Shown here: positions 1 to 35,853 of the stretch, in pieces
Numbering within the stretch: position 1 is the first letter of the stretch
Layout of the letters: every line of letters begins with the position of its first letter
Translations under genes and position numbers: made by a program
Notes under the pieces: generated by a model
Databases searched by the model: none
What the model was told of the DNA's origin: nothing
What the model saw: only the letters and a program-made list of their open reading frames with translations
IMG/VR virus record: IMGVR_UViG_3300047300_000133
Location: 1 to 35,853 of that record
Source of the DNA: a virus
Strand: one strand, 5' to 3'
DNA: 35,853 nt

Positions 1-83
1 ACGACTCTATCCCGACCCGTCTGGATGTGTTGTACGGTTGGGCGCCTCTCTACCCAGAGTTGGCTTGCCGTGTTGCAGCCTAA
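1..83 (+). CDS. Major capsid protein, 3' end (partial, wraps from the window end)
   Basis: The first base is the second position of a codon. The reading frame runs to a TAA at 81-83 and encodes the same C-terminus as the coat protein at 34559-35809, ending in ELACRVAA. It is the duplicated tail of that one gene, seen twice because the circular sequence was cut inside it. It should not be counted as a separate gene. Confidence 0.95.
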   Translation, partial: DSIPTRLDVLYGWAPLYPELACRVAA

Positions 84-88
84 TTGAC

Positions 89-126
89 AATGGAGGGGGC
101 GAAAGTCCTCTCCGTCATTAACTTTT
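89..126 (+). terminator. GNRA-capped hairpin after the coat gene
   Basis: Six bases after the coat stop, bases 92-100 pair with 105-113. This is nine pairs, including two G-U, closed by C-G around a GAAA tetraloop (101-104). AAT (89-91) can add pairs with ATT (117-119) across a three-base bulge. A weak T-rich stretch (TTAACTTTT) follows. It may be a partial terminator or an mRNA 3'-end stabiliser that sets coat protein above downstream genes. The T-run is broken, so full termination is uncertain. The same element appears again at 35815-35852. Confidence 0.6.
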
Positions 127-140
127 AAGGAATTTTTAAA

Positions 141-419
141 ATGGCTCTCTCTCCTACCACTTACACCAACAACGGTCCTGCCAGCACTTCTAGCCCTCAC
201 TATCTGATTGATGGCGACAGCACAGACGGAACGGCAATCAGCCCCAACGGTGGTCCTGTTAGCTTTTATGGCGTAACTCCTGTTACCCAACGCGCTTCTA
301 GCGTACAAGCTACTTCTGCTTTGGCTACTTCTTCTGCTTTCGGCGCTACTCAACTGGCGTTTCTGCAAGAAGTTGGCGCAACTCTCCAAGGTCTCGGCCT
401 GTGGAAGGGCGGCGCTTAA
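141..419 (+). CDS. Small head-associated protein downstream of the coat gene (unknown)
   Basis: This 92-residue protein is rich in Ser, Thr, Ala and Gly, with no Cys, no membrane segment and no recognised motif. Its ATG lies 8 bases after an AAGGAA ribosome site and is preceded by the GNRA hairpin that follows the coat gene. Position directly after the coat gene and the composition suggest a virion component, perhaps a head decoration or completion protein. That role is inferred from location only. The C-terminus (FLQEVGATLQGLGLWKGGA) is predicted helical and could be an assembly contact. Confidence 0.75.
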   Translation: MALSPTTYTNNGPASTSSPHYLIDGDSTDGTAISPNGGPVSFYGVTPVTQRASSVQATSALATSSAFGATQLAFLQEVGATLQGLGLWKGGA

Positions 420-1100
420 TTGAAGGTCGTATTCGCTACACCTACCGTTAAGTCACCTCTGGCGCCTTACTTCAAGTCGCTGGAGGCTTCTATTCCGCTG
501 ATTAAAGAAGCGGGATGGGATGAAGGGGCTGTCTACGAGATTGGGAATCCTTACATTTCCGTGGCTCGAGCCACAATGCTCAGAAAAGCACTTGATGCTA
601 AAGCTGATGTGATTGTGTTTATTGACCACGATGTGTCTTGGCAACCCAAAGACTTGTTGACCCTAATTCAGACAGAGGGTGATGTTGTAGCGGGTACTTA
701 TCGCTTCAAAAAAGCCGAAGAAGAATATATGGGCGCACTGATTAGCGATAGTCAGATGCGCCCTGTTGTTAGGGCTGATGGTTGTATCAAGTCAGATAGG
801 ATTCCTGCTGGCTTTATGAAGATTACAGCCGATGCGGTTAATAAATTTATGACTGCATATCCTGAACTTTGCTATGGTCCTAAATACAATCTGTCGGTTG
901 ATTTATTCAACCACGGAGCGCATAAGGGAACATGGTATGGTGAGGACTATGCGTTTAGTCGGAATTGGATTGATTGCGGAGGTGAAATCTGGACAATCCC
1001 AGACCTTAACATTGACCATCATTCAGCGGATGAAGTCTTTAAAGGCAACCTCCACACATTTTTAAGAAAACAACCAGGGGGCGATTTGTTTGCCTCTTGA
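420..1100 (+). CDS. GT-A fold glycosyltransferase-like protein
   Basis: The 226-residue protein has the look of a small GT-A family glycosyltransferase. There is an N-terminal beta strand (KVVFATPTV), then a hydrophobic strand ending in a DxD-type motif (VIVFIDHD, Asp69 and Asp71) expected to bind metal and nucleotide sugar. Later motifs include GTYRFKK and GEDYAFSRN. The start is TTG at 420, directly after the upstream TAA. The next in-frame ATG (571) would remove the first Rossmann strand, so TTG is preferred. Set among head genes, it might modify a virion protein or a host glycan; the substrate cannot be told. A non-enzymatic structural use of the fold is possible. Confidence 0.75.
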   Translation: MKVVFATPTVKSPLAPYFKSLEASIPLIKEAGWDEGAVYEIGNPYISVARATMLRKALDAKADVIVFIDHDVSWQPKDLLTLIQTEGDVVAGTYRFKKAEEEYMGALISDSQMRPVVRADGCIKSDRIPAGFMKITADAVNKFMTAYPELCYGPKYNLSVDLFNHGAHKGTWYGEDYAFSRNWIDCGGEIWTIPDLNIDHHSADEVFKGNLHTFLRKQPGGDLFAS

Positions 1101-1140
1101 ATTGCGTTAAAATTTAACCGTTCTTTGCAAAGGAATCACT

Positions 1141-1467
1141 ATGTCGTCAACGACCGTCACCCGTGGCAACTCGCACGAAACTTTCTACATTCAGCCAACT
1201 CTGGCTCCTTCCTCAGTAAGCGCAAACACAACTGCCGCACAGAACTTTACGGTTCCTGGTCTGCAAACCACTGATCTGGTGAATTGTTGGGGTTTGAATG
1301 GTTCACAAACCGCAGGTATTGTGGCTGTTGAAGCTGATGTGACTGCTGCTAATACTTTGACCATCCAATTTGGTAATGTGACAGGCTCATCTGCCACTCC
1401 TGCCACAGGCGTTTACACCATTGAGGTTGTGCGCTTGGAAGGTCCAGCACCAACTAATGCGGCTTAA
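1141..1467 (+). CDS. Putative virion structural protein (beta-rich, unknown)
   Basis: This 108-residue protein is Thr/Ser/Ala-rich and predicted mostly beta, with a periodic strand pattern in its second half (LTIQFGNVTG, GVYTIEVVRLEG). It has a good ribosome site, AAAGGA, 7 bases before the ATG. Genes of this shape between coat and fibre genes often encode head-fibre or decoration subunits. No signature residue proves this. It is followed after 2 bases by another small beta-rich protein, suggesting the two are made together. Confidence 0.75.
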   Translation: MSSTTVTRGNSHETFYIQPTLAPSSVSANTTAAQNFTVPGLQTTDLVNCWGLNGSQTAGIVAVEADVTAANTLTIQFGNVTGSSATPATGVYTIEVVRLEGPAPTNAA

Positions 1468-1469
1468 TC

Positions 1470-1811
1470 ATGGCTGGCTCAACCGTTCAACGTAATGCGG
1501 GCAAAACGTATGCTTTGTCCGTTACCAGTAGCTCTCACGCTGCTGTTGTGATTGACGACAACACAAACGACCAGGTTAATTACACCTCGTTTCTCAACAC
1601 TGGCACTTCGCCAATCGCTGTGAAATGGGCGCCAACTGACCCTGGTGCTGCTGTGTTGCCTTCGGATGGCAGTCCTGCAGATTACGTCTTGCCAGCTGGC
1701 ATGACTTCTCCGCTGATTCTTGCCACTCCTACTACACCGTACTATTTGACTGCCATTAGCGCCTCTGCGACTGGTGTTTTGTACGTTACCCCTGCTGCTG
1801 ACCAATCATAA
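1470..1811 (+). CDS. Putative virion structural protein (beta-rich, unknown)
   Basis: The protein has 113 residues and no recognised family. It is small-residue rich (Ala, Ser, Thr) with alternating hydrophobic strands, and its C-terminal half (SPLILATPTTPYYLTAIS) reads like a beta-sandwich edge. It starts at an ATG 2 bases after the previous stop, so translation is probably coupled. A role as a minor head or fibre-attachment component is inferred from position between the coat module and the long fibre genes. Confidence 0.72.
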   Translation: MAGSTVQRNAGKTYALSVTSSSHAAVVIDDNTNDQVNYTSFLNTGTSPIAVKWAPTDPGAAVLPSDGSPADYVLPAGMTSPLILATPTTPYYLTAISASATGVLYVTPAADQS

Positions 1812-1820
1812 GGGGGCGAA

Positions 1821-4319
1821 ATGGCTGACCCCGCCAAAGTTGAAGATCAAAACCTGTTACCCGTTCAGGCGTATTTCGCTGTAGACGGGACTTTCCAGAC
1901 TTTCATAGGTCAGGGTCAGCCCTTTTACGCTACTGTGAACCCGTCTCAATCGGGACTAAATATCACAAACAGCACGATAAACAGCACCACAATCGGTGCG
2001 ACTACTCCGTCCACTGGGGTTTTTACCAATATCTACACAACGACAGGTCAAATTGCAACCTCTCCTGTTGCTGGCGCTGATATTACGAATAAGTTGTATG
2101 TTGACTCTATTGCCCAAGGTCTAGGACCAAAACAGGCTTGTAAAGTCGGCACTTTAGTCAATATCACGCTGTCTGGACTTCAGACAATTGACACCTATAC
2201 CACATTGGCTGGTGACAGGGTATTGGTAAAAAATCAGACTAGCTCTGCACAAAACGGTATTTATATCGTTTCGTCAGGCGCTTGGACTCGATCAACCGAC
2301 ATGGACGTTTGGACCGAAGTTCCAGGCGCTTACACGGTTGTTTTAAACGGTTCTCAGGCTAATACTGGATGGGTTTGCACAGCATCAGACACTGGAACAA
2401 TTGGTGTTACTGCGATGCCTTGGGTTCAGTTTTCTGGCTCATCTTCCTACACTGCTGGAACAGGTCTTTCGCTAGTTGCTAACCAATTTAGCATTGCAAA
2501 CACTACAGTTACAGCAGGTTCTTATGGTTCTGCATCAAGCGTTGGAACTTTTACGGTCAACGCGCAAGGTCAATTAACCGCTGCTGCATCAACTGCAATT
2601 GCAATTGCTACAAGTCAAGTCACATCTGGGACTTTTGCATCAAGCCTCTTGTCTGGTTCTTACACAGGAATTACAGGGGTTGGGACTTTGACCGCTGGAA
2701 CTTGGAACGCCACAACGATTGGTGTTCCTTATGGCGGTACAGGGGCAACTACTTTGACGGGATACGTTAAGGGTAACGGGACTTCTGCGTTTACTGCATC
2801 GTCAACGATTCCGACAACTGATTTGAGTGGAACAATCAGTAATGCTCAATTGGCAAACAGCACAATTTCTGGCGTTGCTTTGGGTGGAAACCTGTTTAAC
2901 CTGACGTTTGGCTCTGGTATTACTGCCTCAAACTCAACATACAACGGGTCGGCTGCGGTAACGATTTCCAACGCTTCTCCGATGACATATCCAGGTGCGG
3001 GTATTGCCAACTCTACTGGGTCGGCATGGGGGACTTCGTACTCAACAACAGGGTCGGGAACTGTGGTGGCTTTGGCTACCGCTGCGACACTGAATAATCC
3101 AACTGTCAGCGATTACGAGAATTTCACCCCTGCTGCGGCTCCAACTTACGCAGAAGGTCGCGTTTGGTATGACTCAAGCGTTTATGCGCTGTCTTACTAC
3201 AACAACACCACTAATAACGTAGTCCACATTGGGCAAGAGCTTCAACAACAAGTTAGAAACTCTACTGGTTCTACGATCACAAAAGGCTCAATCGTTTACA
3301 TTTCTGGCGCAACTGGTCAGATTGGAAACATCACACTTGCTAAGGCAAATGCATACGTTTCATCTCAAGTGATTGGGGTTGCAAATCAAGACATTGCCAA
3401 CAACACAAACGGTTGGGTTGTTACTCAGGGAACCGTAAGCAAATTTGACACTTCTGGGTTGACAGAAGGTGCGCCAGTTTATCTGTCTGCGACTACCGCA
3501 GGTGCGTTTACATCAACAGAACCTAGCACTCCGAACTATGCAGTTCACATGGGTGTTTGTTTGTATTCAAACGCGACAAATGGCAAGATTTACATAAGTC
3601 CAATGAACCAGTCAATTGATACTGGTTACATTATTGGGCAAGTTGCTATTGCGCAGGGGGGTACAAATGGAACGGCTACTCCTACTGCTGGTGCTGTTGC
3701 CTATGGCACTGGTACTGCTTACGCATTTACTAGCGCAGGGACTTCTGGACAGGTTTTGACCTCTAACGGCAGTGGCACTCCAACTTGGACCACTCCGACC
3801 GCTTACGCAACGGTGACTGACGACACGACCACAAACGCAACTCGTTATCCACTGTTTGCAGCCGCCACAAGCGGCAACCTTACAACCGAGTACACCAGCT
3901 CAACTAAGTACCAATTTAACCCCTCTACAGGCGTTTTAACGGCTACTCAGTTTTCTGGTTCTGGTGCTGGTCTGACCAGTATTCCTAATTCGGCTCTGAC
4001 AAATTCAAGCATTACGGTTGGGTCTACTGCGATCAGCTTGGGTGGTACTTCAACAACCTTAGCGGGTTTAACTTCTGTCACATCTACTACATTTGTAGGC
4101 GTTTTGAGTGGTAATGCGACTTCTGCCACAACAGCCACAAACGCAACGAACGCAACAAATACCGCAACAACAGACGACACAACTACAAATGCAACTGTTT
4201 ATCCGGTTTGGAAGACAAACACCACTGGTAATCTGCCAGAGCAAACATCATCAACCAAGTTGAAGTTCAATCCGTCCACGGGCGCACTGACCGTTTCACA
4301 GTTAATCATCGCACCATAA
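1821..4319 (+). CDS. Long tail-fibre protein with repeat modules
   Basis: This 832-residue protein is dominated by Thr, Ser, Gly, Ala and Asn with very few charged residues, typical of trimeric beta-solenoid phage fibres. Module IGATTPSTGVFTNI near residue 55 recurs in the next fibre protein. Two copies of a module beginning DDTTTNATxYP lie at residues 667 and 785, each followed by SSTKxxFNPSTG. A central globular part (about 440-610, with GRVWYDSS and VIGVANQDI) lacks repeats. It begins after a GGGGCGA site and is followed 9 bases later by the S74-ended fibre. No receptor-binding tip or lyase motif was recognised. Confidence 0.85.
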   Translation: MADPAKVEDQNLLPVQAYFAVDGTFQTFIGQGQPFYATVNPSQSGLNITNSTINSTTIGATTPSTGVFTNIYTTTGQIATSPVAGADITNKLYVDSIAQGLGPKQACKVGTLVNITLSGLQTIDTYTTLAGDRVLVKNQTSSAQNGIYIVSSGAWTRSTDMDVWTEVPGAYTVVLNGSQANTGWVCTASDTGTIGVTAMPWVQFSGSSSYTAGTGLSLVANQFSIANTTVTAGSYGSASSVGTFTVNAQGQLTAAASTAIAIATSQVTSGTFASSLLSGSYTGITGVGTLTAGTWNATTIGVPYGGTGATTLTGYVKGNGTSAFTASSTIPTTDLSGTISNAQLANSTISGVALGGNLFNLTFGSGITASNSTYNGSAAVTISNASPMTYPGAGIANSTGSAWGTSYSTTGSGTVVALATAATLNNPTVSDYENFTPAAAPTYAEGRVWYDSSVYALSYYNNTTNNVVHIGQELQQQVRNSTGSTITKGSIVYISGATGQIGNITLAKANAYVSSQVIGVANQDIANNTNGWVVTQGTVSKFDTSGLTEGAPVYLSATTAGAFTSTEPSTPNYAVHMGVCLYSNATNGKIYISPMNQSIDTGYIIGQVAIAQGGTNGTATPTAGAVAYGTGTAYAFTSAGTSGQVLTSNGSGTPTWTTPTAYATVTDDTTTNATRYPLFAAATSGNLTTEYTSSTKYQFNPSTGVLTATQFSGSGAGLTSIPNSALTNSSITVGSTAISLGGTSTTLAGLTSVTSTTFVGVLSGNATSATTATNATNATNTATTDDTTTNATVYPVWKTNTTGNLPEQTSSTKLKFNPSTGALTVSQLIIAP

Positions 4320-4328
4320 GGAAGAATC

Positions 4329-6059
4329 ATGGGCAATTTAGTATTTCAAGCAACTCTAGGCGGTCAGGTTAACCTGGTTGGTCCGAATACCGCATCAACT
4401 TACAACCTAAACGTTCCTGCTGTTGCGGGTACTTTGGTGACTACTGGAGACACTGGCACTGTGACTAACACAATGCTGGCCTCAAACGTATACACAGCGC
4501 CTGGAACTATTGGTTCTGTGACTCCAAACACAGGTGCTTTTACTACGTTGTCTGCTTCTGGAAACATCACAGCATCAGGCGGCACAGCCAACGGCGTCCC
4601 ATATCTGAACGCCAGCAAGGTGCTGACCAGTGGGTCTGCGCTTGTATTTGACGGGACAAGGCTTGGTGTTGGTTCGGCTGCTGCTGCAAGCACAACTCTT
4701 GATGTTTACGGTGAATCTCAGCACACCTATCTTGTAATTCGCAACGGCGCTCAAACAAACCCCGGATACACATCTCCGACCTTATACAGCCCTGCAAGTG
4801 GTCAACTTGGATTTGGGCTTGCTGCTTCCGAACAAATGCGCCTGACCTCCACAGGTCTTGGCATTGGGACGAGTTCGCCGGGTGCGAAGCTGCATGTCAC
4901 TTCTGGCGCGGTTGGTGTTCAGGCGTTGTTTTCATATAGTTCTGGAACGCCAACGATTGCCGTTGGCAACAGCACGACAAACTACAACCTGCAACTCGGT
5001 TACAACGTCGGCAGCGAATATGGATATATCCAAGCAACTGCTGCGGTTGGCGTTGCAGATGACATCGTAATCAACCCCAACGGAGGCAACCTCGGCCTCG
5101 GGGTGACGCCTAAATCGTGGATTAGCACATATAACGTCTTCCAAGTTGGACTTGGCGCTTCGATTTCAGGAAGAAATACAACCTACTCTCAAATTCAATT
5201 AGGTTGTAACTACTATGTAGATTCGTCTGGTCAGAATACTTACATTGGTTCGGATTACGCTTCAAGATATTACCAATCAAGCGGCGCACATATTTGGAAC
5301 ACAGCAGCCTCCGGCACAGCAGGCACAGCCATCACCTTCACCCAAGCGATGACGCTGGATGCTAGTGGGAATTTGGCTTTAGGCAACACAAGCCCACAAG
5401 CACGTTTTCACACCAAAGCAGGTGCAGTAACTCAAGGCGCTATTGTTGAAACAGGAGGCTCAAACGCTTTCCTGTCTTTTGCTGATGCAGGCACATCAAG
5501 CTATACGAGAGTTCAGATCGGTTCGGCAGGAAATAACTTTGTAACCTATATCAATGGTTCAGAAGCAGCCCGTATCGACACCAGCGGTAACTTGCTGGTG
5601 GGGGCTACAAGCACATCAGGCACAAACGGGTTTATGGTTATTCCTGCAAGTCCTGCTTATGCAATTGTGGCTCATCCTTCAGGAACAACATCCGGCTATG
5701 CCTACATGAGTTTCCAATATGCTGGAAGCGCCATCGGTTCTATCACTCAATCCGGCACAACCGCTGTTTTATACAACGTAACCTCTGACCAGCGCCTTAA
5801 ACAAAACATTATTGATGCTCCCGAGTTTGGTAGCGTTATTGATGCTATTCAAGTGCGTAGCTACGATTGGAAAGCAGACGGCAACCATCAACGTGCTGGC
5901 TTCATTGCTCAAGAACTCGTAAATGTTGCTCCAGAGGCCGTACATCAGCCTGTTGACTCAGAAGAAATGATGGCTGTGGATTATTCCAAGCTAGTTCCCA
6001 TGCTGGTCAAAGAAATCCAATCTCTCCGTAAACGCCTTGCAACTTTGGAAGCTAAATAA
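4329..6059 (+). CDS. Tail fibre with C-terminal S74 intramolecular chaperone
   Basis: The protein has 576 residues. The N-terminal and central parts are repetitive Gly/Ser/Thr fibre sequence, including GTIGSVTPNTGAFTTL, which matches a module of the preceding fibre. From Ser486 the sequence SDQRLKQNI begins a typical Peptidase_S74 domain, continuing through GFIAQELVNVAPEAV and ending in a coiled coil (MLVKEIQSLRKRLATLEAK). S74 domains fold the fibre trimer and then cut themselves off before the conserved Ser. Release of about 91 residues is therefore expected, leaving a mature fibre of about 485. Together the two fibre genes probably build the adsorption apparatus. Confidence 0.9.
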   Translation: MGNLVFQATLGGQVNLVGPNTASTYNLNVPAVAGTLVTTGDTGTVTNTMLASNVYTAPGTIGSVTPNTGAFTTLSASGNITASGGTANGVPYLNASKVLTSGSALVFDGTRLGVGSAAAASTTLDVYGESQHTYLVIRNGAQTNPGYTSPTLYSPASGQLGFGLAASEQMRLTSTGLGIGTSSPGAKLHVTSGAVGVQALFSYSSGTPTIAVGNSTTNYNLQLGYNVGSEYGYIQATAAVGVADDIVINPNGGNLGLGVTPKSWISTYNVFQVGLGASISGRNTTYSQIQLGCNYYVDSSGQNTYIGSDYASRYYQSSGAHIWNTAASGTAGTAITFTQAMTLDASGNLALGNTSPQARFHTKAGAVTQGAIVETGGSNAFLSFADAGTSSYTRVQIGSAGNNFVTYINGSEAARIDTSGNLLVGATSTSGTNGFMVIPASPAYAIVAHPSGTTSGYAYMSFQYAGSAIGSITQSGTTAVLYNVTSDQRLKQNIIDAPEFGSVIDAIQVRSYDWKADGNHQRAGFIAQELVNVAPEAVHQPVDSEEMMAVDYSKLVPMLVKEIQSLRKRLATLEAK

Positions 6060-6078
6060 TCTTTAAAAGGAAACTAAA

Positions 6079-6381
6079 ATGACACATACAACTTGGACTA
6101 TCACAAACGTAGAAAGCCTGACCTCTGATGGCTACATCACAACGGCACATTGGACTGCAACTTCGGTAGACGGAGACTACACAGCATCTATTTATTCTAC
6201 TTGCAGCTTTGGTGCAGGCTCACCAGCTATCCCTTACGCCTCAGTGACTGAGCAAGAAGTCCTAAACTGGTGCTGGGCTAACGGTGTGGACAAAGATGCT
6301 ACAGAAGCTGCTTTGGCTGCTCAAATTGAAGCTCAAAAGAATCCTGTACAACAATCAGGCTTGCCTTGGGTTACAGCATGA
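6079..6381 (+). CDS. Small fibre-associated protein, paralogue A
   Basis: This 100-residue protein opens with TWTITNVESL, has a short beta domain with Tyr and Cys, then an acidic helix (VTEQEVLNWCWANGVDK) and an Ala/Gln helix, and ends in SGLPWVTA. The next gene encodes the same layout, so the two look like a tandem duplication that has diverged. AAAGGA lies 8 bases before the ATG. Location directly after the S74 fibre suggests a fibre chaperone or tip component. This is inferred; no catalytic motif is visible. Confidence 0.78.
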   Translation: MTHTTWTITNVESLTSDGYITTAHWTATSVDGDYTASIYSTCSFGAGSPAIPYASVTEQEVLNWCWANGVDKDATEAALAAQIEAQKNPVQQSGLPWVTA

Positions 6382-6683
6382 ACTACGTCTGGAAAATACT
6401 AGAAATCTATGCAGATAGCCAAAGCATTACATCTGCAAGATATTTCTGTTCTGTTGGCGATGGTGAAAACACCGTAGAAACAGAAGGTTACTGGCATTTT
6501 CCAGAGCCAGGCACTATTCCTTTTGACCAAGTAACAGAAGAAATGGTCGCTGGTTGGATTGAAGAAGCCTCTATCAAAGACGGTAAGAGTGTCATAAAAT
6601 CACGCTTAGAAGAACAGTTAAAAGCACAAAAACAGCCTGTTCCAGCACCTTGGATGCCACAGGTATTCACGCCAAATATTTAA
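6378..6683 (+). CDS. Small fibre-associated protein, paralogue B
   Basis: From the ATG at 6378, which overlaps the upstream stop as ATGA, the product is 101 residues. It parallels its neighbour: YVWKILEIYADSQSITSARY against TWTITNVESLTSDGYITTAH, then VTEEMVAGWIEEASIKD against VTEQEVLNWCWANGVDKD, and a final PAPWM against GLPWV. An upstream TTG at 6366 would add four residues but lacks the neat overlap. A role alongside the tail fibres is likely. Divergence between copies suggests each has its own partner. Confidence 0.78.
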   Translation: MNYVWKILEIYADSQSITSARYFCSVGDGENTVETEGYWHFPEPGTIPFDQVTEEMVAGWIEEASIKDGKSVIKSRLEEQLKAQKQPVPAPWMPQVFTPNI

Positions 6684-6691
6684 GGATTTTC

Positions 6692-7183
6692 GTGAAAAAA
6701 GAACTTTCTAAAGAATATTTACACGAACTTTTTGAGTATCGTGAAGGAAAACTTTTTTGGAAAGTTTCTAAAGCAAAGCGCATAAAGATTGGACAAGAAG
6801 CTGGTTGTCATAAAGAAAAAGGATATTTTCATACAGGTATTGATGGAACTAACTATCTAATCCATAGACTTGTATTTTGTTGGCACAATGGATTTATGCC
6901 TAAATTTGTTGACCACATTGACGGAAATCCATCAAACAACAAAATTGAAAATTTGAGAGTAGCGACTCGATCACAAAACAATTGCAATTCAAGATTGCAA
7001 AAAAACAACAAATCAGGCGTTCGTGGCGTGACATGGATAGAAGCCCGCAAAAGATGGGTTGTCAAGTGTCAAATCAACAAAAAAATTAAGCAGATTGGTT
7101 ACTTTAAAGATTTTGAACTTGCTGAACTTGTTTCAGTTGAGGCAAGAAATCTTTATCACGGCGAATACGCAAGGAATACATAA
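6692..7183 (+). CDS. HNH homing endonuclease with AP2-type DNA-binding domain
   Basis: The product is 163 residues from a GTG at 6692, six bases after TTTAAGGA. An HNH core is visible as HRLVF, DHIDGNPSNNKIENLRVATRSQNN, with His and Asn in the expected order. A C-terminal AP2-like domain follows (SGVRGVTWIEARKRWVVKCQ and KQIGYFKDFELAE). This pair is typical of free-standing phage homing endonucleases. The gene is clearly richer in A/T and Lys than the flanking tail genes and sits between fibre and gp4-like genes, as expected for a mobile insertion. It is probably dispensable and biases inheritance of this locus. Confidence 0.92.
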   Translation: MKKELSKEYLHELFEYREGKLFWKVSKAKRIKIGQEAGCHKEKGYFHTGIDGTNYLIHRLVFCWHNGFMPKFVDHIDGNPSNNKIENLRVATRSQNNCNSRLQKNNKSGVRGVTWIEARKRWVVKCQINKKIKQIGYFKDFELAELVSVEARNLYHGEYARNT

Positions 7184-7185
7184 CA

Positions 7186-8166
7186 ATGACACAGCCTATT
7201 GATTTGATTACAAGAGCGATGCGAGATATTGGCGCGTTGGCTGCTGGAGAAACACCGACCCCAGATGAAGCGCAAGACGCTTTTGACACACTGAACGACC
7301 TGATTGACCAGTGGTCAAACGAAAACATGATGGTTTTCAACGTCACAGAGATCATTTTTCCTGTGATTGCCGGACAAGTCCAATACACAATTGGCCCTAA
7401 TCCATCTACTCAAAACTTTATCGGTGCGTCTTTCACAGGCTCAATTTCAGGAAACATTCTGACAGTCACTGGGATTAATTCAGGTGCGATTGCACAAGGG
7501 CAAACCATTAGTGGAACTGGAATTGCGGCAGGAACAAAGATTACTCAGTTTCTGACAGGCGCTGGCGGTAACGTCAACGAGGTTGGCACTTATCTGCTCA
7601 ACATCAATCAGTCTGTCGCATCCACGACAATCACTGCTTACTATCAAAAGCCACTGAACATTGATTCAGCTTTTGTGCGGATTAACACCACTTCAAACGG
7701 TCAGCCTATTGCTAACGGCGGTTTGGACTATCCCGTTTCCGTTCTTGCCCTTCAAGATTACGAGATGATCGGTCTTAAGACTTTGAACGGTCCTTGGCCT
7801 AAAGCTCTGTATTTCAATCCAAACGAGGAATCTGGCAATCTTTTTGTGTGGCCTAACCCTGCCCAGGGCGAGATGCACTTGTTTGCAAACACAATTTTCA
7901 GCCGTTACGACTCAATTAACAGTCCTATTGTGCTGCCACAAGGTTATTCAATGGCCTTACGTTGGTGTCTTGCAGAGCGTTTGATGCCTAGTTACGGAAA
8001 AGCCAACCCAACACAAATTGCAATGATTCAGCAATACGCAGCACAAGCAAAGGCTACTGTTAAACGCACCAATATGTCGCCAAACCAAGTGTCTCGATAC
8101 CCAGATTCTTTGCTGACTACAAAGGCAAAAGATGCGGGTTGGATTTTGTCAGGCGGATTTATTTAA
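7186..8166 (+). CDS. P22 gp4-like head-to-tail adaptor (tail accessory factor)
   Basis: The N-terminus (LITRAMRDIGALAAGETPTP, then AFDTLNDLIDQWSNENM) and the C-terminal helices (GYSMALRWCLAERLMPSYG) match the helical adaptor that binds the portal ring in P22-like phages. The 326 residues are long for the family, about 165-230 being usual. The excess is a Gly/Thr beta module at residues 81-151 (FTGSISGN, GQTISGTGI, GGNVNEVGTY), also found twice in the next protein. The adaptor closes the packaged head and receives the tail tube. It starts 2 bases after the HNH gene. Confidence 0.85.
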   Translation: MTQPIDLITRAMRDIGALAAGETPTPDEAQDAFDTLNDLIDQWSNENMMVFNVTEIIFPVIAGQVQYTIGPNPSTQNFIGASFTGSISGNILTVTGINSGAIAQGQTISGTGIAAGTKITQFLTGAGGNVNEVGTYLLNINQSVASTTITAYYQKPLNIDSAFVRINTTSNGQPIANGGLDYPVSVLALQDYEMIGLKTLNGPWPKALYFNPNEESGNLFVWPNPAQGEMHLFANTIFSRYDSINSPIVLPQGYSMALRWCLAERLMPSYGKANPTQIAMIQQYAAQAKATVKRTNMSPNQVSRYPDSLLTTKAKDAGWILSGGFI

Positions 8167-8176
8167 AGGGTAGAAA

Positions 8177-10171
8177 ATGCCAGATTTTGGTTTTGTCGGC
8201 CCAAGTTACGAAGCTCCTAGCATCTACCAAGACGCGCAGGAGTGCATCAATTTCTTTCCAGAAGTTGACCCATTAAAACAGCCTGGTGATAGAGGTGTGG
8301 TGGCTTTGTACCCCACCCCTGGACTTACTGTAAAAGCCGTTCTCCCAAACACCCAAGAAGTGCGCGGTATGCGTACCCTTTCGGGTGGAACTCAAATGAT
8401 GGCGGTTTGCGGTCCTTATGTTTATGTCTTGACCTCTAATCTTGTGCCTGCCGTGGTGGGTGTTTTAAACACTTCTACAGGTAGGGTTGGGATTACTGAT
8501 AACGGTATCAATGCGTACATCGTAGACGGTGCTTACCGTTACACATGGAGGATTTCTAATCCTTCTACGGCTGTCTTTACTGGTTCTATTTCTTCCACAA
8601 CTCTGACTGTAAGCGCAATGTCAAGTGGCGTTGTTGCTGTTGGTCAGTCTGTTTACGGTGTTGGCGTAACGTCAGAAACCGTTATTACAGCTTTGGGAAC
8701 TGGTACAGGTGGCGTTGGTACATATACCGTTGATGTGTCCCAAACAGTCTCTAGCAGGGCTTTAAATACGGCTGCAACTGGAGCTACGTTTACGGCCACA
8801 ATCTCAGGCACGACAATGACAGTCTCGTCTGTTGCGTCTGGGACTATTTATCTCGGTCAGACAATCCAAGGCGCTGGTGTTACGGCAGGTTCTGTAGTCA
8901 CAGCTTTGGGAACTGGCACAGGTGGAACTGGTACTTATACGTTAAGTGTTGGAAGTACTGTGGCTGTTGGCGTGACCATGTACGCCATTAACTTCTCTGT
9001 TCTGCCTCAAACTGATGGTGCGTTTTCTGGTGCAAATACGGTAGATATTATTGACAATTACTTTGTCTATAACCGACCCAATTCTCAGCAATGGGGTTCG
9101 TCTGATCTGCTTTCCCCGATTAGTCCTGCACTTTCATACGGCACAAAAGACGGTTCGCCAGATAATCTTGTTGCGTTGATTGCTGACCATCGAGAGGTTT
9201 ATTTGATGGGCGAGGCTTCATCCGAAGTCTGGACAGACGTTGGCGCTGTGCCTTTCCCATTCCAGCGAATTCCTGGAACTTCTACCCAACACGGTATTGC
9301 TGCACCTTTTTCGGTTTCGCGCCTAGGTAATTCTTTCGCTTATGTGAGCAGAAACAATCGAGGCCAAGCCCAGATCATGCAAATGAATGGCTATATCCCA
9401 CAAAGGATTTCCACTCATGCTGTTGAGAATTCACTCACAAATCAATACATTGATGACGCTATTTCATGGACCTATCAACTTGAAGGCCATGAAGTTTATG
9501 TAGTCACATTCCCAAGCATCGGTCAAGGCTTAACATGGGCTTACGACATTGCTTCTCAGATGTGGCACAAATGGCTTTACACAGCCAGCGACAACACATA
9601 TCAGCGTCATCGTGGTAATTGCTCTGCTGTTTTTCAAGGAATGGTCCTTGTTGGAGACTATGCCAACGGAAAACTCTATGAGTTGGACAAATTAAATTTC
9701 ACTGATGACGGTCAAAACGTCCGCAGATTGCGTAGAGCACCACATTTGGTAACTGATTTGCAACGTCAGTATTTTGACGAGCTTCAGATTCAATTTCAGC
9801 CTGGTGTCGGTACTACAGGGCTTTCAGAGCCGACTGGAGAGATTTTTGTTAACTCTCCTTACATCATTTACCCAAATGCTGTGTTCACGATTGGTCCGTT
9901 GCAAACTTATGTGATTGGTTTGCAGGCAGCAATTAACAATCTGACGACCACAAACAATCCTCAAGTGATGTTGCGCTGGTCTGATGATGGCGGTTCTACT
10001 TGGTCAAAAGAGCATTGGGTTTCCATCGGAAAGATGGGGAAATACAAGAATCGCGCTATCTGGCGGCGTTTGGGTCAAGCTCGCGACAGAATCTTTGAAG
10101 TTTCTATCACTGACCCTGTAAACGCTGTAATTGTGTCTGCAAATCTGAAGGCTTATGGAGGTAGCAATTGA
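8177..10171 (+). CDS. P22 gp10-like packaged-DNA stabilisation / tail hub protein
   Basis: This 664-residue protein begins [21 protein letters not shown], followed by INFFPEVD, a characteristic start of the P22 gp10 family. Its C-terminal half has the family's beta-propeller-like sequence ([44 protein letters not shown]). gp10 forms the hexameric collar below the gp4 ring. Two tandem copies of a roughly 70-residue module occupy residues 131-199 and 200-270. They share GTGTGGxGTYT and GQxxxGxGV, and copy spacing in DNA is 213 bp. The module interrupts the conserved N-terminal part and probably projects outward. Confidence 0.87.
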
Positions 10172-10404
10172 GTAACGGGCTCTATTCATCTCCACAGGTA
10201 AACCCTTATCCACAAAGTGAATTTTTGGATGGGGCGACAAAAAGACCGACAAGGGCATGGCAGCAATTCTTTTTGAACTTGCTGAACTTCTCATCTTCTA
10301 CAACAGCGACTACAGGCGCTGCAACGTTGCCTGCTAATCCTGTTGGGTTCATAAATGTGACTGTTAATGGGAAACCTTACAAAGTTCCTTATTACAATCA
10401 GTAA
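10168..10404 (+). CDS. Short tail-region protein (unknown)
   Basis: The product is 78 residues from a TTG start that overlaps the gp10-like stop (TTGAG). It begins [18 protein letters not shown] and contains [12 protein letters not shown], a helical stretch, then a Thr/Ala linker and a short C-terminal strand region ([17 protein letters not shown]). I recall similar small proteins in podovirus tail clusters but know no function. Coupled translation with the gp10-like hub suggests a stoichiometric minor tail part. No needle-like long coiled coil is present, so it is not an obvious gp26 equivalent. Confidence 0.7.
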
Positions 10405-10422
10405 AAATTTAAAGGTGAATGT

Positions 10423-12036
10423 ATGGGTTGGCTCAAAGATTTTGTCCATAATCCTATTGGTACACTTGGTTCTAGTGGTCAAAAGGTTGTTAATGAAGTT
10501 GGAAACGCAACAAAAGCGCTTGACCAGACTGTAAGAACTTTGCCAGGTGGGTGGACTACTGCTGGTTTATTGACTGCGGGTTATGTTTATGATCCTGCTT
10601 TGGGTGGTTATATTAGTCCAGATGGTACAGCAATGGCCGCTGCTGCTGATGTTGCTGCGGCTGATGCGGCTGCAGCGCCTGTTACTCCTGGTGCTGGTTC
10701 ACTTCTTGGTTCGACAGGAGGAGAAGCAAGCAGCTATTACGACAATTGGTTTGGTACTCCTTCCGCATCGACAACAATTCCTGCTAGTTCTGTTGCAACA
10801 GATGTTGCTCCATTACAAACAGGCACAGCATTTACTGGCGAACTTCCCGCCCAAGCCGCATATACAGCGCCCGCTGTGACAACTCTTGGTAATGTCGCAG
10901 GAACTACAGAAGGTCTTACAAGTGGAACTGCGCTAGGTAATGCTGCACAAGGTTTAACAGCTACTCCTGGTGTTGGAACTGATCTTGTTTCGTCTGCTGG
11001 TAATTTGGCTGATATGGGTGGCGCTCAAGGACTAGGTGCGGGCACTACATTAGCAAATCTTGCTGATATGGGCGGCGCCCAAGGTCTAACAACTGCTGCT
11101 GCTGGTCTTGGTGCTGGAACACTTTTAAATGCGGCAGGTACAGGTGCTGCATTAACTCCTGCTGCGGCAGGGATTGGAGCTGGTTTGGGAACTTCATTAG
11201 CTGGATTAGATACAGGCGCTGCTGCGGCAGGGTTGGGTTCTGCTGCTGGTGGTTCTGTTGGTAATGCAGCTGCAAATACCATAACTGGTTCTACGCTTGG
11301 CGACATTCTTGGACTAAACGCTGTGAGTGGTTTGTTAGGTGGTTATTTGCAATCATCATCTGCAAAAGACGCAGCGCAGATTCAAGCAGATGCTGCGGCT
11401 AAAGCGTTGGCACAACAACAAGCAAACTTCAACACAATTAATGCTCAACAGGCTCCATATCGAGCCGCTGGTTATGGCGCGTTAAATAAGTTGGCAAATC
11501 TTGGAAGCGGTCAGACTCGGCAATATGATGAAAATGGTAATCCTATTGGCGCTACAACTGGCGCATCTGACTATCTGACTCATCAGTTTAATGCACAAGA
11601 CTTGAAAGCTGGTTTGGCGCCTAACTATGATTTCATGTTGCAACAAGGTCAGATGGCCAACCAACGTGCAGCAAATGCGGCTGGTGGTGGATTGTCAGGT
11701 AATGCTTTGCAAGGTTTGCAAAAGTACACCCAAGATTACGCTGGAAACGCTTATCAAAACGCTTTCAACAATTACCAAACACAACGCCAAAATATTTATA
11801 ACACCTTGGCTGGTATTGCTGGAATCGGTCAAACTGGTCAAACCGCTGCTAACACGGCAGGAACTAACTTAGCTAATGCTGCTTCGCAATTGGGTGTTGG
11901 TAGCGCAGCGGCTCAAGCAGCAGGTCAAACTGGCGCAGCAAACGCTTACACAAACGCAATCAATCAAGGCGTTCAAAATTACACATTGGCATCTTTGTTG
12001 AACCAACGTGGTAACGTCCAATTGCCTACCATATAA
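10423..12036 (+). CDS. Ejection (internal virion / DNA transfer) protein, Gly/Ala-rich
   Basis: The 537-residue protein has a low-complexity Gly/Ala/Thr first half, a short hydrophobic patch (ILGLNAVSGLLGGYL, about 290-305), and a Gln/Ala-rich helical second half. The latter has QAPYRAAGYGALNKLANLGSG and NYDFMLQQGQMANQRAANAAGG, features I associate with podoviral DNA-transfer proteins carried in the head. Such proteins leave with the DNA and form a channel across the host envelope. It is first of three adjacent genes of similar composition, matching the P22 gp7/gp20/gp16 set by position, not by traceable identity. Confidence 0.8.
   Translation: MGWLKDFVHNPIGTLGSSGQKVVNEVGNATKALDQTVRTLPGGWTTAGLLTAGYVYDPALGGYISPDGTAMAAAADVAAADAAAAPVTPGAGSLLGSTGGEASSYYDNWFGTPSASTTIPASSVATDVAPLQTGTAFTGELPAQAAYTAPAVTTLGNVAGTTEGLTSGTALGNAAQGLTATPGVGTDLVSSAGNLADMGGAQGLGAGTTLANLADMGGAQGLTTAAAGLGAGTLLNAAGTGAALTPAAAGIGAGLGTSLAGLDTGAAAAGLGSAAGGSVGNAAANTITGSTLGDILGLNAVSGLLGGYLQSSSAKDAAQIQADAAAKALAQQQANFNTINAQQAPYRAAGYGALNKLANLGSGQTRQYDENGNPIGATTGASDYLTHQFNAQDLKAGLAPNYDFMLQQGQMANQRAANAAGGGLSGNALQGLQKYTQDYAGNAYQNAFNNYQTQRQNIYNTLAGIAGIGQTGQTAANTAGTNLANAASQLGVGSAAAQAAGQTGAANAYTNAINQGVQNYTLASLLNQRGNVQLPTI
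11008..11232 (+). repeat. Short tandem repeats inside the ejection-protein gene
   Basis: A 23-base unit encoding ADMGGAQG occurs at 11008-11030 and again at 11062-11084, differing at 2 bases and spaced by 54 bp (18 codons). A second unit, GCTGCGGCAGGG, recurs at 11161 and 11221, spaced by 60 bp. Both spacings are multiples of three, so copy-number change would keep the frame. The region codes for a flexible Gly/Ala segment, which may vary in length between related phages. Confidence 0.8.
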
Positions 12037-12045
12037 GGATTAAAG

Positions 12046-13365
12046 ATGGCTGACTATCAATTCAACACAAATCTTGGTCCTTCGGCTCAACAAGGCACAA
12101 GTTTAGCTGATCTGATTAACACTGCTCGTGGTGTTCAGGCGTTTCAACAGGCTGAACAAATCAATCCTTTGGCTGCACAAAAAGCAAGGATGGAAGTTGA
12201 ACAACTTCAAAAATTGAATCCTTTGCAAATTCAAAAAGCAACCGCAGAAGCTAAAAGTGCAGATTTTGGACTTGCAAAAAGTTATGCTGAAAAAGAACGT
12301 GGAGTTCTTGGTGGATTGGCTAATGATCCAGATTTTATTAATGGAAACAAAAATGCAATAGTTTCTAAATTGAAATCTGCTAAAAGTTTTCTTAAAGCCA
12401 TTGGTGTTCCTGAACATCCAGAAGATACAACAGATCAAATTCTTCAAATTGCAGAAAAAGATTCTAAAGCTGTTTTGCCTTATATTAAAAATATGATTCA
12501 AGGTGAAATTGGTGCTACTGGTCAACAAGCATTGCAAACACCTCAACTTGGTACTGTTGGTTCTGCTCCTGCTACTTTTGTGCCTGGTACTTCAACTGCT
12601 GCGCCATTAAATATTGGTGGTCAAACATCACAAGGATTTGTTCCAGAAACGAAACCACAAGGTGTTACATCTACACAAATGCAACTGTCTTATCCAGTTC
12701 GAAAGGCTGGTGACATTCGTCCATTTGCTCCTAATGAGCCAATTGACACTGAAAAAGGTGCTGCATATCGTAATTCGTTGACTGCTCGTCAGACTGATTT
12801 GGCAACAGCTCGTAGGAATTTGGATGAAGTAATTAAAGAAGCTGGAAATATCAAAAAAGAAGATTTGTTCTCTAGCGGTGCTTTAGGTGCGCTTACAAGA
12901 ACCATTAAAGGTGGTTTAGGCGACCCAAAATACAAGCAACTTAGCAAAGACCTTGCAAACGTCCAGATCGCCAACATCCAAGCGCAAGGTGGCTCAATGG
13001 ATACTGTGGCTGGTCAGCAACTTCAACGCATGGCAAACGGTGACGAAACATTCCCGCCTGATGTGTTGATTAACATAGCTCGCAGAACTTATGCAGATTT
13101 GACAAACCTAGACATGCAAGCGACTGCTGCATCTAAATTTGCTCAAAAATATGGTGATAGCAACTTGAACACATTTAAGAGAATGTGGTCGTCAAATGCT
13201 GACTCTAAAGTTTTTGAGGCAATGAGCATTTTTGATAATGTAAAAGACCCACAAAAACGTAAAGAAGAAATTGACAAATTGTTGGGTTCTAATCCACAAC
13301 AAAGACAAGAGTTTTTCCAAAAATACAATAACATCAAGAAACTCACATCAACAGGGGAACTCTGA
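12046..13365 (+). CDS. Putative ejection protein (helical, Gln/Lys-rich)
   Basis: The 439-residue protein is mostly helical. The N-terminal third is rich in Gln, Ala and Lys (FQQAEQINPLAAQKARMEVE), a Pro/Thr linker lies around 165-225, and the C-terminal domain has long helices (KAGDIRPFAPNEPID, then TARRNLDEVIKEAGNIKKED). No enzyme motif is seen. AAGGA lies 6 bases before the ATG. Its place between two other ejection-type genes, and its composition, support an internal head protein delivered with DNA. Assignment to a particular P22 counterpart is not possible from sequence alone. Confidence 0.75.
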   Translation: MADYQFNTNLGPSAQQGTSLADLINTARGVQAFQQAEQINPLAAQKARMEVEQLQKLNPLQIQKATAEAKSADFGLAKSYAEKERGVLGGLANDPDFINGNKNAIVSKLKSAKSFLKAIGVPEHPEDTTDQILQIAEKDSKAVLPYIKNMIQGEIGATGQQALQTPQLGTVGSAPATFVPGTSTAAPLNIGGQTSQGFVPETKPQGVTSTQMQLSYPVRKAGDIRPFAPNEPIDTEKGAAYRNSLTARQTDLATARRNLDEVIKEAGNIKKEDLFSSGALGALTRTIKGGLGDPKYKQLSKDLANVQIANIQAQGGSMDTVAGQQLQRMANGDETFPPDVLINIARRTYADLTNLDMQATAASKFAQKYGDSNLNTFKRMWSSNADSKVFEAMSIFDNVKDPQKRKEEIDKLLGSNPQQRQEFFQKYNNIKKLTSTGEL

Positions 13366-15362
13366 TGGATGAACTTGGTCAACTAATTCTTGGTTCACCC
13401 CAAAAGTCAACCAAAAGAGAGCCAACATTTGATGAAATAAAGGCTGCAAAAAAATCTTATTCTGGTGTTAATCCACAACTACAACCAGAAGAAACACCTG
13501 ATGAATTAGGTCAGTTAATTCTTGGTGGACCACAGCAAAAGCAAACTAAAGAAACTGGTGGTTCTTTGTTGCAACGTGCGTTTGAGATGAAACAAGCAGC
13601 GCCAGCAACTGCCGCATCTGCTTTGGACATTGTTGCTGGTTTGCCTAGCATGGTGGCTGGAACTGTTGGTTATGGCGCTGGTCGATTGTTTGGTTTGTCC
13701 CCAGAAGAAGCAACAAGAGCATCGCAAAAGGTTGCTGCGCCTTTGGCTGAACCTATTGGACAATTAACACGCACAGCTGGAACGCAAGCTTATCAACAAG
13801 CATTGCCAACTCAAGCTATACAAAAGGTTGGCGAGTTTGCACAACGCAACATTGTTGAGCCTGTGGCCGCAAGAACTGGCGCTAATCCTCTTGATATTCA
13901 AAACGCTTTGAACGTTGCTGCAATGGGTGCTCCTGCTGCTGGTCGTGCAATTGGTCGTGGTCTTGCAGAAGCAAAAGCGGCCTTACCAACTGTGCGAGTT
14001 GAACGTGGTCAACCTAGCGCAATGCAACCAGGCGGTGCTGCTGCAACTACAAATCAAACTCTTTTAAATGAGGCAATTGGTCGTGCATCGCCTGAACTGG
14101 CTGCTGAACTTAAGAAAATTGACCCTTCAACAGTCAATCCACAAGCTCTTGAGAATTACGTTAAGGCCGACCAGTTTGGTATTCGTCTGACTAAAGGACA
14201 GGCAACAGGCGACCCTAATTTGATTTCAATGGAACGAAATGATAGGACTATGAAACCAAAAATGGTTGAGGAGTTCAATCAACAAAATCGCACGTTGGCT
14301 GAGAAAGCAGAAGAAATCAAGCATAAAACTGCTGAAGGTACTTTTGAGCCTGATTATGTTGCTAACTCTGAAAGAGCGATTGAGTCTTTCCAACAAATCA
14401 ATAAAGACAAACAAGCTGAAATCAAAAAATCTTATGAAGAACTTGATAAATTAGGCGCAGGAAAGATTGAAGTTGATAGCAAGACATTTGGTCAAAACGC
14501 CATGAAAGCATTGACCGAAAATGAAGATATTGACTTTTTGCCTTCCACAATCAAAACCAAAATTGAGGCTTATGAAAATGGTAAGCCTATGAACTTTGCT
14601 CAGTATGAAAATCTGAGAACACAAATTTCTAGGGAAACTCGTAAGGCTCAACGTGCTGATGACGGTAACGCAGTACACGCTTTGACGATTGCTAGAAGCG
14701 AATTGGAAAAGTTGCCTTTGTTGAATGAAACAGCAGATGCCAAAATTGTTGCTGATAAGGCTAGAAAATTAGCGGCTGAGGAATTCGGATTGCTTGATAA
14801 GCGTAAACCAACATACAACTCTGTTTACGCAGATATTGTGAATGGTTCAGCTGACACCAGTAATTTTATCCCAAATGTTGTTATTCGATCTAAAAACGCA
14901 GATTTTGCTAAAGCAATGAATATGTTGAAAGACAATCCAGATGCAATAAAGCAACTTCGTGCAGGTACTCTTGATTACATAATTAGTAAGTCAAAAGATG
15001 CTAGCGGTAACTTCTCTAATGCAAAATTCAATCAATTTATTGGAAACTTGGATGTAAACAAAAAGCTAACTGCATTGTTTGGTGAAGATGCTGCACAAAT
15101 TAAAGATTTGGCAGATGTTGCTAGATTGGTTGAAGCGCAACCTCGTGGCAGTTTTGTCAACAATTCAAATACCGCCCCTGCTGCTGCTCAACTGGCTAAA
15201 CAATATGGATTGAAATTGGCAGCAAAAACGCCTCTTGTTGGTGGTCTTGTTGAGCCAGCAATGCAGATTCGTGCAGAACGTCAAATGGCTAAAGAAGTCA
15301 AAGAAACTTTGCGTCCTGGTGCTGGCGCTGGAACTAAACTTAAAAATCTAGGCAAGGAATAA
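13365..15362 (+). CDS. Putative ejection protein with duplicated N-terminal DELGQLILG motif
   Basis: The 665-residue protein starts on a TGATG overlap with its neighbour. Its first 57 residues hold two copies of the same 12-residue motif, DELGQLILG(S/G)PQ, at 2-13 and 46-57. An Ala/Gly-rich segment around 85-130 (ASALDIVAGLPSMVAGTVGYGAG) could insert in a membrane. The rest is charged helix. Size, Ala/Gln richness and last position in the trio suit a P22 gp16-like DNA-injection protein. No lytic transglycosylase motif was found. The repeated N-terminal motif may be a scaffold- or portal-docking signal. Confidence 0.75.
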   Translation: MDELGQLILGSPQKSTKREPTFDEIKAAKKSYSGVNPQLQPEETPDELGQLILGGPQQKQTKETGGSLLQRAFEMKQAAPATAASALDIVAGLPSMVAGTVGYGAGRLFGLSPEEATRASQKVAAPLAEPIGQLTRTAGTQAYQQALPTQAIQKVGEFAQRNIVEPVAARTGANPLDIQNALNVAAMGAPAAGRAIGRGLAEAKAALPTVRVERGQPSAMQPGGAAATTNQTLLNEAIGRASPELAAELKKIDPSTVNPQALENYVKADQFGIRLTKGQATGDPNLISMERNDRTMKPKMVEEFNQQNRTLAEKAEEIKHKTAEGTFEPDYVANSERAIESFQQINKDKQAEIKKSYEELDKLGAGKIEVDSKTFGQNAMKALTENEDIDFLPSTIKTKIEAYENGKPMNFAQYENLRTQISRETRKAQRADDGNAVHALTIARSELEKLPLLNETADAKIVADKARKLAAEEFGLLDKRKPTYNSVYADIVNGSADTSNFIPNVVIRSKNADFAKAMNMLKDNPDAIKQLRAGTLDYIISKSKDASGNFSNAKFNQFIGNLDVNKKLTALFGEDAAQIKDLADVARLVEAQPRGSFVNNSNTAPAAAQLAKQYGLKLAAKTPLVGGLVEPAMQIRAERQMAKEVKETLRPGAGAGTKLKNLGKE

Positions 15363-15364
15363 AA

Positions 15365-15907
15365 ATGAGCGTCAATCTTTCCCCTATTGGTAACGGATTC
15401 CAGTTCTTTACCACCACTGGACTACCGCTAAACGGCGGTTTTCTGTATACCTACCAGGCTGGCTCCACAACGCCTGCTGCGACTTATACAGATGCTGCTG
15501 GAACAATCCAAAACACCAACCCGATTCAATTGGGTACAGATGGCCGACCACCACAAGAGATTTGGTTGACTTATGGGTCTACTTACAAGTTTGTGCTGAC
15601 AGATTCTGCTAACGTGGTGATTCAGACCTATGACAACCTTTATGGAATTATTGGCACACCTCCTAGCGTTAGTGCTGTACCTGCTGGCGGCATTATTATG
15701 TGGAGTGGGTCTATTGGCTCGATTCCTTCTGGGTATGTTATTTGTGATGGCACAAACGGTACTCCTGATCTGCGTGACCGCTTTGTTGTTGGCTCTGGCA
15801 GCTCCTTTGCTGTCGGTAACACTGGCGGTTTTACTTCTTCTGTAACCTCTAACATCGGTACGAACTTGCCTTTGTACTATTCACTAGCTTTCATTCAGAA
15901 AACATGA
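15365..15907 (+). CDS. Tail-collar domain protein (tailspike-like head, short fibre)
   Basis: This 180-residue protein has two parts. Residues 1-100 (FLYTYQAGSTTPAATYTDA, PIQLGTDGRPPQEIWLTYG, YKFVLTDSANV) resemble the head-binding domain of P22-type tailspikes, which docks fibres to the tail hub. Residues 105-180 (GGIIMWSGS, IPSGYVICDGTNGTPDLRDRF) match the phage tail-collar domain. The product is short, without a long shaft, so it may act as an adaptor or a plug. The gene follows the ejection genes and overlaps the next gene by 4 bases. Confidence 0.85.
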   Translation: MSVNLSPIGNGFQFFTTTGLPLNGGFLYTYQAGSTTPAATYTDAAGTIQNTNPIQLGTDGRPPQEIWLTYGSTYKFVLTDSANVVIQTYDNLYGIIGTPPSVSAVPAGGIIMWSGSIGSIPSGYVICDGTNGTPDLRDRFVVGSGSSFAVGNTGGFTSSVTSNIGTNLPLYYSLAFIQKT

Positions 15908-16110
15908 TGGCAACAATTGACAACACCGAGGCTCGGTTAAACACGCATGAGGAAGTCTGTGCGATGCGTTATGACAGCATCAACAAGGCTTTGGAATCAG
16001 GAAAGGCTCGTATGGATAAGATGGAGTATCTTATTTATGCGGTTCTTGCTGCTGTTCTGTTTGGCCCTGGTGCTGCTGCGACATTCTTTAAGAGACTAAT
16101 AGGCTTGTGA
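15904..16110 (+). CDS. Small membrane protein preceding the lysis cassette
   Basis: The product is 68 residues from ATG 15904; a second ATG follows immediately at 15907. A charged helical N-terminus (TEARLNTHEEV, YDSINKALESGKARMDKME) is followed by one membrane segment (YLIYAVLAAVLFGPGAAATFF) and a basic end. This is the layout of small phage holins or holin accessory proteins with a cytoplasmic coiled coil. It overlaps the upstream stop and lacks its own clear ribosome site, so translation is probably coupled. A 3TM-type holin lies three genes on, so this one may be a pinholin or regulator. Confidence 0.72.
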   Translation: MMATIDNTEARLNTHEEVCAMRYDSINKALESGKARMDKMEYLIYAVLAAVLFGPGAAATFFKRLIGL

Positions 16111-16111
16111 T

Positions 16112-16867
16112 GTGGACCCTATCAGCCTTCTCATGGCTGCCCAAGCGGCTGTTGCTGCTGTGCGTAAAGGCTGTGAAATGCTGTCTGAAGGCAGGGCTGA
16201 GATTGACAAGTTTAAAAAACAAGTTGAAGGTGGCGTAAACAATGCTAAAGCAATATACAAGGAAGTCACTGGTCTATGGCCTTGGCTCTTATCCTTGTTT
16301 GGCGCAAAGAAGCCTGAATCAGTTGTTGTTAAAAATGTCGAAAACGTTAACACATCGGAAAAACGTGTCGAAAAAAAGGCGAAAAATAAACATGAGCCTG
16401 AGCTGTCTTACGAGGAATATCAAACCCAAGCAATTCACCAAGTCTGTGAGCAACTAAAGACATTCTTTGAGATTCGCAGGACTTTAATAGCGCATTGTCG
16501 TGAGTTGGAAGAAGCCTCCAAAACCACGGAAACAATTGAGGACAGTGCGATAGATCGAGTTGAGATTGAAATGCAACTTGAAAACATGACAACCCAGATT
16601 AGGGAATCAATGGTGTATGCGCCTGATGCTCTCAAGGACATTTACACCAGATTCCTTAAAATGTATGAGCAAATCCTAGAAGAACAGGAGTTTGCAAGAC
16701 AGGTCAAAATTAAGAGAGAACGGGATGCCAAATGGCAACGAGAGCAAATCCATCACAGTCGCGTTTATCGGGTCAGAGTAACGGTGGTGGGAATTCTGCT
16801 AACGATTTGGCTATGGGGCTTTCTAATTCTGCTGTTCTTGCAAAGGAAGATGCAAACAGATTTTTGA
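16112..16867 (+). CDS. Membrane-anchored coiled-coil protein (unknown)
   Basis: The 251-residue product starts at GTG 16112, just after the previous stop. It has an N-terminal Ala-rich amphipathic helix (ISLLMAAQAAVAAVRKGCEML), a Lys-rich linker around 85-95, long charged helices (IRRTLIAHCRELEEASK, DIYTRFLKMYEQILEEQEFA), and a C-terminal membrane segment (VTVVGILLTIWLWGFLILLFL). Its 3' end overlaps the next gene by 136 bases in another frame. I recall similar proteins near podovirus lysis genes, without known function. A tail-to-membrane or lysis role is possible, and it could be ejected with the DNA. Confidence 0.75.
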   Translation: MDPISLLMAAQAAVAAVRKGCEMLSEGRAEIDKFKKQVEGGVNNAKAIYKEVTGLWPWLLSLFGAKKPESVVVKNVENVNTSEKRVEKKAKNKHEPELSYEEYQTQAIHQVCEQLKTFFEIRRTLIAHCRELEEASKTTETIEDSAIDRVEIEMQLENMTTQIRESMVYAPDALKDIYTRFLKMYEQILEEQEFARQVKIKRERDAKWQREQIHHSRVYRVRVTVVGILLTIWLWGFLILLFLQRKMQTDF

Positions 16868-17022
16868 CTGGAATGATAGTAATGCTGATTGTGTTTGCTA
16901 TCATTTTGCCGTTGACAGTCATTATTTATATTGATGTAATGGCTATTCGTGCGACAGTCAAAGAAGAAGTAAAACAACTCAGGAAACTGAAAAAAGAACT
17001 TGAAACCCAAAAGGAAAAATGA
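16732..17022 (+). CDS. Small membrane protein overlapping its neighbour (spanin-like layout)
   Basis: The product has 96 residues: a polar Asn/Ser/Gly-rich N-terminus, one long hydrophobic segment (MIVMLIVFAIILPLTVIIYIDVMAI), then a charged coiled coil (EEVKQLRKLKKELETQKEK). It is embedded for 136 bases in the 3' end of the preceding gene, in another frame. Heavily overlapping membrane genes in a lysis cassette recall spanins, but there is no lipobox in either frame. The spanin idea is therefore weak. It ends in a 4-base overlap with the holin gene. Confidence 0.7.
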   Translation: MATRANPSQSRLSGQSNGGGNSANDLAMGLSNSAVLAKEDANRFLTGMIVMLIVFAIILPLTVIIYIDVMAIRATVKEEVKQLRKLKKELETQKEK

Positions 17023-17516
17023 TGTTGCCAATTGTTGCTGGAATTGTTGCGAACCTAATTAACAACGGTATGCACAAAGTTGCAGATGAAGTTGTTGAAA
17101 AAGGTGTTGATGCTGTTCAGCAAAAACTTGGCATGGAATTGAAACCTGAAGGTGAAGCAACTCCAGAATATAATGCCAAGCTCCAAGAGGAAGCTAACCG
17201 ACACGCTGAATTCATGGCGCAACTGGATGAGAAATCTGCTCAACGCGCAACTGATATGCAGATGGCTGCAATGCAATCAACAGACCCTGTTGTACGCAGA
17301 TTTAACTATTATTACGCTTGGTTCATCACGATCATTTCTTTTATTTACTTTTTTGCAGTGTCTTTCATGCCTGTTGACAATCACAATCGTGACTTTATCA
17401 ACATCATTTTGGGTTTTCTGATCGGTACAGCGGTAAACAGCTTGATTCGTTTCTTTTACGGTTCTTCTGGTAAAGCCCAAGAGGACATGGATAAAAAGAT
17501 GAAGGAACAAAAATGA
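17019..17516 (+). CDS. Holin, 3TM / GTA-holin type
   Basis: The 165-residue protein has an N-terminal hydrophobic/amphipathic helix (MMLPIVAGIVANLINNGM) and a long charged helical stretch. Two membrane segments follow (YYYAWFITIISFIYFFAVSFM and FINIILGFLIGTAVNSLIRFF), and then a Lys-rich tail. This is the layout of the Holin_3TMs family of gene-transfer-agent and phage holins. It lies directly before and overlaps the GH19 endolysin gene by 4 bases (ATGA), the usual holin-endolysin pairing. It should assemble in the inner membrane late in infection to release the endolysin. Confidence 0.85.
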   Translation: MMLPIVAGIVANLINNGMHKVADEVVEKGVDAVQQKLGMELKPEGEATPEYNAKLQEEANRHAEFMAQLDEKSAQRATDMQMAAMQSTDPVVRRFNYYYAWFITIISFIYFFAVSFMPVDNHNRDFINIILGFLIGTAVNSLIRFFYGSSGKAQEDMDKKMKEQK

Positions 17517-18166
17517 ATCCAACCAGCCCATTGCTTTTAGCGGTAGGCGTTAAAGAACCTGCCAAATGGTTGGATGCGATTGTTGAAACCTGTGTTGAAT
17601 TTGAGATTAACACGCCACAAAGAATTGCAGGATTTTTGGCTCAGACTGCGCATGAATCTGGCGGCTACACAATGCTGTCTGAAAACCTTAACTATCGTGC
17701 TGCGACTCTTGCCGCTTGTTGGCCTAATCGTTTTGCTACGCTTGGCGCGGATAAAAAGCCCATTAAAGAAAACGGCAAATTAGTTCCTACGGCTGTTGCT
17801 AATTCAATCGCAGGAAAGCCTGAATTGATTGCCAATATGGTCTACTCATCTCGAATGGGAAATGGCCCTGCTGAATCAGGTGAAGGATGGAAATATCGTG
17901 GTCGTGGTCTTAAACAGCTAACAGGCAAAGACAATTACACTCGTTGTGGCGCTGCTTTAGGACTTGATTTGATAAACAATCCAGATTTGTTGCTTGAGCC
18001 GATTGCTGCGGCAAGGTCTGCTGGATGGTTTTGGAAAACTAACCATCTTTCAGATTTTGCAGACAAAGGCGATATTCTTGGCATGACCAAGAAAATCAAT
18101 GGTGGCACTATTGGATTGGCAGAGCGACAAGCTAAATATGAAAAATGTTTAGCATCAATCGTCTAG
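17513..18166 (+). CDS. Endolysin, glycoside hydrolase family 19
   Basis: The 217-residue protein matches GH19 chitinase-like endolysins. It has RIAGFLAQTAHESGGY with the presumed catalytic Glu48, followed by ENLNYRAATLAACWPNRF. The second conserved block is YRGRGLKQLTGKDNYTR, with the C-terminal AGWFWKTNHLSDFADKGD and TKKINGG motifs of the family. It cleaves the glycan strand of peptidoglycan. No signal peptide is present, so it depends on the adjacent holin. Its last 12 bases overlap the end of a minus-strand membrane peptide gene, so late and early transcription converge here. Confidence 0.93.
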   Translation: MNPTSPLLLAVGVKEPAKWLDAIVETCVEFEINTPQRIAGFLAQTAHESGGYTMLSENLNYRAATLAACWPNRFATLGADKKPIKENGKLVPTAVANSIAGKPELIANMVYSSRMGNGPAESGEGWKYRGRGLKQLTGKDNYTRCGAALGLDLINNPDLLLEPIAAARSAGWFWKTNHLSDFADKGDILGMTKKINGGTIGLAERQAKYEKCLASIV

Positions 18167-18259
18167 CGCAACCATCATTGACATGACTAGCGCAAACACG
18201 CCTAAATAGACGATAACGCCAAAAATTAAGACGGTAGATATGATGATGAGATTACTCAT
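18155..18259 (-). CDS. 34-residue single-pass membrane peptide
   Basis: On the minus strand an ATG at 18259 is preceded by AGGAG at 8 bases, a strong ribosome site. It encodes 34 residues that are almost wholly hydrophobic (SNLIIISTVLIFGVIVYLGVF and on to VMSMMVALDD). The start overlaps the upstream zinc-finger-like gene by 8 bases (ATGAGTAA), and the stop overlaps the endolysin end. The ribosome site and tight overlaps support a real gene despite its length. It is the last gene of the left operon. Function unknown; a membrane modulator such as a superinfection factor is possible. Confidence 0.62.
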   Translation of the reverse strand: MSNLIIISTVLIFGVIVYLGVFALVMSMMVALDD

Positions 18260-18434
18260 GTTTGTGTCTCCTAGCTTGTTTTAAATCGTTGAAAAACTGA
18301 TTACAAACCTTACACCGCCAGTATCTGATTTCTCGGACCCTAGCGGTGTTTTCTACTCTGTCACGCCATATCTGAGCGTTTCTTAAATCGCCCTGATACG
18401 CTGTCACGCTCTCGATATTGTCTTTCTGGGACAC
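18252..18434 (-). CDS. Small CxxC / HxH zinc-finger-like protein
   Basis: The product is 60 residues from a GTG at 18434, the first possible start after an in-frame stop; an internal GTG would give 51. The C-terminus, YWRCKVCNQFFNDLKQARRHKHE, shortened here to its key residues, has Cys-x2-Cys then His-x-His after 12 residues, close to a C2H2 finger. The ribosome site is weak. It overlaps a 39-residue frame by 74 bases on the same strand, and the two may not both be genes. A DNA- or RNA-binding role is the natural guess. Confidence 0.55.
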   Translation of the reverse strand: MSQKDNIESVTAYQGDLRNAQIWRDRVENTARVREIRYWRCKVCNQFFNDLKQARRHKHE

Positions 18435-18480
18435 TTATTAAATTCCAAGGTTTTTTACTTAGTTTTTTCACTTCTGTCAT
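18361..18480 (-). CDS. Possible 39-residue basic protein in an overlapping frame
   Basis: An ATG at 18480 opens 39 residues (MTEVKKLSKKPWNLISVPER then QYRERDSVSGRFKKRSDMA). Its ending, RDSVSGRFKKR, resembles the basic tails seen on many small phage proteins. It overlaps the upstream gene by 26 bases and the zinc-finger-like gene by 74. The nearest AGGAG is 17 bases away, too far to be convincing. Extending this frame upstream to a GTG at 18615 gives 84 residues that read poorly. Low confidence; it may be a frame shadow. Confidence 0.3.
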   Translation of the reverse strand: MTEVKKLSKKPWNLISVPERQYRERDSVSGRFKKRSDMA

Positions 18481-18628
18481 TGTCTTGGGCCAAGCCACTC
18501 CTAGTACTATGATTGTCTTGAATACGGGCAAATTCTTCATCTTCTTCTGGTGTCCATTTAATGTTGTCATAGTTTGCTGACCATTTTTTATGGTCTGTGG
18601 GTCTTTGGGTGTCACCTTTTCCTGTCAC
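18455..18628 (-). CDS. Small acidic protein (unknown)
   Basis: A GTG at 18628 overlaps the upstream TGA (GTGA), and AGGAG lies 8 bases before it. The 57-residue product has a polar start with TQRPTDHKKW, then KWTPEEDEEFARIQDNH and a charged end, SEKTK. It is highly hydrophilic with no membrane segment. The well-placed ribosome site makes this frame better supported than the alternative one across the same bases. No family is recognised. It belongs to the distal left operon, after the winged-helix gene. Confidence 0.6.
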   Translation of the reverse strand: MTGKGDTQRPTDHKKWSANYDNIKWTPEEDEEFARIQDNHSTRSGLAQDNDRSEKTK

Positions 18629-18927
18629 AGCAGATTCTCCTGAACTGGTTTAAACCGCCATTCACGCTCATTGCGGCCACTGTTTGACTTGACTTCCTTG
18701 CCTGTCAACTCAATCAATCCTAGTTTCTGAAGCTCGTGTAAGCGCCTAGCGACCTGGTTACTCTGAAGCCCTGTGTACTTGGCAATCCCATCCTTACCAA
18801 GTGGTCCGATCTTACTCAAGCAAGCCACGATTAGATCATGGTGTTGCTTACACATATCTTTCACTGAATCAGCAGCCTTAAAACTGGTGATTGCGTCATT
18901 TGCTCTTGCTCTAAAAAATTTAAACAT
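18625..18927 (-). CDS. Winged-helix DNA-binding protein
   Basis: The 100-residue protein carries a winged-helix core: HDLIVACLSKIGPLGKDGIA, then YTGLQSNQVARRLHELQKLGLIEL as the recognition helix, followed by a wing (GKEVKSNSGRNEREWRFKP). The fold resembles MarR-type regulators and the phage replication O/DnaD-type DNA-binding domains. A good AGAGGAA site precedes the ATG. It sits just downstream of the ERF, YqaJ and SSB-like genes. It may control the left operon or help load recombination proteins; the sequence does not decide which. Confidence 0.8.
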   Translation of the reverse strand: MFKFFRARANDAITSFKAADSVKDMCKQHHDLIVACLSKIGPLGKDGIAKYTGLQSNQVARRLHELQKLGLIELTGKEVKSNSGRNEREWRFKPVQENLL

Positions 18928-18954
18928 ATCGGTTCCTCTGCAAGTTTTTGTAAA

Positions 18955-19185
18955 TCAAAATTCCAGATCGTCAAACGCTTCGTCTGTCTTTTTCTTTTCT
19001 TCTCGTGGTGGGAAAAGATACGCCCAACCTTCCCAACCGCCTTCAATTAAGGGCACTTGGTCCAGTTTTAACATTGGTCCTTTTTTAGTGTCAATCACAT
19101 TACCAACATGCTGGTAACGGACTTTTTCTTGCCCGTCCTTCATATAAGTACCTGCGCGGACTTTTACTTCATAGATTACTGCCAT
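18955..19185 (-). CDS. Small SSB-like protein with acidic C-terminal tip
   Basis: The 76-residue protein is predicted beta-rich (YEVKVRAGTYMKDGQEKVRY, HVGNVIDTKKGPMLKLDQV) followed by a charged linker. It ends in DEAFDDLEF. That ending resembles the acidic Asp-rich, Phe-terminated tip of bacterial SSB proteins, which recruits partner enzymes. Genes of this size beside YqaJ and ERF genes are common in phages. The OB fold is not demonstrable by eye, and the length is well below true SSB. The gene overlaps the end of the exonuclease gene by 17 bases, implying coupled expression. Confidence 0.65.
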   Translation of the reverse strand: MAVIYEVKVRAGTYMKDGQEKVRYQHVGNVIDTKKGPMLKLDQVPLIEGGWEGWAYLFPPREEKKKTDEAFDDLEF

Positions 19186-19801
19186 TTTTTTCTTTCAGTT
19201 TGTTAAGTTTATTAATTTTGTTGTCCAGCTCTTTGAGGAATGACACAACTTCTTTCTCCAACATTTGAATGTAATCGTTATCCCGTTGGACGCGCTTTAC
19301 AAACAATTGAAGCTCTTTCGGCAAACGTGGGTCAAAGCTCACAAAATCGCACCACGAACGCTCAGTTACGGCCATTTGCCATTGCATTTGAGTGACGTAT
19401 TTACCTGGCACAGCGCCAGACAAAAGCGTATCAATGTGCGTTGCCGTATTGGGGCACTTGATCTCCACCAATCCATCATCGCCAACAAGCCCGTCAGGTG
19501 ACGCACCAGAGGCTTCAATTGTTGGATGTGTAATCATGGCTACCTCGTCAACCAAAACGTCAGCATAGGCCTCGTATGCGGCTCTGGCCAAAGGTTCTGT
19601 TTCTGTGCCCCACTGCATTGCTGCGTTTGTATAGGATTCAGCCACAGTACCTGTCAGACGTTCGCAAACAAGCTGCGCCATGTAGTTTTCACGGGATGTG
19701 GAATAGCCTGTTTTGGTCTTGGCGATAACGTCAGCAACACGGCTGGCGGTTACTTTGCCAAGGCGCTGTGCAAACCATTCGGGCGAACCTTGTTCAATCA
19801 T
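19169..19801 (-). CDS. YqaJ / lambda-exonuclease family 5'-3' exonuclease
   Basis: The 210-residue protein has the expected motifs in order: QGSPEWFAQRLGKVTAS at the N-terminus, GASPDGLVG (Asp103), LVEIKCP (Glu113, Lys115), and the Gln-rich YVTQMQWQMAV helix. This is the PD-(D/E)xK core of phage-type recombination exonucleases, which resect double-stranded ends to leave 3' overhangs. Paired with the ERF annealase in the same operon it forms a Red-like recombination system. A Lys/Asn-rich C-terminal extension (LDNKINKLNKLKEKNGSNL) is not part of the core. Confidence 0.93.
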   Translation of the reverse strand: MIEQGSPEWFAQRLGKVTASRVADVIAKTKTGYSTSRENYMAQLVCERLTGTVAESYTNAAMQWGTETEPLARAAYEAYADVLVDEVAMITHPTIEASGASPDGLVGDDGLVEIKCPNTATHIDTLLSGAVPGKYVTQMQWQMAVTERSWCDFVSFDPRLPKELQLFVKRVQRDNDYIQMLEKEVVSFLKELDNKINKLNKLKEKNGSNL

Positions 19802-20040
19802 TGTTCCCTCGCTTTCAATAATGCATCGGCATCTTTATATGCTTGTTCTGCAAGAGAATCTAATGACCAATCGTTGTATTTTGCAATTCTTGATTGAAAC
19901 GCCATTCCAGCAAAAACATCTCGCAAATAATCTTTTTTGTCTTGTTCTGTTGGTTTGGTTCTGCTTATATATGCTTCAATAAGCAAACACGCAAAATCTT
20001 GAAAATTTATTTGATCTTGATTGTTATTTAAATCAGTCAT
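19798..20040 (-). CDS. Small conserved recombination-operon protein (unknown)
   Basis: The 80-residue acidic protein contains YLRDVFAGMAFQSRIAKYND, followed by SLDSLAEQAYKDADALLKARE. The pattern (L)RDxFAxxA...LAxxAYxxADAxLxAR is one I recall from many short phage proteins found near ERF genes, with no known activity. It is all-alpha. Start and stop both overlap neighbours by 4 bases. Its end carries one of three copies of an 18-base junction motif. It may be an accessory to the annealing or exonuclease step, judged only from position. Confidence 0.72.
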   Translation of the reverse strand: MTDLNNNQDQINFQDFACLLIEAYISRTKPTEQDKKDYLRDVFAGMAFQSRIAKYNDWSLDSLAEQAYKDADALLKAREQ

Positions 20041-20300
20041 TTCAAACTCGCTTTTCTAACTTGTTCAATAAAATACAAAGCGTTTTCTTTTGCTTCTTTT
20101 CGTGTATCAAACAAATCGCCTTTGTCAGTTGATACTGGTTTTCCAAATACAGTACCGACAAATCCCTCCCATAAACGGCTGTTTCTGACTTGCTTCCATG
20201 ACTTTGTTCCAGCATCTTGTGCTGTTGCTTTGGAATAAAAATCCATCATGTTTTTATTTTCAATATCAGTTACTTTTCTTTTAATAACTTCTACTTTCAT
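20037..20300 (-). CDS. Small basic protein in the recombination operon (unknown)
   Basis: The 87-residue protein is basic, with an N-terminal strand (KVEVIKRKVTDI) and helical remainder (SWKQVRNSRLWEGFVGTVFG, KEAKENALYFIEQVRKASLK). No family is recognised. It lies between ERF and the LRDxFA-type protein with 4-base overlaps on both sides. Its last residues, KASLK, are the same as those of the ERF protein, because the gene junction is duplicated at the DNA level. That hints it entered, or was duplicated into, the operon by recombination at the junction sequence. Confidence 0.68.
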   Translation of the reverse strand: MKVEVIKRKVTDIENKNMMDFYSKATAQDAGTKSWKQVRNSRLWEGFVGTVFGKPVSTDKGDLFDTRKEAKENALYFIEQVRKASLK

Positions 20301-20851
20301 TTCAGACTCGCTTTCTTTTCATCTTTAACTGCAATGATCTTTTTCTGCCAATTAGCATCAGTACCACACGCTTTGTAAGCAGCCTGGTAAGCAGCCTTCA
20401 AAGAATCTTGGTCTGTTGCGTCCTGAATCGCAGCAATGTGATCGGCCATCAGACTTGAATCAACCGTAGTCTTTTCTGGTCGGCTGGCGCGGTTGCCATC
20501 ATCATCTTCTGGAGCAATACCGCAAGCTGCCATCAATGAGTAACGGCGACCGTAGGTAAGCGCAGACGCATAACCTTGCGGGTCTTTCTTGGTTGCAGGA
20601 AAGTGAACAATCCCACATTCAAGCATTTCGCCAGATTCGTGGACAAACACAGTCTCAACCATGATGCCATCGGCGCAATCGTAGTTTTTCTGCAACAGAT
20701 AAATGCCGTTGTTGTTGAGTGCGTCAATCACAGCTTCCACGCAAGCCGACAGATCGGCATAACGTGAACGGAAGTGTGGATTGGTAGAGGTTTTAAGTGC
20801 TGGCCCAAATTCACGTTGAGCGCGAACGAGTGCGGTAGCGATCTGTTTCAT
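20297..20851 (-). CDS. ERF-family single-strand annealing protein
   Basis: The 184-residue protein shows the ERF core. KTSTNPHFRSRYADLSACVEAV comes near the start, and DPQGYASALTYGRRYSLMAACGI is the signature block, followed by the acidic APEDDDGN. ERF proteins form rings that anneal complementary single strands during phage recombination and genome circularisation. With the YqaJ exonuclease it makes a two-component recombinase suited to a circularly permuted genome. A variable Ala/Lys-rich C-terminal tail follows from about residue 130. The ATG overlaps the upstream peptide's stop as ATGA. Confidence 0.92.
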   Translation of the reverse strand: MKQIATALVRAQREFGPALKTSTNPHFRSRYADLSACVEAVIDALNNNGIYLLQKNYDCADGIMVETVFVHESGEMLECGIVHFPATKKDPQGYASALTYGRRYSLMAACGIAPEDDDGNRASRPEKTTVDSSLMADHIAAIQDATDQDSLKAAYQAAYKACGTDANWQKKIIAVKDEKKASLK

Positions 20852-21015
20852 TTCAGCACCCAGAAAACCAAGACAACAGAGATGACAGCCAAGATATAAA
20901 GCACGGTGTCTGCGGGATGCTGTTTGGGAGTTTCAGGCTTCATCACAGGGTCGCCCCATGAATAGAAGGTGGATTCCTCAAGAGTGCGAGGTGTTTGATA
21001 GTACGAGGGTTTCAT
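20848..21015 (-). CDS. 55-residue tail-anchored membrane peptide
   Basis: The first gene of the left operon encodes 55 residues from an ATG at 21015, preceded by AGGAG at 5 bases. The N-terminal 38 residues are polar (PSYYQTPRTLEESTFYSWGD), and a single C-terminal membrane segment follows (VLYILAVISVVLVFWVLK). It lies just downstream of the divergent control region. It looks like a small early membrane protein of the host-takeover or exclusion class. No homologue is recalled. It overlaps the ERF gene by 4 bases. Confidence 0.68.
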   Translation of the reverse strand: MKPSYYQTPRTLEESTFYSWGDPVMKPETPKQHPADTVLYILAVISVVLVFWVLK

Positions 21016-21151
21016 AAAGGCTCCTAAGTTACCGCTTGCGTTGCGCTACGGGATGAATGAACTATAGCAAACTAGACAGCAAAAAACCAACAAACCAAAA
21101 AATATTTTTCCATGTGTTGTATTTTTGTCAATTTATCTATACACTTCAATC
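21016..21151. promoter_or_regulatory. Divergent early control region
   Basis: These 136 bases separate the leftward recombination operon from the rightward Cro-like operon. On the minus strand, TATAGT (21061-21066) with TTGGTT (21085-21090) 18 bases upstream is a plausible promoter. A TTGACA (minus, 21126-21131) lies further upstream with only poor -10 matches. Rightward, TATACA (21138-21143) sits 8 bases before the Cro-like ATG, with no good -35. A perfect 12-bp palindrome, AAAAATATTTTT (21098-21109), lies between them and could be an operator. All sites are inferred by eye. Confidence 0.55.
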
Positions 21152-21319
21152 ATGGACATTCAATCAATTATCAACAAGGTAGGCTCACAGAGTGAGCTTG
21201 CAAGGCTTCTTGGCGTAAGCCGTGGGGCTGTGTGGCTGTGGAAACGTGATGGGATTCCTCAGTCTCGCGTCTGGCAACTCCAGGCACTCCATCCAAAACT
21301 TTTTAAGGAACTGAAATGA
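21152..21319 (+). CDS. Cro / YdaS-like helix-turn-helix regulator
   Basis: From ATG 21152 the product is 55 residues, essentially one HTH domain: IINKVGSQSELARLLGVSRG, then AVWLWKRDGIPQSRVWQLQALHP. This is the Cro/YdaS pattern. No ribosome site precedes the ATG, and a -10-like TATACA ends 8 bases upstream, so the message may be leaderless. It probably binds the adjacent divergent region and represses one or both early promoters. A CI-like partner is not seen anywhere in the genome. The stop overlaps the next gene (ATGA). Confidence 0.85.
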   Translation: MDIQSIINKVGSQSELARLLGVSRGAVWLWKRDGIPQSRVWQLQALHPKLFKELK

Positions 21320-21468
21320 AAAAAGCACTTGCAATCATCCTAGCGACCTTGGCTATCAGCGCCAGCGCACAAATGTCTACCCACACTTATTGGGTCAACG
21401 GCAGGGCTGTCACTTGCACTACATCTTGTTTTGGTAACGGTCAATCTTGCACTACTAACTGCTTCTAA
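21316..21468 (+). CDS. Exported Cys-rich mini-protein
   Basis: The 50-residue product has a clear signal peptide (MKKALAIILATLAISASA, probable cleavage after Ala18). The mature part is about 32 residues with four Cys. The end repeats itself: CTTSCFGNGQS then CTTNCF. The four Cys suggest two disulfides in the periplasm. It overlaps both neighbours (ATGA, TAATG), so it is translated with the Cro-like regulator. I recall similar short Cys peptides beside phage Cro genes but no function. An early superinfection or envelope-stress role is a reasonable guess. Confidence 0.75.
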   Translation: MKKALAIILATLAISASAQMSTHTYWVNGRAVTCTTSCFGNGQSCTTNCF

Positions 21469-21773
21469 TGTCGTATTCAGAAACCGAACTTTCCATCATT
21501 CGTTGGGGTGAAGCTCGTGGCATTGTCCAAAACTCCACTCCAGCGGCCCAGGCGATCAAAACTCAGGAAGAACTTGACGAGTTGATTTACGCTATTCTTC
21601 ACAACGACAGAGCAGCTATGGCAGACGCATACGGCGACATTCTGGTCACTTTGGTGATGGGATGCGCCTGTGCTGACCTTGATTTGTTGACCTGTTTTGA
21701 AGGCGCTTACAACGAGATCAAAGACCGAAAAGGCTATCTCAACAAAGACGGTATTTTTGTGAAAGAAGCGTAA
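21468..21773 (+). CDS. MazG-like nucleotide pyrophosphohydrolase
   Basis: The 101-residue protein has the all-alpha NTP-pyrophosphatase pattern: KTQEELDELIYAI supplies the acidic EExxE-type cluster, DAYGDILVTLV the Asp of the metal site, and AYNEIKDRKGYLNKDG the family's C-terminal block. Phage MazG-like enzymes hydrolyse dNTPs or alarmones and may keep the starving host active. Length fits the single-domain class. It begins on a TAATG overlap with the Cys-rich peptide gene, so it belongs to the same early message. Confidence 0.82.
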   Translation: MSYSETELSIIRWGEARGIVQNSTPAAQAIKTQEELDELIYAILHNDRAAMADAYGDILVTLVMGCACADLDLLTCFEGAYNEIKDRKGYLNKDGIFVKEA

Positions 21774-21826
21774 TGTTTCATTTTCTTGTGATTGTTCTCT
21801 TGATCTTAATTTTTCTCAAGATATAA
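21773..21826 (+). CDS. Possible 17-residue hydrophobic peptide
   Basis: A TAATG overlap with the MazG-like gene opens a 17-residue frame, MFHFLVIVLLILIFLKI, which is almost purely hydrophobic. Such a peptide would be a single membrane helix. The stop-start overlap is the same arrangement used by neighbouring genes. However, the same bases contain the -35 and most of the -10 of a promoter, so the hydrophobic reading could be an accident of A/T-rich DNA. Confidence 0.3.
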   Translation: MFHFLVIVLLILIFLKI

Positions 21827-21827
21827 T
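21800..21827 (+). promoter_or_regulatory. Sigma-70-type promoter for the replication operon
   Basis: TTGATC at 21800-21805 and a consensus TATAAT at 21822-21827 are separated by 16 bases. Transcription would start near 21834, giving a leader of about 95 bases before the DUF1376 gene. The leader can form a 6-bp hairpin (21845-21850 with 21861-21866) and a longer pairing of CTCCCT (21878-21883) with AGGGAG (21906-21911). Confidence 0.65.
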
Positions 21828-21855
21828 GTTCTGAAACACGGCTAGGTCTGAAGTC

Positions 21856-21930
21856 ATGAGCAGACCGAAAAGAGTTACTCCCTCTCCTGCCGCCGTTTCT
21901 TTCTTAGGGAGCTGTAAAAGGCGAGAGTAA
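21856..21930 (+). CDS. Possible 24-residue leader peptide
   Basis: An ATG at 21856 opens a 24-residue basic frame (MSRPKRVTPSPAAVSFLGSC, then KRRE). It ends in a TAATG overlap with the replication-gene start. It lies wholly inside the leader made by the promoter at 21800. Its start codon sits in the loop of the 6-bp leader hairpin. Translation could therefore couple to, or control, the replication gene. The ribosome site is weak, so it is offered as a candidate only. Confidence 0.4.
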   Translation: MSRPKRVTPSPAAVSFLGSCKRRE

Positions 21931-22730
21931 TGCACTATTACCAGTTCAACATTGGTGACTACAAAAGTCACACGGAACATCTTTCCGAGATGGAAGATTT
22001 GACCTATCGGCGTTTGCTTGATTGGTACTATCTTCACGAAATACCTATTCCATTAGATCAAGCGGAAACTGCTAGACAGATTCGTATGCGTTCGCATAGC
22101 GATTGCATAGCGGTCGTATTGCAAGAGTATTTCGAACGCACAGAAAATGGATGGATTCACCATCGTGCTGATCGAGAAATAGCTAAAACAGGCGAGAAGT
22201 CTGCCAAGGCAGCAGCAAGTGCTAAAGCTAGATGGAATAAAGGTTCTGATGCGAACGCATTGCCAACGCAATCCGAAAGCAATGCTACACATAACACAGA
22301 ACACATAACACAAGACACAAAACCCAAAGAGAAGCAGCCTATGGCTTTGAGTAAGCGTTTTGAGGAATTTTGGAGAGTCTATCCAAAGAAAGTCGGCAAG
22401 GATGCGGCTAAAAAGGCTTTTGAAAAACGAAAGCCAGATGAGGTAATGCTTACAAAAATGTGCAATGCAATTCATTTTCAACGTAGGTCTGTGGCTTGGC
22501 AAAAAGATGGCGGTCAATTTATTCCAAACCCTGCAACTTGGTTAAACCAAGGACGTTGGCAAGATGAAGTTTCAACTTTTAGTTTTGATCTAATTCACCA
22601 GACAACGCCAACACCGCCAAACCAAGACGCTGCGTTACGCAAGATTGAGGAAGATGCAAAAAAGGCTGCAAAGCCAAACGCTGAAGTGCAAGCCAAGATC
22701 AATGAGTTGTTAAACAGGAAGGTGGTATGA
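21930..22730 (+). CDS. DUF1376 / replication-initiator-like protein
   Basis: The 266-residue protein has an N-terminal DUF1376 (YdaU-type) domain: YYQFNIGDYKSHTEHLSEME, then LTYRRLLDWYYLHE, the usual signature. A polar linker follows. The C-terminal block FWRVYPKKVGKDAAKKAFEK with FIPNPATWLNQGRW is found on many phage replication O-type proteins. It probably recognises the origin or recruits the host helicase. The TGA stop overlaps the methyltransferase ATG (ATGA). The codon right after this stop, in the same frame, is an ATG that opens the second overlapping ORF. Confidence 0.87.
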   Translation: MHYYQFNIGDYKSHTEHLSEMEDLTYRRLLDWYYLHEIPIPLDQAETARQIRMRSHSDCIAVVLQEYFERTENGWIHHRADREIAKTGEKSAKAAASAKARWNKGSDANALPTQSESNATHNTEHITQDTKPKEKQPMALSKRFEEFWRVYPKKVGKDAAKKAFEKRKPDEVMLTKMCNAIHFQRRSVAWQKDGGQFIPNPATWLNQGRWQDEVSTFSFDLIHQTTPTPPNQDAALRKIEEDAKKAAKPNAEVQAKINELLNRKVV

Positions 22731-23539
22731 ATGAGCTGGCTTTATTCGCGGGCGCTGGTGGTGGAATACTTGGGGGAAAACTTCTCGGATGGCGAACAGT
22801 CTGCGCCGTTGAATGGGAACCCTATCCAGCAAGTGTATTGTGCGCCCGACAAAATGACGGACTTCTCCCGCCTTTCCCGATTTGGGATGATGTACAAACC
22901 TTTGACGGAAAGCCGTGGAGAGGAATTGTTGACGTTGTATCTGGCGGGTTTCCATGCCAAGACATTAGCGCAGCAGGAAAAGGTGATGGCCTGGACGGAG
23001 AGCGATCAGGAATGTGGAGACACATGGCGCGGGTGGTTGGCGAAGTACGACCCAGATTCGTTTTCGTGGAAAACAGCCCAATGCTCACTACTAGAGGAGG
23101 AACCAGAGTTATTGGAGACCTTACCGCGTTGGGGTATGACTGTAAATGGACTGTTATGGGAGCTGCCGACATTGGAGCTAATCACCAACGAGACAGAATC
23201 TGGATTGTGGGCAAGTCCAAACGCAAGGGATTGGAAGGACAGCGGAGCCAGCCAGGGCAAAAGAAAATCACCGAATCTTGGAACTCAAGTTCATTGGCCT
23301 ACGCCGAGAACGAAAGGGATGTGTGGCGGCAGTGGGTCATGGGATTTGCTCAACAAAAACACGACAGTGGAAGAAGCCCGTCAAATGGGCGCAGGGAATG
23401 GTGGGAAGCTGAACCCAACGTGGGTAGAGTGGCTGATGGGGTGGCCGCTAGGGTGGACAGACTTAAAGCCATTGGCAATGGACAAGTCCCTCTCTGTGCC
23501 GCAACAGCCTGGAAGTTGCTAACAAGCCACAAACCATGA
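22727..23539 (+). CDS. DNA (cytosine-5) methyltransferase
   Basis: The 270-residue enzyme shows the C5-methyltransferase motifs in order: FAGAGGG at 7-13 (cofactor), GGFPCQDIS with the catalytic Cys77, ENSP at 115-118, NHQRDRIWIV at 152-161, and RLKAIGNGQVP at 245-255. The target-recognition part between about 165 and 230 is short and hydrophilic. It modifies cytosines in phage DNA, most likely to evade host restriction. No cognate restriction enzyme is nearby. AGGAAGGTGG (22717-22726) serves as ribosome site for this ATG and for another ATG 4 bases later. Nearly the whole gene is overlapped in the +1 frame. Confidence 0.92.
   Translation: MNELALFAGAGGGILGGKLLGWRTVCAVEWEPYPASVLCARQNDGLLPPFPIWDDVQTFDGKPWRGIVDVVSGGFPCQDISAAGKGDGLDGERSGMWRHMARVVGEVRPRFVFVENSPMLTTRGGTRVIGDLTALGYDCKWTVMGAADIGANHQRDRIWIVGKSKRKGLEGQRSQPGQKKITESWNSSSLAYAENERDVWRQWVMGFAQQKHDSGRSPSNGRREWWEAEPNVGRVADGVAARVDRLKAIGNGQVPLCAATAWKLLTSHKP
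22731..23522 (+). CDS. Full-length overlapping ORF inside the methyltransferase gene
   Basis: A 263-residue frame starts at ATG 22731, 4 bases after the methyltransferase ATG, and stays open for all but the last 17 bases of that gene. It does not look like random sequence. It has 15 Trp, and motifs including DTWRGWLAKYDPDSFSWKT, LPRWGMTVNGLLWELPT, ASPNARDWKDSG, HWPTPRT, and LNPTWVEWLMGWPLGWTDL (227-245). I recall such blocks in phage proteins linked to methyltransferases. It shares the methyltransferase's ribosome site. Function unknown; a methyltransferase partner or a counter-restriction factor is possible. Confidence 0.7.
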   Translation: MSWLYSRALVVEYLGENFSDGEQSAPLNGNPIQQVYCAPDKMTDFSRLSRFGMMYKPLTESRGEELLTLYLAGFHAKTLAQQEKVMAWTESDQECGDTWRGWLAKYDPDSFSWKTAQCSLLEEEPELLETLPRWGMTVNGLLWELPTLELITNETESGLWASPNARDWKDSGASQGKRKSPNLGTQVHWPTPRTKGMCGGSGSWDLLNKNTTVEEARQMGAGNGGKLNPTWVEWLMGWPLGWTDLKPLAMDKSLSVPQQPGSC

Positions 23540-23742
23540 ATTATTTTCAAGCACACAAAATTCTTGACCAAGTCAAGGATAATCTGTCTTATAATCTAGA
23601 CACAATCAACAAAGCATTAGAGCTAACAGGCGACCTAGATGGATTTCAACCAAGTATTCGAGCAACAAGTGGAGCATCTCACCAAGATGGCTTTACAGAG
23701 GGGCTGGATAGCTTATGCCAAGCACAGGGCAAAGGAACTTGA
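23536..23742 (+). CDS. Small conserved phage protein with run-on tail
   Basis: The ATG overlaps the methyltransferase stop (ATGA) and encodes 68 residues. The first 34 (YFQAHKILDQVKDNLSYNLD, then INKALELTGDL) form a compact two-helix unit that I recall as a free-standing short phage protein. The remaining 34 residues are low in hydrophobic pattern and overlap the next gene for 104 bases in another frame. This suggests the ancestral stop near 23640 was lost and the tail is a by-product. The core has no known activity. Confidence 0.65.
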   Translation: MNYFQAHKILDQVKDNLSYNLDTINKALELTGDLDGFQPSIRATSGASHQDGFTEGLDSLCQAQGKGT

Positions 23743-23812
23743 GGAAACCCAACCAGAACTGTTTGCAGGGTTAATTGAGGCGGTAAGAGAGCGAGTTAAT
23801 GAACGTAAATGA
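23639..23812 (+). CDS. 57-residue helical protein (unknown)
   Basis: The frame from ATG 23639 reads DFNQVFEQQVEHLTKMALQR, then GWIAYAKHRAKELEETQPEL and FAGLIEAVRERVNERK. It is a well-formed amphipathic, charged helical protein, clearly more protein-like than the overlapping end of the preceding frame. No strong ribosome site is visible, so it may be translated by reinitiation. It overlaps the upstream ATG of the next gene at its stop. A small early modulator of unknown target. Confidence 0.68.
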   Translation: MDFNQVFEQQVEHLTKMALQRGWIAYAKHRAKELEETQPELFAGLIEAVRERVNERK

Positions 23813-23823
23813 AAGGAAATGTG

Positions 23824-24012
23824 ATGGAACTTGATACACGGATTGAAACAAAACAAAAGAATTGTGCTGTCTTTGTTGACGCATATGATGATGGTATTTG
23901 GTTAAATTTGGTAGTTGAATCAGCTCGATGCCATGTAACTTTGACCAAGGACCAGGCTAAAGACTTGATTGCTGCGCTAATCGGAATCGTTGATGCAGAG
24001 GTGACCAAATGA
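23824..24012 (+). CDS. Small protein (unknown)
   Basis: From ATG 23824, which has AAAGGA 6-7 bases upstream, the product is 62 residues. An upstream in-frame ATG at 23809 would add five residues but has a poor ribosome site. The sequence has two beta strands (NCAVFVDAYDDGIWLNLVVE, then CHVTLTKDQAKDL) and a C-terminal helix. That strand-strand-helix shape is common in small regulatory or antirestriction-type phage proteins, yet no family is certain. Its stop overlaps the next ATG. Confidence 0.68.
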   Translation: MELDTRIETKQKNCAVFVDAYDDGIWLNLVVESARCHVTLTKDQAKDLIAALIGIVDAEVTK

Positions 24013-24161
24013 GTGACCAAGCATTGATTGAACAACTCAAACAAGCTCTGACCCTAGCGCGTCGAGCCTTGGAATCCACAGAAACAAATTTCATGTCAAA
24101 TCAATTTGATCTTGAAGAAAAAGCTCTTGTAGCGATTGACTTTGCTTTGGAGGCATTGTGA
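24009..24161 (+). CDS. 50-residue helical protein (unknown)
   Basis: An ATGA overlap opens a 50-residue frame: ALIEQLKQALTLARRALEST followed by a polar turn, then FDLEEKALVAIDFALEAL. It is two amphipathic helices, probably a helical hairpin or dimer. The stop overlaps the following ATG (TGATG). Unbroken stop-start chaining with neighbours supports expression. No function is recognised. Confidence 0.65.
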   Translation: MSDQALIEQLKQALTLARRALESTETNFMSNQFDLEEKALVAIDFALEAL

Positions 24162-24247
24162 TGTGGCCTTTCCCAACAACACCAATCCCTGTGGACTACA
24201 AAGCTCCTAAATTCAATCCAAACAACCATGAGGATGCACCGCTATGA
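24161..24247 (+). CDS. 28-residue proline-rich peptide
   Basis: TGATG coupling opens a 28-residue frame, MWPFPTTPIPVDYKAPKF followed by NPNNHEDAPL, whose stop overlaps the next ATG (ATGA). It exactly bridges two genes with no spare base on either side. It is Pro/Asn-rich and unlikely to fold alone. Either it is a real micro-protein or its translation carries ribosomes to the next gene. Confidence 0.5.
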   Translation: MWPFPTTPIPVDYKAPKFNPNNHEDAPL

Positions 24248-24666
24248 CAGAACGTGAAGCATTGAAGCTGGCGCTTGAGGCGTTGGAATTTATTTCGGAT
24301 CGAGAGGACTACACATTCGCTGAATGTAGTGATGCAGAGGCAATCGTTAACGCTGCCCGCGCTCCAATTCCATCCATCAAAAAAGCCTTGGCAAACCATA
24401 TTCCTGACGCCACGAAAATGGTGGCACAGCCAGAGCAGGAGCCTGTGGCGGTACTGTTTGAAGACGGCTCAATCGTCAAATATGAAGATTTGGAGTTCGT
24501 GCCAGAAAAGTCAGGTCAGCGAGTTCAAATGCTCTACACCGCCCCAGCACAGCGCACATGGGTTGGGCTGACGGAGGAGGAAAAGCAAACTGCGATTTGG
24601 TCAGATGGCGGTTTTGGCGCTGGTGCATTGTGGGCAGAAGCCAAACTCAAGGAGAAGAACACATGA
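24244..24666 (+). CDS. Conserved early phage protein (unknown)
   Basis: The 140-residue protein has an N-terminal helix (REALKLALEALEFISDREDY), a middle AVLFEDGSIVKYEDLEFVPE beta segment, then MLYTAPAQRTWVGLTEEEKQ and a C-terminal helix. The combination EREALKLALEALE ... QEPVA ... LYTAPxxRxWVGLTxEE is one I recall from many proteobacterial phages, always unassigned. It is acidic and soluble. Four-base overlaps join it to both neighbours. Confidence 0.78.
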   Translation: MTEREALKLALEALEFISDREDYTFAECSDAEAIVNAARAPIPSIKKALANHIPDATKMVAQPEQEPVAVLFEDGSIVKYEDLEFVPEKSGQRVQMLYTAPAQRTWVGLTEEEKQTAIWSDGGFGAGALWAEAKLKEKNT

Positions 24667-24809
24667 AAGAACTCTCCAGAATGTGCGCCCTATGCCATAA
24701 ACCCCGTTCACAGCTTGGCAGCAAGATGACCTATATCGGACCGTACCGAGTGTGGATATGCGGGATGTGCGCTAAGAACAAAGAAAACCTCAAAAAGAAA
24801 CCCAAATGA
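24663..24809 (+). CDS. Small zinc-ribbon protein
   Basis: The ATG at 24663 overlaps the upstream stop and encodes 48 residues. Two CxxC knuckles (CALC at 8-11, CGMC near 34-37) flank a short beta stretch (MTYIGPYRVWI), a typical zinc ribbon, and the tail is Lys-rich. Such mini-proteins often bind nucleic acid or RNA polymerase. A longer frame upstream exists but runs through the previous gene and is not needed. Stop overlaps the nuclease ATG. Confidence 0.72.
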   Translation: MKELSRMCALCHKPRSQLGSKMTYIGPYRVWICGMCAKNKENLKKKPK

Positions 24810-25072
24810 GATATGCCGCCAGAGTCGATCAAAATCAGGACCAGATCGTTAGTGCTTTACGCGCTGCTGGTGCTTATGTCTGGATTATTGGCCTACCTGT
24901 GGATTTACTGGTGGGATACAAAGGCCACACCTTTCTGGTAGAGGTCAAACATGGGTCTAAAAAGCGTTTAACGAAGCTACAACAGGACTTTTTTGAGAAT
25001 TGGACTGGTAGTACGTTGGCAAGGATAAATGACCCAGAATCGGCTTTAAGGATGATCGGGGTTATTAAATGA
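24806..25072 (+). CDS. VRR-NUC / PD-(D/E)xK nuclease
   Basis: The 88-residue protein has RVDQNQDQIVSALRAAGAYV, then VDLLVGYKGHTFLVEVKHG, with Asp and the E-x-K pair of the PD-(D/E)xK active site, and LTKLQQDFFENWTG as the following helix. It fits small phage VRR-NUC or Holliday-junction-resolvase-like nucleases. It probably processes branched replication or recombination intermediates made by the ERF/YqaJ system before packaging. It overlaps the NinB gene by 4 bases, a sensible functional pair. Confidence 0.85.
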   Translation: MRYAARVDQNQDQIVSALRAAGAYVWIIGLPVDLLVGYKGHTFLVEVKHGSKKRLTKLQQDFFENWTGSTLARINDPESALRMIGVIK

Positions 25073-25479
25073 AATACGACCTTGACAGTCCAGAGCAAGC
25101 AACAACGCTGATGCAAAGCCTGTGGCCTAAAGTCAAAGAATCGCTAAAGGCGGGAAAAAAACTGTCTTTGGAGATAAAAGCCGCAAGCAAAAGCCGTGAA
25201 CAAGAGGAAAAGTATCACGCCATTATTAATGACATTGCCAAGCAAGCGCAGCATATGGGTGCAAAGTGGTCAGCAGAAGATTGGAAACGTCTGCTGGTTG
25301 ACCAGTTTATGCGTGACTATGGCGACAGCGGTGGTAGGGTAATTCCTAATCTTGATTCAACAGGGATTGTCCAGCTTGGATTTCAGACCCGTAAATTCAC
25401 CAAAGAGCAAGCAAGCGAATTTGTTGAATGGCTGTTGCAATGGTGCGCTGAACATGAAATTGAATTAAAAGGTGAATGA
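25069..25479 (+). CDS. ninB: NinB-like recombination protein
   Basis: The 136-residue protein matches the NinB (lambda Orf) family. It shows LSLEIKAASKSREQEEKYHA, then INDIAKQAQHMGAKWSAEDW, KRLLVDQFMRDYG, a conserved Asp/Gly-rich turn, and QTRKFTKEQASEFVEWLLQW at the C-terminus. NinB binds single-stranded DNA and SSB and helps load recombinase or substitutes for host RecFOR. Length is normal for the family. It follows the VRR-NUC gene directly. Together with the leftward ERF and YqaJ it completes the recombination set. Confidence 0.92.
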   Translation: MKYDLDSPEQATTLMQSLWPKVKESLKAGKKLSLEIKAASKSREQEEKYHAIINDIAKQAQHMGAKWSAEDWKRLLVDQFMRDYGDSGGRVIPNLDSTGIVQLGFQTRKFTKEQASEFVEWLLQWCAEHEIELKGE

Positions 25480-25482
25480 TAA

Positions 25483-25827
25483 ATGTTTGATAAAGATGAA
25501 ATCATTGAGATGGCTAGACAGGCTGCAAATCAATGCGGCCACACGATAAAGGCAACACCTGAAATTGTGGAGACGCTTGAAGCCTTTGCCAAACTGGTGG
25601 CAGAGAAAGAGCGTGAGCATTACGATGACTTGTTTGAACAAATCAAAGGCTGGTGTGAGGCTTATCCAATTAGCGTGTTTCCTGAACCTGACTTTGGCAA
25701 AGCACATGAAGTGTTGAAGGCAAACGGCATGACGCTTGATGCGATTAGTGCCAGCAACATGAAGCACGTTATCACGCAAGTGCAAAAGATGATTGACGCA
25801 GCAATCCGAGCAAGAGGTGAAGCATGA
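25483..25827 (+). CDS. Helical early protein (unknown)
   Basis: The 114-residue protein is helical, with VETLEAFAKLVAEKEREHYD in the middle, a motif common on unassigned phage accessory proteins. Next come IKGWCEAYPISVFPEPDFGKA and a C-terminal amphipathic helix (HVITQVQKMIDAAIRARGEA). AAAGGTGA lies upstream of the ATG. No catalytic pattern is visible. It overlaps the following gene by 4 bases. A role with NinB is suggested only by adjacency. Confidence 0.7.
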   Translation: MFDKDEIIEMARQAANQCGHTIKATPEIVETLEAFAKLVAEKEREHYDDLFEQIKGWCEAYPISVFPEPDFGKAHEVLKANGMTLDAISASNMKHVITQVQKMIDAAIRARGEA

Positions 25828-26285
25828 GAAAGCGTTGCAAGCGCAAAGTCTGGCCAACCAACATAAACCCAGTGGCTCACGCAATTGCTGGCGCTGCTGT
25901 GTCTGACAATAAATCTTTGGACAAACTGCGTTTATGTGAGCTTTCAGCCATTGACAACATGGTCCACGGGCGCGGTACGGTGGAAGATTGGCGTTGGCTG
26001 GCAGACGTGATGAACATCGCAGAAACAATGGGAAAGAATGGAATAGGCCCAGAGGTACTACCGTACTGTAAAGAAGCCCAAAAAGCCGTGTATGAAGCCG
26101 CTAAACGCTATGAATCAACCAAAAAAATGGGTTTGTCAGGACCAGGAATTAAAGCAATTAAAGAACTTTGGGAATACCACGACCTTCAAAGAACCAGCGT
26201 GGCTCGATCAGAGTATGAACGCATGATTCAGAAAACGGCTAATTACATCAAAGCCAAGGGGAAAGATGTGGTGGAAATAGCATGA
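25824..26285 (+). CDS. Conserved phage protein, possible late regulator
   Basis: The 153-residue protein starts with a basic MRKRCKRKVWPTNINPVAHA segment, followed by LRLCELSAIDNMVHGRGTVE and DWRWLADVMNIAETMGKNGI. I recall this architecture from a widespread unassigned phage family. The rest is helical, ending near IKAKGKDVVEIA. It lies at the end of the early operon where lambda-like phages place late regulators, so an antitermination or regulatory role is possible but unproven. Overlaps the HNH-like gene by 4 bases. Confidence 0.72.
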   Translation: MRKRCKRKVWPTNINPVAHAIAGAAVSDNKSLDKLRLCELSAIDNMVHGRGTVEDWRWLADVMNIAETMGKNGIGPEVLPYCKEAQKAVYEAAKRYESTKKMGLSGPGIKAIKELWEYHDLQRTSVARSEYERMIQKTANYIKAKGKDVVEIA

Positions 26286-26590
26286 TGATTCCCAAATTCA
26301 ACTACTTCAGAAGCAAAGAACACCTGAAGAACGTAGCCAGCCTACCCTGTCAAAACTGCTACATAGAAGGCGAAACACAAGCAGCCCACAGCAATTGGGC
26401 AGAACACGGCAAAGGTAGGGGAATCAAAGCCAGTGATGAATTCACGGCTGCTTTGTGTCAAAAATGCCACATGGAACTAGACCAGGGCGCAAGACTCAGC
26501 AAAGAGCAGCGCAGGATGCTGTGGCAGATGGCCTGGCAAAAGACCGTGGCAAAGCTAAAAGGCCAAGGAAAATGGCCTGATAGTCTTTAA
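26282..26590 (+). CDS. Treble-clef HNH-type nuclease (DUF1364/YbcO-like)
   Basis: The 102-residue protein has a treble-clef arrangement: LPCQNCYIEGETQAAHSNWA supplies CxxC and the AH of an HNH motif, and ALCQKCHMELDQGARLS supplies CxxCH plus Asp. This resembles small YbcO/DUF1364-type structure-specific nucleases. It probably cuts branched DNA. The last gene of the rightward early operon, its TAA shares the sequence TTAA with the stop of the convergent minus-strand gene. Confidence 0.8.
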   Translation: MMIPKFNYFRSKEHLKNVASLPCQNCYIEGETQAAHSNWAEHGKGRGIKASDEFTAALCQKCHMELDQGARLSKEQRRMLWQMAWQKTVAKLKGQGKWPDSL

Positions 26591-26808
26591 TACTTACGCA
26601 TATTGGGCAAAGGTGCGTCTTTTTGGCTCTGAGCTTCGTGGCTGCGGTGCATAGGATGAGCGTGAGCCATATCGGTTTTCTCGTGTTCTTTGAGTTCTTT
26701 CTCAAGCGCAGCGACTTTACGGGCCTCGGCTTTGTACTCACGTTCCATGACGTAATGACCGCCAGAAGTGGGCTTTTGTTTAGCTGAAGTGATTTTAAAA
26801 TTTGTCAT
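26587..26808 (-). CDS. His-rich small protein, lone minus-strand gene
   Basis: From an ATG at 26808, with AGGA 7 bases upstream, the product is 73 residues. A basic start (TNFKITSAKQKPTSGGHYVM) is followed by a coiled coil (EREYKAEARKVAALEKELKE) and a His/Met-rich patch (DMAHAHPMHRSHEAQ) that could bind metal. It is the only minus-strand gene between 21152 and the end of the window. It is transcribed divergently from the palindrome-bearing promoter at 26832. No family is recognised. Confidence 0.68.
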   Translation of the reverse strand: MTNFKITSAKQKPTSGGHYVMEREYKAEARKVAALEKELKEHEKTDMAHAHPMHRSHEAQSQKDAPLPNMRKY

Positions 26809-26831
26809 GGCAAATCCTGTTAAAATTCGTC

Positions 26832-26860
26832 TTGACATTGTGCCACAATGTGCATAAAGT
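26832..26860 (+). promoter_or_regulatory. Promoter with embedded 17-bp palindrome (operator candidate)
   Basis: A consensus TTGACA (26832-26837) and TAAAGT (26855-26860) are spaced by exactly 17 bases. ACATTGTGCCACAATGT at 26835-26851, a perfect palindrome with 8-bp arms and a 1-base centre, overlaps the -35 end and fills most of the spacer. A protein bound there would block polymerase. The site lies between divergent genes, so it may control both. The binding protein is unknown; the phage Cro-like protein, the winged-helix protein or a host regulator are candidates. Confidence 0.75.
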
Positions 26861-26888
26861 CAACAAACAACTTCCTAAAGGAAACATC

Positions 26889-27104
26889 ATGGGAAAAATG
26901 GATTCGACAAAAGGCGTGAAAAGCGTTACTGGCGCAACAGCTCCTAAAGGCGCAACATCGTCTGATATGAGCGGTGAGCGCAAAGAGCGCATGGTTGGTG
27001 GCGTTGCGATGGGTAAAGAAGACAAGACCCTCGGCGACAAACAGTTCAACACTGGCCGTACCCCTGGCATTTGCTACACTCACACCCGCAGCGAATACCG
27101 CTAA
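26889..27104 (+). CDS. Small basic Gly/Lys-rich protein (unknown)
   Basis: The 71-residue protein is rich in Gly, Lys, Thr and Ser, with GKMDSTKGVKSVTGATAPKG at the start and FNTGRTPGICYTHTRSEYR at the end. The middle (SGERKERMVGGVAMGKEDK) is probably disordered. AAAGGA lies 7 bases before the ATG, and a strong promoter lies just upstream. It resembles short, flexible basic phage proteins that bind DNA or are packaged. The first gene of the segment leading to the packaging module. Confidence 0.7.
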   Translation: MGKMDSTKGVKSVTGATAPKGATSSDMSGERKERMVGGVAMGKEDKTLGDKQFNTGRTPGICYTHTRSEYR

Positions 27105-27109
27105 AAAGC

Positions 27110-27148
27110 GAAGCCTCTAAGGTGGGCAACAATCACCAAAGAGGCTTC
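27110..27148 (+). other. Stable stem-loop between genes
   Basis: GAAGCCTCT (27110-27118) pairs perfectly with AGAGGCTTC (27140-27148). Inside, after a symmetric AA/AA internal loop, GGTG (27121-27124) pairs with CACC (27134-27137) around a 9-base loop. The total is 13 pairs. No T-run follows, so it is not a typical rho-independent terminator. It could protect an mRNA end, mark a processing site, or act as an RNA protein-binding element. It sits 6 bases after one stop and 29 before the next start. Confidence 0.65.
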
Positions 27149-27176
27149 TGACCAAACCAACTAAACCGGAGTTGAT

Positions 27177-27404
27177 ATGGCTGAAATCAATTGTAAGGCT
27201 TGTGACCATTTCTTTGATATGGGTCACACCTTAGGCGTTTGTAGGCGTTACCCTACATTTCAGAACCGCAGCCCAAACGAGCGTTGCGGTGAATTCACGC
27301 CCATTCCTTATGGCGAACCTATGCCAGAGATGTTGGCGCTGCCTGTTATTGAGATGACAGAAGAAAAGCCAAAGCGTAAATACACAAAGCGGGTGAAAGC
27401 ATGA
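27177..27404 (+). CDS. Small Cys-containing (zinc-finger-like) protein
   Basis: The 75-residue protein has a four-Cys pattern: INCKACDHFFDMGHTLGVCR, then the fourth Cys in NERCGEFTPIP. Such C-x2-C ... C ... C sets in short phage proteins normally bind zinc. The C-terminus is a basic tail (KPKRKYTKRVKA) fit for nucleic-acid contact. CGGAG lies 5-6 bases before the ATG. The stop overlaps the GroES-like gene. No precise family or function. Confidence 0.72.
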   Translation: MAEINCKACDHFFDMGHTLGVCRRYPTFQNRSPNERCGEFTPIPYGEPMPEMLALPVIEMTEEKPKRKYTKRVKA

Positions 27405-27688
27405 ACATCCGACCATTGCGCGACAAGATCGTAGTAAAGCCTGAGATTCGATTTAAATCTGAGTTGCTTGACCTTAGCCAAATGGAAGGCGTCCCAACGA
27501 CAGGCCATGTGGTAGCTCTTGGTGACGAAGCAGAGCGAATGGGCCTAAAGATGGGCGATAAGGTCCATTTTGGGACTGTGGCTGACACTGCCAAAGACGA
27601 ATATTTGAAGTTTGACCAGATTAAACTCAATGATGAAATCATGTTGAAAATGTCGTGGCAGGACATTTGCTTTGTGGAGGAAGTATGA
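27401..27688 (+). CDS. GroES-like (Cpn10) co-chaperonin
   Basis: The 95-residue protein follows the GroES pattern end to end: MNIRPLRDKIVVKP at the N-terminus, GHVVALGDEAERMGLKMGDK in the core barrel, VHFGT and YLKFDQIKLNDEIMLKMS, and the closing DICFVEEV. The mobile loop at about 16-32 (FKSELLDLSQMEGVP) differs from host GroES, where a Gly-Gly-Ile-Val-Leu anchor binds GroEL; here a Leu-Leu-Asp-Leu stretch may serve. Like T4 gp31 it probably redirects GroEL to fold phage proteins such as the coat protein. Rare in genomes this small. Confidence 0.85.
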   Translation: MNIRPLRDKIVVKPEIRFKSELLDLSQMEGVPTTGHVVALGDEAERMGLKMGDKVHFGTVADTAKDEYLKFDQIKLNDEIMLKMSWQDICFVEEV

Positions 27689-27960
27689 AAAAGCACGACA
27701 AACCAATCCCGCACAAGACTACGGGTAAAGACAAGACATACAACCCAACAGAAAAGGGTGCAGGAATGACCGCAAAAGGTCGCGCTGAGTACAACAAAAA
27801 GAATGGCAGCCACTTGAAAGCGCCAGCACCAAACCCTAAAACAAAGGCAGATGAAGGCCGTAAAGCCTCATTCTGTGCGCGCATGGAAGGGGTTGTAAAG
27901 AATGCCAAAGGACCTGCGGAACGCGCTAAAGCATCACTCAAGAACTGGAACTGCAAATGA
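27685..27960 (+). CDS. Small basic Lys-rich phage protein (DUF6321-like)
   Basis: The ATG at 27685 has GGAGGA upstream and overlaps the GroES-like stop. The 91-residue product is strongly basic: KPIPHKTTGKDKTYNPTEKG, then MTAKGRAEYNKKNGSHLKAP and RKASFCARMEGVVKNAKGPA. The block MTxKGRxxYNxKxGSxLKxP is one I recall from a conserved phage family without assigned function. High Lys content and few hydrophobics suggest nucleic-acid binding, perhaps in the virion. Confidence 0.78.
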   Translation: MKKHDKPIPHKTTGKDKTYNPTEKGAGMTAKGRAEYNKKNGSHLKAPAPNPKTKADEGRKASFCARMEGVVKNAKGPAERAKASLKNWNCK

Positions 27961-28109
27961 CTAAAGACCAAATCCAAGCCCGTATCGACGAACTGATGAA
28001 GATCGGCAAGCAAGCCGAACTCACAATTCATGCCGTAAATGGGGCGCTTCAAGAATGTAACTATTGGCTGGAAAAGCTGAAAGAAGAAGAACCCAAAAAT
28101 GAGGGTTGA
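27957..28109 (+). CDS. 50-residue coiled-coil protein
   Basis: An ATGA overlap opens a 50-residue frame, TKDQIQARIDELMKIGKQAE followed by ECNYWLEKLKEEEPKNEG. Heptad-like spacing of Ile, Leu and Ala suggests a short helical hairpin or coiled coil. Its last 11 bases overlap the next gene. No function is known. Tight coupling supports a real gene even though it is short. Confidence 0.65.
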   Translation: MTKDQIQARIDELMKIGKQAELTIHAVNGALQECNYWLEKLKEEEPKNEG

Positions 28110-28296
28110 AAACGTCTACACCCTGATGATGTGGTACATCCAGGCTAAGAAACAATTAGAGTGGTTGCGTAAAAGCAACAATCGAGCTTTAATTGAGGCA
28201 TACAAAGAGATTATTCGGTCCTATGAGGACAGATTCCGTAATCTCAATGAGGACATTGATGTGCTGGCTTACTTTGGAGAACAAAATGCCGCTTAA
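28099..28296 (+). CDS. Small helical protein (unknown)
   Basis: The 65-residue protein is helical: VYTLMMWYIQAKKQLEWLRK, then ALIEAYKEIIRSYEDRFRNL and an acidic end (EDIDVLAYFGEQNAA). Aromatic residues on one helix face suggest a dimer or partner surface. It begins inside the previous gene's end and overlaps the next start by 11 bases. No signature is recognised. Confidence 0.68.
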   Translation: MRVENVYTLMMWYIQAKKQLEWLRKSNNRALIEAYKEIIRSYEDRFRNLNEDIDVLAYFGEQNAA

Positions 28297-28450
28297 AAAG
28301 GGAACTTCTGATAAAACCCGACAATCCAACATTGCCAAGGAAATTGCTGCTGGTAAGCCACCAAAACAAGCAGTGGCCATTGGGTACGCCGTTCAGCGCG
28401 AATCCATTGCCAAAAAAGGTGGAAAGGCCGAGGCTAAAAAGAAAAAATGA
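28286..28450 (+). CDS. Short basic GKPxKQAVAIGYAV-type phage protein
   Basis: From ATG 28286 the product is 54 residues: PLKKGTSDKTRQSNIAKEIA, then AGKPPKQAVAIGYAVQRESI and a poly-Lys end (AEAKKKK). The pattern KKGTSxxTxxxNIxxEIAAGKPxKQAVAIA is widespread in small phage proteins near packaging genes. A function is not known to me. It is very basic and may bind DNA. An upstream in-frame start exists but lies in another gene. Stop overlaps the methyltransferase start. Confidence 0.75.
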   Translation: MPLKKGTSDKTRQSNIAKEIAAGKPPKQAVAIGYAVQRESIAKKGGKAEAKKKK

Positions 28451-29607
28451 TACAAATTAAGGAAAAGCTAGTATCAGAGCTAATCCCTTATGTAAAAAAC
28501 AGCCGCACCCACTCTGACGAACAAGTGGCACAAATAGCGGCAAGCATCAAGGAATTTGGCTGGACTAACCCGATCCTGATTGATGGCAAAAATGGCATCA
28601 TCGCAGGTCATGGGCGGCTCATGGCCGCGAGAAAGTTGGGGCATACGAAAGTCCCGACCATTGAGCTAAAAGACCTGACCGAAACCCAAAAGAAGGCTTA
28701 CATCATTGCCGACAACCGCCTGGCGCTAAATGCAGGGTGGGATAACGAGATGCTGAAGCTGGAATTTGACGAACTAGCTGAACTTGGCTTTGACCTTAAT
28801 TTAACTGGTTTCAGCTTAGATGAAATAGCCGCCCTTACACCTTTGGTTGTTGAAGAAGGTTTGACAGATGAAGATGCTGCCCCTGGCTTGCCTGATGAGC
28901 CTATAACCAAAGTTGGTGATATATACCAACTTGGTCGCCACAGGCTGATGTGTGGCGATTCCACAAGTCTTGAGGCTGTGGATAAGTTAATGGATGGCAA
29001 CAAGGTAGATATGGTATTTACCGACCCTCCTTACAATGTTGCTTTTAATGGTCGTTCTGGCAAGCATGAAGTCATTAAAAACGACAATATGCCAGAAGAT
29101 CAATTTGCAGATTTCATTACAGAAGTATGTAATACAATTCGTGCTGTTGACCCAAAAGTTTACTATATTTGGTGTAATTGGAACTTTTATGGCGTTTTGC
29201 AGGACAAGCTAGATTACAAATCTTGTATTGTTTGGGCTAAAAATGTATTTGGCATGGGAAATGGCTATCGCCACCAACATGAGTTTTGCTTGTTCAACGG
29301 CAAAATTGACCAAGAGATCAAAAACGAAAGCGATTTGTGGAACATTAAGAAAGACACAAATTACGTTCACCCCACACAAAAGCCAGTTGCTTTGTCTGTA
29401 AGGGCATTTGGTAACCATGTAAAGCTACTTAATGTGTTGGACTTGTTTGGCGGCAGTGGTAGCACACTAATTGGCGCAGAGCAGACAGGGCGTAACGCTT
29501 TCCTTATGGAGTTAGACCCAAAATATTGCGATGTGATCGTAAAACGTTGGGAAGATTTCACAGGCAAAAAAGCCCAACTACTTACACAGGAGACGCAAAA
29601 AGTGTAA
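28447..29607 (+). CDS. ParB/Srx-like domain fused to N6/N4 DNA methyltransferase
   Basis: The 386-residue protein starts with a ParB-like domain (SELIPYVKNSRTHSDEQVAQ, and the IIAGHGRLMAARKLG box at 51-65). After an acidic linker it continues as a beta-class amino-methyltransferase. Catalytic DPPY lies at 193-196, HPTQKP at 308-313, and the cofactor-binding LDLFGGSGST at 331-340 comes last, as the class requires. It methylates adenine N6 or cytosine N4. Next to the terminase genes it could mark DNA before packaging or protect it from restriction. The ParB-like part may help DNA recognition. Confidence 0.92.
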   Translation: MIQIKEKLVSELIPYVKNSRTHSDEQVAQIAASIKEFGWTNPILIDGKNGIIAGHGRLMAARKLGHTKVPTIELKDLTETQKKAYIIADNRLALNAGWDNEMLKLEFDELAELGFDLNLTGFSLDEIAALTPLVVEEGLTDEDAAPGLPDEPITKVGDIYQLGRHRLMCGDSTSLEAVDKLMDGNKVDMVFTDPPYNVAFNGRSGKHEVIKNDNMPEDQFADFITEVCNTIRAVDPKVYYIWCNWNFYGVLQDKLDYKSCIVWAKNVFGMGNGYRHQHEFCLFNGKIDQEIKNESDLWNIKKDTNYVHPTQKPVALSVRAFGNHVKLLNVLDLFGGSGSTLIGAEQTGRNAFLMELDPKYCDVIVKRWEDFTGKKAQLLTQETQKV

Positions 29608-29634
29608 ACTTATGTAACACTTCCCGTTTATAAA

Positions 29635-29991
29635 ATGTCAGAACAGCACATTCCAACCAATGAGCAGCGCCGTTTGGTCGAATCGACCAGCGGTTTGGGC
29701 TTGCCGCAGGAGCAAATCGCTATCCTTGTGGACATAGATGAAAAGACTTTGCGTCTGCATTACCGCAAGGAGCTTGATGCTGGAAAAGCCAAAGCCAACG
29801 GCCAGATTGCCAAAACGTTGTTTTCTAAGGCTGTGGCCGGCGACACGACTAGCTTGATTTGGTGGACAAAAAGCCAAATGCGTTGGTCTGAAACTGTTAG
29901 GCAGGAGGTTACTGGTGCAGACGGTGAGCCATTGCAGGGTATTCAAGTCACGTTTGTAAAGCCTGAAAATCGGTCTGATGACGCTGGATAA
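29635..29991 (+). CDS. terS: Terminase small subunit
   Basis: The 118-residue protein has an N-terminal HTH (NEQRRLVESTSGLGLPQEQI, then AILVDIDEKTLRLHYRKELD) and a helical core with GQIAKTLFSKAVAGDTTSLIWWTKSQM, a typical small-terminase layout. It should recognise the packaging start and stimulate the large subunit. No ribosome site precedes the ATG; instead TATAAA lies directly upstream (GTTTATAAAATG), so it may be translated leaderless or by coupling. An inverted repeat (AAGTGT/ACACTT) precedes it. Its 3' end merges into a structured spacer. Confidence 0.87.
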   Translation: MSEQHIPTNEQRRLVESTSGLGLPQEQIAILVDIDEKTLRLHYRKELDAGKAKANGQIAKTLFSKAVAGDTTSLIWWTKSQMRWSETVRQEVTGADGEPLQGIQVTFVKPENRSDDAG

Positions 29992-30150
29992 ACGTAACCA
30001 GCACTAACACGCATGGGGATTGCGCCGCAGTCAAAGTTGCTGCCTGGTTTGAAGGGCCAGCCAGTCCCCAGCCGTGTTGGTGAATGAAGAACCCGCAAAA
30101 AGTCGGCGAGCCGTCCGAGCCATGTCGGGGATAAACGGCCCACCAACAAC
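29983..30150 (+). ncRNA. Candidate structured RNA between terS and terL
   Basis: The spacer is GC-rich and holds no convincing gene on this strand. Bases 30002-30022 pair with 30062-30082: 19 of 21 positions, two of them G-U, with one 2x2 internal loop. Inside are two hairpins, 30027-30043 and 30044-30060, making a three-way junction. A further hairpin at 30110-30139 pairs GCCGT with ACGGC and CCGA with TCGG. CACCAACA (30141-30148) can pair perfectly with 30075-30082, competing with the outer stem close to the terL ribosome site. A small stem (29983-29987/29998-30002) covers the terS stop. Confidence 0.55.
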
Positions 30151-30163
30151 TTAAAAAGGAAAA

Positions 30164-31456
30164 ATGTCGCAACTCGTAAAAGATGCAATCGCAAAGGCTC
30201 AGTTTCCCTACAAACTGGCCTGTCTGTTTGACCCTCCAAAGGCTCGGTATCGAGTGCTTTACGGTGGTCGAGGCGGTGCTAAGTCTTGGGGTGTGGCAAG
30301 AGCTTTATTGATTAAAGGCGCAAAAGACTGTCTCCGTATTCTGTGCGCCCGTGAGTTTCAGACTTCTATTAAAGATTCGGTGCATAAACTGTTGTGCGAC
30401 CAGATCGCTGAGCTTGGCCTGACTTCTTTCTATGAGATAACCCAAACCTCAATCCGTGGAGCAAACGGTACTGAATTTAGCTTTGTTGGTCTGAAAAACA
30501 ACGTGGCTAACGTCAAATCTTACGAAGGCGTGGATATTTGTTGGGTTGAAGAAGCCCAGACAACTAGCCGACTGTCCTGGAACGTGCTGATTCCTACCAT
30601 CCGTAAGAACGACTCTGAGATATGGGTGACGTTTAACCCAGAGCTTGAGACAGACGAAACCTATCAGAGATTTGTGCTGAATCCTCCAGAGGGCGCAATC
30701 GTTCAAAAGATTAACTGGTCGGATAACCCCTGGTTTCCTGAAACGCTGGATGCAGAGCGTCAAAACCTCAAGATGCGCGACCCTCAAGCCTATAACGTGG
30801 TTTGGGAAGGATTGTGCCGCCAGACCGTAGACGGAGCGGTATTTGCGCGTGAAATGCAAGTCGCAGAGCTTGACGGACGGATTACTAAAGTCCTTTACGA
30901 CCCCACAAAGCCTGTTCATGCCATTTTTGACCTTGGTTGGTCGGACGCTACCGCTATCTGGTTTCTCCAATTCATTGGCATGGAAACCCGCTTAATTCGA
31001 TACATGGAAGGCAACCAGCAGACCATGAGCGAGTATTTGGCTAAGATGCAGACACTGGGGTACATCTATGACACGCTTTGGCTTCCACACGATGCAGAGA
31101 ATAAGACGCTGGCAGGAAACGGCCGCAGCATTGAAGAAATCGTTAGGGCTGCTGGCTACAAGACTCGGATTATTCCTAAGACTCCTATTCTGGACAGTAT
31201 CAACGCTGCGCGAACAATATTCCGTAATTGTTGGTTTGACCGAGATAACTGCCACGAAGGATTGCAATGCCTACGTCATTACAGATATGACGTTGACCCT
31301 GAGACTAAGCAATTCTCAAAAACACCAGTTCACGACCAGTATTCACACGGTGCTGATGCCTTCCGCTACATCGGTCTGATGGTTAACGAGCCAAGACAAA
31401 GACCAAAGCAAAAACCCAATACATACTATGGCGGTGCTAATAGTTGGATGGGTTGA
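30164..31456 (+). CDS. terL: Terminase large subunit
   Basis: The 430-residue protein has the ATPase and nuclease halves of large terminases. Walker A is GGRGGAKS at 34-41, and Walker B with catalytic Glu is VDICWVEEAQ near 125. A coupling motif (WVTFNPE) follows. In the nuclease half are HAIFDLGWSDATAIWF with the first metal-binding Asp, and SHGADAFRY near the end. It belongs to the PBSX/Terminase_3-like group. It packages DNA into the prohead through the portal. A run of A and AAAGGA precedes the ATG, immediately after the structured spacer. Confidence 0.95.
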   Translation: MSQLVKDAIAKAQFPYKLACLFDPPKARYRVLYGGRGGAKSWGVARALLIKGAKDCLRILCAREFQTSIKDSVHKLLCDQIAELGLTSFYEITQTSIRGANGTEFSFVGLKNNVANVKSYEGVDICWVEEAQTTSRLSWNVLIPTIRKNDSEIWVTFNPELETDETYQRFVLNPPEGAIVQKINWSDNPWFPETLDAERQNLKMRDPQAYNVVWEGLCRQTVDGAVFAREMQVAELDGRITKVLYDPTKPVHAIFDLGWSDATAIWFLQFIGMETRLIRYMEGNQQTMSEYLAKMQTLGYIYDTLWLPHDAENKTLAGNGRSIEEIVRAAGYKTRIIPKTPILDSINAARTIFRNCWFDRDNCHEGLQCLRHYRYDVDPETKQFSKTPVHDQYSHGADAFRYIGLMVNEPRQRPKQKPNTYYGGANSWMG

Positions 31457-31483
31457 CAAATAGGCATAAAATCAGCCCATATT
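31453..31483 (+). promoter_or_regulatory. Possible promoter before the portal gene
   Basis: A perfect TTGACA at 31453-31458 overlaps the terL stop. The best -10 candidate, CATATT at 31478-31483, is 19 bases away and matches the consensus at four positions. AAGGA then precedes the portal ATG. Spacing is long, so this is a weak candidate for a secondary late promoter. Confidence 0.3.
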
Positions 31484-31495
31484 TAAGGATTCTCT

Positions 31496-33577
31496 ATGGC
31501 AAACGATACAATCGGCGACCCACGGATAGACGAAGCTAAACAGTTCCTCAAGTTTGCGAATGACGCAGACACGATGAATCGCCAAGAGGCGCTAGAGGAC
31601 ATGAAATTCGTTGGGGGCGAGCAATGGCCCGTTGAGCTTCAAAACTCACGCAATCTTGAATCCCGTCCTGTTTTGACGATTAATAAACTGGATGGCTATT
31701 GCCGCCAGGTTGTTAACCAGATCAAACAACAGCGCCCTCGTCCCAAAGTCCACGGGATGAACTCCCAAGCTGACGAAAAGACCGCTCAAGTCATTCAGGG
31801 CATGATGCGCCACATTGAGGCTAATTCCCGAGCAGACAACGCTTACGACACCTCGGTTGATTACGCAGTCCGCATGGGTTGGGGATTTATCCGACTGCGT
31901 ACCGATTACATATCTGAAGATTCGTTTGATCAAGAAATCTTTATTGATGCGGTGGATAACCCTTTCACGGTTTATTACGACCCCAACTCAGTCGCTCCTG
32001 ATGGCTCAGATGCAGAACGTTGTTTAATTACAACAATGATGCCAAAGCGAGATTTTGAGAAGCTCTATCCCGATTCGGACACTATGTCTTTTAGCCAGCG
32101 TGGTACTGGCGACTCACAAAATGAGTGGATTACCAAAGAGGATATTCGCCTCGCTGAGTACTATTACATGGTCAAAGAAAAGGCGACCCTGTATCTCTTG
32201 AGCGATGGGTCGGCTACCTTTGCAGACGACAAAGACTTCTTTAAACGCTTAGACGATGTTGGCATTACTGTTGTTGATAAGCGACAGTCTTACAAGAAAA
32301 CCGTCAAGTGGTGCAAGCTGACTGCGGTTGAGATTCTTGAAGAACGTACTTTGCCTGGTCGATATATCCCTATCGTTCCGGTCTATGGTCGTCACATCGT
32401 GATTGGTGACAAACGCCATAAATTCGGTATGGTGCGATACGCTAAAGACCCGCAGCGCATGTATAACTTCTGGCAAACAAGCCTGACCGAATCTATTGCA
32501 TTGGCTCCAAAGGCTAAATGGCTGATGGCAGAAGGCCAAGACGAAGGCCACGAAAACGATTGGGCACAGGCTAACCTTAAGTCGTTCCCTCTGTTGCGTT
32601 ACAAGCAGACAGACATTGATGGTCAGCCAGCGCCTCCACCGACTCGATTGCAGCCTGAACCACCTCCCACTGGAATTTTGTCGGCCACAGAGGTGATTGA
32701 CCAAGACCTGAAGATGATGCTTGGGGTGTTTGACCCTGCACAACTCAAACAGGGCAACATCTCTGGCAAGGCGTTGAACGGCCAGCAGCAACAGGTCGAT
32801 CTGTCTAACTTTGACTTTTACGACAACCTTACAAAGTCACAGGCTCAAGTCGCCCGAATCATCCTTAACTGGATTCCAGAGGTCTACGACACTCAGCGCG
32901 TGATGCGAATCATTGGTGATGACGGAAAGCCAGAAACAATCACTATCAACGAGCGTGATGCCGTGGGTCGCGTTATGAATGACGTTACTGTCGGTCTTTA
33001 CGATGTGGTTATGGACACAGGCCCAGGCTATAACAGCAAACGTGAAGCCGCTGTTGAAGCTATGACGCCTATCTTGGCCGCTGACCCACAATTGATGGCT
33101 CAGATTGGTGATTTGTGGTTCCGCAATCAAGACTTCCCAGGGGCAGATATTATTGCTGACCGTCTTGCCACCCTTAATCCGTTGGCGCAGATTGACGAGA
33201 AATCTGATATTCCGCCACAGGCTCAGATGGCTATCAAGCAAGCTCAAGAGCAAGTCAAGCAGTTGACACAGCAATTGCAATCGTTGCAACTGGCTATGAA
33301 GCAGCGTCAAGACATTGAACAGGTTAAGCAAGATGCTGAGACTAAGCGCACTTTGATTAAAGAGACAAACCGCGCTCATCAGATTGAATTGCAAAATGAA
33401 GAACGTCACGCAGACATGAAACTGCGGACTGACACACAAGCGCATGACACTGTTCTCAAGACACAGACACAGCTTGAGATTGAACGCATGAAAGCAGATA
33501 TAGCTTTGAAGTTGGCTGAACTGGATAGGCTTGCATTAAAAGAAGCCAGTGCAGAAACTACTGAACGAGCTATCTAA
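31496..33577 (+). CDS. Portal protein, P22 gp1-like
   Basis: The 693-residue protein matches P22-type portals. It starts with a helical domain (MNRQEALEDMKFVGGEQWPV) and contains RPVLTINKLDGYCRQVVNQI, then TSVDYAVRMGWGFIRLRTDY and DPFTVYYDPNS-like sequence near residue 155. It ends with a long Gln-rich coiled coil (about 575-690, QLTQQLQSLQLAMKQRQD), which in this family forms the barrel inside the capsid. It makes the dodecameric ring through which DNA enters and leaves. Length is close to P22 gp1. Confidence 0.93.
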   Translation: MANDTIGDPRIDEAKQFLKFANDADTMNRQEALEDMKFVGGEQWPVELQNSRNLESRPVLTINKLDGYCRQVVNQIKQQRPRPKVHGMNSQADEKTAQVIQGMMRHIEANSRADNAYDTSVDYAVRMGWGFIRLRTDYISEDSFDQEIFIDAVDNPFTVYYDPNSVAPDGSDAERCLITTMMPKRDFEKLYPDSDTMSFSQRGTGDSQNEWITKEDIRLAEYYYMVKEKATLYLLSDGSATFADDKDFFKRLDDVGITVVDKRQSYKKTVKWCKLTAVEILEERTLPGRYIPIVPVYGRHIVIGDKRHKFGMVRYAKDPQRMYNFWQTSLTESIALAPKAKWLMAEGQDEGHENDWAQANLKSFPLLRYKQTDIDGQPAPPPTRLQPEPPPTGILSATEVIDQDLKMMLGVFDPAQLKQGNISGKALNGQQQQVDLSNFDFYDNLTKSQAQVARIILNWIPEVYDTQRVMRIIGDDGKPETITINERDAVGRVMNDVTVGLYDVVMDTGPGYNSKREAAVEAMTPILAADPQLMAQIGDLWFRNQDFPGADIIADRLATLNPLAQIDEKSDIPPQAQMAIKQAQEQVKQLTQQLQSLQLAMKQRQDIEQVKQDAETKRTLIKETNRAHQIELQNEERHADMKLRTDTQAHDTVLKTQTQLEIERMKADIALKLAELDRLALKEASAETTERAI

Positions 33578-33589
33578 AACAAGAAATTC

Positions 33590-33630
33590 GTGGTAAATTT
33601 GCCACAAACCTTACCCGTGAGGTACACGGG
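33590..33630 (+). promoter_or_regulatory. Palindrome and hairpin before the scaffold gene
   Basis: Between portal and scaffold lie GTGGTAAATTTGCCAC (33590-33605), a 16-base near-perfect inverted repeat with one G-U, and a perfect hairpin with CCCGTG (33614-33619) pairing CACGGG (33625-33630) around a 5-base loop. The scaffold ribosome site (GGAG) follows at 33640-33643. No promoter consensus is obvious. The hairpin may be an RNA processing or stability element that raises scaffold and coat expression over portal. Confidence 0.5.
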
Positions 33631-33652
33631 GCTAATCCGGAGTGACAACGTA

Positions 33653-34534
33653 ATGTCTGAAAAACAAGCAGGTCAAGTATTGACAGGCGAAAACGCAGCG
33701 GAATTTTATGCAAACAGATTAGGTTTAGCTGAATCTCCCGCCGAGCCAGTGGCCGAGGAACCTTCGGAGCCTGTAGCGGTAGAGGAACAGAGTGAACCTG
33801 AGGAAGCAGAAGCCGAAGCAAAACAGGAGGAGCGAAAGCCTAATCCAAAACTTGAAAGGCGGTTCTCGGAGATAACCAAGCAACGCGAAGAAGCTCGCAA
33901 AGAAGCGCAGCGGGAACGTGAAGCAAGGGAAGCCTTAGAACAGCGTTTGGCGGCTCTTGAACAGCAGTCTAAGCCACAAGCTCAGATCATTGACCAAGAA
34001 CCACAACCCAGCCAATTCAGTGATGCGTTTGAATATGCCAAAGCTCTAGCAGAGTTTACGGCTGATAAACGGATTGCTGAAATGAAGCAGCAAGAAGCAC
34101 AGGCTAAAGAAGCCCAAGAGCGTCAAAAGGTCATTGACCAATGGGCGCAAAAGGTTCAAAAAGCCAAAGCAGATTTGCCTGATTTTGATGACATGGTCGC
34201 ATCTAGTGATGTTGTCGTAAATGATGATATTCGTGATGCAATTCTGGAGAGTGACGTAGGCCCACAAGTCCTATATCACCTAGCTGAAAACACAGACTTT
34301 GCCCGCAAAATCGCTGGGATGTCGCCGAAAGCAGCCTTGAGAGAAATTGGTAAGCTGGAAGCAAGGTTTGAAAAGACTGAGCAACCTGCAATCCCTGTTA
34401 AAAGTAAAGCACCAGCACCGATCAGCCCGATTCGGAGTTCTGGAAAAGCAGATGTGCCAATCTCCGCTACCGGAGAGTTCCACGGCAGTTATCAGGCTTG
34501 GAAAGAGGCTCGGAAGGCAGGGAAGATTCGGTAA
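33653..34534 (+). CDS. Scaffolding protein
   Basis: From ATG 33653, after GGAG, the product is 293 residues; a GTG at 33590 would add 21 residues that read through the hairpin and is not favoured. The N-terminus is acidic and Pro/Glu-rich (SPAEPVAEEPSEPVAVEEQS), the middle is a long Arg/Glu/Gln coiled coil, and a helical C-terminus ends SYQAWKEARKAGKIR. This fits P22-like scaffolds: elongated, helical, with a basic C-terminal coat-binding end. Its place between portal and coat genes supports the role. Confidence 0.87.
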   Translation: MSEKQAGQVLTGENAAEFYANRLGLAESPAEPVAEEPSEPVAVEEQSEPEEAEAEAKQEERKPNPKLERRFSEITKQREEARKEAQREREAREALEQRLAALEQQSKPQAQIIDQEPQPSQFSDAFEYAKALAEFTADKRIAEMKQQEAQAKEAQERQKVIDQWAQKVQKAKADLPDFDDMVASSDVVVNDDIRDAILESDVGPQVLYHLAENTDFARKIAGMSPKAALREIGKLEARFEKTEQPAIPVKSKAPAPISPIRSSGKADVPISATGEFHGSYQAWKEARKAGKIR

Positions 34535-34558
34535 ACCTAATCTTTTTGGAGTATTTAA

Positions 34559-35809
34559 ATGAGCAATACCTTGCTAACCATCAGCAAGATCACCAACGAA
34601 GCGTTGATGGTCTTGGAAAACGAATTGACTTTCACTTCGGAAGTTGATCGCAACTATGACGATCAATTCGCCGTTGTCGGCGCAAAGATCGGTAACACCG
34701 TGAACGTTCGCCGTCCTGGTCGTTTCATCGGTACTACTGGCCCCGCTTTGAACGTTGAAGATTTCAACGAAACTAGCGTCCCAGTTACCTTGAGCACCCA
34801 GTTCCACGTTGACACCCAGTTCACTACTCAAGACCTGGCCCTGTCGTTGGATATGTTCTCTGACCGTGTGTTAAAGCCCGCTATCGCCGCAATCGCTAAC
34901 AAGATTGACCGTGACGGTTTGGCTATGGCTACCCTGCAAACTGCCAACATTGTTGGTACTGCTGGCACACCTCCCACAGGTCTGATTACTTATTTGACCG
35001 CTGGCGCTTACCTTGATGCTGAAGGCGCACCCCGAGATGGTCGCCGTTCGTGCATTGTGGAACCCTTCACATCTGCCACTATCGTGGACAGCTTGAAAGG
35101 TCTGTTTGTGCCTCAAGAGGCTATCGGCGAGCAATACCGTAAAGGTTTGATGGGCCGTGATTCTGCTGGTATGAACTGGAAGATGGACCAAAACGTTGTG
35201 TCGCAAACTTTCGGCACTAACGGCGCTGGCGCTACTGCTTCTGTGAACACCACCACTGGCACTGGTTTCTTGTCTAGCGGTTGGGCTTCTAGCTCTAACA
35301 TCAGCATTACTGCTGCTACCGCTACTGTGAACCTCAACGCTGGTGACGTTATCACTATCGCTGGTGTGTATGCAGTTAACCCTCAAAACCGCCAAGCCTA
35401 CGGCTCTAACAAGCTCCGTAACTTTGTGGTGAAGGCTGCTGCTTCTATCTCTGCAAGCTCTAGCGCAACCGTGACTGTGTCGCCTGCTGTGATTACTGCT
35501 GGTCAGTTCCAGAACGTGACTATCCCCACCACTTCTAGCACTGCCGCTGTGACTCAGTTCAACAGCACTGGTACTGTGTCGCCACAAAACATCATCATGC
35601 ACCGCAATGCCTTCACCTTGGCAGTCGCCGATTTGGAATTGCCTGAAGGCGTCCATTTCGCTGGCCGCGCAAGCGACAAGGAAATTGGTTTGAGCATGCG
35701 TGTTGTACGTCAGTACACCATCAACAACGACTCTATCCCGACCCGTCTGGATGTGTTGTACGGTTGGGCGCCTCTCTACCCAGAGTTGGCTTGCCGTGTT
35801 GCAGCCTAA
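34559..35809 (+). CDS. Major capsid protein, P22 coat (gp5)-like
   Basis: The 416-residue protein shows the P22 coat family start: LLTISKITNEALMVLENELT, then VDRNYDDQFAVVGAKIGNTV and VRRPGRFIGTTGPAL. HVDTQFTTQDLALSLDMFSD and the helix DRVLKPAIAAIANKIDRDGL follow. A Thr/Ser/Ala-rich beta part in the C-terminal half (TGTGFLSSGWASSSNISI) resembles the family's inserted domain. Length is near P22 gp5 (430). It builds the HK97-fold shell. Codons are the most G/C-ending in the window, as expected for the most abundant product. The gene runs across the circle join. Confidence 0.94.
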   Translation: MSNTLLTISKITNEALMVLENELTFTSEVDRNYDDQFAVVGAKIGNTVNVRRPGRFIGTTGPALNVEDFNETSVPVTLSTQFHVDTQFTTQDLALSLDMFSDRVLKPAIAAIANKIDRDGLAMATLQTANIVGTAGTPPTGLITYLTAGAYLDAEGAPRDGRRSCIVEPFTSATIVDSLKGLFVPQEAIGEQYRKGLMGRDSAGMNWKMDQNVVSQTFGTNGAGATASVNTTTGTGFLSSGWASSSNISITAATATVNLNAGDVITIAGVYAVNPQNRQAYGSNKLRNFVVKAAASISASSSATVTVSPAVITAGQFQNVTIPTTSSTAAVTQFNSTGTVSPQNIIMHRNAFTLAVADLELPEGVHFAGRASDKEIGLSMRVVRQYTINNDSIPTRLDVLYGWAPLYPELACRVAA

Positions 35810-35853
35810 TTGACAATGGAGGGGGCGAAAGTCCTCTCCGTCATTAACTTTTA
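35727..35853. repeat. Terminal direct repeat, copy 2
   Basis: This is identical to bases 1-127. It holds the final 27 coat codons, the stop, and the GNRA hairpin (35818-35839) with its T-rich tail. It marks where the circular map closes; the next gene after the join is the small head protein at 141. Confidence 0.93.

Follow-up and report, generated by a model that had tools for sequence, protein, structure and literature searches.

What occupies the spacer between the two terminase genes of this freshwater phage, and does it belong to the gene that follows it? The window, by which we mean the whole stretch of 35,853 nucleotides analysed here, encodes on its + strand the terminase small subunit (terS, 29635..29991, 118 aa; ORF list and PHROG terS matches of homologues) and the terminase large subunit (terL, 30164..31456, 430 aa; Pfam Terminase_3, E 2.8e-37). 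The spacer between them (29992-30163) is 172 nt long and has a GC content of 55% versus 46% for the whole window; only about 1% of stretches of this length reach such a GC content, and the gap is indeed distinct in length and composition, as an earlier note on this DNA had claimed. That note saw in it possibly a new RNA, either a switch controlling terL translation or a packaging-related RNA. The likely terL ribosome site, AAAAAGG at 30153..30159 on the + strand, was assigned from the sequence; it is located outside all of the stems described below and is un- or weakly paired in the fold. Upstream of terS, the window carries a fusion of ParB-N with an N6/N4 DNA methyltransferase (28447-29604) and, at 27110-27148, a further intergenic hairpin, GAAGCCTCTAAGGTG / CACCAAAGAGGCTTC, which does not belong to the X frame described below.

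The terS–terL junctions of related phages were surveyed using TerL and TerS relatives in IMG/VR, the contigs being partly common to both scans. Because terS and terL overlap in about 137 of the 149 related junctions, mostly by 7-38 nt as judged by predicted start, the window spacer is, on this comparison of sequences, an insert. It has three parts: a short element, a unit X and a unit Y. The TerS of relatives typically ends at about residue 110-112, overlapping terL. The non-overlapping junctions carry inserts of 57-504 nt, mostly related pieces in various combinations: X alone (L004), X with another Y (L005 and L006), a Y of the L005/L006 type with a shortened front (L008, L015 and L021), a hairpin with X and Y (L044), three units in tandem (L045), X with Y (L061), the short element by itself (L359) and, in L371, the short element, X, a tRNA-Asn gene, X and Y. 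A gap of 1017 nt in L060 was rejected as a mis-assigned TerS hit.

The first part is a short two-hairpin element that starts with AATCG (29968..30002, + strand) and was seen independently in dozens of phages. Hairpin A pairs GTC 29973-29975 with GAC 29980-29982; hairpin B, which shows covariation, pairs GCTGG 29983-29987 with CCAGC 29998-30002 across the loop ATAAACGTAA. The final terS codons and the stop, which ends at 29991, fall within this element. The second part, X, is a stem-framed unit of 81 nt (30002..30082, + strand), delimited by folds, by an alignment of seven phages with pair counts and by a frame pattern scan. Its frame consists of the stems P1 (30002-30011/30073-30082) and P2 (30014-30022/30062-30070), and its inner module of two hairpins (GCAG/CTGC at 30027-30030/30040-30043, and 30045-30049/30055-30059). 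The 21-position stem first described at 30002-30022/30062-30082 is present, with U·G pairs at 30005/30079 and 30020/30064 and a CA/GC 2x2 loop, as is the three-way junction that the inner hairpins form within it. By itself, X has a folding energy of about -41 kcal/mol, with z -4.5 versus dinucleotide shuffles (0/200 equally stable), and it exceeds in fold stability all 895 sampled 81-nt + strand stretches of the window. The fold of the whole spacer alone is unremarkable (z -1.9), so the case stands on the relatives.

The 3' arm of X is common to the third part, Y (30075..30148, + strand), which was delimited in the four relatives W, L181, L214 and L411. The Y closing stem, 30075-30082/30141-30148, is the competing pairing that had been proposed earlier, and it is present as stated: CACCAACA at 30141-30148 pairs with TGTTGGTG at 30075-30082, the same bases as are used by P1 of X. 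The hairpin once placed at 30110-30139 fared less well, as a hand alignment of the four Y units, on which the Y structure is based, favours helices at 30092-30095/30126-30129 and 30103-30106/30115-30118; GCCGT/ACGGC (30110-30114/30135-30139) is possibly a pseudoknot or an alternative pairing.

Comparison between phages supports a structured RNA. In the seven-phage alignment of the window X, 99% of the cells pair and seven pairs are changed on both sides, compared with a shuffled mean of 1.4 (0/500 shuffles reach seven) and with 0-1 double-changed pairs in slid controls; the aligned sequences are related and hence not independent. Hairpin B of the short element shows double changes in three of its five pairs (11 cells), and the stem around the 14-nt core of this element is extended by at least three pairs in 43/107 occurrences. 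A set of 146 frames, retrieved by a sequence pattern in which P1 and P2 are largely fixed, contains 301 G·U pairs versus 14 A·C mismatches, and the + strand is therefore the RNA strand. X-frame units are non-coding: frame lengths are evenly spread over the three phases from a conserved ATG (54/48/44), and in-frame stops are found in 68/146 units. Compensatory change thus exceeds the shuffled and slid controls, with no conserved reading frame. A search with Rfam 15 (4227 models, including phi29 pRNA, GOLLD, ROOL, tRNA and tmRNA) gave zero window matches at the gathering score; the best permissive match was mir-432 on the minus strand (E 2.6). The idea of a new RNA is therefore well supported by the covariation, by the lack of an Rfam match and by the non-coding character, and the alternative against which the earlier note had set it, conservation as a mere coding frame, does not describe these units.

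The frame is not peculiar to this phage. A pattern of the X frame alone (consensus AACACG-CA-TGRGGATTG / CARTCCYCA-GC-CGTGTT) retrieved more than 120 IMG/VR stretches among the matches listed, and the X-frame family is apparently widespread in phages and undescribed so far. X units, either single or arrayed, lie in intergenic gaps with a median length of 392 nt; several copies per phage can occur, also as tandem arrays, and Y is often the second unit, stem-closed by means of the GTGTTGG arm of the X frame. The competing pairing is general to this repeated frame, since for CGTGTTGG/CCAACA the Y partner is present in 108/146 units versus 21% of shuffled 5-mers. In the same 146 units, CCAAGACG, which has a G:G mismatch in P1, was found in 40/116 first array units versus 1/30 later units.

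Within the frame, the modules are exchanged. The 88 non-redundant X sequences have highly diverse interiors. The window X module recurs in L264, L279, L281, L412, L413 and L414, and the window Y recurs in L181, L214 and L411, giving a Y family of four members; strict scans for the two modules retrieved 6 and 3 contigs only, respectively, so that each is individually rare. X and Y modules are paired differently among phages, and one same module occurs within X frames, within Y frames and outside either. L413 carries the window module inside a rewritten frame, CCAACAAG-TC-TGGGTGTT / AGCACCCA-GA-CTTGTTGGTG, in which P1, the internal loop and P2 are altered on both strands together in a compensatory manner; in L270, as in L413, the frame sequence differs and the fold is kept. 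A Y-type module containing TTTGTAATGGGT and GCCAAAGAACCTTTCAGTAGGGCGC is common to phages with Klebsiella, Pseudomonas and uncultured freshwater hosts (L406, L407, L409 and L223), enclosed by differing closing stems. Against phage isolates, blastn of Y alone recovered nothing beyond a chance match of 23 nt, the window spacer had no match in E. coli genomes and plasmids, and the exact frame and short-element patterns were absent from 84,980 bacterial genomes. The window's own modules show no likeness to any RNA of known function.

Sporadic presence, tandem copies, conserved ends and exchangeable interiors would also be expected of a hairpin that moves or recombines as DNA, in the manner of a MITE or an integron attC site and free of any RNA function. 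The units do resemble attC in that imperfect hairpins are chained, with conserved ends and variable middles. Nevertheless, we consider this reading improbable. Pairing shows an RNA-type G·U bias on one strand, compensatory changes are also found inside the modules, and the L413 and L270 frames differ yet keep the fold. By eye, the frame arms read CACTAAC/GTTGGTG and lack the attC core (RYYYAAC/GTTRRRY), the arrays are without cassette ORFs, and an unsystematic look recognised no target duplication.

The genes beside the units bear on what the RNA may do. X units neighbour DNA polymerase, methyltransferase, HNH endonuclease, primase, head, terminase and tRNA genes. PHROG matches place terS downstream in at least 11 of 76 cases and terL in at least 8 of 76; terminase genes, at least 19/76, are the most frequent there, yet a minority, and DNA polymerase and ParB-methyltransferase are also found. 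Upstream, HNH endonuclease is the most frequent match (9/69), others being primase, terminase, ssDNA-binding protein and major head protein. In L153, an X unit stands directly before a homologue of the window's ParB-N/methyltransferase fusion.

This wide range of neighbours argues against both functions proposed in the earlier note. A terL translation switch would operate through the mutually exclusive P1 stem of X and closing stem of Y, both of which use 30075-30082. However, identical competing arms precede unrelated genes, the terL ribosome site is outside both stems, the insert is sporadic and most relatives have overlapping terS and terL with no spacer; across the related junctions and the neighbour survey we found no conserved association of the element with terL. 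The switch is thus unsupported, and we rate it very improbable. A packaging RNA, or a pac/cos signal for the terminase, appears less probable still: it would suit the prominence of terminase genes downstream and of HNH endonuclease upstream, but most copies lie beside non-terminase genes, several can occur in one phage, most close relatives do without the insert and no Rfam pRNA model matches. A phi29-type pRNA was rejected as a candidate since the element is absent from most related terS–terL junctions and most copies lie by other genes.

The main rival is an element that acts in cis on the mRNA, in which the short element would be an antiterminator made of RNA alone and X/Y a stabiliser against exonucleases or a gene insulator. 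No promoter or terminator was called near the window unit, which lies inside an operon, so a cis role is conceivable; the downstream gene is co-directional in 60/76 cases. The short element consists of two adjacent hairpins placed before ribosome sites and before arrays, and the put RNA of phage HK022, which binds RNA polymerase, likewise has two stem-loops in ~70 nt (PMC9378689). This likeness, which concerns the short element alone, is one of layout; its two hairpins, of which B covaries, fit in 35-50 nt, and the element is smaller than put. Moreover, a stabiliser would not need highly diverse inner modules, the downstream gene is on the opposite strand in 16/76 cases (by crude ORF calls, as for the co-directional count) and many arrays adjoin tRNA genes. 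We therefore regard a cis-acting element as unlikely, albeit a serious competitor.

Association with tRNA genes is a recurrent feature of the family. tRNA genes are found within or adjoining arrays, in L277, L371 and L408 a tRNA CCA end marks the start of a unit, and one Y unit itself matches the tRNA model. Modules resembling tRNA, in which the acceptor, D and T arms are good but the anticodon region is enlarged, were observed in L272 (minus strand, 2791-2888) and L407 (~1380-1500); that of L272 matches the Rfam tRNA model with 43 bits over 98 nt, with no ARAGORN call there.

A weak blastn match of the window pointed to Sasha-like and Carvaje phages, in whose gaps the short element occurs together with X-like frames that differ in sequence (AACAGGTAAGAGCATTG / CAGTGCTCTTTCCGTT). 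In HK620, an array sits between PR'/qut and the tQ terminator, and its Y module (GAATGCGCAGGCTGATGCGC...GCCGGAGATCAGC) is also found in the freshwater phages L275, L193 and L189; kinship to the HK620-type arrays is based on layout and common modules rather than on a scored model. The HK620 late-leader array (NC_002730 15713-16263; L404:1900-2450) matches 153/5426 complete E. coli genomes, and its best prophage matches have no annotated feature beneath. At ~2000-2195 of L404 (HK620) we observed an unannotated tmRNA-like RNA of enterobacterial phages, carried by arrays of the HK620/Carvaje type and also present in L163, L405, L410, L286, L330 and others; the HK620 copy has 762 matching phage records. 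Its GCAAACGA... frame encodes 12 different tags, each of 10 residues followed by a stop, 3' of a conserved fold (for example, ANDDVVLMAA, ANDEQFLAVA, ANEEMYLAVA and ANDDLMLMAA). Rfam tmRNA models gave sub-threshold matches only to this RNA, and no tRNA-like domain was identified in it. In a 2014 list of ssrA-bearing phages, mycobacteriophages and Bacillus phage G were the only ones named (PMC4131195).

The comparison as a whole shows a fold kept by compensatory change, an RNA of the + strand, a non-coding sequence and units that are gained, lost, chained and recombined between phages. We conclude that the spacer is probably a copy of a modular phage RNA cassette, most likely a stand-alone RNA co-transcribed with the structural genes. 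This reading is favoured because the cassettes travel independently of genes, occur in tRNA neighbourhoods and have tRNA-like and tmRNA-like sister modules; terL would then merely be the next gene. The RNA would be made within the structural-gene transcript, and its closing stems may cause it to be cut out of the transcript, through RNase action at these stems, or to be protected in it. It could then act in trans, with translation or the RNA enzymes of the host as possible targets, as some of the sister modules are tRNA-like or tmRNA-like. A broader proposal, which we advance tentatively and with less confidence than its converse, is that unrelated phages trade small folded RNA modules as cassettes from a common pool, some modules being tRNA-like or tmRNA-like and many of no assigned kind, and each set in a standard stem frame. 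Together they would form a general RNA toolkit directed at the translation and RNA machinery of the host, and the window would have one such cassette.

A folded-RNA family of this kind would imply that annotation has overlooked a repertoire of mobile, modular RNAs in phage intergenic gaps, and interchangeable modules set in stem frames would offer phages a new route to the evolution of RNA functions. The family is common in environmental phages, yet it is outside Rfam and, as far as open-access papers and a minority of preprints show, outside the literature, so that an earlier description may exist elsewhere.

Among known systems, the stable RNAs C and D of phage T4, small, without assigned function and located among phage tRNAs, are presumably comparable, the likeness being by description only; to our knowledge, neither has an array or a frame-and-module build. 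Likeness to tRNA and tmRNA is limited to the sister modules, in the form of tRNA model matches and tmRNA-type tags, and the window X and Y match neither model. GOLLD and ROOL, which are large, structured and non-coding, are encoded by phages and prophages, frequently in the vicinity of tRNA genes (PMC12286853). The window family shares with them a phage origin, high structure, lack of coding, frequent proximity to tRNA genes and the absence of an assigned function. Nevertheless, there are clear differences: GOLLD and ROOL are single large RNAs (GOLLD often >800 nt) with Rfam models of their own, which fail to match here, whereas the window family consists of exchangeable 70-170-nt units set in a common stem frame.
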